Made by a program: the position numbers and the translations under genes. From assembly GCF_002894645.1 (NCBI RefSeq), contig NZ_NCQY01000002.1, positions 1 through 64,000 of the forward strand: a stretch of DNA of 64,000 nt, read 5' to 3'. The DNA comes from Salinibacter altiplanensis (lineage in GTDB: Bacteria; Bacteroidota; Rhodothermia; Rhodothermales; Salinibacteraceae). How positions within the stretch are numbered: the first letter of the stretch is position 1; each line of letters begins with the position of its first letter. Below the pieces are notes generated by a model. The model did no database searches. It was not told where the DNA came from and worked only from the letters and a program-made list of their open reading frames with translations. Of this stretch, positions 1-64,000 are shown piece by piece.

Positions 1-947
1 GTGTCGACGCTTTCCTCGAGGCGCTCGCGCTGCTGCTCGGACTCGCGGACCGCCTCCTCCACGCGCCGCTCGACGGAGGCCTTCTCCTCCTCCAGCGCCT
101 CCATCGCGTCGGTGACCTGACGCTGCTGATCATTGAACGTGTCGGCCACCTCGGTGATTTCGTGGGCCCCGGTCAGGGAGACGTACGTCCGTTCCCCCTC
201 ACCGCCGATCTGGCGGGCGAACGACTGGAGGGGCTGGGCCACTCGGGTGCGGAGGACGTACAAGATCGCCGCCACGCCGGCCGCCAGAAGCACGAAAATG
301 CCGACCATTGCCCACCGGACCGTGGTCGACCAACTTCGGCTTGAGGCCACCTCTTGTGCCGCCTGCTCTTCGATCGTCCTCTGAAACTCCTCGGTTGGGC
401 CCAGAATGCGCTTCTTCGCCGCGAGGTACTCGTCCCCGAACATAAGTTGACGCGCTCTTGCCCGCTTTTCATTGGGGGAGAGAGCCCGGGCCGCTTCGTC
501 CAGGTCCGTTTCTGCAATGGGGGTGGGCATGTCTGAGGCCGGGACGCCATCGGCCTCCAGGACTAGGCGCATCGCCTGCGCCTCAGTTTCCACCAGTGCG
601 TCGGATTCGTTCTTGGCCTCCTCCAAGAGCTGAAGCGCCTCGTCTGGTGCCTCCTTCAATTCCAGTTCGCTGACAGCCATCTTGCGGCGCTGCACCTGCT
701 GGACTTCGGTCCAGTAGTTGTCGAGGTACTTTTGATTGCCGGTGACTGCAAACAAGCGGGCCTGACGCGTCAGGTAGTCGGAGGCGTCAGCGACCTGCTG
801 GCTAAGGTTCTGGAAGTCGAACTGCCGTTCGTAGGAAGACTGGAGGGCGTCGGCAGAGCGGGAGTTGAAATACAATCCCGTGCCGAGGACGACCAAAAGT
901 ACCGTGAGTGAGATCCCGGCGATGCGCGTGATTTTGGAAAGCCTCAT
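1..947 (-). CDS. HAMP-domain membrane signal transducer (chemoreceptor or histidine kinase), 3' end outside window
   Basis: I translated this frame by hand from an ATG at 947; it stays open to the window edge, giving about 315 residues of N-terminal half. The layout is a short cytoplasmic start, TM1 at about residues 7-26, a periplasmic helical sensor region (26-207) rich in Gln, Glu and Leu, TM2 at about 208-230, a HAMP linker (about 230-285), then a charged coiled coil running off the window. The output domain lies outside, so it may be a methyl-accepting chemotaxis protein or a histidine kinase. The sensor region has the four-helix-bundle look of chemoreceptor ligand domains. No GGAGG-type ribosome site precedes the ATG, as is normal for Bacteroidota-like genomes. 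The next gene, a PAS/GAF kinase, is divergent. Confidence 0.85.
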   Translation of the reverse strand, partial: MRLSKITRIAGISLTVLLVVLGTGLYFNSRSADALQSSYERQFDFQNLSQQVADASDYLTRQARLFAVTGNQKYLDNYWTEVQQVQRRKMAVSELELKEAPDEALQLLEEAKNESDALVETEAQAMRLVLEADGVPASDMPTPIAETDLDEAARALSPNEKRARARQLMFGDEYLAAKKRILGPTEEFQRTIEEQAAQEVASSRSWSTTVRWAMVGIFVLLAAGVAAILYVLRTRVAQPLQSFARQIGGEGERTYVSLTGAHEITEVADTFNDQQRQVTDAMEALEEEKASVERRVEEAVRESEQQRERLEESVD

Positions 948-1464
948 GGGAGGTGGTGGCTGCGAAAATTCATTGGTTACATGATTTACATGACTGATGC
1001 GTTGGGGTCATCGCGCGTCGGACTCCCGGATTTAAACGTAGCCGGTGGGCCTGTTACTTTTCACTTCTAATTTACAGAATGTGAACCTGGGAAAGCAAGA
1101 AATGGGTTGAACGTGCGAACACTCGGGCGAAGGTCAACGGGTGCGCTCAACGAGGATCCGCCGGAGAGGAACGATCTGCCGGCTGGGTTGCAAGGCCTCT
1201 CCACGTCGGCCGCACTACGCGTCGCCGTGGTATAAAATTTGATTCACACAAAGAAGCCACAGCGTGCCCTCTCTTCTGAGAGACGACCGACGATCCTTGC
1301 CGATAAGAACAGACCCCTGGGCATGCCGTCTCTCGCACTCCGCGGACGGCTCTTTGCCGACTTCGCCCTCGAACGCCGCACACAGGCTCCCCATGGGGGG
1401 GTAACTCGGCGCTGAGAGTTGCTTTCTGCTCCGCCCGTCCTTTCCACCACCTGGTCCCGTCCAC
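948..1464. other. Divergent intergenic region between two sensory genes
   Basis: About 515 bases with no convincing gene; the open frames here have poor third-position GC and are shadows. Short AT-rich patches near 975-1000, 1050-1080 and 1229-1240 stand out against the GC-rich background and may hold the two divergent promoters. I could not match them convincingly to either the Bacteroidota TTTG/TAnnTTTG pattern or a sigma70 pattern. Confidence 0.4.
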
Positions 1465-4242
1465 ATGACATATTTGCTTGTGCTCGCGGTCGGCGCGGGG
1501 GCCGTCCTCTTCGGACTGGGGGCCTTCCGGATCGGCCAACGTTTGAGACGAGGGTACCGCCGAGAGGAGGAGGCTGCGGAAGAACAGGCGGAGCAGAGCG
1601 CTCGCCTGGAGGCCCTCTCCGACAGCATGCCGGGCGTGCCGTACGAATTCCGGGTCGGCCCGGACGGCGAACAGTCCCTCGCGTTTATCGGCGAGGGCGC
1701 AGGGGAGCTCCTGGGGCTCCCCACCGAGGCAGGCGGGTTCTACGAACGGTTCGTGGAGCATATTCCGGACAGCCACCGGGAAAAATTCTTGCGGTCGGTT
1801 GAGAAGGCGGTCGCAAGCCAGTCGCACTGGCAGCTGGAGGTCCCGTTTGACCGCCCCAGCGGAGACCGAATGTGGCTTCTGGGATCTGCAGAGCCCGAGC
1901 CGAACGGGAAAGGGATTCTGTTTCGCGGGCTCCTTCTCGACATTACAGAGCGAATCGAGGAGGAGCGCCGCCGCGAGCAAGTGATCCAGCGTGTTACCGA
2001 CACGATCATGGAGGTGGACGCCGAGTGGCGCCTCACGCTCGTCAACGACCAGGCCGAATCGCTTTTCGACGTGCCCGAAGAAGAGCTACTCGGAAGAAAA
2101 TTCTGGAATGTGTTTGCCCAGGCACAAGGGACTCGCATCGAGAAGGAGTCCCGCCGCGCGATGCAGACCCGGAAGCCAGTTCGTTTTGAGGAGCATTTCG
2201 AGGGGCTGGACGCGTGGTTTAACATTCAGGCCTACCCGAACCCGGACGGCGGCCTCGCCTTCTACTTCGACGACGTCACGGAGCGACGAGAACGAGATGC
2301 ACAGCTCCGAGAGCGAGAAGAGATGCTCCGATCAATTACCGAAAACGTCTCTGAGGGCATCTACCGATCCACCTCGGAGGAGGGAATTGCCTACGCCAAT
2401 TCCGCCTTCGTAGAGATGTTCGGCTACGAGAGCCTCGAAGCGTTGCGGTCGGCGGACCCGTCGGAATTCTATGCCGACCCCGCCGAACGGGAGGCGCTCT
2501 ACCGCGAGGAAGACGAGCAGGGAGGCCTCGACAAGGTAGAGGTGCAATTTCAACGCACGGATGGATCGGTGTTTACCGGTCTCCTGAGCACGAAAACGGT
2601 ACAATCGCCCGGGGGAGAACGCACGTACAACGACGGCGCTGTCACGGACATCACCGAACGCAAGGCCCGAGAGCGGCGGTTCGAACAGGCCGAGACGCTG
2701 TTCCAAAATGCCCAGGATGCCCTCTTTCTCATCGACGTGGAGCGGGAGGGGGCAGAGCGGGCGTTCACGTACCGGCGGGCCAATCCCATCTATGAGAAGA
2801 CGTTTGGGCACGCGGAAGATGACATCTGTGGACGGTCCCCGAGTGAGGTCTTCGGGAAAGAGCCTGGTGCGTTTTTGGAGGCAAAGTGTCGGAAGTGCAA
2901 GCGCCGCAAGGCGTCTCTCGACTACGAGGAGAAACTGTACGCAAAAGGGGAGGCGGCGTACTTCAGGGCCCGTCTCGCGCCGGTGGTCGTCGACGGACAG
3001 GTGCAGCAAATTGTGGGGACCCTTCGGGACATTACCGAGCGCAAGCGACGCGAAGAGACGATCGAAACGCGCCGCCGAAAGATCGAGGCGCTGTACAAGG
3101 CGACCAGTGGACTTTTTTCCATTGACCGACGAGACGCGGTTCCGGATCGTATTCTCGTCGTGCTGGAAGAGGTCTTTGACTTTCCACTCGTGCACATCGG
3201 CCTGGTGGAAGATGGGGCCTTCACCCCCAAGAAAACAGTGGCGGAGGACCTCGCGCGGATGCCCGAGCCACGACCTCGTCCGATGGACGCGGATCTTGCG
3301 GCGACCCGCGCCATCCGGGCCGGGGAGGCCGTAGTGATCGATTCTTCCGACGACCTGGAGAGTGAACTCGACTACGGCGCGCTGACGACCCTCGCAGGGA
3401 TCCCAATCGCCGGACACGGCGCGGTGGTGCTCGGCAGGGAGCAGGGACGATTCAGCTCGTTCAACCTACACCTGTTGGAGGTGCTCGCGAGCTACGCAGC
3501 ACTGGCCCTGGAGCGACTCGAGCGAGAAGAGACGCTCGTCGAAGCGAGGGAAGAGGCGGAGGAGGCCGCCCAGCTCAAGTCGGCGATGCTCGCGAACATG
3601 AGCCACGAGGTCCGCACGCCCCTCATGTCAATGATCGGGTCGGCCGACCTGCTGCGCGAAGACGTGGAGGGGGAAGATGCCGAGATGGCCGAGCAGATCT
3701 TTCGAAGCGGGCAGCGTCTCCAAGAGACGCTCACTTCGGTGCTTGAGCTCTCTCGGCTGGAGGGCGACGCCTACACGCTCGACGATGATCCCGTTCAGCT
3801 GGACGTGATCGTCCGAGAGGTGGCACAGGACCTCAACCTGAGGGCCTATGAGAAAGATGTGCAGCTGGAGGTGGACAGCCCGGGTGCCTCGGTCGAGGCC
3901 CGGCTGGACGAGACGGCAACCCGCCGAATCGTGACCAACCTCGTTGAGAATGCCATCAAATTCACGCCGGAGGGCGGACGTGTGCAGGTCCGAACCCGCT
4001 CCGAAGGGGACGAGACGGTCCTGCTAGAGGTTGAGGACACCGGGGTCGGGATTGCGGAGGACGCGAAGCCGAAGATCTTCGATGCGTTCAAGCAGGAGTC
4101 CGAAGGACTGGACCGGGAGTACGAAGGGAGTGGGCTGGGGCTCTCGATTGTGGATCGGCTTACGACCTACATGGACGGGAGCATCGAGGTCGAAAGTGAG
4201 AAGGGGGTCGGGACGCAATTTGCCGTGCGGTTTCCGCGCTGA
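1465..4242 (+). CDS. Multi-PAS/GAF sensor histidine kinase
   Basis: A 925-residue kinase. One N-terminal membrane helix (residues 3-22) is followed by a charged linker and about four PAS-like modules (roughly 45-155, 165-275, 285-400, 405-540). The modules are separated by the repeated DITER-type PAC endings. A GAF domain follows (about 545-690), then HisKA with the phospho-accepting His714 in NMSHEVRTP, then HATPase_c with the N box (NAIKFT), the DTGVGI G1 box and the GSGLGLSI G2 box, all intact. It should autophosphorylate and pass phosphate to a response regulator; none is adjacent, so it is an orphan kinase by position. Its single TM helix and lack of a periplasmic domain suggest cytoplasmic sensing by the PAS/GAF modules. 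Signal and partner cannot be read from the sequence. Confidence 0.93.
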   Translation: MTYLLVLAVGAGAVLFGLGAFRIGQRLRRGYRREEEAAEEQAEQSARLEALSDSMPGVPYEFRVGPDGEQSLAFIGEGAGELLGLPTEAGGFYERFVEHIPDSHREKFLRSVEKAVASQSHWQLEVPFDRPSGDRMWLLGSAEPEPNGKGILFRGLLLDITERIEEERRREQVIQRVTDTIMEVDAEWRLTLVNDQAESLFDVPEEELLGRKFWNVFAQAQGTRIEKESRRAMQTRKPVRFEEHFEGLDAWFNIQAYPNPDGGLAFYFDDVTERRERDAQLREREEMLRSITENVSEGIYRSTSEEGIAYANSAFVEMFGYESLEALRSADPSEFYADPAEREALYREEDEQGGLDKVEVQFQRTDGSVFTGLLSTKTVQSPGGERTYNDGAVTDITERKARERRFEQAETLFQNAQDALFLIDVEREGAERAFTYRRANPIYEKTFGHAEDDICGRSPSEVFGKEPGAFLEAKCRKCKRRKASLDYEEKLYAKGEAAYFRARLAPVVVDGQVQQIVGTLRDITERKRREETIETRRRKIEALYKATSGLFSIDRRDAVPDRILVVLEEVFDFPLVHIGLVEDGAFTPKKTVAEDLARMPEPRPRPMDADLAATRAIRAGEAVVIDSSDDLESELDYGALTTLAGIPIAGHGAVVLGREQGRFSSFNLHLLEVLASYAALALERLEREETLVEAREEAEEAAQLKSAMLANMSHEVRTPLMSMIGSADLLREDVEGEDAEMAEQIFRSGQRLQETLTSVLELSRLEGDAYTLDDDPVQLDVIVREVAQDLNLRAYEKDVQLEVDSPGASVEARLDETATRRIVTNLVENAIKFTPEGGRVQVRTRSEGDETVLLEVEDTGVGIAEDAKPKIFDAFKQESEGLDREYEGSGLGLSIVDRLTTYMDGSIEVESEKGVGTQFAVRFPR

Positions 4243-4498
4243 ACCGGACGCCTGTGGGGCGCGCCATCCCCGAGAGCACGCAGGGGGCGAGAGTGCCCAC
4301 CCCATGTGGACCAGTGAAGACGGACTCAACGCGGGGCTTCGGGCGCTGGCGGGCAGGCTAGAAGCGGATTGGCAAATCCTAATAGCGTCTCGTTTTTTTG
4401 TTCATTAAAATTTAAACTTTTTGTCACCAGTACTTGGTGTAGTCTGTGGTGCCAAATAATCGGTAGTTTTCCAACTCTCTGCTCGATGTTTCCATCCC

Positions 4499-6583
4499 AT
4501 GAGCTCAAACCACTCTACCGAAAACGATCAAGTGAACGAGCGTCCCGACGGTCTTGAGAAAGATGATCTCGGGGACCTTCTCTCTGGGCAGGGGGACGTC
4601 TCGTTTTTCGTAGAACGCCTGGGGCGTGAAACGGCGTCGGTCCTGGACGAGATGCTTGGCGTGGTCGAGCAGCTGCGGGCTGCGTCCGCCGACTCCGAAG
4701 AACCGACGGCACAGCTACAGGAACATGGAGAGGGGCTCCGTAGGATCTTCCGGTCGATAACATATCTTGCTCATCTCTCCGGCGATCAGGGCGGCCCGGA
4801 TCCTACGGAGGTCGACGCTGTCGCCCTGGCCGAAGAGCTTCTCGAGGACGGCCCCCTGGCCGCCCGCGAGGATGGACTCGATCTTACCCTCAAGGCTCCC
4901 TCGTCGCCGGTCGAGATGATCACGAATCAAGAGGCATTGCGTCAGGCCTTGGGACACCTTCTCGCGACTGCGATCGCGGTCGCGCCGGAAGAAGAGGGGA
5001 CCCTCCGCGTCGATGAAGAAGACGACGCAATCGCCTTTCACGTCGAAGACATGGGCGCCGATGTTTCGACGGAGGACCTCTCGGCCCTCTTTGAGCCCTT
5101 CACGCACCGGAAGCCCAAGCAGGACGCCTCTTCGGAAGGGCTCGGGCTCGGCCTCCCGCTCGCCCGGGCCCTCTCTCACCAGGTAAAGGGGACCCTCGAC
5201 GCCGAGAGCAATCCTGGCGAGGGACGCGTCTTCACGTTGTGCGTGCCCCGGGACGTGACGAGCGCGGCCCGTCCCGAATCCGGTGAGGCCGTCGGGCAAG
5301 ATGCGGTCCGTCTGTTGATTGTAGAAGACAACGACGTCACACGCCGACTTCTGTGCCGGATGCTCGAAGACACCTACCACGTCGACATAGCCGAGGAGGC
5401 GGGACAGGCGATCCAGCAGGCCGAAGAGAGGGCCTACGATGTCTTCATCCTGGACGTAAATTTGAAGGACCGCCGCACGGGGGTCGAAGTGCTTCAGTCG
5501 GTGCGCAAGATGGAGGGGTACGCGTCCACCCCTGCGGTGGCCTGCACGGCGTACGCCCTGGACGACCACCGCGAGCATTTTCTCCGGGCTGGGTTCAACG
5601 ATGTCGTGGCCAAGCCGGTCACCAAGCGGGAGATCCTCGAGGTCGTCGACCGGTGGCTGAACGGCTCTGCCTTGCCGGAGACCGAGGCCCCCGAGATCGT
5701 GTTGTCGGGGATCGAGCTGCCCCCAATTCCGACCACGCTCACAGAGGTCGCAAGCCTCGCGTCCAGCCCCGAGACTCCGGACGTGGAGGCGCTTACGGAG
5801 GCACTTCAGAAAGATGCGGTGGTGTCGCAGTGGCTTGTTCGCCACATCAACTCGGCGTACTACAGCATGCGGGAGTCCATCGATACCGTGGAGCGGGCCG
5901 TGCGGTACCTGGGCTTTCAGCCGGTGTGCAATCTCATCCTGACGAAGGTGATTGGGGAGAGCTTCTCCTCCGCCGACGAGCCGGGCGGAGAGCGGGTGCA
6001 ACAGTACATTATGAGAACGAGCGTGCTGACGGCCTACATTGCCCGAGAGGTGTCCAAAGAGGTCGGCTTTGAGGCCCCCGGGGTGGCGTATGCCGGCGGA
6101 ATTTTTGCCCAAATTGGCCGCCTGGCCCTTCTCGAAGAAGAGGAGACCTACATCGATCTCTGGTTTGAAGGGCCGGATCGGTCGGGCGATTTCCAGGGGC
6201 CGCCCCCGCAGGGACAAGAGATTCTGCACTTCGAAGAGGACTATGTGCAGAACGGGGCGGCGGTCGGCAAGGCGTGCGGCGTTTCCGACCGGTTGCAGGC
6301 CGTCCTCCGTGGCCACCACCGCCCCGGACGTGCCCGCGAGCAGTACCGGCCGCTGGTCCCAATCGTCGCGCTGGCGTTTGAGGTGGCCCACCACGCAGGC
6401 GGCCTCGAAGACGACGATCCGTGGGGCGGACCGGAGGCCCTCACCAGTGATCTTCGGGACTTTCAGGTCATCCGCCACGTGGTCGACGGGGAGCCGCTCT
6501 CCGAGGGCGAGCTGATCTCATCGGTCACGGGCATCGTCAACGACGCCCAGGAGTTTGTGGGCGAGGTGTTGGACGCGGCGTAG
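4499..6583 (+). CDS. Degenerate histidine kinase-receiver-HDOD fusion protein
   Basis: A 694-residue, very acidic soluble protein. Residues about 30-260 look like a histidine kinase core, but the phospho-acceptor H box is missing. The N-box Asn is also missing (LATAIAVA where NNAIKFT is expected), and the G1 box is altered (DMGADV); only the GLGLGLPLA G2 box is good. A receiver domain follows at about 270-390 with acidic residues, phospho-acceptor Asp319 in ILDVNL and the conserved Lys in AKPVTK. An HDOD domain starts at about 404 (ELPPIPTTL) and runs to about 600. HDOD proteins are usually signalling outputs related to HD-GYP domains but without phosphodiesterase activity. The protein is probably a phospho-regulated output that still binds nucleotide or partner proteins; a partner kinase must phosphorylate it, possibly the adjacent kinase at 1465. 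The upstream 250 bases include an AT-rich patch (4391-4425) suitable for a promoter. Confidence 0.85.
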   Translation: MSSNHSTENDQVNERPDGLEKDDLGDLLSGQGDVSFFVERLGRETASVLDEMLGVVEQLRAASADSEEPTAQLQEHGEGLRRIFRSITYLAHLSGDQGGPDPTEVDAVALAEELLEDGPLAAREDGLDLTLKAPSSPVEMITNQEALRQALGHLLATAIAVAPEEEGTLRVDEEDDAIAFHVEDMGADVSTEDLSALFEPFTHRKPKQDASSEGLGLGLPLARALSHQVKGTLDAESNPGEGRVFTLCVPRDVTSAARPESGEAVGQDAVRLLIVEDNDVTRRLLCRMLEDTYHVDIAEEAGQAIQQAEERAYDVFILDVNLKDRRTGVEVLQSVRKMEGYASTPAVACTAYALDDHREHFLRAGFNDVVAKPVTKREILEVVDRWLNGSALPETEAPEIVLSGIELPPIPTTLTEVASLASSPETPDVEALTEALQKDAVVSQWLVRHINSAYYSMRESIDTVERAVRYLGFQPVCNLILTKVIGESFSSADEPGGERVQQYIMRTSVLTAYIAREVSKEVGFEAPGVAYAGGIFAQIGRLALLEEEETYIDLWFEGPDRSGDFQGPPPQGQEILHFEEDYVQNGAAVGKACGVSDRLQAVLRGHHRPGRAREQYRPLVPIVALAFEVAHHAGGLEDDDPWGGPEALTSDLRDFQVIRHVVDGEPLSEGELISSVTGIVNDAQEFVGEVLDAA

Positions 6584-6635
6584 CCCCCGCCCGACGGCCC
6601 GGGCCCTGCCGCGAGGAGACAATGCCCAAAGCCCA

Positions 6636-9113
6636 TCACGATGATGAGGGGGCCGGGATGTCGCGCCGGGCGTTGAGCCGCAGCACGAGCCGTCGCGTGC
6701 TGGTGAGGAGGTCGGGCTCGAGAATGACGTTGTGGGCAGGGAGGCCCAGTTCTCCGAGGCGTGTCGTCACCTCAGTGCCGTTGGAGGCCTGTGTCGTCAC
6801 GGCGAGCACGTGTTCGGGGGCGATCCGGGCCTCGTCCACGAGCCAGCGCGCGATGCGGACGGCCTGCGATGGGGCGGACGGGTCGACGTGGAGGACGAGG
6901 TCGCGCACGTCATCGAGGCGGTCCCGAAGATCCTTTAGGGGGGCGGCGCTGCAGGAGCGAACGTCGAAGTGGGCGATCACCTTCTCGTCGTGCTCCAGGT
7001 AGCGCGCGAGGCCCTCTTGCGCCCGGGGGGCCTGTTCGACGACCAGGATGGGATGACGATCGGCATCGGGGCGCGGCACCGGCGGGAACGTATGGGCCAC
7101 CTGCTCCTCCAGCGCCACGTCGTAGAGAAAGTCGGCCACCTGCTCCGGAAAAGAGCCCTCGTCGGTATTCCAGTCGGACTGGAACGGGTTCATGAGGCAG
7201 GTGCGGAGGAGGGTCAGCGACGCGTCGTTTTCGGCGGCCTCTTGGACCACGTCGGTGGGGAGGAGGTCCTCCAAGATGTGCGCATAGTCGGCCACCCCGA
7301 CCTCCGTCTGGGAGAGCAGGAAGGCGTACTGGTTGATGTCCTCCCGCCCGTCGACGGTCATCTGTTGCCAGATGCGGTTCGTGTAGTCGTTGAGGGCGGC
7401 GACGCTCTCGACGCCCTCTCCCGGCGCCACCACAAAGCAGAACGCCACCGTCTCCGGATGGTGGAACGGGCGCAGGTCCAGCTCGCCCTCAGGGGCGGCG
7501 AAGCGCTCCGTCAGGGCCTCGAACAGCTGCTGGTTGGCCTGGATGCAGTTTTTCATGAAGCGCCCGTGGCCCTCGGGGGTGAGGGGCACCATCGCCTGCG
7601 ACAGGTAGCAGCTCACGGCCACCGCGCCGGGCCGGGAGCCCTCCAGCGTCCACTGCCCGAGGAAGCCGCCAAAGCCGGACTGGTCCTCGTCGGCGAGGTA
7701 CGGGGCCTTGTACGCGATGGCGTCACGGACGTGATGGTCGCGGAAGAGAACAGCGCCCGCGGGATAGGGCACGTAGCCAAACTTGTGAGGATCAATCGTC
7801 ATCGAGTCCGTCGCGGGGAGCATCGCAAGGGCCTCCACGTCGTCGGTGGGCAAGAGGCCGTCGGGGCCCACGAGGTCGTCGTCGAGCTGAGCGGGCGGGA
7901 CGAAGTCCCCGTCGTCCGTCTTTGGGAGAAGGGAGGCGAAGAAGCCCCCGAAGGCGGCGTCGCAGTGGTGCCAGAACGTGAGGCCGGCGTCGCCCATCTC
8001 GCTGCGCACGGCCTCAATCTCGTGCAGCGGGTCGATGGCGCCCTCCTCCGTGGTGCCCACGATGGAGACTACCCCGAGCACCGGCTGCCGGTTCTCGATG
8101 CACGTCCGTAGCCGCTCCCGCAGCGCGTCGGTGTTGAGGCGGATGCGGTCGTCCACGGGGACCGTCTCCAGCGCGTCGGCCCCGAGGCCCACCACGTCCA
8201 TGTTTTTCTGCCAGCAGTAGTGGGTCGCCTGCGAGATGAATACCTTTGGCAGGCGCGCCGGGTCGTCGGGAAACGCGCGGTTGTACTGGAGCAGAAACGA
8301 GGCAAGCCCGGCCCGTCGCACGCTGGGCAGCGCCTCCTGAAACGCCTGCGCCCGTTCCGGCGGCCCCTCTCCCAGGGTCGCCTTGATGCGCAGGTGCAGG
8401 TCGGTAATGGCATCGATCGGAAGGTTCGAAAGGCGCCACGTGGACAGCGCCCTGAGGGCCGCGCGCTCGCCGGTGGCGGTCGTTACCTCCAGGTCGGCAA
8501 GCGACGCGAACGCGTCGGTCTGGCGGGCCACGAGGCGGACGGCCAGTGGGTAGAGCCGGATGTTTCGGGCGATCCAGAGCGCCTCCAAGTTGGCCACCGT
8601 CCCGCCGCTACAGAGATGGCCCCAGCTGTAGGTCGAGCGCCGCGTGTGGGCGTCCTGGGGCAGCGTCTTGGGCAGGAACGTGGGGTAGCCCACCATCTCG
8701 GCGAGGGCTTTGAAGTAGGCCCGCTCCTCCCGCACCGTTTCGGGGGACACCTCCGCCACCACGTTGTTCTGGTTGTAGAGGAGGCCGGCAAAATAGCCCA
8801 CGAAGGCGGGGAGCGAGGGGTCGCTCACGATGTGGGCCACCTGCCGCGGCGAGTAGAGGGGCGCCGCCCGCTTCAGCTCCGCCAGAATTTTGGAGAGCTC
8901 GTCCCGCAGCCGGGCGGACATGTCGTCGAACGCCTCGGTGCGCTTGTCGCGCTCGTCGATCAGGCGCGGGTCGCGGGGGTGAAAGTTGCGGCGCCAAAAG
9001 ACGTGGTCGCGGAGCACTTCGAGGAGCAGGCGCTCCAGCTCGTCGGCGTTCTCGCCCTTCGGTCCCAGAAAAGCGGCCTTGTGGAGGGTGTCGGAAGAGG
9101 GCGTGTCGGACAT
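6636..9113 (-). CDS. Pyridoxal-phosphate-dependent decarboxylase with extra C-terminal domain
   Basis: An 825-residue PLP enzyme of the group II decarboxylase type (glutamate, tyrosine or aspartate decarboxylase-like). The PLP-binding Lys444 lies in TIDPHKFGYVPYPAG, and a STYSWGHLCSGGTVANLEA segment resembles the cofactor and substrate region of the family. Known members are usually 450-620 residues. This one carries about 120 additional C-terminal residues (from about 700) with a Rossmann/receiver-like beta-alpha rhythm but without the acidic cluster and Lys of a working receiver. The substrate cannot be assigned from sequence alone; an amino acid is expected. It lies 91 bases downstream of the SLC12-type transporter on the same strand, so co-transcription is likely. 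Decarboxylase plus transporter could serve pH or osmotic balance, but that link is inference. Confidence 0.88.
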   Translation of the reverse strand: MSDTPSSDTLHKAAFLGPKGENADELERLLLEVLRDHVFWRRNFHPRDPRLIDERDKRTEAFDDMSARLRDELSKILAELKRAAPLYSPRQVAHIVSDPSLPAFVGYFAGLLYNQNNVVAEVSPETVREERAYFKALAEMVGYPTFLPKTLPQDAHTRRSTYSWGHLCSGGTVANLEALWIARNIRLYPLAVRLVARQTDAFASLADLEVTTATGERAALRALSTWRLSNLPIDAITDLHLRIKATLGEGPPERAQAFQEALPSVRRAGLASFLLQYNRAFPDDPARLPKVFISQATHYCWQKNMDVVGLGADALETVPVDDRIRLNTDALRERLRTCIENRQPVLGVVSIVGTTEEGAIDPLHEIEAVRSEMGDAGLTFWHHCDAAFGGFFASLLPKTDDGDFVPPAQLDDDLVGPDGLLPTDDVEALAMLPATDSMTIDPHKFGYVPYPAGAVLFRDHHVRDAIAYKAPYLADEDQSGFGGFLGQWTLEGSRPGAVAVSCYLSQAMVPLTPEGHGRFMKNCIQANQQLFEALTERFAAPEGELDLRPFHHPETVAFCFVVAPGEGVESVAALNDYTNRIWQQMTVDGREDINQYAFLLSQTEVGVADYAHILEDLLPTDVVQEAAENDASLTLLRTCLMNPFQSDWNTDEGSFPEQVADFLYDVALEEQVAHTFPPVPRPDADRHPILVVEQAPRAQEGLARYLEHDEKVIAHFDVRSCSAAPLKDLRDRLDDVRDLVLHVDPSAPSQAVRIARWLVDEARIAPEHVLAVTTQASNGTEVTTRLGELGLPAHNVILEPDLLTSTRRLVLRLNARRDIPAPSSS

Positions 9114-9204
9114 GGAAGAGAAGGATGTGCGAGAGGGATCAGTGCGTTCCGTACGGGCTGTGGACGCAAACCTTTTCGGTACGGAGAATTTTCACCGAGC
9201 GGCC

Positions 9205-11490
9205 CTACGCAAGGGCCGATTCCCGACCCGAATCGCGAACGAACATGCAGGTTGAGTCCGTCTGACCGACGAGGCGGTGGACCGTATCGAAGTCTGGCTC
9301 GGGCTGGAGGCCGAAGATGTTGAGGTCGGCCCGCGGGGCGCTCTCGATGTACGTGTCGAACGGCTCGGTGCCGGTGACGGCCGTGCTGTCCGGAAACCGG
9401 CCGAGGTCGATCAGCTTCTCCAGGAAATCCTGGGCTTTGTCCTGTTGGTCGGGGGCCGGAACGGTTGTCACGAGTCGCATCTGTGCGTCCCAGTTTTGCG
9501 ACAGCTTGTAGCCGGTGAGCAGGGCGAGGTCGAGGTTGCCGATCTCCATTGAGATGCGCCAGTCGGGGCTGCGGTCGCGGATCCAGACGTTGATCGTCTG
9601 GCGCTGCCCGAGCGACGCCCGGGGGTGCGGGGCATACAGGAGCGTGCCCATCTGCTCCCGATCCGCCTCCGCAATGACGCGGCGGTAGTCGGCCTCGCGC
9701 TCTGGGGAGGCAGGCATCCGGAGAAACACGATGTTGGGGCGAAAGAAGGCCCCCCGGAGGGCCTGCATTCCGGCCCGTAGGCCTTCGGTGAAGCCGCCCG
9801 CGTCGATGACCGTGGACGAGGCGAAAATATTGCGCTCCCGAAAGGCGGCCGTCAGGGTATCGAGGTCCTGGTTCAGCCCCTCCGGCGTGCCGTTCGGGCT
9901 CAGGCCCACAATTTTGACGGAGCCCTGCGGGGTCGTCAGGTCCTGCAGCGTGAGGAACGAGCCGCGGAGGTCGCTGTTGCGCTCGACCGGCACCAGCAGG
10001 TTCGGCTTCCAGGCCCGCTCCTGCATGGTGGGCAGCTCCGTCACCGTCTTGGCTGCCCACTCGGCGAGCGCCACGAACAGGCCGCTGCGCACGTCCTCGA
10101 AGGGGGCGTCCAGCTGGCGGCGGGCCAGCACGACGTAGAACCCGAGCGTGACGACCAGCGCCACGAGGCTGATTGTAGGGCTAATGATAAACATGGCCAC
10201 GAGGGACCCGGCGAGGCCGAGGAACGAGACCCAGAGTGGGATGCGGAGGCGAGGGCGAAAGCTTACGAGGTCCAGGCTCTGCTCGATCAAGACCGCCGCA
10301 CAGATCATCGTGTAGGTCACCAGGAAGAACATTGTGATGAGCGGCGCGATGGCGTTCAGGTCGCGCACCAGGAGGGAGGCGAGGATGAGGCCGCCCGTTA
10401 CCATCATGGCGTGGCGCGGCTCCCCATCCGGCGCGAGGTACGAGAGCCAGTCCGCCTTCGGCACCACCTGATGGGCGCCCATGGCCTGCAGGATGCGCCC
10501 GGCCCCCACCATGGAGGCCAGGGCGGAGGAGAACGTGGCCCCCAGCAGGCCGGCCAGCACGGCGCCGGGCCAGTACGCCTTGTCCATCATGACGTAGTAG
10601 CTGTCCGTCATCTCGGCCGGCGTTGCCGAGCGGGCCAGCCAGACGGCCAGGAGGACGTAAATCACAAACGAGACGCCGATGGCCGCGAGGGTGCCGAGGG
10701 GAATGCTCCGCTTCGGGTCCTCGAGGTCGCCGCTCATGTTGGCCCCGGCCATGATGCCGGTCGTGGCGGGAAAGAAGACGGCGAACACCACCCAGAACGA
10801 GGGGCCCTCCGCGGGGCTTTGGGAACTGCCCATGAAGTCGCCCCACAGCTGAATCTCCCCAAGGCCGTACTGCATCGACCCGGTGGCGGCCGCCGCGGCG
10901 ATGGAGACCAGCGACGCGCCGATGACGGCCATGATGAGGTACTGCACGCGGATGGCAAAGTCTGCACTCACGTACGCGATGCCGTACAACACCGCGAAGG
11001 TGGCAAAGTCCACCAGCAGGGCGTGGTGGCCGGGAAACAGGTACAGCCATCCCTCCCGGAACCCGAAAATGTACATCGTGACGGCCAGGGCCTGCGAGAG
11101 ATAGCGCGGGATGCCGACGCTGCCGCCCACCTCCAGCCCCAGCGACTGGGCAATCACGGCGTACGCCCCGCCCGCCCCGATTCGGATGTTGGTGGTGATC
11201 GACGACATCGCCAGGGCCGTGCACAACGTAATCGCAAATCCCACTGTGATGATGAGCAGCCCGCCCAGCAGGCCCGCATTCCCGATGATCCAGCCCTCTC
11301 GGAGATACATGATCACCCCAAGAATTGTAAGCACAGTGGGGGTGAAGACCCCGCCAAAGGTGCCGAATTGTTTGCGCCCCGAAATGGGAGCGTCCCCCGG
11401 GTGCATGCGTTCGTCGATCTCGGCCCCTGAGGGAGGCCCCGAGTCGGACGAATCAGATGACGAATTCCCGGAACGCAACGAATCGAGCAT
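9205..11490 (-). CDS. Cation-chloride cotransporter family protein (SLC12-type)
   Basis: A 761-residue membrane protein of the APC superfamily. A hydrophilic N-terminus (1-45) is followed by about 12 hydrophobic segments up to about residue 470, then a soluble C-terminal domain of about 290 residues that begins like a UspA fold (NLLVPVERNS). Two stretches match the eukaryotic Na-K-Cl/K-Cl cotransporter family: FGTFGGVFTPTVLTILGV in the first helix, and GIMAGANMSGDLEDPKRSIP near helix 6. It probably moves chloride with potassium and/or sodium across the inner membrane; ion selectivity is not readable here. In a salt-in halophile that accumulates KCl such a carrier would be physiologically central. 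The ATG at 11490 is preceded by no ribosome site. It is divergent from the PtsN-like gene and upstream of the decarboxylase. Confidence 0.88.
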   Translation of the reverse strand: MLDSLRSGNSSSDSSDSGPPSGAEIDERMHPGDAPISGRKQFGTFGGVFTPTVLTILGVIMYLREGWIIGNAGLLGGLLIITVGFAITLCTALAMSSITTNIRIGAGGAYAVIAQSLGLEVGGSVGIPRYLSQALAVTMYIFGFREGWLYLFPGHHALLVDFATFAVLYGIAYVSADFAIRVQYLIMAVIGASLVSIAAAAATGSMQYGLGEIQLWGDFMGSSQSPAEGPSFWVVFAVFFPATTGIMAGANMSGDLEDPKRSIPLGTLAAIGVSFVIYVLLAVWLARSATPAEMTDSYYVMMDKAYWPGAVLAGLLGATFSSALASMVGAGRILQAMGAHQVVPKADWLSYLAPDGEPRHAMMVTGGLILASLLVRDLNAIAPLITMFFLVTYTMICAAVLIEQSLDLVSFRPRLRIPLWVSFLGLAGSLVAMFIISPTISLVALVVTLGFYVVLARRQLDAPFEDVRSGLFVALAEWAAKTVTELPTMQERAWKPNLLVPVERNSDLRGSFLTLQDLTTPQGSVKIVGLSPNGTPEGLNQDLDTLTAAFRERNIFASSTVIDAGGFTEGLRAGMQALRGAFFRPNIVFLRMPASPEREADYRRVIAEADREQMGTLLYAPHPRASLGQRQTINVWIRDRSPDWRISMEIGNLDLALLTGYKLSQNWDAQMRLVTTVPAPDQQDKAQDFLEKLIDLGRFPDSTAVTGTEPFDTYIESAPRADLNIFGLQPEPDFDTVHRLVGQTDSTCMFVRDSGRESALA

Positions 11491-11762
11491 GGCAGTGGAA
11501 AGTTGAAGAGGTGTCTTCTGGAAGGTAAGGACCGTGAGCGACGATGTGCGAATGGGGGCGCGATCCGCCGAGCGCCCTCCGGCCCAGTCCGACGAGATCG
11601 TGAAATCTTCTTTGCTGACGGGGACAGTGCCCGTTTGCTGAGCGGAACCCCGGGGCGCATTCGGGCGAATACATGAAATCGGCAGTGTCCTGTCCTATCC
11701 TATGACGGGCCGGTTGCGTAGTCGGCCCATGTCTTGTCTGCCTCACCGATCCGGCTGTGCGC

Positions 11763-12248
11763 ATGCCGACGACCCAAACCACCAAGATCAACCAGTTGCT
11801 GGATCCGACGCGCGTCCGTATTGGGCTGGACGAGTCCTCGAAGACAGCGGTGATCGATGCGCTCGTCGATGTGCTTGCCGGCCACGAGGCCATCAGCAGC
11901 CTCGACGACGTTCGGACGGCGGTCTTTGCGCGCGAGGAGAAAATGTCAACCGGCGTGGGGAAAGGGCTTGGCCTCCCGCACGCCAAGGCCGCAGCGGCCT
12001 CCGACACGGTTGCGGCCTTCGCCACGACCGAAGAGCCGGTCGACTTCGGGGCGGTCGACGACGTGCCGGTGCGAATCCTCCTGCTGCTCGTGGGGCCGGA
12101 GGAGCACAAGTCACAGCACGTCAAAATCCTGGGGCGCATCTCGCGGCTCGTGAGTCGGGCGTCGCTGCGGGACCGTCTCCTGGGCGCTAAGACGCCAGAG
12201 ACGGCCATCGAAGCCCTTCGCGACGGGGAGGACGCACTTCGCAGCTAA
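11763..12248 (+). CDS. ptsN: PTS EIIA-type (PtsN-like) phosphocarrier protein
   Basis: A 161-residue protein of the fructose/nitrogen EIIA family (PTS_EIIA_2). The phospho-accepting His73 sits in the signature GVGKGLGLPHAKA, followed by VDFGAVDDVPVRILLLLVGP, typical of this fold. I use the ATG at 11763; an in-frame GTG six bases earlier (11757) is possible. No EIIB/EIIC sugar permease is near, so a regulatory role (like EIIA-Ntr controlling ion transport or metabolism) is more likely than sugar uptake. In proteobacteria PtsN regulates potassium transporters; here the gene is divergent from a cation-chloride cotransporter, which makes a similar link attractive but unproven. Confidence 0.88.
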   Translation: MPTTQTTKINQLLDPTRVRIGLDESSKTAVIDALVDVLAGHEAISSLDDVRTAVFAREEKMSTGVGKGLGLPHAKAAAASDTVAAFATTEEPVDFGAVDDVPVRILLLLVGPEEHKSQHVKILGRISRLVSRASLRDRLLGAKTPETAIEALRDGEDALRS

Positions 12249-12305
12249 CCCCGGCGGGGACGACGGAGAGGGCCTCATTTCTTTGATCTTCCTGAGCAAT
12301 CGGTT

Positions 12306-13619
12306 TTGCCTGTGAGCACTTCCTTCCAGAACATCAAGGGTACCTTCGACATCCTCCCGGACCCCCACACCGACGACGGGGGCACGCGGACCGCCGCCAG
12401 CGCCGAGTGGCGCCATGTGGAGGCCACGGTCCGGGATGTGATGCGCCGCCACAACTTTGAGGAGATCCGCACGCCTGTGCTGGAGCCGACGGAGCTCGTG
12501 GCACGTGGGGTGGGGGCGTCGACCGACATCGTACAGAAGGAGATGTTTGCCTTCGAGCGAAGCGATACGCAGTACGTCCTCCGGCCCGAGATCACGGCGC
12601 CGGTCGTGCGCTCGTTCCTCCAGCACCATCTTGACCAGCGCGGTGGGGTGCAGAAGCTGTTCTACATCGGGCCGTGCTTCCGCGCCGAGCAGCCGCAGAA
12701 GGGGCGCTACCGGCAGTTCCACCAGTTTGGCATCGAAGTTTTGGGGGCGGACCAGCCGCGGGCCGATGCGGAAACCATTGCCGTGCTCATGGCGGTGTGC
12801 GACGCGCTCGGCCTCTCCGACCTTCGCCTGCGACTGAATACGCTCGGGACGCCGGAGTGTCGCGAGGAATACGTAGGGGCGCTCCAGGATTTCCTCGAGC
12901 CCTACGCCGACGAGTTGTCGGAGACGAGCCGACGCCGCCTGGAGCGCAATCCCCTCCGCATCCTCGACACGAAGAAGGCGCACGAGCAAGAAATCCTGCG
13001 GGACGCCCCCACGCTCATCGATTTTGTCAACGAGAAGAGCCGGACGCACTACGACACGGTGAAGGGGCTGCTCGACGACCTGGGCGTTGAATACGTGGAG
13101 GATCCGCACCTCGTGCGGGGGCTGGACTACTACACCGAAACCACCTTTGAGCTCGAACACCCGGGCCTCGGGGCGCAGAGCGCGCTCGCCGGGGGCGGGC
13201 GCTACGACCGACTGGCCGAGGTGCTGGGCAGCGACGCGCCGGTGCCGGCCGTCGGCTTTGCGGCGGGGATGGAGCGCCTCTTCCTCGCGCTCGACGCCGC
13301 GGACGTCGAGCTGGCCGACACGCCCACGCCGGATGTGTTCATCGCGGCGCTGGGGGAGGAGGCGGAGCGGTGGGGCTTCCGCACGGCGCAGGCGCTCCGC
13401 GCCGAGGGTCTGCACGTGGCGCACGACCTGATGGGCCGCTCGCTGAAGGCGCAGATGAAGGAGGCGAACCGACAGAACGCCCCGTACACGATGATCATTG
13501 GGGGCAACGAACTGGAGGCCGAGGCCGCGACCGTCAAGGAGATGGAGAGTGGGGCGCAAGAAGAGGTCCCCTTCGACGGCCTGATCGAGTATCTCACCCG
13601 CACCGCCGAGACCGCCTAG
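12306..13619 (+). CDS. hisS: Histidyl-tRNA synthetase
   Basis: A 437-residue class II aminoacyl-tRNA synthetase that charges tRNA-His in the cytoplasm. Class II motif 2 is seen in FYIGPCFRAEQPQKGRYRQF. The histidine-specific signatures LVRGLDYYTETTFE and AGGGRYD are present, and motif 3 is in VGFAAGMERLF. The C-terminal anticodon-binding domain (about 335-430) includes the NELEAEAATVKEM stretch. Length is normal. The longest start is a TTG at 12306, six bases before a GTG at 12312; both give an N-terminus leading into SFQNIKGTFDI, and the GTG may be the true start. It stands alone between the PtsN-like gene and a lipoprotein gene. Confidence 0.96.
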   Translation: MPVSTSFQNIKGTFDILPDPHTDDGGTRTAASAEWRHVEATVRDVMRRHNFEEIRTPVLEPTELVARGVGASTDIVQKEMFAFERSDTQYVLRPEITAPVVRSFLQHHLDQRGGVQKLFYIGPCFRAEQPQKGRYRQFHQFGIEVLGADQPRADAETIAVLMAVCDALGLSDLRLRLNTLGTPECREEYVGALQDFLEPYADELSETSRRRLERNPLRILDTKKAHEQEILRDAPTLIDFVNEKSRTHYDTVKGLLDDLGVEYVEDPHLVRGLDYYTETTFELEHPGLGAQSALAGGGRYDRLAEVLGSDAPVPAVGFAAGMERLFLALDAADVELADTPTPDVFIAALGEEAERWGFRTAQALRAEGLHVAHDLMGRSLKAQMKEANRQNAPYTMIIGGNELEAEAATVKEMESGAQEEVPFDGLIEYLTRTAETA

Positions 13620-13675
13620 CAGGGCCCTGGGCGTGAGGGGGATGTGCGAAGCATTGTCAATTGCCTGTCGTCTCC

Positions 13676-14911
13676 ATGCCGAAAAAACTCTGGGTGCTTC
13701 TTCTCGTGGTCACGGGACTGGTGGTGGGGTGTCGCCCCCGTGAGCAGGCCAGGACCGGGCAGGCGACCCCCGTGCGGGCGATGACCTACAACATCGAGGA
13801 CGTGCGCACCGCCGACCTGCGCCGGTCCGATCATCCCCGGCTCCGGCGGGCGGCGGCGCGCATCCAGCACCTCGCGCCCGACGTCCTTCTCGTCAACGAG
13901 ATGACGTACGACCAGCCGGGGGCCCCGGGCTACCGTGCGGGCGATCCGGACGGCCACAACGCGCAGCGCTTCGCGCACCACTACCTGTCCCCCCCGCAGG
14001 CGGACTCGCTGGAGGGGATCTCGTACCAGCCCGTCATGCTGCCGGTCAACACCGGACTCCACAGTGGGCTTGACCTCAACAACGACGGGCGGGTTGTCTC
14101 GGCCGTGCCGGAGGTTCCCGGTCCGCCCGACGATGGCAGCGTGCCCCCACAGAGCGACGCCGGGCGTGCCTACGGCAACGACGCGTGGGGCTTTGGCGTC
14201 TTTCCGGGACAGTACGGCATGGCCCTCTTCGTCCGCGACGACTGGACGGTGCTCCGCGACTCGATTCGCACGTTCCGGCGCCTGCCGTGGCACGAAAAGC
14301 CGAATGCCTCGGTGCCCCTCGACACCACGTCGTTCGAGCCCTGGTACAGTCCCGACGCCTGGGCCGACGTGCGCCTCTCGTCCAAGAGTCACTGGGATGT
14401 GCCGGTGCAGCTGCCCAACGGGAAGGTCCTCCATCTCCTGGCCAGCCACCCCACCCCGCCCGGCTTCGACGGGGCGGCCCGCCGCAACAACCACCGGAAC
14501 CACGATGAGGTGCAGTTCTGGAGCGACTACCTGAATCAGGCCTCCTACGTGGAGGACGACTCGGGTCGGGCGGGAGGGCTCCACGACGATGCCCGGTTCC
14601 TCGTTATGGGCGACCTGAATGCCGACCCGGACGATGCCTCTGTCTTTCGGGACGCCATCCGGCGCCTTGTCGCCCACGAGCGCGTCGACGGAGGCACGGT
14701 TCCCAAGGCCACGCCCGCCCGGCAGGCCGACCATCCGGACCTCGATCCCGACGACACCGCCCGCTGGGCGGCGCGCATTGACTACGTCCTGCCCTCGTCC
14801 AATCTGTCGGTGCGGGACGCTGGGGTGTGGCGGCCCCGTCCGGCCGCCATCCCCGACGTGCCCGTGAGCGACCACTTTCCCGTCTGGGTGGATGTGCGCG
14901 TCGGCCCGTAG
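13676..14911 (+). CDS. Secreted endonuclease/exonuclease/phosphatase-family lipoprotein
   Basis: A 411-residue protein with a lipoprotein signal peptide (MPKKLWVLLLVVTGLVVGC, lipobox Cys19), so it should be anchored in the envelope or on the surface. The mature part is an EEP-fold metal-dependent phosphoesterase. It has MTYNIED at the start of the fold, the metal-binding Glu in LLVNEMTYD, a catalytic segment VMGDLNADPDD, and the closing DHFPVWVDV. Substrate could be DNA, sphingolipid-like lipids or other phosphodiesters; the sequence does not decide. The longer frame from a TTG at 13661 would add residues before the signal peptide, so ATG 13676 is chosen. The next gene (yjbQ-like) starts 43 bases after the stop and may be co-transcribed. 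Confidence 0.87.
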   Translation: MPKKLWVLLLVVTGLVVGCRPREQARTGQATPVRAMTYNIEDVRTADLRRSDHPRLRRAAARIQHLAPDVLLVNEMTYDQPGAPGYRAGDPDGHNAQRFAHHYLSPPQADSLEGISYQPVMLPVNTGLHSGLDLNNDGRVVSAVPEVPGPPDDGSVPPQSDAGRAYGNDAWGFGVFPGQYGMALFVRDDWTVLRDSIRTFRRLPWHEKPNASVPLDTTSFEPWYSPDAWADVRLSSKSHWDVPVQLPNGKVLHLLASHPTPPGFDGAARRNNHRNHDEVQFWSDYLNQASYVEDDSGRAGGLHDDARFLVMGDLNADPDDASVFRDAIRRLVAHERVDGGTVPKATPARQADHPDLDPDDTARWAARIDYVLPSSNLSVRDAGVWRPRPAAIPDVPVSDHFPVWVDVRVGP

Positions 14912-14954
14912 GCTCCCCCCCGCCGCTACGCCCCCTTCCAATCCCTCTTTCGAC

Positions 14955-15383
14955 ATGGAGTGGAGACAGACCACCGTTCGCCTGGCCCCGAAGCCCCGCG
15001 GGTTTCACCTTGTCACCGACCAGATTCTGGAGCCGGGGCCCCGGCTCGATGACCTCCGGGTGGGCCTCCTGCATGTCTTCCTCCAGCACACCTCCGCCTC
15101 GCTCACGATCAACGAGAACGCTGCCCCGGCGGTACGCGGAGACATGGAGCGCCACTTTGACGAGATGGTGCCCGAGGACCAGCCCTACTACGAGCACACG
15201 GTGGAGGGGCCCGACGACATGCCCGCCCACATCAAGGCGTCTATGCTCGACACGAGCCTCTCAATTCCTATTCAAAATGGGCAGCCGGCCTTCGGCACGT
15301 GGCAGGGCATCTACCTGAACGAGCACCGCAACCATGGCGGCGCCCGCTCGGTGGTGGTGACAATTCGCGGCGAGACGGTGTAG
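14955..15383 (+). CDS. YjbQ / UPF0047 family protein
   Basis: A 142-residue protein of the YjbQ family, which is widespread and small. Family hallmarks are visible: the HTSASLTINENA segment carrying the conserved His, the DDMPAHIKAS stretch with the second conserved His, and the G-x-WQGIYLNEHR segment near the C-terminus. E. coli YjbQ has secondary thiamine-phosphate synthase activity in vitro, but the true role of the family is unsettled. The ATG at 14955 is chosen over upstream in-frame starts because family similarity begins there (MEWRQTTVRL). It sits between the EEP lipoprotein and the epimerase, all on the plus strand with short gaps. Confidence 0.9.
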   Translation: MEWRQTTVRLAPKPRGFHLVTDQILEPGPRLDDLRVGLLHVFLQHTSASLTINENAAPAVRGDMERHFDEMVPEDQPYYEHTVEGPDDMPAHIKASMLDTSLSIPIQNGQPAFGTWQGIYLNEHRNHGGARSVVVTIRGETV

Positions 15384-15435
15384 GTCTGTGTCTGGAGACC
15401 GTGAGACGCACTCTCCCAGAAAATCTCATTGCTCC

Positions 15436-16377
15436 ATGCGAGTTCTCGTCACGGGTGCGGCAGGCTTCATCGGCTCTCATCTGGCCGAGGCACTGGCCAA
15501 CGCGGGACACGACGTGACGGGCCTCGACGCGCTCACTGGATACTACGACCGCTCGCTGAAACGAAACAACGTTGACCGGCTGGCGGCCCGGGGCATCGAG
15601 ACGGCACGACTCGACCTCGCGGCGGACCCGCTTGGCCCTGTCCTGGACGGCATTGAGGGGGTGTACCACTTGGCTGCCCAGCCCGGCCTTTCCCCTGAGA
15701 CCGACCGCCGGGCCTTCGTCCGAAACAATGTCCGTGCGACCGAGCGACTGCTGGACGCCCTTGCGGGACATCCCCAGCTTCGGGCGTTTCTCTTTGCCTC
15801 GTCCTCGTCCGTGTACGGGCGGGAGGCGACTGCCCCCGAAGACGCAGCGCTCGCCCCTGTGTCCGTCTACGGCCGCACGAAGCGCCGGGCGGAGGCGATC
15901 GTGCGGGCTCGCGCCGAGCCGGAGCGATGGGACAGCTGTGTGCTCCGGCTTTTTTCCGTGTACGGCCCCCGCGAGCGGCCCGACAAGCTGATTCCGAAGG
16001 CCCTCCGTTGTGCTCGGAGAGGGCAGGCTTTTCCCCTGTTCGAAGGAAGCGAGCACCATCGGCGGAGCTTCACGTACGTCGGGGATGTTGTGGAGGGCCT
16101 GGTCACTGCACTCGACCGCTTTCCGCGGTGTGCGGGGGAGGTTGTCAACCTTGGTGCCCCGTCCTCCACCTCCACACTCCGCGTGCTGGAGAGGGTGGCC
16201 GAGGTGGTGGGCCGGCCGCTCTGCATCGAGCGCAGGCCGGCCCGGCCGGGCGACCAGCAGTGCACCCGCGCCTGCATCGAAAAGGCCCGACGGCTTCTTG
16301 GGTTTGCCCCGACCACGTCGCTCCGGGACGGCATTGTGAGGGAGGCGGACTGGGTGGGGCGGACGCGGATCGGATGA
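15436..16377 (+). CDS. NAD-dependent sugar-nucleotide epimerase/dehydratase
   Basis: A 313-residue extended SDR. The Rossmann NAD motif GAAGFIGSH is at residues 8-16, a catalytic SVYGRTKRRAE (Tyr-x3-Lys) lies in the middle, and an ASSSSVYG segment supplies the catalytic Ser. The LTGYYDRSLKRNN region is typical of UDP-glucuronate or UDP-glucose 4-epimerase-like enzymes. It should interconvert or dehydrate nucleotide sugars for cell-surface polysaccharide. The exact substrate is not readable. The start is set at ATG 15436, where the beta-strand of the Rossmann fold begins; the upstream GTG at 15388 would add an unlikely leader. It is convergent with the FAD oxidoreductase gene, with 18 bases between the stops. 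Confidence 0.88.
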   Translation: MRVLVTGAAGFIGSHLAEALANAGHDVTGLDALTGYYDRSLKRNNVDRLAARGIETARLDLAADPLGPVLDGIEGVYHLAAQPGLSPETDRRAFVRNNVRATERLLDALAGHPQLRAFLFASSSSVYGREATAPEDAALAPVSVYGRTKRRAEAIVRARAEPERWDSCVLRLFSVYGPRERPDKLIPKALRCARRGQAFPLFEGSEHHRRSFTYVGDVVEGLVTALDRFPRCAGEVVNLGAPSSTSTLRVLERVAEVVGRPLCIERRPARPGDQQCTRACIEKARRLLGFAPTTSLRDGIVREADWVGRTRIG

Positions 16378-16395
16378 GCAGTGCCGTGGGCTGTG

Positions 16396-17757
16396 CTACG
16401 CCGCCGGGGCCGCGTCTGTAGTCAGCGACTGAGCAAGAGACTTGGCGCGGGAATAGAGGTTGTGGGTGTGCGTGTAGACAAAGTCCGCGCTCCGGCCCAG
16501 CCGGTGGAGGTTGTCGAAGCGATCCAGGTACTGCTTGAGGCACTCCGCTTTTTCCTCGGCTCCAACCTCTAGGATCGGATACGCGAACGGCACTTCGTGG
16601 TGGGCGGACGTCACCACCTCGTCGCCGTGGAGGAGGCCGTGGTCGGTCAAGAGGGAGACCGCATCGGCCCGTAGGGCGTCGTCCGGCCGTGTCCAGGCGG
16701 CGGTGTCCGGATGGCACGGGCGTTCGAGGACGACGACCGTCTGCCCGTCGGGGGCCATGTCCGGGCTGCGGTTCTTTGGTTCGTACAGGCGCGTGAAGGG
16801 AACAGAGCGGTCAGGGAAGTACAGCGAGGCGTTTGGCGTGAGGCGGGGCCGGTCCAGGCCCAGCACCACCAGGCGAAGGTGCCGGAAGCGCATGGATTCG
16901 GCGATCGCCTGGATGTCGTCGGGCGGTGGGGGATCCAGAAGGCGAAGCACGAGAGTGAGGGGCAGTGTGCTTACCACCGTCTCCACGCCCACGGGGGCTT
17001 TGTCGTTGATCGTGACGCGCTGGATCTGGGCGCCGTCGTGAGCCAAGCGTGTGACGCGGGCGCCGGTGTGGATGTGCTCACGGCCGAGGGCGTCGGCGGT
17101 GGCCTCGGCGATCTGGCCGTAGCCGTGTTTCGGATAGTAAAACGACCCGTCAAGGTGGCGCGCCTTCTCCTTCGCGCCGCCAAGGGCCTCTAGGAAAAAG
17201 GTTTTGAGGTCGAGCCCCTCCAGGCGGTCGCCGGCCACACGGGGAGAAAGCGTGTCGGCGTTGGCGCCCCACAACTTCTCAGTGTAATTCAAGAGAAAGA
17301 GGTTGGCGAGCGTGGGCCCGTAGCTCTGAAGGGCCATTTCCTCGAAGTGCTCAGCGTTCTCCGAGACCCGGGGGATGGACAGCTGCTCCCATGCAATCTG
17401 CGCGAGGAGGGAGAGGGGGAGCTTCCGCAGCAGGTCGTAGGGAGCCAGCGGAAAGTCGATGCGGCGTCCCCGCCAGCTGATCTGGCTGGGGGCGTCGATG
17501 CGGCGCAGGTCGTCGCCCAGGAGCGCCTTCACGTCGGCGGTGACCGCGTCGTTCTTGTCGTGGAAGCGGTGCGCGCCGGTGTCGTAGCGAAACGGGCCCA
17601 GCTCCAGTGTGCGGGCATTGCCGCCGATGGCGTCCGCGGCTTCGAAGAGGCGCACGTCGAGTCCGTGCCGATGGGCGTAGAAGCCGGTTGCGAGCCCCGC
17701 TGGTCCGCCGCCCAGCACGGTCAGCGGCGCTTCGTGTGTGTCAGTGGTCATAGACAT
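16396..17757 (-). CDS. FAD-dependent NAD(P)-binding oxidoreductase (amine-oxidase/UDP-galactopyranose mutase-like)
   Basis: A 453-residue flavoprotein. The dinucleotide-binding motif GGGPAGLATG is near the N-terminus, followed by FEAADAIGG. The DTGAHRFHDKN segment is typical of the protoporphyrinogen-oxidase-like group that includes sugar-pyranose mutase relatives and desaturase-like proteins linked to polysaccharide loci. The LNYTEKLWG stretch supports that subgroup. The substrate is unknown; a role in envelope glycan or lipid synthesis fits its neighbours. Its start overlaps the end of the upstream glycosyltransferase gene by 17 bases, so the two genes are almost certainly translated from one message. 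The ATG at 17757 is one codon pair before a second Met. Confidence 0.8.
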   Translation of the reverse strand: MSMTTDTHEAPLTVLGGGPAGLATGFYAHRHGLDVRLFEAADAIGGNARTLELGPFRYDTGAHRFHDKNDAVTADVKALLGDDLRRIDAPSQISWRGRRIDFPLAPYDLLRKLPLSLLAQIAWEQLSIPRVSENAEHFEEMALQSYGPTLANLFLLNYTEKLWGANADTLSPRVAGDRLEGLDLKTFFLEALGGAKEKARHLDGSFYYPKHGYGQIAEATADALGREHIHTGARVTRLAHDGAQIQRVTINDKAPVGVETVVSTLPLTLVLRLLDPPPPDDIQAIAESMRFRHLRLVVLGLDRPRLTPNASLYFPDRSVPFTRLYEPKNRSPDMAPDGQTVVVLERPCHPDTAAWTRPDDALRADAVSLLTDHGLLHGDEVVTSAHHEVPFAYPILEVGAEEKAECLKQYLDRFDNLHRLGRSADFVYTHTHNLYSRAKSLAQSLTTDAAPAA

Positions 17758-19225
17758 AAACGGTTACGTTGGGCCACATGCGGTTGACATGCGGGTTGTG
17801 GTAGAACGTGCGAGTGCGGGTTGGGGCTTGGTTGAGCAGCGACGCGTAGGTGCCCACCACGAGGGTTTGGCCCGCCTCCATCTCGCCCAGGCGGCGAACG
17901 TCCGTGGAGTCCTCGACCGAGAAAAACCGGGCGTCCACCTGCTGGGTCCGGAGGTAGGTGTTGACCAGCGGTACCGAGGCGACCCGCGTGGGGCCGGGCT
18001 GGCTCGTTTGCGTCTCCACAAAGCGCTTGGCCTGAGCGACGGCGGTCGGGGTGCGATGCTGGGCAACGAGCACGAGCGTAACCGTGGCGTAGGCCCCGGC
18101 GGCGACCAGTGTTGCCGCGCGGACGGGCCACGACCGGGTTCGCCACAGGGCGACCGCACCCATCGCCAGCACGGGAAGCAGAAGGGCCAGGAGGGGCAGC
18201 ACGTGCCGGCTCTTGTGGACCACATTCTGGAAGAAGAACATCCAGACGCCATAGACGAGCGCGCAGGCCACCACGAGCCAAGTGCGCCGGGTGTACAGGG
18301 CACTCCTCCGCCACAGTTGCCAGACGCCCGTTGCCCCTGTGCCCAGTACGCCCGCCCCGACGACGGCCGTGCTCCAGTGTCGGCCCGCCCACCAGCCGCC
18401 GAGGCCGTCGGCCCAGAGGCCCTGCAGGGTTCCAGTGAGGCGGCGCCCGAGGTCCGATTCCGTCTGCACCGTGCCGCCGAAGTCGGTGAAGTGGCCGGTC
18501 GTCTGGCCCCACGCCACGTCCACCAGGGGCCACAGCCCGGTGTCGAGCGTCATCGGCACCAGCCACACGAGGACGCCGACCGTTCCTGCGAGAACCTGCA
18601 GGCCGCGCCGGTTCACATGCCACAGGACCGCGAGGACCGGCACGAAAACCAGAGGCATGTACGACAGCCGCAGGCCCGCCAGAAGGCCCGCCCCAACCAT
18701 TCCGGCGAGGGCCCACCTTCGGGCTCGCGAGGACTCCGATGCGCGCAGCGCTGCAACCAGCGCCGCCAGAACAGCGAACGCCCCCGCCGTGCCCATCAGG
18801 TCGGGCATGTAGCGGTTCCCCATCAGCCACAGCAGCGGGTTGAACATGACGACCCCAGCCAGGGTGGCCCCCTCCGCCGACCGCAGCCGCCGGCCCCACA
18901 GGCGCAGGAGCGCCCAGATGAGCCCCCCGGTCGCCAGCCCTCCCACCAGCGCGAACGCCGCACTGAAACTTCCGGTAGGGATGGCAAACACCTCTGCCGC
19001 TGCCCAGAAGATGGGATAGCCTGGAAAGTGCGGCTGAAGCGCTGCCACGTCGAATTCGTCGGCCACGCTGAGGGCAAAGCGCAGGCTGTCGGGGTCCTCG
19101 ATGTACGAGATCGCCGTGGCGAGCCGAGTGGCTACGCACGCCAGGAGCACTGCCGCCCACGCCACGCCCGGGGCCGAGCAAAGCCGACGCCACATCCACT
19201 CCAGGCCCGTTCGGGGCCCGGACAT
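17741..19225 (-). CDS. GT-C fold membrane glycosyltransferase-like protein (ArnT/GT39-type)
   Basis: A 494-residue integral membrane protein with about 10-12 hydrophobic segments. An acidic motif just after the first helix (YIEDPDSLRFAL) sits where GT-C enzymes such as ArnT and GT39/GT83 proteins have their catalytic Asp/Glu. A downstream segment PHFPGYPIFW is also typical. The C-terminal soluble part (about 390-494) follows the last helix. Such enzymes move a sugar from a polyprenyl-phosphate donor on the outer face of the inner membrane. A longer frame opens at 19309 but crosses the terminator hairpin at 19292-19332, so the ATG at 19225 (MSGPRTGLEW) is preferred. It overlaps the next gene by 17 bases. 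Confidence 0.82.
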   Translation of the reverse strand: MSGPRTGLEWMWRRLCSAPGVAWAAVLLACVATRLATAISYIEDPDSLRFALSVADEFDVAALQPHFPGYPIFWAAAEVFAIPTGSFSAAFALVGGLATGGLIWALLRLWGRRLRSAEGATLAGVVMFNPLLWLMGNRYMPDLMGTAGAFAVLAALVAALRASESSRARRWALAGMVGAGLLAGLRLSYMPLVFVPVLAVLWHVNRRGLQVLAGTVGVLVWLVPMTLDTGLWPLVDVAWGQTTGHFTDFGGTVQTESDLGRRLTGTLQGLWADGLGGWWAGRHWSTAVVGAGVLGTGATGVWQLWRRSALYTRRTWLVVACALVYGVWMFFFQNVVHKSRHVLPLLALLLPVLAMGAVALWRTRSWPVRAATLVAAGAYATVTLVLVAQHRTPTAVAQAKRFVETQTSQPGPTRVASVPLVNTYLRTQQVDARFFSVEDSTDVRRLGEMEAGQTLVVGTYASLLNQAPTRTRTFYHNPHVNRMWPNVTVYVYDH

Positions 19226-19291
19226 CGTCGTTCTAGAGGGCGGAGGGGAGGACACAGAGTTCAGCGAGTTATGCGAAAAGGCAAAGAGACA

Positions 19292-19332
19292 CCGACGCCC
19301 CTCTCCCACAGAAGTGGAAGAGGGGCGGTCGG
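19292..19332 (-). terminator. Hairpin terminator of the DUF4856/TonB operon
   Basis: An inverted repeat, CCGACGCCCCTCT against AGAGGGGCGGTCGG, forms a stem of about 13 pairs with one bulge. In the loop, CCCAC and GTGG can extend pairing. On the minus strand it is followed by a T-rich stretch (GTCTCTTTGCCTTTTCGC). It lies about 50 bases after the stop of the DUF4856 gene and before the start of the glycosyltransferase. Confidence 0.65.
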
Positions 19333-19383
19333 CTGTGGCTTCTCCGAGAGAGTCACAGTATCGTTCTCACGGAATTGCAAATG

Positions 19384-20673
19384 CTACCACTCTTCCACAT
19401 TCGTGGAATTAAACCCGTAGGCGGTTTCGATTATCTCCGTTGCCTCCGTGAGATCACCATCGTATTCGGATGCTGTCTTCTCTCCGTAGGGCGGAGCGTT
19501 CCCAATTTTCTCGTGGATGGTCTGTAGCTGCGAGGTGCTCAGTTTGTCACTGTAGAACTGGAGTCCCCAGGCGAAGGCCTTGGCTTCGCCCCAGGCATTT
19601 TCATCGAGGTCTCCGTCCTCCACCGTCTGAGTATCACCGAGTTCCGCAAGATCGCCTTCCAGGCCGTTCATGTAGTGGATCACGTTGACGGCCACCGTGG
19701 CCTCCCAGGCATCGCGGGCCTGTGCAGCAAACCCGTTCGAGCCGGAAAGTTCGTCGAGATTGCCGTCTTCGATTGCCTTACGGCCCTCCCGGAAGCCCTC
19801 GAACGCTCGCCCAGCGAAGTTATTGGGACTATTGGCCTCGGCTGCGGCTGCACGTTCTGCGGTGTACCCGGCCCAGGTGTACACGAATTCGGTGGTGAGG
19901 TCGACGCCTCCACTTTCGTCTACGTCCCGACTTCCGCTTCCGTCCACCAGGCCCTCGGGGTTATCGAGATCGAGAAACGACTCCTCAAAGTCGCGGGGCG
20001 CGCCGTAGTAGCCGAAGGCCTCGTCCCACTTCTCCGCTGGATTGTTCACGGAGGAGGGATCATCGGCGAAGTCCGTCAGGATTCGGGCCGCCTCTCCGTA
20101 GAGGGCGCTGGCCAGCAGCTTCTCGGACAGCTGGCCCATGTGAACGCCGTTGGGCGTCGTGAACCGGTCGTTGCTTGCGACATCTCCGAAGTAGAAGCGA
20201 ACCAGGTCGTCGGTGGTCACTTGATTTCCGGGATCCGGAGAGTCGTCGCTTGCCAGCGCGGCACTTCCCACGAGAAGCGTGGTCACGTCTGAAGAAAGCT
20301 TGGTGGAGAGGTCGACTCCGCCGGCGATGTCGTCGTATGTGCTCTGGCCCTCGGTCGTGAGGCCAGATGCGACCGCAATTGTTTTGTCGTCGATGTCGCC
20401 CGTGTAGAGGGCTGTCAGCGTGGCCTTGTCGACCGGGGTGTCCGGGGCGCCATCGATTTTGCCGCGGAGGTCGCCCGTGAGCAGGTTGCTGACAATCTCT
20501 GCGTCGTAGCTGCCGCTTTCAGGATAGGCGTTCGTGGTGGTCTCCCCCGGGTCATCCCCGGTGTCGTCGCCCAGGTCGTTGCCTCCGTTGCTGTCGCAGC
20601 CGGCCAGGACCAGTCCCATGGCCAGGAGGGGAAGGAACAGGATTTTTGTGTATTGCCGTAGGAAACGCTGCAT
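19384..20673 (-). CDS. DUF4856 domain lipoprotein
   Basis: A 429-residue exported protein with a lipoprotein signal peptide ending in LVLAGC (Cys near residue 26) and an acidic Asp/Gly linker after it. The mature part shows the DUF4856 pattern: YPESGSYDAEIVSNLL near the start, and the conserved KWDEAFGYYGAP segment in the middle. In Bacteroidota this family is commonly found beside TonB receptors and imelysin-like proteins in iron-related loci. Function is not established; a surface or periplasmic role in iron acquisition is the best guess. It is the last gene of a three-gene minus-strand operon behind the TonB receptor (95-base gap) and is followed by a strong hairpin. Confidence 0.85.
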   Translation of the reverse strand: MQRFLRQYTKILFLPLLAMGLVLAGCDSNGGNDLGDDTGDDPGETTTNAYPESGSYDAEIVSNLLTGDLRGKIDGAPDTPVDKATLTALYTGDIDDKTIAVASGLTTEGQSTYDDIAGGVDLSTKLSSDVTTLLVGSAALASDDSPDPGNQVTTDDLVRFYFGDVASNDRFTTPNGVHMGQLSEKLLASALYGEAARILTDFADDPSSVNNPAEKWDEAFGYYGAPRDFEESFLDLDNPEGLVDGSGSRDVDESGGVDLTTEFVYTWAGYTAERAAAAEANSPNNFAGRAFEGFREGRKAIEDGNLDELSGSNGFAAQARDAWEATVAVNVIHYMNGLEGDLAELGDTQTVEDGDLDENAWGEAKAFAWGLQFYSDKLSTSQLQTIHEKIGNAPPYGEKTASEYDGDLTEATEIIETAYGFNSTNVEEW

Positions 20674-20768
20674 AAGAGTGTCTGTGTTGTCGAGTGTAGT
20701 GAAACCGAAAGAGCGCTCTGCCCTCCGGAATGGGGAGAAGCGAGGCGCCTTTTCGTCGTGAGTCTGTT

Positions 20769-23306
20769 CTAGAAGTCGTACTGGACGGAAAGATTGACCT
20801 GGCGGCGAGGCCCCGGAAGGATGCCGGTGCTTCCGCCATTGCTGCTCGCCCCCTTGTCCCGCGGGTTGGAGTGCAGGCGCGAGCCGATGTACACGTTGTC
20901 CGTCACGTTCTTGACGGTGAGGTTGAGCCGCACGTCGTCGGAATATTCGTAGGTGGCCCCGGCGTCCAGGACCGTGTGGGAGGGCACCGGCCCTACCTCG
21001 CCTCGGTTGCTGGTCCGTTCGAGGTTTTCGAGGTCGGTGTAAAACTCTCCCCGGTACCGCAGGGTGCTGCGCAGGGTGAGGCCGAGGTCCGAAAAGGTCT
21101 TCGTGAGGCCCACCGTGGCAGTGTGGTTGGGAGCCGCGATGAGCTCGTTGCCACTGATGTCGGTCGGCGTGCCGTCCACGGCGCTCGGGACGATGCCCTC
21201 CACGACCTCCGTTTGCATGAAGGTGTAGGACGCGTCGAGGGTAGGAAGGATGCCCGCGACGGCGTCGCCCTTCAGCGTGGCACTGCTCTCCAGGCCGTAG
21301 CTCTGCACCACGCCCAGGTTTTGCGTGAAGCGCGTCTTGCCGCCGACCAGGTCTTCGACGTAGGTGTAGAAGCCGGTAAACTGAAACTCGCCGAGGCGGG
21401 TGCGGCCCCGGAGGCCCAACTCCGAGTTCCAGCTCTTCTCCGCCTGCAGGTCAAAGGCCGCCTCCCGGTTGGGGTCGTTCACGCCGAGCGTGAGAAACGT
21501 GGCGCTGGAGGGGGAGGTGTAGCCGCGGTGCACGCCGCCGAAGAGGTTGAACTGGCCGTCGCCGAGGGGACCGCCCAGGTCGTACCGCCCCAGGTCCAGG
21601 TTGGCCCCAAGGCTCGGAAGCGGCACCACGTTGGTTTCCTCAACCTCCCGGTTGCCGTCGAGGCGATCTGTGCTCGACTGGCTGAAGAGCTCCAGCCGCA
21701 CGCCCGGCGACAGGGTCAGCAGGCCCACCTGGATCTCCTCCAGGCCGTAGAGCGCAAGGGCCTGCGTCTCGTAGATGCGGCTCCGCCCGACAATCGTCAC
21801 GGGTGGGTTGGACCGGTCGCCCCGAAAAAACACGCCGTCCCGGGCCTCCGGATCATCACTGACTTTGTTGTTGTCCTCGAACCGCTCGTAGTGCAGACGG
21901 GCCCCCGTTTCCAGGCTGGCCGAGCGCCCGAAGAGGCTGTGGTCGATGTCGAAGGAGTGTTCGAGCCCGGTGACGTAGAACGTGCGCTCGTTCCCGAAGG
22001 CGACGGCCCGGTCCCGATCCGTCACGTCGGTGGCGGCCACGCGGACGAGATCGCCGGGCGTGGTGGGCGGCACAGGCTCGGCCGCCGCGCCGTTTTGCTC
22101 GTAGTCGTCGGCGCGCACGAACACGTTCTCTTCCCGCCACCAGGGCCGGTCGAACACGTTGCCGTAAAACTTGGTGGTGCTTCGGAGGCCGCCGCCGTAG
22201 TCGTGGTTGTAAATCGCGTCGAACGCCCCCCGCAAGATGCGATAGGAATCGTCGTCCTTCGGATTGAAGTCCGGATTGGTCTCGAAGCTATGTGGAGTGA
22301 GGCCGTGGTACGTCGCATTCATGTCCTCGTAGTCGACGTTGGCCTTTAGGTACAGGGACTGGTCGTCATCGAGGTCGTACTGCAGCTTGGCGGTGCCATT
22401 GAGCTGGAAGAAGTCGTTGTTGTCGCGAAAGCCGTCGCCGCGCTTTACGAGCAGCTGCATTTGCGGACGCAGGTCGGCGGTGCCGAAGCCGCCGACTTCA
22501 GCGAAAACACTTCCATACCGGTGGGAGCCGCCCGTGACCTTGAGCTCTCCGCCGGGCGTCCGCCGTTGCGGGCGTCCGGTGACGAAGTTGATCACCCCCG
22601 CCATCGTCTGCGGGCCGTGGCGAATGGAGGAGCTGCCCTTGATGATCTCCGTCTTCTCGATGCGTTCGACGGGCGGGTTGTAGTAGAGCGGGGAGAAGAT
22701 GTAGGGGGCGGGCTGGATGGGGACGCCGTCCTCCATCACCAGGACGCGCTGGGTGCGGCGCGACTGCAGGCCCCGAATACTGATCGACATCCGCGTCTGT
22801 CCCATGCCGTCGTCGGCCCGGCCAAACACGCCGGGCACGGAGAGGAGTGTCTCCTGCAGGCCAATGGGGTTGCCCTGTTCCAGCTCTGCCGCGTCGACCG
22901 TAAACGTCGCGCCGGGGAATGATGCTTGGGCGGCCTCACTGCGGCTGGTGATCTCCAGTCCAGACAGCTCAACGACGTCGCGCTCAAGTGCAACGGTCAC
23001 GCGGGTGGTCTCTCCCCCTTGCACCTGGACCGTCCGGACGGCTGGGACATGCCCGACGTGGCGGATCTTGAGCTGGGTCGGCCCCGCCGGAAGGGGCCCG
23101 AGCACGAAGCGCCCGTCATCGTCGGTGGTCGTGCCCCCGGAGCGGCCCTCCCCGATGACCTCGACGGTTGCCGCCGTCACAGGGACCTCCGTGCTCGCGC
23201 TGAGCACGCGCCCCTCCACGCGCCCTCTGTCCTGCGCGACCGCGCCTCCACAATTTAGACCAATTACAAGAAAACAGGCGAGAAGTAGCCGAGGGGGGGA
23301 AGACAT
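20769..23306 (-). CDS. TonB-dependent outer-membrane receptor (FecA/siderophore-type)
   Basis: An 845-residue outer-membrane receptor. It has a signal peptide (residues 1-24, ending in AVAQ), a carboxypeptidase-regulatory-like beta-sandwich (about 28-110, starting VEGRVLSA), a plug domain (about 120-235), and a 22-strand barrel ending in VNLSVQYDF with terminal Phe. The plug contains SISIRGLQSRRTQRVLVMED and FVTGRPQRR, typical of siderophore and ferric-citrate receptors. It would take up a ferric chelate or other ligand using TonB energy from elsewhere in the genome. The neighbouring DUF4856 lipoprotein supports an iron-related role. The ligand cannot be read from sequence. Confidence 0.92.
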   Translation of the reverse strand: MSSPPRLLLACFLVIGLNCGGAVAQDRGRVEGRVLSASTEVPVTAATVEVIGEGRSGGTTTDDDGRFVLGPLPAGPTQLKIRHVGHVPAVRTVQVQGGETTRVTVALERDVVELSGLEITSRSEAAQASFPGATFTVDAAELEQGNPIGLQETLLSVPGVFGRADDGMGQTRMSISIRGLQSRRTQRVLVMEDGVPIQPAPYIFSPLYYNPPVERIEKTEIIKGSSSIRHGPQTMAGVINFVTGRPQRRTPGGELKVTGGSHRYGSVFAEVGGFGTADLRPQMQLLVKRGDGFRDNNDFFQLNGTAKLQYDLDDDQSLYLKANVDYEDMNATYHGLTPHSFETNPDFNPKDDDSYRILRGAFDAIYNHDYGGGLRSTTKFYGNVFDRPWWREENVFVRADDYEQNGAAAEPVPPTTPGDLVRVAATDVTDRDRAVAFGNERTFYVTGLEHSFDIDHSLFGRSASLETGARLHYERFEDNNKVSDDPEARDGVFFRGDRSNPPVTIVGRSRIYETQALALYGLEEIQVGLLTLSPGVRLELFSQSSTDRLDGNREVEETNVVPLPSLGANLDLGRYDLGGPLGDGQFNLFGGVHRGYTSPSSATFLTLGVNDPNREAAFDLQAEKSWNSELGLRGRTRLGEFQFTGFYTYVEDLVGGKTRFTQNLGVVQSYGLESSATLKGDAVAGILPTLDASYTFMQTEVVEGIVPSAVDGTPTDISGNELIAAPNHTATVGLTKTFSDLGLTLRSTLRYRGEFYTDLENLERTSNRGEVGPVPSHTVLDAGATYEYSDDVRLNLTVKNVTDNVYIGSRLHSNPRDKGASSNGGSTGILPGPRRQVNLSVQYDF

Positions 23307-23525
23307 GTGCTGCGAGGGAGGACTGCAAAGAAGAAGGTCTGTGCTCTAGTGGCCTGTCAGGACTGAAACTCTGCGGCGCCGAGCACCTGCGAAGGGCCCT
23401 GCCGGCGAAGGCAGGCTCTCCGAAAAGACCGTCCGCCTTTGTTCAAGGTGGTGTTCCAGAAGCGAGCTTCCGGGGGACACGTACCCCCGTACGCACGCTC
23501 AACGCCGCAACAAGGTGGGGGGAGG

Positions 23526-23771
23526 CTAAAACCGTTCGGGATTGGCGTCCGCAAGATCAAACGTCAACGCCGAGGGCGAGGCAGTCGAGTCGGCGGTCGG
23601 GGACGGAGGAGACAAGCGCTGGATGCTACTGTAGCTTCCGCCATCGTCGGAGGGCTCTCCTTCGTTCGGGCCCAGGATGGGATCATCCGAGCAGGCTGGA
23701 AGCAGCATCAGCGACAGCAACAGCGCTCCGAGGACGCCCCCCACTGAGCGCCGAGCAAGGGAATCATTCAT
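23526..23771 (-). CDS. Small exported lipoprotein, first gene of TonB operon
   Basis: An 81-residue protein: positively charged N-terminus, hydrophobic helix and lipobox LLPAC (Cys27), then an acidic, Ser/Pro-rich mature part with no recognised domain. It probably sits in the envelope. It is the first gene of the apparent operon, 219 bases before the TonB receptor. Two palindromes lie directly upstream (23793-23846). The TTTAAACC-like end and high third-position GC support a real gene. The function is unknown; small lipoproteins at the head of such operons may help the receptor or be its sensor. The gap to the receptor holds no other clear gene. Confidence 0.7.
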   Translation of the reverse strand: MNDSLARRSVGGVLGALLLSLMLLPACSDDPILGPNEGEPSDDGGSYSSIQRLSPPSPTADSTASPSALTFDLADANPERF

Positions 23772-23792
23772 ACCAAGGACAGGCCTGTAGTC

Positions 23793-23846
23793 TGCTTATC
23801 TAAACTGCTTATAGATAAGCAAGCTGCGGGTTCTCGTCAACGAGAA
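23793..23846 (-). promoter_or_regulatory. Candidate operator palindromes upstream of the TonB operon
   Basis: Two symmetrical elements lie 21-75 bases before the start at 23771. The first, 23793-23821, has perfect 10-base arms TGCTTATCTA and TAGATAAGCA around 9 bases; on the minus strand it also contains GCTTATCTATAAGC, so the hexamer ATAAGC or its complement occurs three times. The second, 23831-23846, is TTCTCGT-CA-ACGAGAA. On the minus strand TTGACG is 17 bases before TATCTA, so the first palindrome would cover a possible -10. This is the layout expected for a metal-responsive repressor site, but the regulator is unknown and the sequence is not a standard Fur box. Confidence 0.5.
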
Positions 23847-23933
23847 AACATTCAGAAGGTGTTAAACTGGACACGAGGTCTCTGCTGTGAGCAGGGAGGA
23901 GACGCCAAGCGGCCCGGCCCGTGTCGATCTCGG

Positions 23934-25802
23934 TCACTCATCTTGTGCGAGGACCAATGCTCCGAGCGGGGGCAGGGTTAGCTCTAAAGAGTGGGAGTGC
24001 CCATGCTGTCCAATGGGATCGCTATGAACGGTGCCCTGATTGCCCACGTTGCTCCCACCGTACATGTGGCCGTCGCTGTTGAGGCGCTCACGCCATACCC
24101 CTTCCCCTGCGGTGCCGATGCGGTAGTGCTCGCGGACGACCGGCGTGAAGTTGAGCACGAAGACGAGTGATTGGTCGCCGTTCAGGCGGCGGTAGGAGAG
24201 GACGCTGTTCTCGCGGTCGTCGTACGAGATCCACTCGAAGCCGTTTTCCCGGTCGTTCCAGAGGGCGGGGGCATTCTGATAGAGGTGATTCAGGTCGCCG
24301 AGCCACTCCGTGAGGCCCTCGTGCAGCGGCTCGTCGGCGAGGGCCCACTCCAGTTCCCGATCGTGGTTCCACTCCTGGTGCTGCCCGAACTCACCGCCCA
24401 TGAAGAGCAACTTCTTGCCGGGGTGGCCGAACATGTGGGCGTAGAGGAGCCGCAGGTGGGCCGCCTTCTGCCAGTCGTCGCCCGGCATTTTGCTCCAGAG
24501 GGAGCTCTTGCCGTGCACCACTTCGTCGTGGGAGAGGGGGAGCGTGTAGTTTTCGGAGAACGCCCAGCTGAGCGTCCAGGTGAGGTCGCCGTGGTGGTGC
24601 GTGCGGTGGACCGGCTCCTTGCTGGCGTACTCGAGCGTGTCGTGCATCCAGCCCATGTTCCACTTGTAGAGGAAGCCGAGGCCGCCGTGCTCGGTGGGGG
24701 TGGTGACGCCGGGCCAGGCCGTCGATTCTTCCGCGAGCATGATTGCCTCGGGGTATTCGTCGTAGACGCGCTCGTTGGTGTCCTGGAGGAGGCTGATGGC
24801 GCCCAGGTTTTCGCGGCCGCCGTGCACGTTGGGGGCCCAGTCGTCCTCGCGGGAGTAGTCGCGGTAGAGCATGGAGGCGACCGCATCGACGCGCAGGCCA
24901 TCCACATGGTATTTGTCCATCCAGAAGAGGGCGTTGGAGAGGAGAAAGTTACGCACGCCATTCTTGCCGAAATCGAAGACCCGTGTGCCCCAGTCCGGAT
25001 GCTCTCGCATGCGCGGGTCTTCGTACTCGAAGAGGTGGGAGCCGTCGAAGTACGTGAGGCCCTGCGGGTCGGTGGCAAAGTGGCCGGGCACCCAGTCCAT
25101 GATGACCCCGATGCCGCGCTGGTGCAGGGTGTCGATGAGGTGCATGAGGCCCTCGGGGTCGCCGTAGCGGAAGGTGGGGGCGTAGTAGCCGAGGAGTTGG
25201 TAGCCCCACGAGCCGTAGTACGGGTGCTCGGCCAGCGGCAAAAACTCGACGTGCGTGAAGCCCAGGTTCTGCACGTGATCGGCCAGCGGCTCGGCTGCTT
25301 CGCGGTAGCTGAGCGACGCGCCGTGCTCTTTGTGCCGCCAGGAGCCGAGGTGCACCTCGTAGATGGAGAGGGGCCCGTCCAGTCCGCTGGGGCCCTCCCG
25401 CTCGTTCATCCAGGTGGTGTCGCCCCACGTGTAGGTGTCGAGGTCAGTGACGATGGCCGAGAGGCCCTCGTACGTGTTTTGGGCAGGGGGCTCCATCCGG
25501 AAGGCGTAAGGATCGGTCCGGTCCAGCCACTCGTCATCGGCCCGGAGGTGATACTTGTACTTGTCGCCCGGCTGGGCGCCGCGAACGTATCCTTCCCAGA
25601 GCCCGCCCTCGCGCCGGTCCAGCACATCGGCGCCGAAGCGCCAGTCGTTAAAGTCGCCCGTCACCTCCACCCGGTCGGCGTTGGGGGCCCAGACGCTGAA
25701 CCAGGTGCCCCGTTGGTTGGGATGCGCCCCCATCCGTTCGTAGCTGTGGGCATGGGTGCCTTGCCGCCAGTAGTAGATGTCGTCGTCGGTGAGGTGGGGC
25801 AT
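23934..25802 (-). CDS. glgB: 1,4-alpha-glucan branching enzyme
   Basis: A 622-residue GH13 enzyme that makes alpha-1,6 branches in glycogen-like glucan. An N-terminal CBM48-type domain (about 15-110, [16 protein letters not shown]) precedes the TIM barrel. The catalytic regions are present: nucleophile Asp in [13 protein letters not shown], general acid Glu in [12 protein letters not shown], and the third acid in [10 protein letters not shown]. The C-terminal beta domain closes the protein. The start is placed at ATG 25802 ([12 protein letters not shown]), not at the far upstream start of the open frame. It is the last gene of the glgE-treS/mak-glgB operon, 47 bases after the treS stop, so branching is coupled to GlgE chain extension. 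Confidence 0.95.
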
Positions 25803-25849
25803 GGGGGAGAGGCAACAGGTGAGAAGGGACGGAGGCGCGGAGAGGGGAG

Positions 25850-28800
25850 TCAGGCGTCGAGGGGGTCGGAAGCGGTTGTGTCCCGGGGGGCGAGCAGGCG
25901 GCGGAGGCCGTGCAGTGGGAGCCAGGCCCAATCGGGACGATGGTTGAGCTCGTAGCGGACCTCATAGAGGGCTTTGTCGAGGAGAAAGGCCCAGAGGAAC
26001 GAGTAGCGGGCCGGGGCGGCCGGGAGGAAGGAGGCCGCCCCGGTTGTGTCGGCGTAGGCGTCGAGGAAGGTGGTCTCCGTCCAGTAGAGCAGCGCATCGA
26101 TCCACGGCTCGTCGTCCGAGTTTGCATCCGGGTGGTCGTGCCAGGAGGCGAGGACGGCGTACTCCAGGGAACGAAGCATGCCGGCCACGTCTCGGAGTGC
26201 GTTTTCGCGCTTGCGGCGTTCGTCGAGGGGGCGGGTCGGCTCGCCCTCAAAGTCGAGAACGTACACGTCGCCCTCGGCCCAGAGGAGCTGGCCGAGATGG
26301 TAGTCGCCGTGAATCCGGATGCGGTCGTGATGTGCCGGCACGTCGTCGAGGGGAGCAAGACGTGTTTGGGCTGTGCGCCACGCCGTGGCGGGGGGCGTGT
26401 CTTCCGGGCGCAGGTCCGACTGTCGGCTGAGAAGAGTGCGGGTGTCTTCCATCTCGTCCCGGATGCGATCGGCCAGTTCCGTTCCTGCGTCCGCCGGGGC
26501 CTCGGTCGGGCGCATGTCCTTGCCCGTCGCTTGGGCCAGCGCATGATGCATCTCGGCGGTGCGCACCCCGAGCGTCCGGGCAAACGAGATCAATTCCGGG
26601 GCCAGCTCTTCGAGCCAGACCGGCACCGTCGCGTTCAGGAAGCGGTCCGCCGTCCAGCTGGGGCCGTCCGTCGACGGGGGGGTGTTTTTGGCCTGCTCGT
26701 GCGGGAACGGCGAATTGTGGACGCGGTCGAGAAACGTGGTCGTGCAGGAGAGGGCGTAGCTCCATGTGTCGGTGTCCACCGCGAGGGCTTCCTGAAGCAC
26801 GCCGAGGGTGTACTGCCGATGGCGGCGTCGAAAATTGAGCGTGCCGTGGAGCCGGGGCGAAAACGTAAAGTCGACGTCCGTCAGGTGCTCCAGGAGCTCT
26901 TTTTCGGGGTTGGGGCCCTCTTCCAGGCGACGGTAGAGCTTGAGAAAGTAGTCGTCGTCGACGATGGCGGAGGTGTTGCTCTGCTCGCCGGTGAAGAGGC
27001 GCACGTCGTCGGGGGGCTCGGTGCCCATCGCCTCGGACGGCTCGGCCGTGTAGAGGCCCTTTAGCGAGCGCCCGGTGCCCCCTTGCTGCCACCACCGGAA
27101 GAGGGTGGCCCAGAACTGAGGATTGACCGTGGCGTCGTAGACGAGTCGCCGTTCTCCGGTCTCGTCCACCTCCAGCCACGCCAGGGTGGCGTTGGGATGC
27201 TCGTCGAGAAGCTCAGAGGCCTCTGGCCCCGAGGCCGCCATCAGGGGCAGGGTGTAGAACGACGTGTCCTCCTCAAGGTCGACCCGGAGCACGGACAGGT
27301 ACACCACGGGGTCGCTCTGGAGGCGAACTGCGTCCTCGACCTCCACGTCCGTGATGACTTCTCCCTTGGCCCCAAACCAGCGCTGCTCGTTGATAAACGC
27401 GGGGAGGAGCGCTTCGATCTGTTCGGGGCCGCGGCGCTGCGCCATCGTAGGCACGAGCACATTCTGTAGGCCCTCGGCCACCGGCAGGACGGGGCGGGTG
27501 CGGCCGTTTTTCCCCTCGTGGGGCTGGAGGCCGCTGCGGCGTGTGTCGTCGCGCTGCACGTCCTCTTCGGGCACCAGCTTGAACCAGTAAAAGTGGTGGG
27601 GACCTACGGTCAGGTGATAGTCGTCGCGGCCGATGGCGGGAAATGCGGACTGGCCGGACAGCTCGACCGGGGTGAGGCCCTGCAGGTCGTCCCGGGCGGG
27701 GAGGTGGACCGACTGCGTGAACCGGGACAGATTGTTCACCACCAGAATGCGCTCGCCCTCATGCTCACGGAGAAAGGCAAGAATGGACTGGTTCTCTACG
27801 GGCAGGAGCTCGAGGCTCCCGCGGCCAAAGATGGCTTTGTGCTGCTGACGGAGAGCAATGAGGCGGCGCATGAAATGGAGCAGCGAGTGGGGGTCCGCTT
27901 CCGCGTCCTCCACGTTTACAAACTCGTAGCTGTACTTGCCCCGATTGATGGGGGGCATGAACAGCTTGTGGTGGGGCGCCCGCGAGAAGCCGCCGTTCTT
28001 GTCGGGGCTCCACTGCATGGGGGTGCGCACCCCGTTGCGGTCGCCGAGAAACGGATCGTCGCCCATCCCAATCTCGTCGCCGTAGTAGACGATGGGGCTT
28101 CCCTTGAGGCTCAACAGCAGCGCGTTCATGAGCTCCACGCGGCGGCGCTCGCCCCCGAGCAGTGGCGTCAGGCGGCGCCGGATGCCCACGTTGATGCGGA
28201 AGCGATCGTCGGCCCCGTACTCGTGGTACATGTAGTCCCGCTCCTCGTCGGTCACCATTTCGAGGGTCAGTTCGTCGTGGTTGCGGAGGAAGAGGGCCCA
28301 TTGTGCGTCGTCGGGGATGCCACTCGTGAGGGTGAGCATCTCCACGATCGGCCGTCGGTTTTCGCGCCGCAGGGCCATGTAGAGCCGCGGCATGACGGGG
28401 AAGTTGAACGCCATCTGCACGCCCGTGCTGTTCCCGTCCGCATCCTCGCCGAAGTAGGGAAGCGTGTCCTCGGGCCACTGGTTGGCCTCGGCCAGGAGCA
28501 CCTTGCCGGGGCCGTAGCGCTCCTCTACGGCGGCGCGAAGCTCCTTCACGTAGGCGATCGTCTCGGGCAGGTTTTCGCTGCCAGTGCGTTCCCTCTCAAA
28601 GAGATAGGGCACCGCGTCGAGCCGGAGGCCGTCCACCCCCATGTCGAGCCAAAAGAACATGACCTCCTTCATCTTCTCCCGCACCTCGGGGTTGTCGAAG
28701 TTGAGGTCGGGCTGATGAGAGAAGAAGCGGTGCCAGTAGTACTTCTCCGCCTTCGGGTCCCATTCCCAGTTCGAGTCCTCCGTATCGGTGAAGATCACCC

Positions 28801-29230
28801 GCACATCCTCGTACTTCTCGTCCGTTTCGCTCCAGACGTACCAGTTGTGCTTGTCGGAAGTGGGGTCACGGGCCTCCTGAAACCACGGGTGTTGGTCGGA
28901 GGTGTGGTTCAGCACCAGCTCCGTGATGACCCGCATGCCACGGGCGTGGGCGTCATCAAGAAATGCCTGGAAGTCGTCGAGGCTGCCGTGAATCGGCAGG
29001 ACCTTAAAGTAGTCGGCGGTGTCGTAGCCGTCGTCCTTGAGCGGGCTCTCCAGGAAGGGAAGCAGCCAGAGGGTATTCACGCCCAGCGATTCGAGGTAGG
29101 GCAGCTTTTCGCGGAGTCCCTGAAAATCCCCGAAGCCGTCGTTGTTTGCGTCGTAGAAGCTGCGGACGTGCAGCTCGTAGATGACGGCGTCTTTGTACCA
29201 GCGGGGATCGTCGAGGAAGTCGTCGGGCAT
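25850..29230 (-). CDS. treS: Trehalose synthase-maltokinase fusion (TreS-Mak)
   Basis: An 1126-residue bifunctional protein. The N-terminal part (about 1-560) is a GH13 trehalose synthase (maltose/trehalose isomerase). It has [16 protein letters not shown] near the start, nucleophile region [12 protein letters not shown], acid Glu in [11 protein letters not shown] and [11 protein letters not shown]. The C-terminal part (about 600-1126) is a maltokinase of the aminoglycoside-phosphotransferase fold, with [11 protein letters not shown] as catalytic loop and VLDFEGEP as metal-binding motif. Together they turn trehalose into maltose and then maltose-1-phosphate, the GlgE substrate. Such fusions are known in several bacteria. 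The ATG at 29230 ([11 protein letters not shown]) is chosen because similarity begins there; the 31 upstream codons are low-complexity leader. Confidence 0.95.
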
Positions 29231-29246
29231 GCAGCAGGAGGTGTTT

Positions 29247-29303
29247 GGTATTTGGGTGTTGAGGTGTTCCAGGGTTGGGGGGTTCGAGGGTTGGGGGGCG
29301 TTT
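29247..29303. repeat. Degenerate G-rich/C-rich short tandem repeat in the glgE-treS gap
   Basis: The 108-base gap between glgE and treS holds repeated units of about 9-18 bases such as GGGTTGGGGGGTTCGAG and GGGTTGGGGGGCG on the plus strand. The transcript carries the C-rich complement (CCAACCCTCGAACCCC). The DNA template could form G-quadruplex-like structures. Confidence 0.5.
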
Positions 29304-29338
29304 CGAGTCCCTGAGCACAGCAGCACCCGAACGCCGAG

Positions 29339-31375
29339 TCATGCGTGCACGAGGCGGTCGTAGGCGGCGTGCGTGTGCTCACTCGTGCCGGCGGGTTCGA
29401 GCCGGAAAATGTGTGCGGGGCGGTCGGGGGAGAGATGGAGGTAGTGATGGGTGCCCCGCCAGGTGTAGTGGGCGTCGTGGAGGAGGTCGTGGGCCGAGAA
29501 GGCCTCGTCGGCCGGCAGGCCGAGGTCGTGGACTGGAAGCACGAGCTGCCCCTCGCACTCGTTGTGGGGATTGAGGCTGACGACCACGACGATCCGGTTG
29601 TCCCCGGCGGTCTTGCTGTAGGCGATCAGGTCCGGGTGTTGCGTCTCCAGAAACCGGATGGACCGCATCTGCTGCAGGGCCGGGTTCTCGTTTCGGAGGC
29701 GGTTCACCCGTGCCATGAAGGGCTGGAGCGACGTGGGATCGTTCCAGTCCCAGGTCCGGATCTCATACTTTTCGTTGCGAGCATACTCCTCCTTGTGGGC
29801 GCGCTGCTGATTGTCGACGTGCTCGAAGGGCGGGCCGTAGACGCCATAGGTGCTGGACATCGTGGCCGCGAGCACGAACCGGCTCTTGTGGGCGGGACGC
29901 CCGCCGTCGACCAGCTCGTCGTGCAGAATGTCGGGCGTGTTGGGCCAGAAGTTGGGGCGGAAGTATTCGGCCACCTCGGTCTGGAAGAGCTCCTTGCCGT
30001 ACTCCTCGAGGGCCTCCGGCGTGTTGCGCCAGGTGAAGTAGGTGTAGGAGGTGTTGAAGCCGAGCTTGGCGAGGTGGTACATCGTCTTGGGCCGGGTGAA
30101 GGCCTCCGACAACACGACGAGCCCGGGCGTCTCCTCGCGCAACTCGCGCAGGCACCACTGCCAGAAGGCGAACGGCTTGGTGTGAGGATTGTCGACGCGG
30201 AAGGTGGTGACGCCGTGGTCGATCCAGTGTTCAAAGATGCTCTTCAGCTCCGTCCAGAGCGCGGGCCACGCCTCCGTTTCGAAATTGATGGGGTGGACAT
30301 CCTTGTATTTCTTCGGCGGGTTTTCGGCGTAGCGCAGGGAGCCGTCGGGGCGGTGGTAGAACCACTCGGGGTGGTCCTCGACGTAGGGGTGATCGGGCGA
30401 GCACTGAAACGCAATGTCGAGGGCGACCTCCAGGCCCAGGTCCTGGGCCCGCTCCACGAAGCGGTCGAACGCCTCGATGCCGCCCAGCTCGGGGTGGACG
30501 CTCTTGTGCCCCCCCCTCGCTCCGTCGTCGAGAAAGCCGCCGATGGCCCACGGGCTGCCGGGGTCTTCGGGGGCGGCCTCGGGGGCGTCGCCCGGGCCCT
30601 TTCGGTTCGTCTCCCCGATGGGGTGGATGGGCGGGAGGTACACGACGTCGAAGCCCATCTCCTTGATGCGCGGCAGCCGCTCGGCGGCGTCGTCGAGCGT
30701 GGCGTGCTGGTCGTCCTCCCGGGCCGACCGGGGAAAGAACTCGTACCAGGCGCCGGTCCGGGCCCGCTCGGGGTCCACGAGCACCTCGTAGGTGGCGCTG
30801 GTCGTTTGCTGGTCGTGGGGGGCGTTGCGACGCACGAGTTCGGCAACCTCGCCCCCGAGGGCCACCTCCACGTTGCGGTTTTCGAAGGCGTCGATGTGAG
30901 CCTCGAGCCTCTCCCGGTCGTCGTCTGGGGCGTCCGCGGCGGCCGCGTTGAGCAGCGATACCCCGGCGGTCAGTTCGCTCTCGATCTCGGCGGGTGGCTC
31001 GCCGCCCTCCACCCGGCGCCGAAACTGGTCCTGCCACGTGGCGAAGCGGTCGATCCAGGCCCGCACGCGGTAGAGGTAGTGGCCCGGAGACGATACCTCG
31101 AAGGCGCCGGTGTACTCGTCGTTCTCGACGTGGGGCATGCGGATGATGTGCTCCGTCTCCTCACTCGCGTGGCGGACCACGAGCTCCACGGCCAGGGCTT
31201 CGTGGCTGTCTACGAGGACCCCGGCGGTCACCTCCACCTGTTCCCCCACGGCCCGTTTGATCGGCCATTGTCCCTCGTTAATGGCGGGGGCCACCGACGA
31301 AATGACAATCCGCGACCAGGACGTAGGCAGGGTCGAGTCGGGAGACGCGGGCGGCGGTGGGGCAGGGGAAGACAT
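29339..31375 (-). CDS. glgE: Alpha-1,4-glucan:maltose-1-phosphate maltosyltransferase
   Basis: A 678-residue GH13_3 enzyme that transfers maltosyl units from maltose-1-phosphate to the end of an alpha-1,4-glucan. The N-terminal GlgE domain (about 20-210) includes IVISSVAPAINEGQWPIKR. The barrel shows VYLPPIHPIGETNRKG, the nucleophile in TTFRVDNPHTKPF and the general acid in VLSEAFTRP. Length matches known GlgE (about 660-700). The start is placed at ATG 31375, just before the Pro/Ala-rich N-terminus; the true start may be slightly inside. It is the first gene of the operon glgE-treS/mak-glgB and is divergent from glgX across 228 bases. Confidence 0.95.
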   Translation of the reverse strand: MSSPAPPPPASPDSTLPTSWSRIVISSVAPAINEGQWPIKRAVGEQVEVTAGVLVDSHEALAVELVVRHASEETEHIIRMPHVENDEYTGAFEVSSPGHYLYRVRAWIDRFATWQDQFRRRVEGGEPPAEIESELTAGVSLLNAAAADAPDDDRERLEAHIDAFENRNVEVALGGEVAELVRRNAPHDQQTTSATYEVLVDPERARTGAWYEFFPRSAREDDQHATLDDAAERLPRIKEMGFDVVYLPPIHPIGETNRKGPGDAPEAAPEDPGSPWAIGGFLDDGARGGHKSVHPELGGIEAFDRFVERAQDLGLEVALDIAFQCSPDHPYVEDHPEWFYHRPDGSLRYAENPPKKYKDVHPINFETEAWPALWTELKSIFEHWIDHGVTTFRVDNPHTKPFAFWQWCLRELREETPGLVVLSEAFTRPKTMYHLAKLGFNTSYTYFTWRNTPEALEEYGKELFQTEVAEYFRPNFWPNTPDILHDELVDGGRPAHKSRFVLAATMSSTYGVYGPPFEHVDNQQRAHKEEYARNEKYEIRTWDWNDPTSLQPFMARVNRLRNENPALQQMRSIRFLETQHPDLIAYSKTAGDNRIVVVVSLNPHNECEGQLVLPVHDLGLPADEAFSAHDLLHDAHYTWRGTHHYLHLSPDRPAHIFRLEPAGTSEHTHAAYDRLVHA

Positions 31376-31603
31376 GCTGGGGGAGGGGCAAACGCAAAAT
31401 GCGACGGGGGCTCCGGTGGGCAGGAGCACCGGACGACAACGGGCATACACGCTACGCATTGGGAAACAGAAATCCCAGCGTGAAAGTCGGAATGCAACTG
31501 TGAAGGGGCGGGCTCATTGGAGGGTGCAGTCTGCGGTCCAATTTTTGTGGCTCAAGTTGGACGCCGCAGGTCGCTCCGTGCTTTTGAGTTGTTCTCCTGT
31601 TGT

Positions 31604-33790
31604 ATGGACGCGTCTTTTCCCTCATCGATCGATTCGAATACGCAAGACCGGAATGATCGTCATATCCAACCCGGCAGGCCCTACCCACGAGGAGCGACGT
31701 GGGACGGCATCGGCGTTAACTTTGCCCTGCACAGTGCCCACGCCGACCGGGTTGAGCTGCTGCTGTTTGAGGACGCCGACGACCGGGAGCCGGCGGTCAC
31801 GTTCGAGCTGCCGGAGCACACCGGCCCCATCTGGCACGGCTACGTCACGAACGTACGGCCCGGACAGCTCTACGGATACCGCGTCTACGGCCCCTACGAC
31901 CCCGCGAATGGGCACCGGTTTAACCCCAACAAGGTCCTGCTCGACCCCTACGCGAAGGCCATCGGGCGCCCCCTCCGCTGGAACGACAGCCTCTTTGGCT
32001 ACGACGTGGACGCGGACGCGGCGGACCGCTCGTTCAACTCCCAGGACAGCGCCCCCCATGCGCCCCTCGCGGCGGTGGTCGAAGAGACGTTTGCCTGGGG
32101 CGACGACCAGTCGCCCGAAATCCCGTGGCAGGACACCCTCATCTACGAGACGCACGTAAAGGGGATGACTCAGAAGCACCCGGACGTGCCCGAACGCCTG
32201 CGGGGGACGTATCTGGGCATGGCCTGCAAACCGGTTCTTGATCACCTCAAGACCCTCGGCGTCACCACGGTACAGCTTCTGCCGGTGCACGCCAAGCTGC
32301 ATCGCCGCGAGCTGCTCCGCAAGGGGCTGCGGGAGTACTGGGGCTACAACACGCTTTCCTACTTCGCGCCGGAGCCCGAGTACGCCGCCAACGGGCCGAC
32401 CAGCGCGGTGCGCGACTTCAAGATGATGGTTCGCGCCCTTCACGACGCCGGGCTCGAAGTGATCATCGATGTCGTCTACAACCACACCTGTGAGGGCAAT
32501 CAGCTGGGCCCCACGCTCTCGTGGCGGGGGGTCGACAACCGGACCTACTACAAGCTCAACCCCGATGACGAGCGGCACTACATGGACTACACTGGGACGG
32601 GCAACACGCTCGACCCCGGCGACGCGTACGTCCTGCAGATGATTATGGACAGCCTGCGCTACTGGGTGACGGAGATGCACGTGGACGGCTTCCGATTCGA
32701 CCTTGCGTCGGCCCTGGCGCGCGAGCTGTACGACGTCGATATGCTCGGCTCCTTCTTCAAGGTGGTGCAGCAGGACCCGGTGCTGAGCCAGGTCAAGCTC
32801 ATCGCGGAGCCCTGGGACGTGGGGCCCGGCGGCTACCAGGTTGGGTCGTTCCCGTGGCAGTGGGCCGAGTGGAACGGCCGCTACCGCGACACCATCCGTC
32901 GCTTCTGGCGGGGCGACCGCGGGATGACGGGGGACGTGGCGACCCGGGTGACCGGCTCCAGCGACCTCTACGAGCGGTCGGGCCGCCGCCCGTTTGCGTC
33001 CATCAACTTCGTGACCGCCCACGACGGCTTTACGCTGCAGGACCTCGTCAGCTACGACGAGAAGCACAACGAGGAAAACAAAGAGGGCAACGAGGACGGC
33101 CACGACGACAACCACTCGACAAACTGTGGGGTGGAAGGCCCCACCAACGATCCGGAGGTGATCGAGCGTCGTGAGCGGCGCAAGCGCAGCATCATGGCCA
33201 CGCTCCTGTTGTCGCAGGGCGTGCCCATGATTTTGGGCGGAGACGAGCTGTCCCATACGCGCCGGGGCAACAACAACCCCTACTGCCAAGACAACGAGAT
33301 CAGCTGGTACAACTGGGACCTCGACGAGCGTGAGCAGAGGTTCCTCGAGTTCGTGCAGCGGCTCGCGGCTTTTCGGAAGGACCATCCAAGCTTTCGACGG
33401 CGGCACTTTCTGGACCCGGCCGACGAGTCGGATGGCTCCGGCGACGTGCTCTGGTGGCACCCGGAGGGACGTGAGATTACGGAGGGGGACTGGCACGACG
33501 AGGGCCTGCACGCCTTCGGATACCTGCTCCGCGGTCACAACCTGGCGCCCGACTCCAAGGGCCATCCCCGAACCGACGACTCGTTTCTGGTGCTCATGAA
33601 CCAGGGCGGGGCGCCGGTCGAATTTGCGATGCCGGCGGAGACCAACGAACTCATTGACCTGCACTGCAAGGCCTGGCACGTGGTGCCGGAGCTGGCGGAT
33701 TTTCTGGATGATCCGGGCGCCATCGAGCCGGGGGGCGTGCTGACCCTGCGGCCCCACCGACTGCTGGCCCTCCAGGCAGAGCCAGAGTAG
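31604..33790 (+). CDS. glgX: Glycogen debranching enzyme (isoamylase-type)
   Basis: A 728-residue GH13_11 debranching enzyme that hydrolyses alpha-1,6 bonds in glycogen. A CBM48 domain lies at the N-terminus ([18 protein letters not shown]). The barrel has DVVYNHT, the nucleophile in [13 protein letters not shown], the general acid in [16 protein letters not shown] and the third acid in [20 protein letters not shown], all typical of GlgX/TreX. The ATG at 31604 gives a short leader before the CBM; a longer frame from 31517 is unlikely. It is transcribed away from the glgE operon, so the shared 228-base region could coordinate synthesis and breakdown. A MITE-like element starts 8 bases after the stop. 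Confidence 0.95.
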
Positions 33791-33797
33791 AGGCCTG

Positions 33798-34056
33798 AGA
33801 AGCTGTCCGGCGGACGGTCTGTGCCCCCGGCGAGTGCGCGTTGCACTCTGCATTCGGTCGCTGCGCTCCCGGCACTGTGCTCCCAGCGCACTCTGAAAGC
33901 ACTCGGTCGCTCTGCTCCCAGCGCTGTGACCTCGGGGAGCTCACGCAAAATGGCTTCTGTACGCCCCCAGTAGTGCCGCTCCAAGGGATCATGTGAGCGC
34001 CCTTCTGGAGCGTCGTCCTCTTGGTTTCGGCCTATTCATCCCCCAAACAGCTCTTC
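33798..34056. mobile_element. MITE-like non-autonomous element, copy 1
   Basis: About 259 bases without a gene, bounded on the left by AGAAGCTGTCCGGCGGA (33798-33814) and on the right by an imperfect inverted copy, TCCCCCAAACAGCTCTTC (34039-34056). It shares its left end, the internal TCGGTCGCT..GCTCCCAGCGC units and the ATGGCTTCTG segment near 33950 with a second element at 39289-39640. No transposase is encoded. It begins 8 bases after glgX. Confidence 0.6.
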
Positions 34057-34134
34057 GGGGAACTCCGGATGGACCGGCGTTGGTCTACTCCCTAGGGCAG
34101 GTTCAAGGGGGGCTTCTCGGGACGCGAGGGACTC

Positions 34135-34240
34135 GTCACTCTGAGGGGGCTGCCAAGCGACTGAAGAATCTCGTCGACTCCGGCGTTTTCGCCGCATTCG
34201 GAGAGATCTTTCGACTCCGCTTCGCTCCGCTCAAGATGAC
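34135..34240. repeat. Short palindromic intergenic repeat, copy A
   Basis: A 106-base element with inverted ends: GTCACTCTGAG (34135-34145) and CTCAAGATGAC (34230-34240). Internally it has GAAGAATCTCGTCGACTCC and the run CTTTCGACTCCGCTTCGCTC. A related element with matching ends is at 50818-50989. Together with copy 1 of the MITE-like element it fills most of the 823-base gene-free gap 33791-34613; the stretches 34057-34134 and 34241-34460 show nothing else recognisable. Confidence 0.55.
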
Positions 34241-34469
34241 TCCATTGCAAAAGGGATTGCCTGAAACTGCACCAAGAGAGCCGCACGTCTGTCCGGTACG
34301 GGCGCTTCGGCCTTCTGGTCGTGCCGTCCCCCCTCCCCCCAGTGCGGTCACACAGCCAGTGTCCCCACACAGCCAGCGTCCCATGCCGGGAGGCCCCGTC
34401 CTGTGCTGAACGGCCGAGGCCTGCCCATGGAGGGTCGCGCCGCGTCGTGCACGTCCGAGCTCCGATCCC

Positions 34470-34499
34470 TTTGCCCCAAAATATGAATATTTATTTAAC
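34470..34499 (+). promoter_or_regulatory. Candidate AT-rich promoter of the 34614 gene
   Basis: A sharply AT-rich patch (AAAATATGAATATTTATTTAA) within GC-rich DNA. TTTG at 34470-34473 and TATTTAAC at 34492-34499 are spaced like the Bacteroidota -33/-7 elements, although the -7 match is weak. It lies about 115 bases before the proposed start. Confidence 0.3.
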
Positions 34500-34613
34500 T
34501 GAAGGCGGGTAGGTTATGACTGCCCACGTTCTCGTGCCTAACACACAAACGACTCATGATTGGTTGGGTCGCACTTCTCCTCTAACATCCACGTCAACGG
34601 TCGTCTAGTCGCC

Positions 34614-36479
34614 ATGCGATACACGCTTTTCGGACATCTATGCGGACAACTCTGTTCTGATTACCAAGAAGACTTGGCAAACGCAACCCTTCGGCTGTAC
34701 CGACCCGAGGGCGAGAATTCCCAAATTGTGGCCCGCGCGGCTGCGGAGACCAAGCGCACGCACCAAATTCTCGACCGGGGGGAGGCGGAGGCCAGAGCGG
34801 ATCGTCTCCTGGCCGAGACGGAGCTCGATTCCGAGGGGCGCTTCGAGGTCGTGCTCGGTGAGGAAATCGACTACGATGGGGAGGCCATCGAGGTCGACGT
34901 GTACTTCGAGTCGGTGCCCGGAATGCCCGAGGACGTAGAAGCGGATCCTCTACAGGTAAGCATCACCACCCTTCAGCCGCAGTGGCGCAAGGGAGAGGAG
35001 GGGGCTCGATTTGGGTGGGAGCACTGCATCCCCGAGCGCTTCTGGTGCCAGGTGCGTGGGCAGTTTAGGGCCTGGACAATCTGTGGCGATGTGACCCTCT
35101 GTGCCACCGACGAACCGGTCGAGGGGGTGACGGTGGTTGCCTTCGACCGGGACTGGATCCAAGACGATGAACTGGGGGTTGCGACCACCGACGGAAACGG
35201 CCGGTTTCGCATCGACTATCTGCGGCAGGACTTCGAGCCCGGCACTGTCATCGACGTTGAGCTCGTGGGCGGCCCCGACCTGTACTTTCGGGTGGAAACC
35301 CCGGGCGGCCAACCGCTCCTCGCCGAAGATTCCTCAGAGGGGCGAACGAGAAGCCGAGAGAACGCGGGGCCCTGCTTTTGCGTGCACCTCTGCATCGACG
35401 AAGAGCCGGACGACCCGGATCCCGAGGTCTACCCGGCCTTCACTAGCGTAGGGGGGTATGACTTTCAGACCGACATCGACAGTGGCCCGGCGGGCACGGG
35501 GGAGACGGTACGCCGCGGGAGGGCCTTCTACCACGCACTTCGGCTGAATGGGATCATGTCGAAGACGTTGAACGGAAATCCCCTGGAGTACAAATTCCAG
35601 TATCGAGAACGGGGGGCGTCCTCCTGGACGGACGTGACTCCTTCTCAAATCCGCAAGACGAAGATCGGGACGCTCGAAAAGGTGGACACTTCTGTCTCGC
35701 CCCCGCGCATCAGCACCAAAGATTACGTCGTGGGGGGCACGCCTGATTCCGATGAAGTGGCCGTCACCCCCAATGGAAACTGGATCCCGATGCCCCAAAA
35801 GTCGGGGGTCTTCAGTGGGGATGGATCGTTCGTGCCGAATCACGACCAGATTCAGCTGGACTCCCGAACGCTGGCAACGTTTGCGCCCGCGGTCGACCTG
35901 ACCGGCATCGACGCGGGAGACAGTGCCGAGGCGCCCTCCGGAGTGTCGCTTGTTCAGAATAGACAGTTCGAGATCCGGATGCTCGTGCGAGAGCATCCCC
36001 TCAACTCGACTCCCAGCGCGTCTACGGAGGTGGGTCACCTTGAGAAGATTGCGGTCAACAATCGGCTCTACGACTACCTCCGCCACCCCAACTGGATGAG
36101 CGAACAGGTCAACGACGGGCTTGCCGTGGCGATGGTCAATCTCGAAGAGCTGGGAAGCAGCGGGTGTGAGGGCATTCAGGACACCCTGAACGTGCGCTTT
36201 ACTGCGAGCCACCCGAACCTGGGAACTGTTCGTATCAAGGTGGACGGACCGGGCGGTCCGTACCGGACGACCCCCACCCCCGCCGATCCAAATGTGAACG
36301 GGAATGGAGATGAGAACTTGTACGGGTCCATCGACTTCCAAAAGATCTCCGGGGGCACAAAGGCCGAAGAGTTGAAAAACTGTGCCTACACCGTGACCCT
36401 CTCTGCTGAGGTGTTGCTCACGAATGGCGACACTGTGCCGAGCACCCGTCACGACCAGATCGCCTTCTGCAAAGGGTAG
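34614..36479 (+). CDS. Unrecognised protein with two transthyretin-like beta-sandwich segments
   Basis: A 621-residue protein I cannot assign. It has no signal peptide or membrane helix. Two regions resemble carboxypeptidase-regulatory/transthyretin-like domains: residues about 1-110 (MRYTLFGHLCGQLC, then ETELDSEGRFEVVL) and about 160-235 (ICGDVTLCATDEPVEGVTV, TTDGNGRFRIDYL). The N-terminal half is Cys-rich for a halophile (pairs such as CGQLC and CFCVHLC), suggesting metal binding or disulfides. The C-terminal half (about 290-621) is beta-rich and Gly/Asp-rich with no recognised motif. The start is set at ATG 34614; a TTG at 34560 would extend it by 18 residues. It lies alone downstream of the repeats, with a promoter-like AT-rich patch upstream. 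Codon use is similar to its neighbours though slightly less GC-biased. Confidence 0.8.
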   Translation: MRYTLFGHLCGQLCSDYQEDLANATLRLYRPEGENSQIVARAAAETKRTHQILDRGEAEARADRLLAETELDSEGRFEVVLGEEIDYDGEAIEVDVYFESVPGMPEDVEADPLQVSITTLQPQWRKGEEGARFGWEHCIPERFWCQVRGQFRAWTICGDVTLCATDEPVEGVTVVAFDRDWIQDDELGVATTDGNGRFRIDYLRQDFEPGTVIDVELVGGPDLYFRVETPGGQPLLAEDSSEGRTRSRENAGPCFCVHLCIDEEPDDPDPEVYPAFTSVGGYDFQTDIDSGPAGTGETVRRGRAFYHALRLNGIMSKTLNGNPLEYKFQYRERGASSWTDVTPSQIRKTKIGTLEKVDTSVSPPRISTKDYVVGGTPDSDEVAVTPNGNWIPMPQKSGVFSGDGSFVPNHDQIQLDSRTLATFAPAVDLTGIDAGDSAEAPSGVSLVQNRQFEIRMLVREHPLNSTPSASTEVGHLEKIAVNNRLYDYLRHPNWMSEQVNDGLAVAMVNLEELGSSGCEGIQDTLNVRFTASHPNLGTVRIKVDGPGGPYRTTPTPADPNVNGNGDENLYGSIDFQKISGGTKAEELKNCAYTVTLSAEVLLTNGDTVPSTRHDQIAFCKG

Positions 36480-36631
36480 GCGCGGTGCGGCGGAGGAGGC
36501 GACGACCACTCAAAGGACGACACGAGCGGGAGGGGGGCCGGACGGCCTGTCGGCCTCGGCGCCTTGCGACTGGGGGCGCTCCTTCTCACTTTGTGTGCGG
36601 TCGTTCCCGTTCCTGATGAGTGCCCCCCACC

Positions 36632-39289
36632 ATGCTGTCCCCATCCCGTCTCCTCCCGATTGTCTTGGCTGTCTTGTTTGTGGTGGGTCCCGCCGGGGCC
36701 CAGCCCACTGACCTGACGCCGGAGCGCTTCTCGTTTGAGCCGGACCTGGCCTACGACAGCAGCATCCCGTCCCCCGAGGAGGCGCTCGGCTACGCGATGG
36801 GCACCCAGTTTACCCTCCACGCCGACGCGGTGGACTACCTGCGCACGCTGGCCGACGCGTCCGACTGGGTGACGATGGGCACGTACGGCGAGACCTACGA
36901 GGGGCGCACGCTGCCCTACCTCGTCGTCACGAGCGCCCAGAATCAAGGGCGCCTCGACCAACTCAAGCAAAACAGCCGGCGTCTCTCCGATCCGGCCAGC
37001 CTGTCGGACGGCGCTCGGGATCGGCTCCTCCAGAACCAGCCGGTGTTCGTCTCCTACAGCTACAACATCCACGGCAACGAGCCGGCGTCGACGGAGGCGG
37101 CCCTGCAGGTGGCCTACCGCCTCGCCGCGGCGCAGAACGACCGCACCGGGGCCCTCTTGCAAGAGGCGGTCGTGGTCATGTACCCCACAGTGAATCCCGA
37201 CGGCCGCGACCGCTACGCCTATTGGGCCCGCTCGATGCAGCGCGCACAGGTGGCCACCGAGCCGGCCGACATCGTCCACGATGAGCCATGGCCGCAGGGA
37301 CGGACCAACCACTACTGGTTCGACCTCAACCGGGACTGGGTGTGGAACGTGCACCCCGAGATGGAAGGCCTGACCGGTGTCTATCAGGAGTTCATGCCGC
37401 AGGTGCACGCCGACTACCACGAGCAGGGGTACAACGACCACTACTTCACCATGCCGGGGACCACCCCGCGCAACCCGATTCTGCCGGACCGCTACGTGGC
37501 CTGGGCCGATACCTTCGGGCGGGCCAACATCGAGGCATTCGACCAGAACCAGGTTGCCTACTTTACTCGTGAAGCGTTCGACTTCTTCTACCCCAGCTAC
37601 GGATCGTCCTACCCCAGCGTGATGGGCGGCATCGGCATGCTGACCGAGCAGGCGGGCATTGGGGCGGGCCGGGCCGTCGAGAACAACGACGGCTATACGC
37701 TCACCTTCCGCCAGCGCGTCCACGACCACTACGCCACCTCGCTGGCGACGATCGAGGCGTCTGTCGAGAACCGGCGGGCCCTTCTGGAATACGACCTCGA
37801 CGCCCACTCGCAGGCGAGCAACACGATCGAGACGGCCGCCTACGTCTTTCCCGACGATCAGGGCACCGGATACCTGTACGACCTGCTCGACATGCTTCGC
37901 CACCACGGCGTGGAGGTGGAGCGGACGACGGAGACCGCACGGCTCGACAACGCGCTCGACTACCGCACCGGCGAGCGAACCGATCGTCGTGTGGGGGCCG
38001 GAGCGTACGTCGTGCCCACCGACCAGCCACGTCACCTCTTCGTCAATACGCTCCTGCGGCGCCAGGTGGCGTTCGAGGACTCGGTGATGTACGACATGTC
38101 CACGTGGTCGGCGCCGCTGGCGTACAACCTGGAGGCGTACAGCACCCGCGAGTCGGTCGGGGCGGGAACGGCGTCTGTGGAGACGGCCCCAACGCCCGCG
38201 GCCGGTGTCACGAATTCCGGCGCGCAGTACGCGTTCGTCGTAGAGTGGGATCAGCGCCACGCGCCCCGCGCCCTGTCGGCACTCTGGGACGCGGGCTACC
38301 GGGTGCGGGCGGCCCACGAGTCGTTCGACACCGGATCGCGGTCGTTCGGGGCGGGCTCCCTCATCGTGCTGCTCGGGCGCAATCCCGCCCACGACGCCCC
38401 GGCGGCCGACATGCAGCGCATCGCGTCGGAGGCCGGGGTCGAGATCGTCGGTTTCGACACCGGTCGTGTGGCGGACGGGCCGGATCTCGGCTCGGCCGAC
38501 AACGCCCCGGTGCAAGCGCCCGAGGTGAGCATGCTTGTCGACCAGCCCTTCTCCACGTACACGAGCGGACAGATTTGGTACCTGTTCGACCAGGAGACCG
38601 AGCTTCCCATTACCCGGATTCGCGCGTCCAATCTAGAAGAGTCGGCCACTGGAGACGGCCGCTACGCCCGGTACGGCAAGGCGTCGCTCGACGCGCTCGA
38701 CGTGCTCATCCTGCCCGGTGGGTATGGCATCGATGCCGTCTTCGACTCGGCCCGCTTGGAAACCCTCCGCGAGTGGGTGCGCGACGGCGGCACGCTCGTG
38801 GGCACCGAGGAGAGTGCCCGCTTCCTGACGGCGGACGGGTCCGGCCTCACGGACGTGGAGGCGATGCAGGACACCACCGACAGTCCCATCGGGCCGTACA
38901 CGTCGTACGCGGCCCGCGACGACTCGAGCGGGCTCGACTACGTGCCCGGGGCTGCGCTCACCGGTCGCCTCGACACCACTCACCCACTGACGTACGGAAT
39001 CGGGCGCGAGGTGTATTCGCTGAAGTACGGCGTGTCCGGCCTGGAGCCGAGCGCAGAGCTCCAGACGGCCGGCTACTACGCCAAGGACGTTGACGACCTG
39101 CTCGTGAGCGGCTACGCCTCGCAGGAAAACCTTGGTCAGATGGCCGGCACGTCCTTCGCCGGGACCGTCGAGATGGGCGAGGGGCAGGTCGTATTCCTCG
39201 TCGACAACACGCAGTACCGCATGTTCTGGCGCGGCCCCAGCCGCATGATGCAGAACGCCGCGATGCTTGTGCCCGGACTGATGGATTGA
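36632..39289 (+). CDS. Exported M14-family zinc carboxypeptidase with C-terminal domain
   Basis: An 885-residue secreted peptidase. A signal peptide (residues 1-24, ending GPAGAQ) leads to an M14 carboxypeptidase domain (about 45-370). Zinc ligands His147 and Glu150 are in NIHGNEPAST, with DLNRDWVWN and the third ligand region VHADYHEQGYNDHY downstream. The C-terminal half contains two class-I glutamine-amidotransferase-like segments (for example DALDVLILPGGYGID), known in large M14 proteins of Bacteroidota. It probably hydrolyses peptides in the periplasm or outside the cell for nutrition. The ATG at 36632 is preferred to GTG 36620 because it starts the signal peptide directly. A MITE-like element begins at its stop codon. 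Confidence 0.9.
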   Translation: MLSPSRLLPIVLAVLFVVGPAGAQPTDLTPERFSFEPDLAYDSSIPSPEEALGYAMGTQFTLHADAVDYLRTLADASDWVTMGTYGETYEGRTLPYLVVTSAQNQGRLDQLKQNSRRLSDPASLSDGARDRLLQNQPVFVSYSYNIHGNEPASTEAALQVAYRLAAAQNDRTGALLQEAVVVMYPTVNPDGRDRYAYWARSMQRAQVATEPADIVHDEPWPQGRTNHYWFDLNRDWVWNVHPEMEGLTGVYQEFMPQVHADYHEQGYNDHYFTMPGTTPRNPILPDRYVAWADTFGRANIEAFDQNQVAYFTREAFDFFYPSYGSSYPSVMGGIGMLTEQAGIGAGRAVENNDGYTLTFRQRVHDHYATSLATIEASVENRRALLEYDLDAHSQASNTIETAAYVFPDDQGTGYLYDLLDMLRHHGVEVERTTETARLDNALDYRTGERTDRRVGAGAYVVPTDQPRHLFVNTLLRRQVAFEDSVMYDMSTWSAPLAYNLEAYSTRESVGAGTASVETAPTPAAGVTNSGAQYAFVVEWDQRHAPRALSALWDAGYRVRAAHESFDTGSRSFGAGSLIVLLGRNPAHDAPAADMQRIASEAGVEIVGFDTGRVADGPDLGSADNAPVQAPEVSMLVDQPFSTYTSGQIWYLFDQETELPITRIRASNLEESATGDGRYARYGKASLDALDVLILPGGYGIDAVFDSARLETLREWVRDGGTLVGTEESARFLTADGSGLTDVEAMQDTTDSPIGPYTSYAARDDSSGLDYVPGAALTGRLDTTHPLTYGIGREVYSLKYGVSGLEPSAELQTAGYYAKDVDDLLVSGYASQENLGQMAGTSFAGTVEMGEGQVVFLVDNTQYRMFWRGPSRMMQNAAMLVPGLMD

Positions 39290-39640
39290 GAAGCTGTTTG
39301 GCGGACGCTCTGTGGCCACCCCGACGAGTACTTGGTCGCTGCGCTCCCAGCGCTGCGACTTTGTGGATCTCGTGCAGCCTGGGAACTACTTGGTCACTGC
39401 GTTCCTGGCGCACCCCGGAGAGTACTTGGTCGCTATGCTCCCAGCGCAAGATGGCTTCTGCATTCGCCCGGTAGCTCACCACGGGCATGACCTCACTCCT
39501 GCTCGGCCCCCGCTACAGAGACTCATTACAGAGACTCATTTGGGCACCATTTTGCAGCTTCGCCCACTGTGTGTACTCGGCTGGGCCTCGTCAGTCGCTA
39601 CGCTCGTGTCGGCTGAACATCAATCCACCAAACAGCTTCT
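39289..39640. mobile_element. MITE-like non-autonomous element, copy 2
   Basis: A 352-base element bounded by 17-base inverted ends with one mismatch: AGAAGCTGTTTGGCGGA (39289-39305) and TCCACCAAACAGCTTCT (39624-39640). Inside are three copies of a unit TTGGTCGCTGCGCTCCCAGCGC, partly decayed, and the ATGGCTTCTG segment shared with copy 1. It has no transposase. The left end starts on the last base of the M14 peptidase stop codon. It accounts for nearly all of the gene-free gap 39290-39678. Confidence 0.65.
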
Positions 39641-39678
39641 GAACCGGGCCAGATCGTCCGGTCGAAACTCAAGACTGC

Positions 39679-40062
39679 TTACGTGGCCGACAGGGCGTCT
39701 TCGATGGTGTCCACCAGCCTGTCGCGGGTGAACGGCTTGCCAAGGTACTCATCGAACCCCTTCTGAAGAAAGTCATCCCGGTCGCCGGGCATGGCAAAGG
39801 CCGTAACCGCGACGGCCGGAGTGTCGTCGAGGGACTCCCGATCACGAATTGTGCGGAGGAGTTCCACGCCCCCATCCTTTTCGCTGAGGTTGATGTCCAG
39901 CAGGAGAAGGTCGAATGACTCCGCCGCCATGTGGTCTAGGGCCTCCTCCACGCTGGAGGCAAGGGTGATGTCATAGTCGCCCTGCAGCGTGTGCTCCAGG
40001 AGCAGGCGTGTGTCCGGGTTGTCCTCGACCGACAGAATCCGAGGGGGGTCGGATGCACCCAT
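39679..40062 (-). CDS. Single-domain response regulator
   Basis: A 127-residue stand-alone receiver domain. The acidic pair Glu13/Asp14 in SVEDNPD, the phospho-acceptor Asp56 in LLLLDINL, the conserved Thr/Ala in AVTAFAM and Lys in LGKPFTRD are all present, so it should be phosphorylatable. With no output domain it may act by protein interaction, like CheY or a phosphorelay intermediate. No kinase is adjacent; the orphan kinases in this window (1465 and 48761) are possible partners only in principle. The start at 40062 is a good ATG. Its stop lies 38 bases from the MITE-like element. Confidence 0.9.
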   Translation of the reverse strand: MGASDPPRILSVEDNPDTRLLLEHTLQGDYDITLASSVEEALDHMAAESFDLLLLDINLSEKDGGVELLRTIRDRESLDDTPAVAVTAFAMPGDRDDFLQKGFDEYLGKPFTRDRLVDTIEDALSAT

Positions 40063-40711
40063 AAAGGGGCTACGGTTTAGCCACAGAAGACATGAAATCT
40101 ACAGGGCGAAATATATGATTTGCGGGGATCGTTCCATTCCTTGCAAACTTACTGTCTCAAAACGCGCTTTTGGCAAACAATGTCAGAAACAACACCAAAG
40201 CCAGCAGGACGATGCCTCATGCTGCGGTCGGCGCCCCGAGGCGCGAAATGAAACAGGTTCTGAGTTCCTGTTGGGGAGACTCCTGTTGGGCAGTCTGGAG
40301 GCTCGCCGCGTGGTTCGTGAGCAGAGGCCGCCCGATGTGTCCGAGGAGACCCCGATGGGCGGCTGTTGTCAGGTACGTGGGGATAGAGACTCGGGGGGAG
40401 GCACCGTCCCCACGCAGGGAGAGACAGGGTCAACAGACGAGACCGATAGACCCCTACACTTTTCCGGATGTGTTGCCAACGGTAGGTTCCCCGATGGCAA
40501 GTCTCCCAACCGCATCCAGTTGGGGCAGGCTTGACGGACGCCCAAGAGCGACTTCGGTGAGAAGGCTTCCGATGCCGATCAGCAGCCCCAGGCCGGGCGG
40601 TCACCTCAGACAACGCCCGTTCGCAACAAGAGTCGGATGGGAACGTCTGCAGAACCACCGGTGATGTATAATCGAAACCCCCACTCGGCGTGTGCCAAGC
40701 AGGGGGAAGGG
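40063..40711. other. Gene-poor region of uncertain content
   Basis: About 650 bases between the response regulator and tRNA-Met. AT-rich DNA at 40100-40175 is followed by a 23-codon frame at 40180-40251 (MSETTPKPAGRCLML...), closed by TGA. After it, another plus frame stays open to about 40534 with a Gly/Cys-containing translation. Neither looks like a known protein. I looked for tmRNA, SRP RNA, 6S RNA and RNase P signatures and found none. It may be a decayed gene, a structured RNA or ordinary spacer. Confidence 0.35.
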
Positions 40712-40785
40712 TAGCGCGGGAGGGATTTGAACCCTCGACCTCCGGGTTATGAATCCGACGCTCTCACCAGCTGAGCTACCGCGCC
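40712..40785 (-). tRNA. tRNA-Met (anticodon CAT)
   Basis: A 74-base cloverleaf on the minus strand. The acceptor GGCGCGG pairs with CCGCGCT (one G-U), the D arm is GCTC/GAGC, the anticodon loop TTCATAA has CAT, the variable loop has 5 bases, and the T arm is GAGGG-TTCAAAT-CCCTC. The anticodon stem has one A-C mismatch at its loop end. The 3' CCA is not encoded. Elongator tRNA-Met is most likely; tRNA-Ile with modified CAT cannot be excluded. Confidence 0.93.
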
Positions 40786-40873
40786 GTGGTCGAATGACAG
40801 ACGTTTGTATGATCACACGCACGCCTGGTGTTTCCTGGACGTGGTGAAGAAGTGGTGGACGGCCAAAGCCTCA

Positions 40874-41179
40874 CTAGTTGAGATGATCAACGTGCCGGAG
40901 CGTCGCCGGGTCCATCAGGCGGTTGATCTCGTGGCGCAGCACATCGCGTAGGTGCCAGCCACTGGGCAGCTCGCCGTCCGAGACCTCCACGAAAAGGGTG
41001 ATGCGTCCCCGGGTGGCTTGGAGGGCCCGCTTTTCGGTGTGGGGAGCGTCGGGGCGGTACGCACGAAACTGGAAACCGCGGTGGGAGTCCACAGGACAGA
41101 GGGGAAAGTGCGCCGTTGGAGATGCGAGGATGTCGTCCTGTCTCACGCGGCCTGGGCGGCGGTGTTCGGGGCCCATCAC
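40874..41179 (-). CDS. Hypothetical protein
   Basis: A 101-residue frame with high third-position GC (about 80 percent by eye), which favours a real gene over the opposite-strand frames. The C-terminal half (RITLFVEVSDGELPSGWHLR, then HEINRLMDPATL) reads like a folded soluble domain. I recognise no family. The start may be the first or second Met. It lies between tRNA-Met and holB, divergent from holB, with 74 bases to the proposed holB start. Confidence 0.6.
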   Translation of the reverse strand: MMGPEHRRPGRVRQDDILASPTAHFPLCPVDSHRGFQFRAYRPDAPHTEKRALQATRGRITLFVEVSDGELPSGWHLRDVLRHEINRLMDPATLRHVDHLN

Positions 41180-41253
41180 ACAGGTCTTGCTTCGGTGTAG
41201 GGTTGTCCTCGTAGGCTTTGAGTCGTACGTTGCCCTCCTCCCTTAATTTCTGC

Positions 41254-42462
41254 ATGACCCCACACGCACGTCCGATGGCCTGGAGTTCCGTTCTCGATCA
41301 GGATCGGGTGGTCCACACGCTGCGTCGGGCCCTTGCCCAAGAGCGGGTGGCCCACGCGTATCTGTTGCACGGCCCCGATGGGGTTGGCAAGCGGACCGTG
41401 GCCTACGAGATGGCCCGCGCCCTGCAGTGCCCCGAGTGTGCCGACGAGGCCTGTGACGCGTGTCCCACCTGCCGCAAGACCCGGCGTATGGTGCACCCGG
41501 ACGTGCACGTCAACCTCCCTCATCCGTGGAGCCAGGAGAAGGACCGTGACGAGGAGGACATGGGAAAACGGATCCGGCGGCTTGGCGACAATCCGTACGC
41601 GGCCATCGACTACGTGCGTCGCCCCTCTCTCTCCGATCCCTCCGAGACGTCGAACCAGCAGGTGTACTACCGCATTGGCCAGGTGCGGCAGGACATCATC
41701 CAGCCCATGAGCCTGGCGCGAGGGGAGGGGCAATACAAGGTCAACATCCTAATTGACGCGGAAAAGATGCGGGAGGAGGCGGCCAACACGTTCCTAAAAC
41801 TGCTGGAGGAGCCGCCCCCGCAGACGGTCTTTTTGCTCACCACGAATCGGCCCGAGCAGCTGCTGCCCACCATTCTGTCGCGGTGCCAGCAATTGCGGTT
41901 CGACCCGCTTCTGCCAGAAACGATCGAACAGGCCCTCGTGGATCGCGACGGCATGGAGCCGGACGCGGCCTCGATGCTGTCACGAATGGCGGACGGCTCC
42001 TACAGCCGGGCCCTCGAACTGGCAGAGAACGATGCCCTGATGACCAGCCGTGAGCTGGTGCTCGACTACTTCCGGGCGGCCTACACGCAACAGGTGGAGT
42101 CGCTCGACTCGTGCATCCAAGAACTCAAAAGCCAGGGCCGTGAGCGGGTGAAAAGCGTGCTCCGGCTCATGCTGCGCTGGATGCGCGACCTGCTCCTGTA
42201 CCGTACGATGGGGGAGGAGGCTCCCCTGGTAAATGTGGATCAGAAGGAGGCCGTGGCTCGCTTCTGCAACAACCTTCCAGACGCCGACCTGGAGGGGATG
42301 GTGACCCTCGTAGAAGAGGCGATGGAGCTGGCGGAACGCAACGTGCGTGTTGCGCTGGTCCTCACCGCCCTCGCTCACGGCCTGGCCCGGGCGATGCGCG
42401 GGCAGGCGGTCGAGACCCTCTACGTTCCCCTCTCCGAGGCAGAACGACCAACGCCCGCCTAA
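41254..42462 (+). CDS. holB: DNA polymerase III delta-prime subunit (clamp-loader ATPase family)
   Basis: A 402-residue clamp-loader subunit. The P-loop region is GPDGVGKRT, and a four-Cys zinc module (CPECADEACDACPTC) follows it, as in delta-prime and gamma/tau. Further signatures are ANTFLKLLEEPPPQTVFLL and the ILSRCQQLRF sensor segment with SRC. It helps load the beta clamp during replication. An acidic insert (about 90-130, EKDRDEEDMGKR) is larger than in E. coli. ATG 41254 is chosen; an ATG seven codons later (41275) is also possible. The TPR gene follows after 62 bases. Confidence 0.92.
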   Translation: MTPHARPMAWSSVLDQDRVVHTLRRALAQERVAHAYLLHGPDGVGKRTVAYEMARALQCPECADEACDACPTCRKTRRMVHPDVHVNLPHPWSQEKDRDEEDMGKRIRRLGDNPYAAIDYVRRPSLSDPSETSNQQVYYRIGQVRQDIIQPMSLARGEGQYKVNILIDAEKMREEAANTFLKLLEEPPPQTVFLLTTNRPEQLLPTILSRCQQLRFDPLLPETIEQALVDRDGMEPDAASMLSRMADGSYSRALELAENDALMTSRELVLDYFRAAYTQQVESLDSCIQELKSQGRERVKSVLRLMLRWMRDLLLYRTMGEEAPLVNVDQKEAVARFCNNLPDADLEGMVTLVEEAMELAERNVRVALVLTALAHGLARAMRGQAVETLYVPLSEAERPTPA

Positions 42463-42524
42463 GGACTCCCTCCGACGTCCCGGGCGGATCTCATTGACCC
42501 AGTCGTAGCACGCCCTCTTGCGCC

Positions 42525-43343
42525 GTGAGTCGTCTGTTTTGCGTGTCTTCGTTTGGGCGCCTGGGGCCGGTGGTCGGGCTCCTCCTGGTGAGTCTGGTGG
42601 GGGGGCATGGGGGGACGTCATCGGCACTGGCGCAGTCCACCGGTGCGGCCGACTCAGCTCCCGAGAACACTCTTGTGGCGGTCGACAGTCTGCGTCGGGC
42701 AGGGGCCTTCCAGGCCGCGCAGAAGCGCCTTCAAGCCCTGCGCCAGCACGCCCCCGACCGGGTTGCGGTGCTGTGGCGCCTCGCCTACACATACGCCGAC
42801 ATCGGACAGTCCACCGAGGACGAAGACGTACGGACGCAGTACTACGAGAATGCGCTTGCCGTGGCGGAGGCTGGCCTTGCGACGGACTCGACCAGTGCTC
42901 GGGCCCACCTAGCGATGGCGGTGGCGCAGGGGCGGGCGGCCCTGGACGCCGGCACCCGGGAACGCATCGAGCGGTCCCGTGCGGTGAAGCGCCACGCGGA
43001 CCGGGCCCTCGCGATCGACTCGACGCTCGATGGGGCCTACCACACGCGGGGACGCTGGCACCGCGAGGTGGAAAACATCGGCTTCTTTCAGCGGGCCCTC
43101 GTGAAGACCGTCTACGGCGGGCTCCCCGAGTCCTCGATCGACCAGGCCGTTCGGGACTTTCAGCGGGCCCTTGAGCTGCACGACCGGATTCTTCATCACC
43201 TTGAGCTGGGCAAGACGTATCTGCAAATGGATCGGCCGGACGCGGCGCGGCGCGAACTGCAGGCGGTCCTCGACCGGCCGGTCGAAGAGCCGTTCGATCC
43301 GGACTACAAGGACGAAGCGCGCCGGCTGCTTGAGGACCTTTGA
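42525..43343 (+). CDS. Exported TPR-repeat protein
   Basis: A 272-residue protein with a signal peptide (residues about 1-36, ending SALAQ) followed by helical repeats of tetratricopeptide type. Clear repeat pieces are LWRLAYTYADIGQ, ARAHLAMAVAQGRAALD, LDGAYHTRGRWHREV and LELGKTYLQMDRPDAARREL. The layout resembles the regulator-of-microtubule-dynamics-type TPR proteins found in Bacteroidota, whose bacterial function is unknown; a periplasmic scaffold role is likely. The start is a GTG at 42525, directly before the signal peptide. It is 102 bases upstream of the vWA gene and could belong to the same transcript, but the gap leaves this open. Confidence 0.8.
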   Translation: MSRLFCVSSFGRLGPVVGLLLVSLVGGHGGTSSALAQSTGAADSAPENTLVAVDSLRRAGAFQAAQKRLQALRQHAPDRVAVLWRLAYTYADIGQSTEDEDVRTQYYENALAVAEAGLATDSTSARAHLAMAVAQGRAALDAGTRERIERSRAVKRHADRALAIDSTLDGAYHTRGRWHREVENIGFFQRALVKTVYGGLPESSIDQAVRDFQRALELHDRILHHLELGKTYLQMDRPDAARRELQAVLDRPVEEPFDPDYKDEARRLLEDL

Positions 43344-43445
43344 GGAGAAGGCATCGATCGTTTTTAACAGCGTGTCTGGAACGTCGACCGGGGCGGTCGA
43401 TGCCATTTCTGAGCCGTCGTTTGCGTCCCGCAATTCCTTGCTTGC

Positions 43446-44312
43446 ATGCCGTATTCCGCCGCAATTAGTCGTCAGCAGCCCACTGCAATCCTGTTCCTGC
43501 TCGACCAGTCGGCGTCGATGCAAGAGCCCTTCGGCGGGGCCGAGAAGACGGGCGACGCGGCCCCGAGCCGCGCCCGTGTGCTGGCGGACACGGTGAACGA
43601 CCTTCTGCAGAACCTGGTGCTACGGTGCGCCAAAGAGGAGGGCGTGCGCGACTACTTCCACGTCGGCGTCGTTGGCTACGGGCAGCGTGTGCAGCGCCTC
43701 GTTCAGCCGACGGAGGAGTACGCCCCTGGCACCGGTCTCGTCCCCATCAGTCACCTTGCCGACCGGCCCCAGCGCATGGAGCAGCGGGTGACGGAGGTGG
43801 ACGATGGGGAGGGCGGCACGACGGAGACGCGGGTCAAAACACCGATCTGGTTCGATCCGCAGGCCAAGAACGGAACGCCCATGTGTCAGGCGCTCGACCT
43901 GGCGGCCCAGTCCGTGCGCGACTGGATCGACCAGCACCCGCACAGCTTTCCCCCCATCGTCCTGAACGTGACCGACGGCGAGGCCACGGACGGGGACCCG
44001 CTCCGCTACGCCCAAGAGCTGCGCTCGTTCGCGACCGACGACGGAGAGGTGTTGCTCTTCAACATCCACCTGTCCGCGTCGGAAGAACCGCCCGTGGAAC
44101 TGCCGTCCGCCACCGACGGGGTGCCGAACGACGACGAGTACGCCGAGGTGCTCTTCCAGATGTCGAGCCGGCTGCCGTTCTCCATGCGATCGGCCGCGGA
44201 GCAGGAAGGCTACAGCGTCACGCTCGACACGCGGGGGTTTATTTTCAACGCCGACCCGGTCTCGCTCGTCACGTTCCTGGAGATTGGCACGCGGCCGAGC
44301 AATCTGCGGTAG
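43446..44312 (+). CDS. von Willebrand factor A domain protein (TerY/YegL-like)
   Basis: A 288-residue soluble vWA protein. The MIDAS metal site is intact: Asp20, Ser22 and Ser24 in LLDQSASM, a Thr in NGTPMCQAL and an Asp in LNVTDGEATDG. No signal peptide or TM helix is seen, so it is cytoplasmic. Proteins of this size and pattern (TerY, YegL) form a triad with a PP2C phosphatase and a protein kinase; here both follow directly, 45 and 17 bases apart. It probably binds a phosphorylated or metal-dependent partner as the scaffold of that system. It has no sign of truncation. Confidence 0.9.
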   Translation: MPYSAAISRQQPTAILFLLDQSASMQEPFGGAEKTGDAAPSRARVLADTVNDLLQNLVLRCAKEEGVRDYFHVGVVGYGQRVQRLVQPTEEYAPGTGLVPISHLADRPQRMEQRVTEVDDGEGGTTETRVKTPIWFDPQAKNGTPMCQALDLAAQSVRDWIDQHPHSFPPIVLNVTDGEATDGDPLRYAQELRSFATDDGEVLLFNIHLSASEEPPVELPSATDGVPNDDEYAEVLFQMSSRLPFSMRSAAEQEGYSVTLDTRGFIFNADPVSLVTFLEIGTRPSNLR

Positions 44313-44357
44313 GGAGATGGTGATCTCGTCCGGCATGTGAACTGGCCGAAAGCGTCA

Positions 44358-45161
44358 ATGAGTGCGCCCCCACGGCCCGACTCTTCCCACGGAGCCCCTG
44401 CGACGGGGGAGGCCTGTGTGTTGGCCGTGCCGAAAGGGGGCGGACGCATGGACGCCTACGAAGACGCGGCGTCCGTTCGGGCCGAGGCGTGGCCGGCTCG
44501 GCTCGCCGTGGCCGACGGGGCAACGGAGTCGGCTTTCGCCAAGGAGTGGGCGGAGCGCCTGACGCGCGGCGTGGTGGAGCAGGGCGCCTCCACCCCCGAG
44601 TCCCTGCGCCGGGCGGTGCCGGACTGGCAGGCGCAGTGGCGGGCGGCGGTCCGTGCGCGTGCTGAAGAGGGCCCCTGGTACGTGGGGGCGAAGGCGGCGG
44701 AGGGCGCCTTTGCCACGCTGCTGGGGCTATCACTGCGGGCCGACGGGCGGTGGCGCGCCGTGTCGGTCGGCGACGGTTGCCTCTTTCGGGTACGAGACGG
44801 AGCCCCTGTGCAGAGCTGGCCGTTCGGAGCGGCCGATGCGTTTACGAACCGGCCCGCCCTCGTGCCCAGTCGCCCGGGCCAGACGCTGCCCACGCCCGAG
44901 GCGACCTCCGGATCATGGAGCGCGGGCGACGTCTTTGTGCTCGCCACCGACGCCGTTGCCGCTTGGCTTCTGGCCCCGGAGTCGTCTGTCGGACCGGCGG
45001 CCGCGGCAGCGTGGGACGAGACACAGTTTCGACGAGCCGTAGAGCAGGGGCGCACCGAGGAGATGCTCCGCAACGACGACGCCACGCTTCTCATCATGCG
45101 TATTGCCGAGACGCCGGACGCAGGGTCGGAGGCCTCGCCGGCCCCGCCGAACCGATCGTAG
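44358..45161 (+). CDS. PP2C-family protein phosphatase (YegK-like)
   Basis: A 267-residue PPM/PP2C-type Ser/Thr phosphatase. Metal-binding and fold motifs can be followed in order: EDAASV and AVADGATES (first Asp), SVGDGCLFRVRDG, LATDAVAAWL and the final RNDDATLLIM. The regular PP2C domain is about 250 residues, so it is a single domain without fusion. It should dephosphorylate the target of the kinase next door. The start is ATG 44358; a GTG at 44337 in frame is also possible. The kinase gene follows after 17 bases, so the two are surely co-transcribed. Confidence 0.88.
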   Translation: MSAPPRPDSSHGAPATGEACVLAVPKGGGRMDAYEDAASVRAEAWPARLAVADGATESAFAKEWAERLTRGVVEQGASTPESLRRAVPDWQAQWRAAVRARAEEGPWYVGAKAAEGAFATLLGLSLRADGRWRAVSVGDGCLFRVRDGAPVQSWPFGAADAFTNRPALVPSRPGQTLPTPEATSGSWSAGDVFVLATDAVAAWLLAPESSVGPAAAAAWDETQFRRAVEQGRTEEMLRNDDATLLIMRIAETPDAGSEASPAPPNRS

Positions 45162-45178
45162 CGACGAGACGCGCCGTT

Positions 45179-47008
45179 ATGCCGAGCTATCCCCCCCCGA
45201 GTGAGTACCAAGAGGCCCTCCAGGCCCCCGCCGTGGCGTTCGCGGATTCCGAGCTCCAAAACGGCACGCCCCGGACGAACGCGCTCGGCCTGCCGCAGCC
45301 CGTCACCGGATCGTTTGCCGCGGTCTTTCCGATGACGACGGACGCGGGGAGGCGCTACGCCGTCAAGTGCTTCCTGGCGGAAATGCCCGACCAGCAGGCC
45401 CGGTACGAGGCCGTCGCTGAAGTGCTGGAGGGGATCGACCACGATGCGTTTGTCGAGTTTGCCTACCAGCCGGAGGGCATTTCGGTGCGGGGCGAGGCAT
45501 ATCCACTGCTCAAGATGAAGTGGGCGGAAGGCATTCCCTTGAACCGGTTTGCCGAGAAGCACCTCGACCGGCCCGGCGTGCTGGACCGCCTGGCGGAGGC
45601 CTGGGCCGGCCTCATGGCGGACCTGGAGTCCATGGACCTGGCCCACGGTGACCTTCAGCACGGAAATGTATTGGTGGAGACGGCGGGCGAGGCGCTGCGG
45701 CTTCGGCTCGTGGACTACGACACGATGTACGTGCCGGCGCTGAAGGGACGGGCGAGCGCAGAGGTGGGGCACCGCAACTACCAGCATCCCGACCGCACCG
45801 ACGCTGACTTCGGGCCCGCCCTCGACTGCTTTTCCGGGCTCGTCATCTACACCGCCCTGCGAGCCTGCGCCGTGCGGCCGGAGCTGTGGGACGAGTACGA
45901 CACCGGGGAAAACCTGCTCTTTCGGGATGCTGACTTCTACGCCCCGGAGGAGTCGCCTCTCTTCGGTGCCCTAGGGGAGATCGAGCCCCTTCGCGCGCTG
46001 TCGGACGCGCTGCGGACGGCCTGTTACGTGGAGCCCGCCGACGTGCCGCCCCTGCCGGCCGTGCGGGACGGCCGCCTGGAGCCGAGTCAGGTTTCGGTGT
46101 CTCGGTCCAACGCCCAGCGGGGGCGCGACACGGGGGAGCGAAGCACGGCTGCCCGCGTCTTCCTTCCCGTAACAATTGGGGGGGTGGGGATGGCGCTTGG
46201 GCTGGCTGGGGTGGGAAGGGGACTCGTCGCCGCCGGGGTGCTTTTGGCAGGAGCGAGCGTGGGGGCGGGAGTCGTCGCGACGCGGTACCGCCGCCTCTCC
46301 CTCGTCCGACGCCGACGCCGATTGGAGCAGGAGGCCGACCGCTTCCGGTCCACGATCCAAGAGCTCGAACGCGAAGTGGCCAGCCTGCAAGAGAAGCGCG
46401 ACGAGCTGCGCACGTCCATGGCCGAGCGGCGGCAGGAGCGGCTGCGGGAGATTCAAGAGCAGGTGCTACACGATCGTCTCAAGCACCACTTTGTCGAGGA
46501 GGTGCGGGACGTCGAGGGACTCACCCACAAACACGTCGTGCGGCTGAAGGCCGCCAATCTACGCACTGCCTCGGAGCTTACGCCGGCGGCCGTCGACGCT
46601 GTGCGGCGCATCAGCGATCGGGCCCGTGCCCGGCTCAAGATGTGGCGGGCGGCCCTGGAGGAACGGTACGCCGACGAGATTCCGGATGCGTTATCGCCGG
46701 CCCAGGAGCGACGTCTTCAGCGCTACATCGAGCACCGGATTGACGACCTCGGTGATCAGATCGGCCGCACCCGCGAAAAGATCCAGACGCAGCGGACGGA
46801 GCTCGAGCGCATCGAGGAACGGCTCGATGAGATGCCGAACCTGAGCGTTGGGCACTACGTGTGTTTCCTGCTCCGGCTCGCCGCGCTCCCGGACCGGACG
46901 GGAGCGCCTCCCGAACCGTCGCGCCCACACGAAGTGGGGACGTCTGATGACCGTGCACCGGTGCCCGAGCCGGTTGAGGACGACCGTTCGTGGTGGACAC
47001 AAGGGTAG
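45179..47008 (+). CDS. Protein kinase with TM hairpin and coiled-coil/helix-hairpin-helix tail (YegI-like)
   Basis: A 609-residue protein. The N-terminal kinase fold (about 30-290) has an ATP-binding Lys63 in YAVKCF, catalytic loop HGDLQHGN with Asp158 and Asn163, and metal-binding Asp179 in LVDYD in place of DFG. It is therefore likely active though divergent. A Gly/Ala-rich hydrophobic stretch at about 322-362 forms one or two TM helices. After it come a long coiled coil (about 370-430), a helix-hairpin-helix-like segment (LTHKHVVRLKAANLRTASEL) and another coiled coil (about 520-560). E. coli YegI has a related kinase plus HhH plan. It is the last gene of the vWA-PP2C-kinase operon and probably the membrane-anchored sensor or effector kinase of that set. 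Confidence 0.88.
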   Translation: MPSYPPPSEYQEALQAPAVAFADSELQNGTPRTNALGLPQPVTGSFAAVFPMTTDAGRRYAVKCFLAEMPDQQARYEAVAEVLEGIDHDAFVEFAYQPEGISVRGEAYPLLKMKWAEGIPLNRFAEKHLDRPGVLDRLAEAWAGLMADLESMDLAHGDLQHGNVLVETAGEALRLRLVDYDTMYVPALKGRASAEVGHRNYQHPDRTDADFGPALDCFSGLVIYTALRACAVRPELWDEYDTGENLLFRDADFYAPEESPLFGALGEIEPLRALSDALRTACYVEPADVPPLPAVRDGRLEPSQVSVSRSNAQRGRDTGERSTAARVFLPVTIGGVGMALGLAGVGRGLVAAGVLLAGASVGAGVVATRYRRLSLVRRRRRLEQEADRFRSTIQELEREVASLQEKRDELRTSMAERRQERLREIQEQVLHDRLKHHFVEEVRDVEGLTHKHVVRLKAANLRTASELTPAAVDAVRRISDRARARLKMWRAALEERYADEIPDALSPAQERRLQRYIEHRIDDLGDQIGRTREKIQTQRTELERIEERLDEMPNLSVGHYVCFLLRLAALPDRTGAPPEPSRPHEVGTSDDRAPVPEPVEDDRSWWTQG

Positions 47009-47041
47009 ACAAGTGTCCCCTCACTTGACGGCTGCCTCACA

Positions 47042-47458
47042 CTACTCGTCTTCGTCCCAAAGGTCCTCCAGGTCGTCGATCGTCGTATCCGACGGCTCTT
47101 CCTCGGGCGTATCGTCGCCGCGCACGAGGGCCAGAATGGCGTTGTGCTGAACGATCATGTAGTTTGTCTCCTCGTAGCGCAGGTCGATTGCCTCGTTGCC
47201 CATGAAGAAGGCGTAGTCGCCCGAGTTGGCCTGGAGCGGCAGGTACCGGACGGGCGTTTCGGACTCCTTCCAGGTTTCGCTCTCGCTGTACTCGGGGTTT
47301 TGGGTCAGGTACCCCGGGCCGGTTTTTACGACCCGACCGCTCAGAACCTCGCCTTGCTGCGACACCGACGCGGGAAGCACGAGGCCGGTGTCCGTCTTGT
47401 CTTCGCCAGTCTGTGGCTCAATGAGAACGCGATCGCCAACGACAATCAGGTCCGCCAT
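47042..47458 (-). CDS. GroES/Cpn10-family co-chaperonin with acidic extension
   Basis: A 138-residue GroES-fold protein, longer than typical GroES (about 95). The start VVGDRVLIEPQTGEDKT and the TDTGLVLPAS segment match the family, as does the GRVVKTGPGY turn. A middle insertion (SESETWKESETPVRYLPLQ) and a strongly acidic C-terminal tail of about 25 residues are extra. No groEL lies beside it, so it may be a second, specialised copy rather than the main co-chaperonin. It is convergent with the kinase gene; a weak six-pair hairpin lies at 47010-47027 between the stops. Confidence 0.85.
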   Translation of the reverse strand: MADLIVVGDRVLIEPQTGEDKTDTGLVLPASVSQQGEVLSGRVVKTGPGYLTQNPEYSESETWKESETPVRYLPLQANSGDYAFFMGNEAIDLRYEETNYMIVQHNAILALVRGDDTPEEEPSDTTIDDLEDLWDEDE

Positions 47459-47615
47459 AAACGGAAGCGTGGACTCCTAGAGAGAACGGGGAGCAGAACA
47501 AAAAAGGCGACAGTCCTAACGAGGCCGTTGGGCGCAGGTTCATGCTCCCCCAAGGTTTGCACAAAAACCATACGTCTCCTCGGTGCCGAGCCTGGACGGA
47601 CCGAGATGTCCTGAG

Positions 47616-47708
47616 TTAGACAAACTGGAAAATGACGTAGACGAGAAGGCCCACAATGCCCGCAGCGATGGTCATCAGCCGGATCGTGCGGTCAACCGAG
47701 TTCTCCAT
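47616..47708 (-). CDS. 30-residue single-pass membrane peptide
   Basis: A short frame found by eye. Translation: MENSVDRTIRLMTIAAGIVG followed by LLVYVIFQFV and a stop. It has a charged N-terminal 10 residues and a single hydrophobic helix (about 11-30). The ATG is followed by codons with strong G/C third positions. Proteins of this size often modulate a membrane partner. It lies between the GroES-like gene and pgl, both on the same strand; it may be part of neither operon. No family recognised. Confidence 0.5.
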   Translation of the reverse strand: MENSVDRTIRLMTIAAGIVGLLVYVIFQFV

Positions 47709-47917
47709 GGTGGGGGAGTGGAGGGACCAGAAGTCAGAAAAAAGGTGAATCTCTTGGCTTCAAGTGTACGAGAACGTACGGTTTGTTCAAACTGGGTGCA
47801 CTCGGGGTTAACAATTTTTTGTTGAACTTGCCCCGAGCCCCGCCCCAGTGTCGACGGGTTTGTGGGGGCACGTGGGCGAGTCCACGGGGGCCAAAAGAGC
47901 GGCTCACGTGCCCTTGT

Positions 47918-48664
47918 TTATTCCGACGAGCGGGGGCGGGCCGCCGCGTCCACGTACCAGAGCAGTGTGCCGCGGGGGTGCACCTGCGCGGCCGGAAGAG
48001 AAGAATCAGTCTGGTCGAGCACGCGGGCGAGGGCGTCCTGCTTCCCCTCACCGGCCACGAGGAAAAGGGCACGCCGGGCGCCGTTGAGCACCGGCAGGGT
48101 GCACGTCAGGCGAGTAGAAACCTCGTGACGAGGAGGAGCGGTCACGGCTCGGGCCCACGCCTCGTCGGTGCGACGCTGTTCGGCCGTGCCGGTTTCAGGA
48201 AAGAGGGAGGCGGTATGGCCGTCGCCCCCGAGCCCGAGAAGAACGGTGTCGAACGTTGCGGAGCGGTCGGGAAAATAGCGTTGGAGGGTCTCCGCGTAGG
48301 CCCTGGCGGCCGCGTCGGGGGATGTCAGGTGGGTGGGGATGGGGTGCACCTGATCGGGCGGAATGGGAACCGCATCGACGAGGGCATCGGTTGCCATGCG
48401 GGCGTTGCTGTTCGGATGGTCGAAGGGAACGAACCGTTCGTCGCCCCAAAACAAGTGGATGCGGGACCAGGGCAGTGTGCCCTCGGCCTCCGCCGCAAGG
48501 AGTTCGTAGAGACGGCGTGGCGTGCTGCCCCCGGCCAGGGCAAGAGTGTAGCGGTCCTGAGTGCGGAGGGCCTCGTGGATGTCGGTGGTCAAGTCTTGGG
48601 CCGCCGCCCGGCTCAGGGCCTCCAGGTCCGGAAATCGGTTGAGGATGGAAGAGGAGGAGCCCAT
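47918..48664 (-). CDS. pgl: 6-phosphogluconolactonase
   Basis: A 248-residue enzyme of the NagB/RpiA-like fold that opens 6-phosphogluconolactone in the pentose phosphate pathway. The substrate-binding segments LALAGGSTPRRLYELL, IHLFWGDERFVP and LLGLGGDGHTASLFP are all present, with the conserved His in GDGHTAS. Length matches the family. No zwf or gnd lies next to it in this window. The ATG at 48664 gives a normal N-terminus. It is separated from the upstream kinase gene by a hairpin. Confidence 0.94.
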   Translation of the reverse strand: MGSSSSILNRFPDLEALSRAAAQDLTTDIHEALRTQDRYTLALAGGSTPRRLYELLAAEAEGTLPWSRIHLFWGDERFVPFDHPNSNARMATDALVDAVPIPPDQVHPIPTHLTSPDAAARAYAETLQRYFPDRSATFDTVLLGLGGDGHTASLFPETGTAEQRRTDEAWARAVTAPPRHEVSTRLTCTLPVLNGARRALFLVAGEGKQDALARVLDQTDSSLPAAQVHPRGTLLWYVDAAARPRSSE

Positions 48665-48717
48665 GTTGGATGTGTGGGGTTGGGAAGCGAAGTGTCCGGG
48701 ACCGTCCGCCAGTCGGG

Positions 48718-48751
48718 AACGCCCTGCATCGTCCCGGATGAGCAGGGCGTT
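48718..48751 (-). terminator. Hairpin downstream of the histidine kinase gene
   Basis: A perfect 10-base inverted repeat, AACGCCCTGC (48718-48727) and GCAGGGCGTT (48742-48751), around a 14-base loop. It begins 9 bases after the kinase stop (minus strand). No long T tract follows, so intrinsic termination is plausible but not certain. Confidence 0.5.
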
Positions 48752-48760
48752 ATGAACGGT

Positions 48761-49819
48761 TCAAGCCGGCTTCAGGCTGGACTGGGGCGAAGTTGGCAGG
48801 GTGAAAGAGAAGGTAGAGCCCTCGCCGGGCGCGCTTTCAACGTGGAGTTCGCGGTCGTGGGCCCCCAGAATGTGCTTCACGATGGCGAGGCCCAGCCCGG
48901 TTCCGCCCTGGTTGCGGGACCGGCTCTTGTCGACCCGGTAGAAGCGCTCGGTAAGGCGGGGAAAGTGGTCCGGCGAAATGCCAATGCCATCGTCCATCAC
49001 GCGGATCACGACCTCGTCGTTTTCGGGTTCGGCCTCCAGTTGCACAGTGCCGCCCTCCGCGTTGTACTTGATGGCGTTGTCCACCAGGTTTACGAGCACT
49101 CGGCGGAGACGGTCGAAGTCGCCGTAAACCTGGGGAAGGTCCGGCGCGACCTTCTGTCGGGGCATGATTCCCGTCTCCTCGGCCCGAAATTCGACCGACT
49201 CGACGGCGGTGTCGAACAGCTCCGTGACGTCGAACGCCTCGCTCGACATGTCCAGTTCCTCCGTTTCGATTTTTGTAATAGTGGAGAGGTCCCGGGCCAG
49301 GTTGTCGAGGCGGTTGGCGTGGTGGAGAATTTTCTTGAGGAATGTGCGGTTCACCGAGTCGTCGGTGAGGGCGCCGTCGAGCAGGGTCTCGGCGAAGCCC
49401 TGGACGGAGAAGATCGGGGTCTTAAGCTCGTGGGACACGTTCCCGATAAACTCGCGCCGGTAGCTTTCCATCTCCTTCAGCTTCCGGATCTCGGTCTCTA
49501 GGCTCTGGCCCGTGCGGTAGACCTCCCAGAGGAGCGTGCTCAGCTCGTCGTCGTGGGGGCCGGAGGGGGGCGTCTGGGCGTCGAACTGGTGGGTGCGGAT
49601 CTCGTGCAGTACGGACTGAAGGTGGCGGAGGCGACGGTGGAGCCAGACGTGGCTCGCGGCGTAGGTGAGAGCTGCGGTCCCCAGCCCGAAGAGAACGGCG
49701 ACGCCGACCGAGACGCTCGACACCAGCCCCACGCCGAGCCCAGCGACGGCACCCGCGGTGCCCCCAATTTTGAGGCCCAGGCGACTTACGAATGGGGGAA
49801 GCCGAGGAACAAGTGACAC
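48761..49819 (-). CDS. PhoR-like sensor histidine kinase
   Basis: A 352-residue membrane kinase. Two adjacent hydrophobic segments (about 14-34 and 35-58) form a hairpin with almost no periplasmic loop. A linker is followed by HisKA with phospho-accepting His130 in NVSHELKTPIFS, then HATPase_c with N box VDNAIKYN, G1 box DDGIGI and G2 box GTGLGLAI. All catalytic motifs are intact. The GNVSHELKTPIFSVQGFAET block is typical of PhoR/PnpS kinases, which sense phosphate through other membrane proteins. No cognate regulator is adjacent. The start is a GTG at 49819; a TTG about 14 codons earlier is possible. Confidence 0.9.
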   Translation of the reverse strand: MSLVPRLPPFVSRLGLKIGGTAGAVAGLGVGLVSSVSVGVAVLFGLGTAALTYAASHVWLHRRLRHLQSVLHEIRTHQFDAQTPPSGPHDDELSTLLWEVYRTGQSLETEIRKLKEMESYRREFIGNVSHELKTPIFSVQGFAETLLDGALTDDSVNRTFLKKILHHANRLDNLARDLSTITKIETEELDMSSEAFDVTELFDTAVESVEFRAEETGIMPRQKVAPDLPQVYGDFDRLRRVLVNLVDNAIKYNAEGGTVQLEAEPENDEVVIRVMDDGIGISPDHFPRLTERFYRVDKSRSRNQGGTGLGLAIVKHILGAHDRELHVESAPGEGSTFSFTLPTSPQSSLKPA

Positions 49820-49946
49820 AGGCTGTGCACGGCTGTCGGAAGTGTGTGGCGAGGGGGGTCAATTCATACTTCCTTGGCCCAGTCCTGCGTTCCTCGATCT
49901 GGGGACGAGCGGCATTAACAAACTGAAATCCGTCTCGGGAGTCCCC

Positions 49947-50696
49947 TTATGGGGCCCCCGGGAGGCCCTTCTTGTCGTCGAGGGTGGGCAGGCGGTCGAG
50001 GAGTGACGACAGGGGGGGGTCGTGCCTTTCGGCGAATACCTCAAACGACACGTGGTCGCCGATGGTGTCGAGGGGACGGTGCTCCTCGATGACCGGGCGG
50101 TACGTCTCGTAGCAGTGGAGGGCCTCGCGCCCCGTCTCCAGGTCCTCGTCCCGAATTGGGAGCTGGCAGTCGATGAGCGCTGGGGGCGAGTGCGAAAGGT
50201 GGGCCGGCCGGTCTGCGTCGTCGGGAGCGGGAGAAAGCGCATAAAACGCAAGGCGACGCGGCGCGGCCGCTCCGTCCCTGCGGAGGGCACACACCGCACG
50301 CTTCACGACGGCGTGGGCGACGAGGTGGTCGGGGTGCCCGCTGATGCCGTGGACGGGATACGTGACGACCACGTCCGGCTCGTAGGTGTGAATGTACGAC
50401 ACGATCTCGTCCTCCAGGACCAGTGGGTTAAGCTCGGCAAGCCCCCCGTCCGGGTACTCCAACACCGTCAGGGAGTTGAGGTCCAGGGTGTCCGCCACGT
50501 CCTGCATCTCCTGGTAGCGCGCCGCCGCCATTTCGTCCTTCGAGTACCCGAGGCGCTCCCGCTGCGACGTTGCCTCCCCTCGGGTGAGGGTCAGCAGGTG
50601 CACCTCGTGGCCCGCGCGGCGCTGCCGGGCGAGGGCGGGCACTGGCCCGAAGCACTCGTCGTCGGGATGGGGAAAGATATACAATAGGGATGCCAT
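49947..50696 (-). CDS. PIG-L family deacetylase
   Basis: A 249-residue zinc-dependent N-acetylglucosaminyl deacetylase-type protein (LmbE). The metal-binding motif FPHPDDECFG and the second motif HGISGHPDHLVAHAV are both present. Family members deacetylate GlcNAc conjugates, including GlcNAc-malate in bacillithiol synthesis (BshB) or mycothiol-type precursors. Bacillithiol is known in some relatives, so BshB is a reasonable candidate, but the sequence alone does not settle it. The ATG at 50696 (MASLLYIFPHPDD) is chosen over the far upstream start at 50822. It lies 127 bases before the PhoR-like kinase on the same strand. Confidence 0.87.
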   Translation of the reverse strand: MASLLYIFPHPDDECFGPVPALARQRRAGHEVHLLTLTRGEATSQRERLGYSKDEMAAARYQEMQDVADTLDLNSLTVLEYPDGGLAELNPLVLEDEIVSYIHTYEPDVVVTYPVHGISGHPDHLVAHAVVKRAVCALRRDGAAAPRRLAFYALSPAPDDADRPAHLSHSPPALIDCQLPIRDEDLETGREALHCYETYRPVIEEHRPLDTIGDHVSFEVFAERHDPPLSSLLDRLPTLDDKKGLPGAP

Positions 50697-50817
50697 CGGG
50701 GCAAGAGACACGTTTTGAAAGACGACGCGCGTTCTCTTATGCACGAGTCGCCCGCTTGGTCGCCGCGACGGTGATGCAAGGGGCACTACGTAGGTCGGCA
50801 AAACAACTTTGAAACCC

Positions 50818-50989
50818 GTCATTCCGAGCAGAGCGAAGCGGAGTCGAGGCGCTGGGGGCGCAGTGACCGGGTGCTCCTGGAGTGAATCTCTCGGAAGAAG
50901 GGGGAGCGACCCCTATGAGCAGCTTCCGCTTGATTCAAAGAGATTTTTCAACGCCCTCCTCTCACTGTTCGGCGGTCGCTCAGAACGAC
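50818..50989. repeat. Palindromic intergenic repeat, copy B
   Basis: An element with inverted ends GTCATTCCGAG (50818-50828) and CTCAGAACGAC (50979-50989), containing AGCGAAGCGGAGTCGAG and GAATCTCTCGG. It is related to copy A at 34135-34240 by its ends and GAATCTC core. It occupies most of the gap 50697-51019, where I see no gene; 50697-50817 shows nothing else. Confidence 0.5.
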
Positions 50990-51019
50990 TCTTGCGCAAC
51001 CGTATGTCTTCGGGGCTAC

Positions 51020-51250
51020 TTAGGATGAGGCAGGCCCTGCATCGGACTCCTCGTCCGCCTCGATCACCTCGTGGAAGACGGTCTGCCCCGTTTCTAGCAT
51101 CCGGTCCACGTAGGGATGGCAGAGCTCACAGTTTTCGCCGAAGGTGACGTGGGCCTGGAGCTCCTCAATCGAGTCCGCTCCCGTGTCTCCCGCCACTGTC
51201 TTCAGGGCCGTGAAGGTCTGCGCGTAGCAGTAGCAGCGATCGATGGTCAT
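51020..51250 (-). CDS. Small Cys-rich [2Fe-2S] BFD-like protein
   Basis: A 76-residue protein with a C-x-C pair (CYC, residues 6-8) and a C-x2-C pair (CELC), the spacing of BFD-type [2Fe-2S] domains, and a conserved helical segment between them. The tail is acidic. It is probably a cytoplasmic iron-sulfur or metal-binding partner. It is the last gene of the cobalamin operon, 26 bases after the BtuF-like gene, so it is expected to be controlled by the B12 riboswitch. A redox role in reducing imported corrinoid would fit but is an inference. Confidence 0.75.
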   Translation of the reverse strand: MTIDRCYCYAQTFTALKTVAGDTGADSIEELQAHVTFGENCELCHPYVDRMLETGQTVFHEVIEADEESDAGPASS

Positions 51251-51276
51251 TGTTGAAGGCTCGGGATGAAGAGCGA

Positions 51277-52221
51277 TTACCGAGTCGAGGCGGGAGCCGG
51301 GGCCGGGTCGCGCCGCCAGGCCGTTTTTCGATGAGAGCGATCGAACGCGGCGTGGAAGCGGTCCGGGTGGAGAATCTCGGCCAGAATGTCGAGGGAGGTT
51401 GCCAGCCGGGGCCCGGGCCGGTTAAAGAAGTGATTCCCGTCGGTCCGGTACACGTGGCCGGTCTGCACGGCCCGCAGGGCGGTCCACCGTGGGTCGGTCC
51501 GGAGACCGTCCATCTCTGCGTCCGTCCGCGACAGGCCAAACCCACACGCCATGACGACGATGCGGTCCGGGTCGGCGTCGTGCAGGGCGTCGAGGTCGGC
51601 GCGCCGTCGGGTGAAGACCGGCGTTCCGCCCGCCGCCTCCAGGAGCGTTGGGACCCAGCCCCCGGCCCCCATCAGCGGATCGATCCACTCCAGGGCCGCA
51701 ACGGTGGGGCGGTCGGACGAGTGGGCGGGGGCCACTACGCGCGACACCGCCCGCATGTGGGTTCGCATCTGCTGGACACACCGGTCGCCGCGGTCGGGGC
51801 AGCCGAGGGCCACGGCCACGCGCCGAATGTCACTGCGCACGTCCGCGAGGGACCGTGGCTCCAGGGCCATGACCGCCGGATTGCCCTCGATGCGGTCGGC
51901 CACCGCCTGCTCCACCGTTGACAGGGACACGGCGCACACCTCGCACTGCGATTGGGTGAGGATGAGGTCGGGCCGCAGGTCACTCAGCCGCTCCACGTCC
52001 ACGTCGTAGACCGACATCGCCTCGTCGAGTAGGGTCCGCACCCGGTCGTCAATCTCGCGGCTTGATCCCTCGAGCGGCACCTTCGGGGCGGTGAGGGCAG
52101 GCAGCGCCTCTACGCCGGGCGGGTGGTCGCATTCGTGCGAGCGGCCCACCAGGTCGTCCCCGTGGCCGAGGGCGACCACGATCTCGGTGGCGCTGGGGAT
52201 GAGGGACACAATGCGGGGCAT
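51277..52221 (-). CDS. BtuF-like cobalamin-binding protein lacking a signal peptide
   Basis: A 314-residue protein of the TroA-like helical-backbone binding fold. The N-terminal RIVSLIPSATEIVVALG, the first-lobe block DLRPDLILTQSQCEVCAV and the second-lobe MACGFGLSRTDAEMDGL match the cobalamin-binding subgroup (BtuF-like). The protein begins directly at the fold, without signal peptide or lipobox, so it appears cytoplasmic. Such signal-less BtuF relatives are known in other phyla. It is 21 bases after the membrane-protein gene and 26 bases before the Fe-S gene, in the B12-riboswitch operon. It may bind or hand on corrinoid inside the cell, or be exported by an unseen route. Confidence 0.87.
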   Translation of the reverse strand: MPRIVSLIPSATEIVVALGHGDDLVGRSHECDHPPGVEALPALTAPKVPLEGSSREIDDRVRTLLDEAMSVYDVDVERLSDLRPDLILTQSQCEVCAVSLSTVEQAVADRIEGNPAVMALEPRSLADVRSDIRRVAVALGCPDRGDRCVQQMRTHMRAVSRVVAPAHSSDRPTVAALEWIDPLMGAGGWVPTLLEAAGGTPVFTRRRADLDALHDADPDRIVVMACGFGLSRTDAEMDGLRTDPRWTALRAVQTGHVYRTDGNHFFNRPGPRLATSLDILAEILHPDRFHAAFDRSHRKTAWRRDPAPAPASTR

Positions 52222-52242
52222 GGGAGAGGAACGCGATGCGCA

Positions 52243-52782
52243 TTACGCCGAGGCGGACGCCGGGGCCGATCGAAGAGCGGGCACCGCCCGCTTCAGCAGG
52301 GCGACCCCGCCGAACAGCACGGTCACGTATACGGCGTTCCCCGCGAGGCTGTTGGCGAGGTACGGCAGGCCGGCGACGTAGCAGGCCCAGAGGCCGGCGG
52401 CCGTCGGCGGGTAGGTGTGGAACAGCCACCACATTCCGAAATTGGTGATCAGGAAGAAGAGCAGCGACCCGGCCACGGTGGCCCCGGCGACGCGCCCCAC
52501 GCTCCGGGTCGACCGCAGCCCGAAGCCGAGCAATCCAATGGCCGCAAAGCCGCCGTAGACGAACGGCACGAGCGCGTGGAAGCCGATCACGAGGTCGCCC
52601 AGCAGCAGGGCCACGAGGGCCACGCCGAGGCCCACCCATCGGTTCGCAAAGTGCGCCCCGCCGAACAGCGCCAGGGCGGCGATGGGCGTGACGTTGGGCG
52701 GGTGGGGCACTAGGCGGGCGGCCGCGGCGAGCAGGACGATGCCGGTGAGAACGGCGAAGCGGACAAGACGATCGCGAGACAT
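52243..52782 (-). CDS. DUF6580-like membrane protein, candidate cobalamin transport component
   Basis: A 179-residue integral membrane protein with about six hydrophobic segments. The pattern PPNVTPIAALALFGGAHFA, then LLGDLVIGFHALVPFVYGGF and FFLITNFGMWWLFHTYPPT with CYVAGLPYLANSLAGN, matches what I recall of the DUF6580 family, considered putative transporters. The size resembles an ECF substrate-specific (S) component. It is set between the BtuG-like lipoprotein gene and btuF in the riboswitch-controlled operon, so corrinoid transport across the inner membrane is the obvious hypothesis. No ATPase or T component lies nearby. ATG 52782 or the adjacent 52785 is the start; the upstream frame to 52965 is an extension over the neighbouring gene. 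Confidence 0.78.
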   Translation of the reverse strand: MSRDRLVRFAVLTGIVLLAAAARLVPHPPNVTPIAALALFGGAHFANRWVGLGVALVALLLGDLVIGFHALVPFVYGGFAAIGLLGFGLRSTRSVGRVAGATVAGSLLFFLITNFGMWWLFHTYPPTAAGLWACYVAGLPYLANSLAGNAVYVTVLFGGVALLKRAVPALRSAPASASA

Positions 52783-52831
52783 CATGGAAGCGTTGGGGAC
52801 GTGTGCGGGTGGAAACGGAGGCGCAGAGGGC

Positions 52832-54007
52832 CTACTGCTCATCGCGCAAGAAGGAAATGTGGCCCGGGCTATTCCCCGTTTCGAAGCGTGTGACTTCGTT
52901 TCCACTTCGGTCGAGGACGAGCGCGGTCCCGTCTGCCGAAAAGAGCGGTCCGCCAGCGTCGCCAATGGGAAGGCGTGTCACGTACAGGTCTTGCGTTACG
53001 TCGTCGTAGCCGACCGCCGTAATGCCAATCAGCCCGTCGTCCTGTGGAACTGTGAAGCTACCGTCCAGCGCGTTCGCGTCGGTATTGACCCGGAAGATCT
53101 CGCCGGTTCCGCTGCCAAATGCCCCGCTGCCGCTGATGGCGTACAGCTCCTCGGCTCCCTGCGAATAGTACGCTGACTGCGACCCGTTCGCCGAGCCAAT
53201 GGGGGCGCCGAGCGCCACGCGGTCCCTGATCGTCTCCTCGATCGGGTTCAAGAACAGCACCGTAGACGACTGTTCGGCCCCACCCTGGCACACCACGGCC
53301 ACGTCGTTTTCGGCATCCACAAATACGCTCTTCGGACCGGCACAGCCGGAGAAAGACAAGGTCGTATTTACGGTGTCGGCGTCCGCATCGAGCACCGAGA
53401 GGGTCCCGTCCGCGGCATTTGCCACGAACGCCTTTCCGGCGGCAACGCCGATGCCCTGTGGCGACCGTCCCACGTCGATTCGTTCCGTGACCGAGTTGTT
53501 GTTCAGGTCGACCACCGACACAGTGCTCGGCTTGGGATTGAAGTTTTCGTCGAAACGGCTGAGGTTGGAGACGTATCCCTTGTCCGCCGACGGAAACGCG
53601 ATATACCGTGGGGGGCGCGGGTTCGAGATTTGCCCAATTGGCCCGAACTGATCGGTGTCGAAGGTTGTGATTCGGCCGGCATTGTCGGCCTGCGTGTTGT
53701 CGACCACGAAGAGGCGGTCGTTGTGCAGGGCGAGGCTATTGATGAACGCCACGTTGATGTCATTAAGTGTGGCCGTGGAGTCTGATGGGCTGTAGAGCGT
53801 GAGGGAGCCGTCCTGGGCACTGAAGTTGCCCGAGTTGGCAATTACCACGTCCGTGGTTATCTGGCGTGTGTCATCATTCGAGCCGAAGAGGTCGCAGCCC
53901 GTCAGCGACAGCGTAGCGACGGCCAGGAGGGCCATCCACACAGCTGGCCGGCGCCACCGCACGTTCAGACGAGATGTAGGAGCGGAGGAGGAAGAGAAGC
54001 GCATCAT
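52832..54007 (-). CDS. Beta-propeller lipoprotein, BtuG-like (DUF5074/YncE type)
   Basis: A 391-residue exported lipoprotein: signal peptide ending in SLTGC (Cys about residue 38), an acidic linker, then a seven-bladed propeller. The opening VVIANSGNFSAQDGSLTLY and the repeated blades with KAFVANAADGTLSVLDAD are typical of DUF5074/YncE propellers. In Bacteroides, BtuG is a surface lipoprotein of this kind that binds B12 very tightly and caps BtuB. Here the gene directly follows the BtuB-type receptor (9-base gap) and is under the same cobalamin riboswitch. The functional assignment rests on fold plus context. Some Cys and aromatic residues differ from what I would need to judge binding strength. 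Confidence 0.85.
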   Translation of the reverse strand: MMRFSSSSAPTSRLNVRWRRPAVWMALLAVATLSLTGCDLFGSNDDTRQITTDVVIANSGNFSAQDGSLTLYSPSDSTATLNDINVAFINSLALHNDRLFVVDNTQADNAGRITTFDTDQFGPIGQISNPRPPRYIAFPSADKGYVSNLSRFDENFNPKPSTVSVVDLNNNSVTERIDVGRSPQGIGVAAGKAFVANAADGTLSVLDADADTVNTTLSFSGCAGPKSVFVDAENDVAVVCQGGAEQSSTVLFLNPIEETIRDRVALGAPIGSANGSQSAYYSQGAEELYAISGSGAFGSGTGEIFRVNTDANALDGSFTVPQDDGLIGITAVGYDDVTQDLYVTRLPIGDAGGPLFSADGTALVLDRSGNEVTRFETGNSPGHISFLRDEQ

Positions 54008-54016
54008 CGATTGAGT

Positions 54017-55993
54017 TCAAGAAGAAGGAAGAGAAAACCGAAGTCGGAGGGTTGCGTGGCGGGGGGGCATGGGATAGAGCCGTATAATCTCGTAGCGGCG
54101 GTCGAGCACGTTTTTGACCTGCGCCTCCAGGGCGAGCCGCCCTGTATTGAACGACCACTCGTAGGCGGCCCGGACGTCGACCGTCTGGTACGGCGCGAGA
54201 GACTTGGACTCGTCGCTTGAATAAAAGCGGGTCCCCACGAGCCGACCCGTGGCGGAGACCGATAGTCCTCGCCATTCCATGCGGGACCAGAGCTTCCACG
54301 TCTGCTGGGGGACGTAGGGCAGTTGAGCGCCGTAGGCCGGCGAGTTGGGATTCGCCCGGTTTTCGGCCCGGGTGTGTGTGAAGTGGCTGCCGCCGGACAC
54401 CGTAAGGTTGGGCCGGAACTGGCGCCGGGCCCGCACGCTCAGCTCCAGGCCCCGGCTGTAGACGCGGGACACATTGGACGGGCTCCACACCTGCACGCCG
54501 TTGATCTCGTAGCTGGGCCGCCACACAATCTTGTCGGTGAGGCGCGTGGCAAACGCCGTGGCCTCCGCGGTGAGCAGGGCGTCGGCGCGGGTGAGGCGGA
54601 AAGACACGCCGCCCTCTGTGGTCCACCCATCCTCGGGCTGGAGGCCAGGGGTGCCCCCCGGCTCGTAGTAGCGCTCGTTGAAGGTGGGATAGCGAAAGGC
54701 GCGCCCCACGAGGCCGCGGAGGGTGAGACGGTCTCCGTCGAGCGGCCGCCAACGAACGCCGAGGCGGGGGCTCGGCACGACGGTCGGCTCCCCGTTCGCG
54801 CCAATGGCGTCGAGCCGCACCGCCGGCTGGAGCTCAAACGGTGCGAATGAGAGCGTGGCATCCACGAACGTGGCCCCCGACAGGCGGTCGACGCCCTCGT
54901 TCAGGGAGGCCTGGTCGTAGCCGACCGTGGTGCCCGCCGTGATTGACCCGAGGGACGAAAGGGGATAGCGCAACTCGGCGTTCGCCTCCGTGGCCGTCGT
55001 GACGGTCGTGCGGTCGGTTTGGGTCGGGGGATTGTGGTAGCGGAGGCGGGAGCGCTGGCCCCGTGCCGAGAGGTCGAGGGTGCCCCTGCCCAATGGCAAG
55101 GTGCCTTCGGTCCAGATCCGCCCCAGCTCGTCCCACTGACGGGCCCCGCCGCTGCGTGCGCTGGCCGGACCCGGAAGGCCGCGCCGCGCCTTTGTCCACC
55201 ACCCGGACAGGCGCCACTGCCGGTCCTCGCCCCGCCACATGCCCCGCCCGAAGAGGCTCAGCGTGCGCGCCCCGGCCCCGTCCCGTCGCAGCGTCTGTGA
55301 GGGGACCAGGAACGAGTTTTGGTACTGAAAGTCGCCGTCCGTGCGGTAGTAGCGCCCCGCGACCAGCCCGGACCAGGAGCCCCGCCCGCCCGTTGCGAGG
55401 GCCGACACGTGCCGTTCGTCGTACGCGCCCCCGCCCCCCGCCACGCGGAGGAGCGGATCGGTCTGTGGGCGCAGCGTGCGGAGGTGCACGGTGCCGCCCA
55501 GACTCCCGGAGCCGTGCCGGGCCGATCCGGCCCCGTGCTGCACCTCGACCGACTCGATGAGGAGGGTGGGGAGCAGCGACAGGTCTACCTGGCCCGTTTG
55601 CGGGTTGGCAACGCGAAGGCCGTCGAGCAGCACCTGCGTCTGCGTGCCGCCCATGCCCCGCATCGAGAGGCTGGCGAGACCCGTGCTTCCGTACTGCTTT
55701 ACAAAGGCCCCGGAGCGCATCGATAGCAGGTCGGCCACCGACTGCGCGCCGCTCTCGGCCACGGCGTCCGCGTCGAGGGTCGTGACGTGGGCGGCCGCGG
55801 GGATGGAGGAGGCGCGATCCAGAATGCCCTCTACAGTCACTTCGGGAAGGGTTACGGACATCGCGATGGACGAGTCCGGCGTCCCCGAAACGACCGGCGG
55901 GCGCCACGTCGTGTCGGCGGGGGCGGACCCCTGGCCCCACGCAGAGAGGGGCAGAAGGAGGACCGAAGCGAGAAGTACGACGCGTGCAACCAT
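54017..55993 (-). CDS. btuB: BtuB-type TonB-dependent vitamin B12 receptor
   Basis: A 658-residue outer-membrane receptor. Signal peptide at 1-20 (ending SAWGQ), a TonB-box-like stretch (LPEVTVEG) at about 48-56, plug domain (about 60-170) with SLSMRGMGGTQTQVLLDGLR, then a beta barrel. The size and plug are typical of BtuB rather than the larger siderophore receptors. It is the first gene after the cobalamin riboswitch, which gives strong independent support for a corrinoid ligand. The ATG at 55993 lies 224 bases after the aptamer's 3' end; the intervening leader can hold the expression platform. The last residues (LRLRFSLPSS) lack a terminal Phe. Confidence 0.92.
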   Translation of the reverse strand: MVARVVLLASVLLLPLSAWGQGSAPADTTWRPPVVSGTPDSSIAMSVTLPEVTVEGILDRASSIPAAAHVTTLDADAVAESGAQSVADLLSMRSGAFVKQYGSTGLASLSMRGMGGTQTQVLLDGLRVANPQTGQVDLSLLPTLLIESVEVQHGAGSARHGSGSLGGTVHLRTLRPQTDPLLRVAGGGGAYDERHVSALATGGRGSWSGLVAGRYYRTDGDFQYQNSFLVPSQTLRRDGAGARTLSLFGRGMWRGEDRQWRLSGWWTKARRGLPGPASARSGGARQWDELGRIWTEGTLPLGRGTLDLSARGQRSRLRYHNPPTQTDRTTVTTATEANAELRYPLSSLGSITAGTTVGYDQASLNEGVDRLSGATFVDATLSFAPFELQPAVRLDAIGANGEPTVVPSPRLGVRWRPLDGDRLTLRGLVGRAFRYPTFNERYYEPGGTPGLQPEDGWTTEGGVSFRLTRADALLTAEATAFATRLTDKIVWRPSYEINGVQVWSPSNVSRVYSRGLELSVRARRQFRPNLTVSGGSHFTHTRAENRANPNSPAYGAQLPYVPQQTWKLWSRMEWRGLSVSATGRLVGTRFYSSDESKSLAPYQTVDVRAAYEWSFNTGRLALEAQVKNVLDRRYEIIRLYPMPPRHATLRLRFSLPSS

Positions 55994-56216
55994 AGAAAAA
56001 GCCCTTACCTCCGCAGAGAGGCTCGGGCGGCTGCACGGGACCCACGAAATGCACCCCGGTGTCCACTACAGAAGGGATAGACGGGGCTGTGTCGGCGTCC
56101 GCCACGGGGGAGACGCGTCGAGCGACGAGGGCCATCATCAGGGCAGGCACGCCACAAGCCTCAGATCCCGGAGGTTGTTGGCGGTGAGAGAATCCACGAT
56201 GGCGGTCGGGATTCCC

Positions 56217-56553
56217 GTCACGCACACAGGCAGGTCTCCTGGCTCCTCGAACCCACGGGCCGCAGAGAACGCGGCATCGCGTGGTCGACGCACATGCGTG
56301 GCGATCCTCCTTCCCGCCACGACGAGCTGTCCCGACGGCCGTTGCCGGGAGCACTCGGTCGGGCAGTGGCGAATCGCCTCCAGCGCACGTCCATTGTTCG
56401 AGTCACAGTTGCGGGTACAGCCCCAGACTGGCCCCGGCGGATGACTGAGTGGAGCGGCAAAACGATGTCAGTCCCTCAGGGTGTACCGTGGCGGCACTGG
56501 GGTTCCCTTTTCATCTCGCCCGGCAAGCACTGGGCGAGAACCTGTGACGTGTG
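56217..56553 (-). promoter_or_regulatory. Cobalamin riboswitch (AdoCbl-type aptamer)
   Basis: On the minus strand the aptamer's hallmark pieces occur in order: AAAAGGGAACCCCAGTG, then CCCGCAACTGTGA (56403-56415), GCCACTG (56364-56370), GGGAAGG (56309-56315) and the B12 box AGCCAGGAGACCTGCC (56229-56244). The ends CACACGTCACAGG (56541-56553) and CCTGTGTGCGTGA pair as P1. It lies in the leader of the btuB operon. High cobalamin should reduce expression of the five genes. The expression platform between 56216 and the btuB ATG was not resolved. Confidence 0.95.
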
Positions 56554-56576
56554 TAAAAGAACAGGCTTCAAGTACA

Positions 56577-56605
56577 GTTTTAATGTAGACGCTCGGCGTG
56601 GTCAA
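56577..56605 (-). promoter_or_regulatory. Candidate sigma70-like promoter of the cobalamin operon
   Basis: On the minus strand TTGACC (56600-56605) and TAAAAC (56577-56582) are separated by 17 bases. Transcription would start near 56570, about 15 bases before the riboswitch P1. The -35 is 5/6 and the -10 is 4/6 matching consensus. Confidence 0.4.
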
Positions 56606-56657
56606 GCACAATCCCTTCACGAGATCTTTCGTGGTCTCGTCTGAGGGGCCGACGGCC

Positions 56658-57047
56658 TCATCGTCCACGGAGGCGCCGGGCCAGTTCGGCGGTGTGCTCC
56701 GCGTCGCTCGGCATCGTGCCGTCCCCGTTGGGGGGCTCAAGACGGCCGTCCGCCGCGTCGCTCAGGGGCGAAAGGTCGGTGGACTCGTCGTGCTCGGCGA
56801 TCCAGGCCTCGCTGGTGACAATCGTCTCCAGATTCTGCACGCGCTCCTGAAGAGCCTCCCGTTCCTCCTCCAGGCGGGCGAGGCGATCCTCCAGCCCGTC
56901 GATCCGGTCCTCGACCACCCGCGTGGAGCTGCCCAGTTCCCGGTGCTTGGTCTTGAACGTGAGCCATTCCTTGTACCCGGCCAGGGCAATGCCCAGGATG
57001 GGAATCGCAAAGACCATGACGACTGCAACCAGGGGGACGAGGGACAT
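56658..57047 (-). CDS. Membrane-anchored coiled-coil protein
   Basis: A 129-residue protein. One N-terminal membrane helix (residues 2-24, MSLVPLVAVVMVFAIPILG), then a heptad-rich coiled coil (about 40-80, RVVEDRIDGLEDRLARLEEE) and an acidic, Ser/Pro-rich tail ending in a short basic helix. The plan resembles PspB-type phage-shock proteins and other small envelope proteins, but no specific motif confirms this. It follows the WYL regulator gene on the same strand after 148 bases, and might be controlled by it. No partner PspA or PspC is visible. Confidence 0.75.
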   Translation of the reverse strand: MSLVPLVAVVMVFAIPILGIALAGYKEWLTFKTKHRELGSSTRVVEDRIDGLEDRLARLEEEREALQERVQNLETIVTSEAWIAEHDESTDLSPLSDAADGRLEPPNGDGTMPSDAEHTAELARRLRGR

Positions 57048-57195
57048 GGGCGTCGGTCCGGGGGTAAGGCATCAATACGTCGAATTGTATGTCGACGACT
57101 TCACTCCTGTTGCACAAAGCGGTGGACGAGATTGGTGGTGGACCAAGGGAGGCTTTTGAAGTCCAGGGTTGTAGAAAAGGAGAGAACCGGTGGGG

Positions 57196-58155
57196 CTAGT
57201 CGAGCAGTGTGGGCACCGACTCGTACTGGTCGGCCACGGCGTGGGCCTCCGCGGCCAGCCGCTCCTGAAGGGCCCGTGGCTCCAGCACGCGTGCGTGGCG
57301 TCCCCAGCTCAAAAGCCACGGCATCACTTCGAGCATGTGGTCGACGTTCAGCGTGACCAGTAGCCGGTCGTCGGAGAGGGACTCCCGCGCCTCCACCTCG
57401 ACGGAGGGAGGCACCTGCACGTCCGCGGCCACCGGCTCCGCGAAGACCGCCCGGACGCGTCGCTGGGGCGGGGCGGCGGGGCCCTGAGAACGCGCCCCGT
57501 AGCTGGCCGGGCGCTTGAAGGCGGCGTTCGTCATCTCGAGCTCGCGGATCCGCTGGAGCCGGAGGTGGACCACGCGGTCGCGGTCGTGCCCGTACCCCAC
57601 GAGGTGCCACGCGCCGCCCTGCCGCACCAGGCCGTACGGGTCGATCTGCCGCGTGATGGTGCCGTTGCCGGAGCTGTGTGCCAGGCTAGCCATCAGGGTC
57701 CGCTCTTCCACGAGGGCGTGACGCGCCTGCCGGAGGAGGCCGTCCGTGGTCGAGTCGCCAAAGACGCTGGGCGGCACCAGGGGCACACTTCCGCGCAGAG
57801 ACAGGGCCCGCTCCCGGTCGTCGGGCGGGAGCACGTCCTCAATCTTGTGCTGTGCCGCCCGGGCCGCGGCCTGGTAGCGGCCGCTGAAGTTGCGGGCGGC
57901 GTAGGCACTGCCCAGGACGAGCATGACCGCCTCGTCGCGCGTCAGGCGGATCGGGGCGAGCAGGTAGTCGTCGGGCAGTCGATAGCCCTTGCCCGGCACC
58001 CCCTGCAGCGGCACGCCCGCCTCCACCATCGCCTGCACGTCGCGGTAGACGGTGCGCTCGCTGACGCCCAGGGCACGGGCCAGGTCGGCCGCACGCGTCC
58101 AGGCGTCAGGCTCCAGTTGCAGCAGAATGGCGGGCCAACGTTCGGAGGGCGTCAT
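57196..58155 (-). CDS. WYL-domain transcriptional regulator (YafY-type)
   Basis: A 319-residue regulator. An N-terminal winged helix-turn-helix (about 8-60, RAADLARALGVSERTVYRDV) binds DNA. A WYL domain (about 135-215) contains the GGAWHLVGYGHDRDRVVHLRL segment that stands in for the Trp-Tyr-Leu motif, and a C-terminal WCX-like domain follows (about 225-319). WYL regulators respond to small ligands or nucleic acids and often control stress or defence genes. The start at ATG 58155 begins just before the wHTH. Its own promoter region (58156-58408) holds a symmetrical ACAGAT-N7-ATCTGT at 58344-58362 that could be an operator, though this is weak. Confidence 0.9.
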   Translation of the reverse strand: MTPSERWPAILLQLEPDAWTRAADLARALGVSERTVYRDVQAMVEAGVPLQGVPGKGYRLPDDYLLAPIRLTRDEAVMLVLGSAYAARNFSGRYQAAARAAQHKIEDVLPPDDRERALSLRGSVPLVPPSVFGDSTTDGLLRQARHALVEERTLMASLAHSSGNGTITRQIDPYGLVRQGGAWHLVGYGHDRDRVVHLRLQRIRELEMTNAAFKRPASYGARSQGPAAPPQRRVRAVFAEPVAADVQVPPSVEVEARESLSDDRLLVTLNVDHMLEVMPWLLSWGRHARVLEPRALQERLAAEAHAVADQYESVPTLLD

Positions 58156-58408
58156 GGGCGATGGAGCGGAGTCGCAACAGCGATGCGGACTCGCCAAGAT
58201 AACCAAACGGACGCCGGACTTTCATCCCCCGGTTCTTGTGCTGCAGGGCAATCGCATGTCGAAAGCTTTGTCGAGTGATGGAGGCTCCGCTGCCGCTGAC
58301 CCTAGAAGGAAAGCCAGGAATGCACGGCGTCGGTTAATCTCTCACAGATGTGGTGTATCTGTACAGGGAAGCATTGGGGGCTGAACGACATCGAGGTGAG
58401 AGGCCGAC

Positions 58409-59110
58409 CTAGGACGACGACTCTACCGCCCAGACAAACTCAAGAAGCGGCTGAACATCCTGGGCCATGCGGACGACCTCCCCGGCAAAGTTCGGGGACT
58501 GGAGGGCCTCGTCCGGGTAGTCCCGCTTGACCACGTAGTTTTTCCACTTCAGATACGGGGCAATGGGGGCGTCCCGATAATCGCTGAAGCCCTTCGGCAT
58601 GCCCGTAAGGGTGTCTTCCATGCTGTGAACCGGCAGGTCACGGGCCTTCATCTCGTCGAGAAGCGTGAGGAACCGCTCCGGCTCCGCCGCGATGCGGTCC
58701 CGAACGGGGCGAAGGTACGACACGCTCGGCTGGTAGAAGCCCGCCCCCAGGAAGCAGGAATCCGGCTCTACGTGCACGTAGACGACCCCGTTCTTGTCGC
58801 GGTGCCCCGAGCGGTCGAACACGCCGCTCACGTGCGTCTTGTACGGCGTCGTGTCCTCGGTGAAGCGCATGTCCCGGTAGATGCGGAACTGCGAATCCGT
58901 CGGGTGGGCGGTCAGCGGGAGGTCCGTGTCGGCGAGGCGCCGCGCGCCGTCGGTTAGCAACAGCTCCAACGGCTCCTTGAGTTCTGCTTCGTAGGTCTCC
59001 TTGCGCGCCTTGAACCAGTTGCGGTCGTTGTTGGCGGCCAGGGCGCGGAGAAACCCGAAGGCCTCGGGGCGGAAGCCCGGGAACGGCGGGTGGGAGAACA
59101 GTTCGGCCAT
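58409..59110 (-). CDS. DUF2461 family protein
   Basis: A 233-residue soluble protein. It shows the DUF2461 pattern: FPGFRPEAFGFLRALAANND with NWFKARKETYE near the start, and IYRDMRFTEDTTPYKTHVSG in the middle. It then has VHVEPDSCFLGAGFY, and KGFSDYRDAPIAPYLKWKNY near the end. The family is widespread but of unknown function. The ATG at 59110 (MAELFSHPPFPG) is preferred over an earlier start. It lies 28 bases after the ABC permease stop on the same strand and may be co-transcribed with the transporter pair. Confidence 0.9.
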   Translation of the reverse strand: MAELFSHPPFPGFRPEAFGFLRALAANNDRNWFKARKETYEAELKEPLELLLTDGARRLADTDLPLTAHPTDSQFRIYRDMRFTEDTTPYKTHVSGVFDRSGHRDKNGVVYVHVEPDSCFLGAGFYQPSVSYLRPVRDRIAAEPERFLTLLDEMKARDLPVHSMEDTLTGMPKGFSDYRDAPIAPYLKWKNYVVKRDYPDEALQSPNFAGEVVRMAQDVQPLLEFVWAVESSS

Positions 59111-59138
59111 GTGCTGTTGGCGTTTTCGGAGTATGAGT

Positions 59139-59972
59139 TCACAGGTCCGCCCGCCGGTACCCGGCATCTCCGATTGCCAGTGAGACCAGCCCCCAGAGTG
59201 CCAGGACGATCAGGCTGAACCAGTTCGTCAGGAAGAACGGTTCCGAGCCGGACCCGGAGAGGAATCCGCCGATGGCGTTCTGGTAGGCGCCACTGGGCGG
59301 AAGCTGGAACAGAAACGTGACCCAGTCCGGCCTCGCCCCGAAGTTGCCTGCCAAGAATCCGCTGGGCACCTGGAAACCGCTGGCCACGAACCACGCTCCG
59401 AGGGGTACGACGTCCCACGCGACCTCAAAGACGACGAGAAGCAGGACACTGATCGTCGCCGCCCGGGTGGTGGAAGTGGTCATTGCGGAGACGCCGACGA
59501 AGACGGCCACGTACGCTAGAACGTAAAACAGCGTGACGACGACAAAAACGGCGTATTCGACCGGGGAGAACGGAACGCCTCCGGCAAACACGACCGCGAG
59601 CATGGACAAAAGACCAACCGCGACAGGGACTGCGAGCACGAGGCCGCGGCCCACGACCTTTCCCAGAACAACGTCGCGTCGGGTATGGGGCAGGCTCAAC
59701 AGGAGCTTGCCGGAACCACTCTCGGTCTCGCCCACGACGGACTTGTAGCACGCCACTACCGAGGCGACGGCGACGAAGAGCGTCACCGGCGAGGCGAGAA
59801 AGCCGAGCAGACCCATCGTCGATACCCTTGGCTCGGCGGTTATGGCGGGGACGAACGCGTACAGGCCCGCCACCAGCATGGCCAGCGCCAGGAACGTCGC
59901 CGAAAGCGCCCACAGCACCCGCGACCGGCGGGCGTCATGGAAGTCCTTGCGAGCAACGGTCGTCCAACTCAC
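59139..59972 (-). CDS. ABC transporter permease, haloarchaeal-like
   Basis: A 277-residue membrane protein with about six hydrophobic segments. The N-terminal MSWTTVARKDFHDARRSRVL and the conserved block ETESGSGKLLLSLPHTRRDV are typical of the NosY/ABC-2 permeases abundant in haloarchaea. It starts with GTG overlapping the stop of the ATPase gene (GTGA), so the two are translationally coupled and form one exporter or efflux system. Substrate is unknown. Horizontal transfer from haloarchaea is suggested by its wording, but only a tree can prove it. Confidence 0.87.
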   Translation of the reverse strand: MSWTTVARKDFHDARRSRVLWALSATFLALAMLVAGLYAFVPAITAEPRVSTMGLLGFLASPVTLFVAVASVVACYKSVVGETESGSGKLLLSLPHTRRDVVLGKVVGRGLVLAVPVAVGLLSMLAVVFAGGVPFSPVEYAVFVVVTLFYVLAYVAVFVGVSAMTTSTTRAATISVLLLVVFEVAWDVVPLGAWFVASGFQVPSGFLAGNFGARPDWVTFLFQLPPSGAYQNAIGGFLSGSGSEPFFLTNWFSLIVLALWGLVSLAIGDAGYRRADL

Positions 59973-60904
59973 GATGAATCACCCCCGGTGACGACGGTCT
60001 CCTGATGCTTGGTGTAGTGGGCAAACAGCTTTTCCAGGGAGGTGCCCTGGGTGGTGAAATCGCGGATCTCCGCCCCGCAGTCCTCCAGTGCATGGAGAAT
60101 GGCAGTCTTGTTTCCGCCGTCGGTGTGGACGGTCACCACGTCTCCCTCGACCCCCACGGAGCGGACCCCTTCAACAGCTTCAACGGCCTCGATCACTCCC
60201 TCTGGAATGAGGACGACGGCAATCGACAACGTCTCGCTCGCCCCCGAGGCCTTCCGCAGGCCCTCGATGGTGTCGACGGCGACGATCCGGCCGCGGTTGA
60301 GGATGGCGACCCGGTCGCAGATGGCCTCGACCTGCTCAAGGATGTGACTGGAGAAGAACACGGTCGCACCACGGTCGCGCTCTTCCCGAATCATCCGGCG
60401 GATCTCGCGGGCGCCATTGGGATCCAGGCCAGTGGTCGGTTCGTCCAGCACCAGCAGGTCGGGTTCGCCCACGAGCGCCATTGCCAGCACCAAGCGCTGT
60501 CGCATCCCCTGGGAGTAGTCCCCCGCGGGCCGATCGGCCGCGTCCTGGATGCCCACGCGGGCCAGGAGTGCCTCGGGGCCGTCGTCGACGCCCTTCGAGT
60601 CGATGGCAAACTGAACATGCTGCCGACCGGTGAGCCGGTTGTACACCTGACAGGCGCCGGGCAACACGCCCGTGCGCTTCCGGATCGCCAGGCTCTCGCG
60701 CTGGGCGTCGAACCCCAATGCCTTCGCTCTCCCCTCGGTTGGCCGGACGAAGTCCAGCAGGATGTCTATGGTGGTGGACTTTCCGGCACCATTGGGGCCG
60801 AGGAAGCCGAAAATCTCTTCCTCCTCGACGGTGAAATTGACGTCATCGAGGGCAGTCACGTCCCCGAATTGCTTCGTGACTCCCTCCAGTTCGATCGCTG
60901 CCAT
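59969..60904 (-). CDS. ABC transporter ATP-binding protein
   Basis: A 311-residue ABC ATPase that powers the adjacent permease. Walker A is GPNGAGKST, the Q loop follows, the signature is YSQGMRQRL (S-Q-G for the usual LSGGQ), Walker B is LLVLDEPTTGLDP and the H loop is in FFSSHILEQ. The C-terminal 90 residues form the accessory domain seen in ABC-2 exporters. The N-terminal MAAIELEGVTKQFGDVTALD is again of haloarchaeal type. ATG 60904 is chosen at the start of the domain. Its stop overlaps the permease start by three bases. Confidence 0.92.
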   Translation of the reverse strand: MAAIELEGVTKQFGDVTALDDVNFTVEEEEIFGFLGPNGAGKSTTIDILLDFVRPTEGRAKALGFDAQRESLAIRKRTGVLPGACQVYNRLTGRQHVQFAIDSKGVDDGPEALLARVGIQDAADRPAGDYSQGMRQRLVLAMALVGEPDLLVLDEPTTGLDPNGAREIRRMIREERDRGATVFFSSHILEQVEAICDRVAILNRGRIVAVDTIEGLRKASGASETLSIAVVLIPEGVIEAVEAVEGVRSVGVEGDVVTVHTDGGNKTAILHALEDCGAEIRDFTTQGTSLEKLFAHYTKHQETVVTGGDSS

Positions 60905-61040
60905 GTCCAAGGTCAGACCGGTCGAAAAGAAAACAGGGAGTCGCGGTGCGAAGTCTGTGCGACTCGGGTCGTGGATGAGTAGTTCAGCAAGGGGGGGCGT
61001 TCTTGTCGGGGCAAATTCGAAAAACGCAATCCGCAAGGGG

Positions 61041-61688
61041 CTACGTCCCGAGGCCCATCTCCGCCACGATGTCTTCGATCCCCGCCTCGAACTTGTTCGC
61101 GCCGCCCTGCGAGGGGTGCCGCACGTACGTCGGATCGGCCCCGACTTCGTCGAGGGCGCGCTCGCCCTTGCGGCCCACGCCCACGGTCCGGTCGGGCTCG
61201 AGGGCGTCGAGCAGTTCGCGCAACAGCTCGTGCCAGTCGCGCACCTCCGAGCGGCGGGGTGTGCGGATCGAGAGCGGGTCGCCGGCGTCGTGCGGGTGGA
61301 GGGGCAGGCTGTTCCAGACGAAGAAGTGGGGGAAGTGGGGCTGGAGCACCCGCCAGAAGATGGATGCGCTGTACTCGGTGATCGGCACGTCCTTCTGGCT
61401 CGTGGCCCCCCCGTCAATCGGAAAGTCCGGGTCGGTGAGCTGCGACTCGCTCGTGACCGGCACGCCCGAGAAGCGACAGCCCCACGGGCCGGGGGCTTCG
61501 AGCAGGAGAAAGAGCCGCGGCGCCTCGTCGAAGCACGACAGGTACTGCCGCAGGTTGTCGCGGCGATGGGCGGGCGCCTCAGGCCCGTCGAGATCGTCCC
61601 GGCGGTCGCGGTACGGGTTGAACAGCTCGTCGGTGGAAGCAGCCGGAAAGACGTGCGTGTCGAAGAGGTCCCAGACGGCGGGAAGCAT
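61041..61688 (-). CDS. Uracil-DNA-glycosylase-like protein
   Basis: A 215-residue protein of the UDG superfamily. LLLEAPGPWGCRFSGVPVTS resembles the catalytic water-activating region, HFFVWNSLPLHPHDAG the substrate-binding NxxP-type segment, and VRHPSQGG the C-terminal HPS motif. It probably acts in base excision repair or is a related enzyme; the first-motif catalytic residue differs from classical family 1 enzymes, so activity on uracil is not certain. The start is at ATG 61688 (MLPAVWDLFDTH). It lies between the ABC ATPase and the TRAP-type protein, all on the minus strand. Confidence 0.78.
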   Translation of the reverse strand: MLPAVWDLFDTHVFPAASTDELFNPYRDRRDDLDGPEAPAHRRDNLRQYLSCFDEAPRLFLLLEAPGPWGCRFSGVPVTSESQLTDPDFPIDGGATSQKDVPITEYSASIFWRVLQPHFPHFFVWNSLPLHPHDAGDPLSIRTPRRSEVRDWHELLRELLDALEPDRTVGVGRKGERALDEVGADPTYVRHPSQGGANKFEAGIEDIVAEMGLGT

Positions 61689-61796
61689 CGGAGGAGACAG
61701 GGGGAAGACGGAGAGGGTGTGGGAGAACGGTGAGAGTGGTGCCCCCGAAGCTCTGCGTGAATGAGGTGCATTCGCGAGCCTCATCGGGGGCGCGGA

Positions 61797-62933
61797 TCAG
61801 GCAGACCCGGCGGTGTTGTCGACACGGGGAAAGGCAAAGTCGGCGTAGCCCATCTCGGCAGTTCCGAACCACCGGTACGCGTCCTCGCGGGCGTCCTTGT
61901 AGGCCTCGTAGATCTTGCGGTACTGCCCATTGCCGGACGCCTTGTCCTCCAGGATCTGAGTCGTAATCTCCTGCGCCCGGCCCATCACCTCGTCGGGGAA
62001 GCGCCGGAGGGTGGTGCCTTCGTCCAGCAGGCGGTCGAGCGCCGCGGGGTTCTTGTGGTCGTACTGGGCCATCATGCGGACGTTGGCCTCGGCGGCGGCC
62101 GTTTTGAGGGCCTCCTGGTACTGCGTCGGCAGCTCGTCGTAGGCGTCCCGGTTGACGTAGAACGTGAGGGCGGGCCCGGGCTCCCACCAGCCGGGGTAGT
62201 AGTAGTACTGGGCCACCTCCTGGAAGCCGAGCTTCTCATCGTCGTAGGGCCCCACCCACTCGGCCGCGTCGATCGCGCCCCGCTCCAGCGACGGGTAGAT
62301 CTCGCCGCTCGGAAGGACCTGCGTGTTGACGCCCATCTCGCTCATCACACTGCCCCCCATTCCCGGAATGCGCATCTTGAGGCCGTTCATGTCGGAGAGG
62401 GAGCCCACCTCCACGTTGAACCAGCCGCCCATCTGTGTGCCCGTGTTGCCGCCCGGCAGGTTGAGGATGTTGAAGTCGGCGAAGAGGTCGCGCAGGAGGT
62501 CCATTCCGCCGCCGGAGTAGACCCAGGCGTTGTACTGGCGGGCCGTGAGGCCGAATGGGACGGTGCAGTCGAACGCCAGCGCGGGGTTTTTGCCGATAAA
62601 GTAGTAGCTGGCCGAGTGGCCCATCTCGACGGTCCGGTTCCGCACGCTGCCCAGCACTTCAAGGGGGGGCACCAGCTCGCCGCCCGGGTACGTCAGAATC
62701 TCGAAGTTGCCGTCCGTGAGGGCTTTCAGGCGCTCGGACAGCACCTCGGCCGCGCCGTAGATGGTGTCGAGCGAGCGGCTGAAGCTGGAGGCGAGCCGCC
62801 ACCGCACCTGTGGGTTCGTCTGGACGTTGGGGGCGCCGTCGCTGGCCGACGATTCGCCGTCGCCACAGCCGGTCAGAAGGCCGGCCCCGGCGGCGCCGAG
62901 CAGGGCTTTCCGGGCAAAGTCGCGGCGTTCCAT
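61797..62933 (-). CDS. TRAP-type transporter substrate-binding protein (DctP family, TakP-like)
   Basis: A 378-residue binding protein. The N-terminus has a twin-arginine-like motif ERRDFARK and a hydrophobic stretch ending in lipobox LLTGC, so it should be a lipid-anchored, probably Tat-exported protein. The mature part has the DctP fold: VRWRLASSFSRSLDTIYGAA at the start, LKMRIPGMGGSVMSEMG in the middle and IDAAEWVGPYDDEKLGF, which marks the subgroup binding 2-oxoacids or mannitol/chloroaromatic-type acids. The membrane subunits are not in this window. The start is at ATG 62933; the long frame upstream to 63215 is not used. Confidence 0.92.
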   Translation of the reverse strand: MERRDFARKALLGAAGAGLLTGCGDGESSASDGAPNVQTNPQVRWRLASSFSRSLDTIYGAAEVLSERLKALTDGNFEILTYPGGELVPPLEVLGSVRNRTVEMGHSASYYFIGKNPALAFDCTVPFGLTARQYNAWVYSGGGMDLLRDLFADFNILNLPGGNTGTQMGGWFNVEVGSLSDMNGLKMRIPGMGGSVMSEMGVNTQVLPSGEIYPSLERGAIDAAEWVGPYDDEKLGFQEVAQYYYYPGWWEPGPALTFYVNRDAYDELPTQYQEALKTAAAEANVRMMAQYDHKNPAALDRLLDEGTTLRRFPDEVMGRAQEITTQILEDKASGNGQYRKIYEAYKDAREDAYRWFGTAEMGYADFAFPRVDNTAGSA

Positions 62934-63052
62934 GGGGAGGGCAGAATCAGTGTGCGGGGCGTGTGAAAGGGACCGTTTAGTATAGAAGCCAGTGGACCTC
63001 GGCGCAACCCCGTCCTCGGGGCGGCCTCGCCCGCACGCGCTGCGGAGATGAC

Positions 63053-63379
63053 TTGGAGTGCCAACATTGGCTCGTCGAGGCCGTGCCGGAGCCCTGTGAG
63101 GCTGGGAGGCATCCACACGAGTCCGGCACCTGCCCCCGCAACAATGAGGAGCAGGAGCGAGATTTCGGCCCAGCCCATGCCGGGCTCCGGGGCCTGTTCG
63201 TCGACCTCCTCGCACTCTCGTTCGAGTCGCCGGTGGCCTACGCGGTGCTGCTCATGGGGGCGGGCGTCGCCCTGCTCGGCTACTACCTCATCGAGCAGGA
63301 CGAGCCGGATCGGGCCAATGGCGTCTACACGCCCAGTGATGCCCCAACGCCCGAATCGGTCGGGGAGCTAGAACTGTAG
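63053..63379 (+). CDS. Possible small membrane protein, start uncertain
   Basis: A 108-codon frame whose C-terminal half is convincing: one TM helix (YAVLLMGAGVALLGYYLIE) followed by an acidic tail. The N-terminal half reads oddly (many Cys, His and Glu) and overlaps an opposite-strand frame. A GTG at 63233 or an ATG at 63254 may be the true start, giving a protein of about 41-48 residues. No family recognised. Confidence 0.4.
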   Translation: MECQHWLVEAVPEPCEAGRHPHESGTCPRNNEEQERDFGPAHAGLRGLFVDLLALSFESPVAYAVLLMGAGVALLGYYLIEQDEPDRANGVYTPSDAPTPESVGELEL

Positions 63380-63435
63380 CGGGAATCCGGGATGCGTGCG
63401 GGACTTCCTCGACCGCCACGAGCGCCGCATCGCGC

Positions 63436-64000
63436 TCACTCCTCGCGGTGCGGGCGAAGCGGGCGCATCACGACCTCCGAGATGAGATGGTTCGCCGGGG
63501 CCTCCAGCACGTGCTGGACCGTCGCGGCGACGTCGTCGGGGTCGAGCGGGTTTTCGGTCATGTCGACCCCTGCCACGTCAAAGAAGTTGGTCTCGACGGA
63601 GCCAGGGTAGAGGCACGTCACGCGGATGCCGTCCTCGCGCACCTCTTTCATTACCGCTTCGCTGAAGCCCCGCACGGCAAACTTGCTGGCGTTGTACGCG
63701 CTGATGTTGGGGTTGCCCAGGAGGCCTGCGATGGAGGCGATGTTGACGATGTGTCCGCCAAAGCCGGTCGCCTCGTTCTGGTCGCGCATGCGGGGGACCG
63801 CCTCGCGGGTGCAGAGGTAGACGCCCCGCACGTTCGTGTCCATTTGCACGTCGAAGGCGTCGGTGTCGAGGTCGTCGACCGGGCCAAACTGCCCGAGCCC
63901 GGCGTTGTTGATCAGCACGTCTGGGGGGCCGGCCTCGGCATCGACGGTGTCGAAGGCCGCCTCGACCGCGTCTTCCTTCCGGACGTCGCACGAGACGGGC
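63436..64000 (-). CDS. Short-chain dehydrogenase/reductase, N-terminus outside window
   Basis: The last 188 residues of an SDR enzyme; the NAD(P)-binding TGxxxGIG start lies beyond the window edge. Seen are LINNAGLGQFG (NNAG), the catalytic Ser in NIASIAGLLG and Tyr/Lys in SAYNASKFAVRGFSEA, then CLYPGSVETNFF (PG motif). Family members are classical SDR oxidoreductases; the substrate is unknown. Stop at 63436. It is convergent with the small membrane-protein candidate. Confidence 0.9.
   Translation of the reverse strand, partial: PVSCDVRKEDAVEAAFDTVDAEAGPPDVLINNAGLGQFGPVDDLDTDAFDVQMDTNVRGVYLCTREAVPRMRDQNEATGFGGHIVNIASIAGLLGNPNISAYNASKFAVRGFSEAVMKEVREDGIRVTCLYPGSVETNFFDVAGVDMTENPLDPDDVAATVQHVLEAPANHLISEVVMRPLRPHREE

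Follow-up and report, generated by a model that had tools for sequence, protein, structure and literature searches.

A cobalamin-riboswitch operon in Salinibacter altiplanensis with a BtuB–BtuG-type surface pair and a candidate inner-membrane corrinoid carrier

Background

The closest described relatives of the operon reported here are the BtuB2G2 and BtuB3G3 systems of Bacteroides thetaiotaomicron, in which a receptor gene is followed by one for a seven-bladed propeller lipoprotein, within an operon under cobalamin-riboswitch control (PMC10404256, PMC6143338). The propeller, BtuG, has been stated to occur only in Bacteroidetes (PMC6143338). What happens at the inner membrane is a wider problem, since BtuB without BtuCDF is found in many Gram-negative bacteria that depend on B12, and for most of these the inner-membrane step is unidentified (PMC6072759). 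One described solution is BtuM of Thiobacillus denitrificans, a small membrane protein with the fold of an ECF S-component, whose gene is co-located with btuB in genomes that mostly have neither an ECF module nor BtuCD (PMC6072759). Two further proteins serve as points of reference: E. coli BtuF, a Peripla_BP_2 protein from a B12 operon, and Bfd, the bacterioferritin-associated ferredoxin, which is small and leaderless and carries a CxC + CxxC [2Fe-2S] motif. The titles and abstracts that make up most of the BtuG literature consulted mention no work on the protein in the order of our organism, and a search for papers on DUF6580, the membrane protein at the center of this account, found none.

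A riboswitch-led operon

The window, the whole 64,000-nucleotide stretch of S. altiplanensis DNA that was analyzed, carries these features on its minus strand, listed in the direction of reading:

56212..56559, minus strand: cobalamin riboswitch aptamer (RF00174; 57.9 bits, E 9.1e-12, model positions 1-189)
54017..55993, minus strand: btuB, TonB-dependent receptor with plug and barrel, 658 aa (Pfam Plug and TonB_dep_Rec)
52832..54007, minus strand: btuG-like seven-bladed propeller, predicted lipoprotein (LTGC), 391 aa (profile, AF2 model, tree)
52243..52785, minus strand: DUF6580 membrane protein, 180 aa (Pfam PF20221, E 2.2e-54)
51277..52221, minus strand: BtuF-like Peripla_BP_2 protein with no signal peptide, 314 aa (Pfam, E 2.6e-24)
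51020..51250, minus strand: BFD-type [2Fe-2S] protein with no signal peptide, 76 aa, CxC-x32-CxxC (Fer2_BFD, 26.3 bits)

The aptamer lies well above the RF00174 gathering score of 31.5 bits, with all 189 model positions matched, and in a genome-wide covariance-model search it is the only one over the cut-off. Behind it the genes follow one another with gaps of 9, 46, 21 and 26 bases. An earlier sequence-only reading had proposed an aptamer and five tightly spaced genes between 51,020 and 56,605; both aptamer and genes are real, with the correction that the aptamer ends at 56,559, making 56,605 slightly too far upstream. Scans for a promoter or an intrinsic terminator at the locus gave no more than shuffled sequence did. 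The 601-nucleotide leader folds mildly more stably than its shuffles (z -2.3), and the fold does not delineate an expression platform. After the BFD gene comes one for a PIG-L deacetylase (window 49947-50822), which occupies the same place in many relatives and is perhaps just a conserved neighborhood.

Our main reading, to which we give a probability of about 70%, is that this unit is a corrinoid import operon controlled by a cobalamin riboswitch, with a BtuB–BtuG surface pair and DUF6580 as its carrier.

DUF6580, a candidate carrier at the inner membrane

The AF2 model of DUF6580 (pLDDT 91) is that of a six-helix ECF S-component. Its best VIA-align match is BtuM with bound cyanocobalamin (Z 13.7, rmsd 3.0 over 160 residues), and every one of the first 20 rows is an ECF S-component or CbiM (Z 9.5-13.7), the next unrelated row scoring 7.0; it is not unusual, though, for helical bundles to score near 13. 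Foldseek also puts an S-component first, weakly (E 0.85). A DUF6580 profile found no match among PDB sequences at E up to 10, so the fold is assigned from the predicted model. The most conserved residues in DUF6580 are R24, H28, D64 and Y77. Sequence similarity to BtuM is undetectable, and BtuM is a protein of Proteobacteria, whereas DUF6580 belongs to Bacteroidota-level taxa. BtuM also needs its cobalt ligand Cys80 (PMC6072759), which has no invariant counterpart in DUF6580: a search through 23 of these proteins for an invariant cysteine found none. We therefore do not file DUF6580 as a BtuM, and propose instead that it works like one.

Two patterns across the phylum bear on this proposal. 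The first is linkage to the riboswitch. Our sample comprised 247 genomes, 97 of which have DUF6580 over the cut-off. Genomes for which a riboswitch is listed contain 57 DUF6580 genes, and at least 19 of these have a same-strand riboswitch no more than 5 kb upstream, a lower bound because weaker riboswitch matches fall outside the listed set. Three DUF6580 genes are the very first behind a riboswitch, at about 165 nt; in one case the riboswitch is on the opposite strand. At three loci (L122, L123 and L124, in genomes G224, G296 and G332) DUF6580 sits between tandem cobalamin riboswitches, one before it and the next after, and at L122 and L124 the second of these precedes btuB-btuG.

The second pattern is mutual exclusion with FecCD, the permease family of BtuC. 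Across the 247 genomes, 80 have DUF6580 only, 149 true FecCD only, 17 both and 1 neither (Fisher 1e-46, a value inflated by shared ancestry, in a family that also includes iron and heme permeases). This count scores 14 weak FecCD matches as absent; scored as present, they change it to 66, 149, 31 and 1. Switches between the two occur within families (f18/g57, f21/G115, f22/G320), and two genomes without FecCD (G128 and G179) have the order riboswitch-btuB-btuG-BFD-DUF6580. EcfT is absent from 90 of the 97 DUF6580 genomes and present in 7; the S. altiplanensis genome has no EcfT/CbiQ. The DUF6580/FecCD pattern reads most simply as the replacement of BtuCD by a solitary, non-orthologous carrier of S-component type. 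On balance we favor the view that DUF6580, as modeled, is such a corrinoid importer and has taken the place of BtuCD in roughly one in three of the phylum genomes sampled. Across much of the phylum it is probably the B12 importer of the inner membrane that has long been missing: FecCD exclusion, riboswitch control and the S-component fold together make it a concrete candidate for that role in a large group of environmental bacteria.

Within the order the picture is more complicated. DUF6580 occurs in 12 of 114 genomes, and a FecCD gene in nearly every one, those lacking DUF6580 included. The genome studied here (G000) itself has two FecCD permeases, on contigs C19 and C29. The one on C19 was considered as a BtuC and rejected, being part of a heme operon that also encodes a HemS protein; the one on C29 adjoins a Peripla_BP_2 gene. 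With two FecCD permeases kept, DUF6580 may be one of two routes. It is also conceivable that the surface pair imports the corrinoid, the C29 permease and its Peripla_BP_2 partner carry out the inner-membrane step, and DUF6580 has an accessory role, such as sensing or processing the corrinoid. The adjoining gene pair and the near-universal FecCD of the order speak for this arrangement, as does the occurrence of the S-component fold in sensory receptors (PMC11109136). It leaves unexplained the 80 of 247 genomes that have DUF6580 and no true FecCD, the single genome devoid of both, and the direct riboswitch control of DUF6580 as a first gene, and we regard it as unlikely.

The surface pair

The closest solved chains to the receptor are all from B. 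thetaiotaomicron, where these BtuBs have BtuG partners: BtuB2, BtuB3 (two entries) and BtuB1 take the top four places in a PDB chain search (E 5e-43 to 4e-32), and E. coli BtuB ranks next (E 5e-12). Among curated families the NCBIfam BtuB equivalog TIGR01779 scores best, at 126.8 bits against a cut-off of 599.7, in a comparison run on the window receptor. With BtuBs as its nearest characterized relatives, this TonB-dependent receptor is BtuB-like.

For the propeller we built a profile from 35 members of the order. It matches all solved BtuG chains in the PDB at full length (E 3e-26 to 8e-31), with non-BtuG propellers at E 3e-10 or weaker and YncE at 2e-9; the exception is 1l0q, which scores highly through repeated local blades alone. 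The AF2 model (pLDDT 90) retrieves exclusively BtuG structures in the first 14 rows from Foldseek, and the top 11 VIA-align entries are all BtuG at Z 33-35. In a tree, a split supported at 99/99 separates solved BtuGs and locus propellers from the genomes' own YncE-like paralogues. Profile, fold, tree and operon context lead us to name the protein a BtuG homologue. The alternative of a generic YncE protein was rejected by profile search, VIA-align and tree. The surface pair which that reading had proposed is borne out by the agreement of PDB profile search, predicted fold, tree, closest solved receptors and operon context.

The solved BtuG chains are the top full-length matches in both profile and structure, at an identity of only about 16-22%, and there are further departures from the Bacteroides pairs: an invariant cysteine pair, an added BFD protein and no BtuH. 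The lipobox LTGC is present in the window propeller, and the stretch CDLFGSNDD is acidic without being the classical Bacteroides export signal. The cysteines, C222 and C240, are invariant in the 35 order members and absent from BtuG2 and BtuG3; in these Rhodothermales-type propellers they likely form a disulfide. In the profile alignment, BtuG2 W194 corresponds to A198, Y316 to a non-aromatic residue and Y335 to F356, while W272 aligns only roughly. The BtuG2 cavity is narrowed by three aromatics, of which two thus have no aromatic counterpart and the third is aligned only roughly. The β5A-loop region is shorter in the window protein.

By analogy with BtuG, the propeller may capture B12 tightly, with cavity aromatics that are mostly not conserved. 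The same differences can be taken to mean that propeller and receptor import something else, either a non-B12 corrinoid (an incomplete or unusual cobamide, or a precursor) or another tetrapyrrole, and that the femtomolar B12 capture of BtuG-type proteins does not apply. The non-aromatic counterparts of Trp194 and Tyr316 throughout the clade, the shortened loop region and the invariant cysteine pair would fit that idea. Yet riboswitch, BtuB grouping and tree all indicate a corrinoid. BtuG2 makes its 13 hydrogen bonds to the corrin side chains from blades 1-4 and binds many corrinoids (PMC10404256), and BtuG3, also lacking Trp272, nonetheless binds cyanocobalamin. We judge a ligand of this other kind to be improbable, and keep to a BtuG homologue that would capture corrinoids including B12.

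Distribution and delivery to the surface

A scan of contigs with the single propeller sequence recovered two close relatives alone. A propeller match is present in 87 of the 114 genomes of the order, and RF00174 exceeds its cut-off in 96. In all but one (73) of the 74 cases where propeller and riboswitch share a contig, the two are on one strand and the riboswitch precedes the propeller by 1.8-2.8 kb, a distance equal to the length of btuB, and btuB stands directly upstream of the propeller in all 40 neighborhoods that we read. The order riboswitch-btuB-propeller-BFD is repeated across these genomes, so the arrangement in the window is not a matter of chance.

The sequence-only reading had presented the operon as an extension of surface capture to an extreme halophile, valuable where corrinoid is scarce in brine. 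That view is not supported: the whole order shares the unit, which is also found in other parts of the phylum, so a shortage in brine has no specific explanatory value. The range of BtuG is extended to this order, which falls in the same phylum-level group as Bacteroidetes, and capture of the BtuG type at the surface is no adaptation to the gut.

Most propellers of the order have a lipobox. At least seven have instead an ordinary-looking signal peptide and a C-terminal type A sorting domain of the type IX secretion system (T9SS; TIGR04183 over its curated cut-off), so that in some members, unlike the Bacteroides pairs, a T9SS tail replaces the lipid anchor. These tailed homologues without a lipobox are at L052, L055, L061, L062, L067, L077 and L078; the four placed in the tree form one clade (support 98/91). 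Lipid anchor and T9SS both end at the cell surface, which gives independent support for a surface function. BtuG-type capture, it appears, can be delivered by either means.

The leaderless BtuF-like protein

The fourth gene had been taken for a BtuF that completes an uptake operon. Its open reading frame is already the longest possible and begins at the domain start (MPRIVSLIPSATEIV), with no room for a leader. Lacking a signal peptide, the protein is probably cytosolic, in contrast to E. coli BtuF, and the locus encodes no BtuC or BtuD, the ABC permease and ATPase with which BtuF would work. The operon is in this sense not a complete BtuCDF-type one, and DUF6580 is the likelier inner-membrane carrier. 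Leaderless BtuF-like relatives also follow DUF6580 at L129 and L130, in distant taxa, and in the window clade the two genes occur together between btuG and BFD and are both missing from the otherwise similar L079. It is plausible, judging by these sequences, that the BtuF-like protein is a cytosolic acceptor that traps imported corrinoid. The layout favored earlier, a periplasmic BtuF feeding a BtuCD encoded elsewhere with DUF6580 incidental, has in its favor the Peripla_BP_2 family membership and a weak match to BtuF models, and is very improbable given the missing leader, the leaderless relatives in distant taxa and a locus without ABC genes.

A Diphthami_syn_2 gene lies near btuB-DUF6580 at L129, L130, L131 and L139, at the first two next or close to the leaderless BtuF-like gene; it is possibly a further corrinoid gene.

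A [2Fe-2S] protein as a core member

The last protein of the operon just exceeds the Fer2_BFD cut-off (26 bits), and its best PDB match has an E of only 0.25. Its four cysteines (CxC + CxxC) are invariant in 29 BFD homologues. In the order, the family is tied to btuB-btuG operons and not, as Bfd is, to bacterioferritin: the BFD gene comes after the propeller in 67 cases out of 84, and in a further five it is found 2-3.4 kb downstream of a riboswitch. This linkage to both propeller and riboswitch makes it a core member of the regulon, the third of the operon order-wide, and gives an unstudied [2Fe-2S] protein the standing of a core partner of B12 uptake in one order. Two genomes, G105 and G107 (L135, L136), have riboswitch-btuB-BFD with no propeller detected. 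The BFD gene thus persists there where BtuG is missing or unrecognizable. The protein probably serves electron transfer in corrinoid reduction, the least certain step of the mechanism set out below.

A proposed pathway

From the computed aptamer, operon order, family and fold assignments, riboswitch linkage and FecCD exclusion we infer how regulation, ligand binding, transport, trapping and electron transfer might proceed in the window operon. At low intracellular cobalamin the leader would permit expression. The lipid-anchored propeller, seated on the BtuB-like receptor, would act as a corrinoid-capturing lid and pass its ligand to BtuB, which would move it to the periplasm with energy from TonB. 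DUF6580, a solitary carrier in the manner of BtuM, would then take the corrinoid across the inner membrane with neither BtuCD nor an ECF module. In the cytosol the leaderless BtuF-like protein would probably receive or trap it, and the BFD-type protein would probably give electrons for reductive processing of the cobalt. The three inner steps taken together, DUF6580 import, cytosolic trapping and cobalt reduction by BFD, are a tentative proposal that we would sooner bet against than for.

B12 demand and other aptamers

The genome encodes an AdoCbl-dependent class II ribonucleotide reductase (TIGR02504, 435 bits against a curated cut-off of 400), so it uses AdoCbl. It also has a class I enzyme. 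Weak RF00174 matches on contigs C3 and C21 were considered as further btu loci and rejected, being AdoCbl-II aptamers (RF01689, 40.8 and 43.7 bits; L148, G000:C3:459800-464500, and L150, G000:C21:67500-72500) that precede the class II ribonucleotide reductase and class I nrdBA. Each of the two reductases is thus behind an AdoCbl-II aptamer, and control of a B12-dependent enzyme by a B12 riboswitch would be unexpected if the switch represses.
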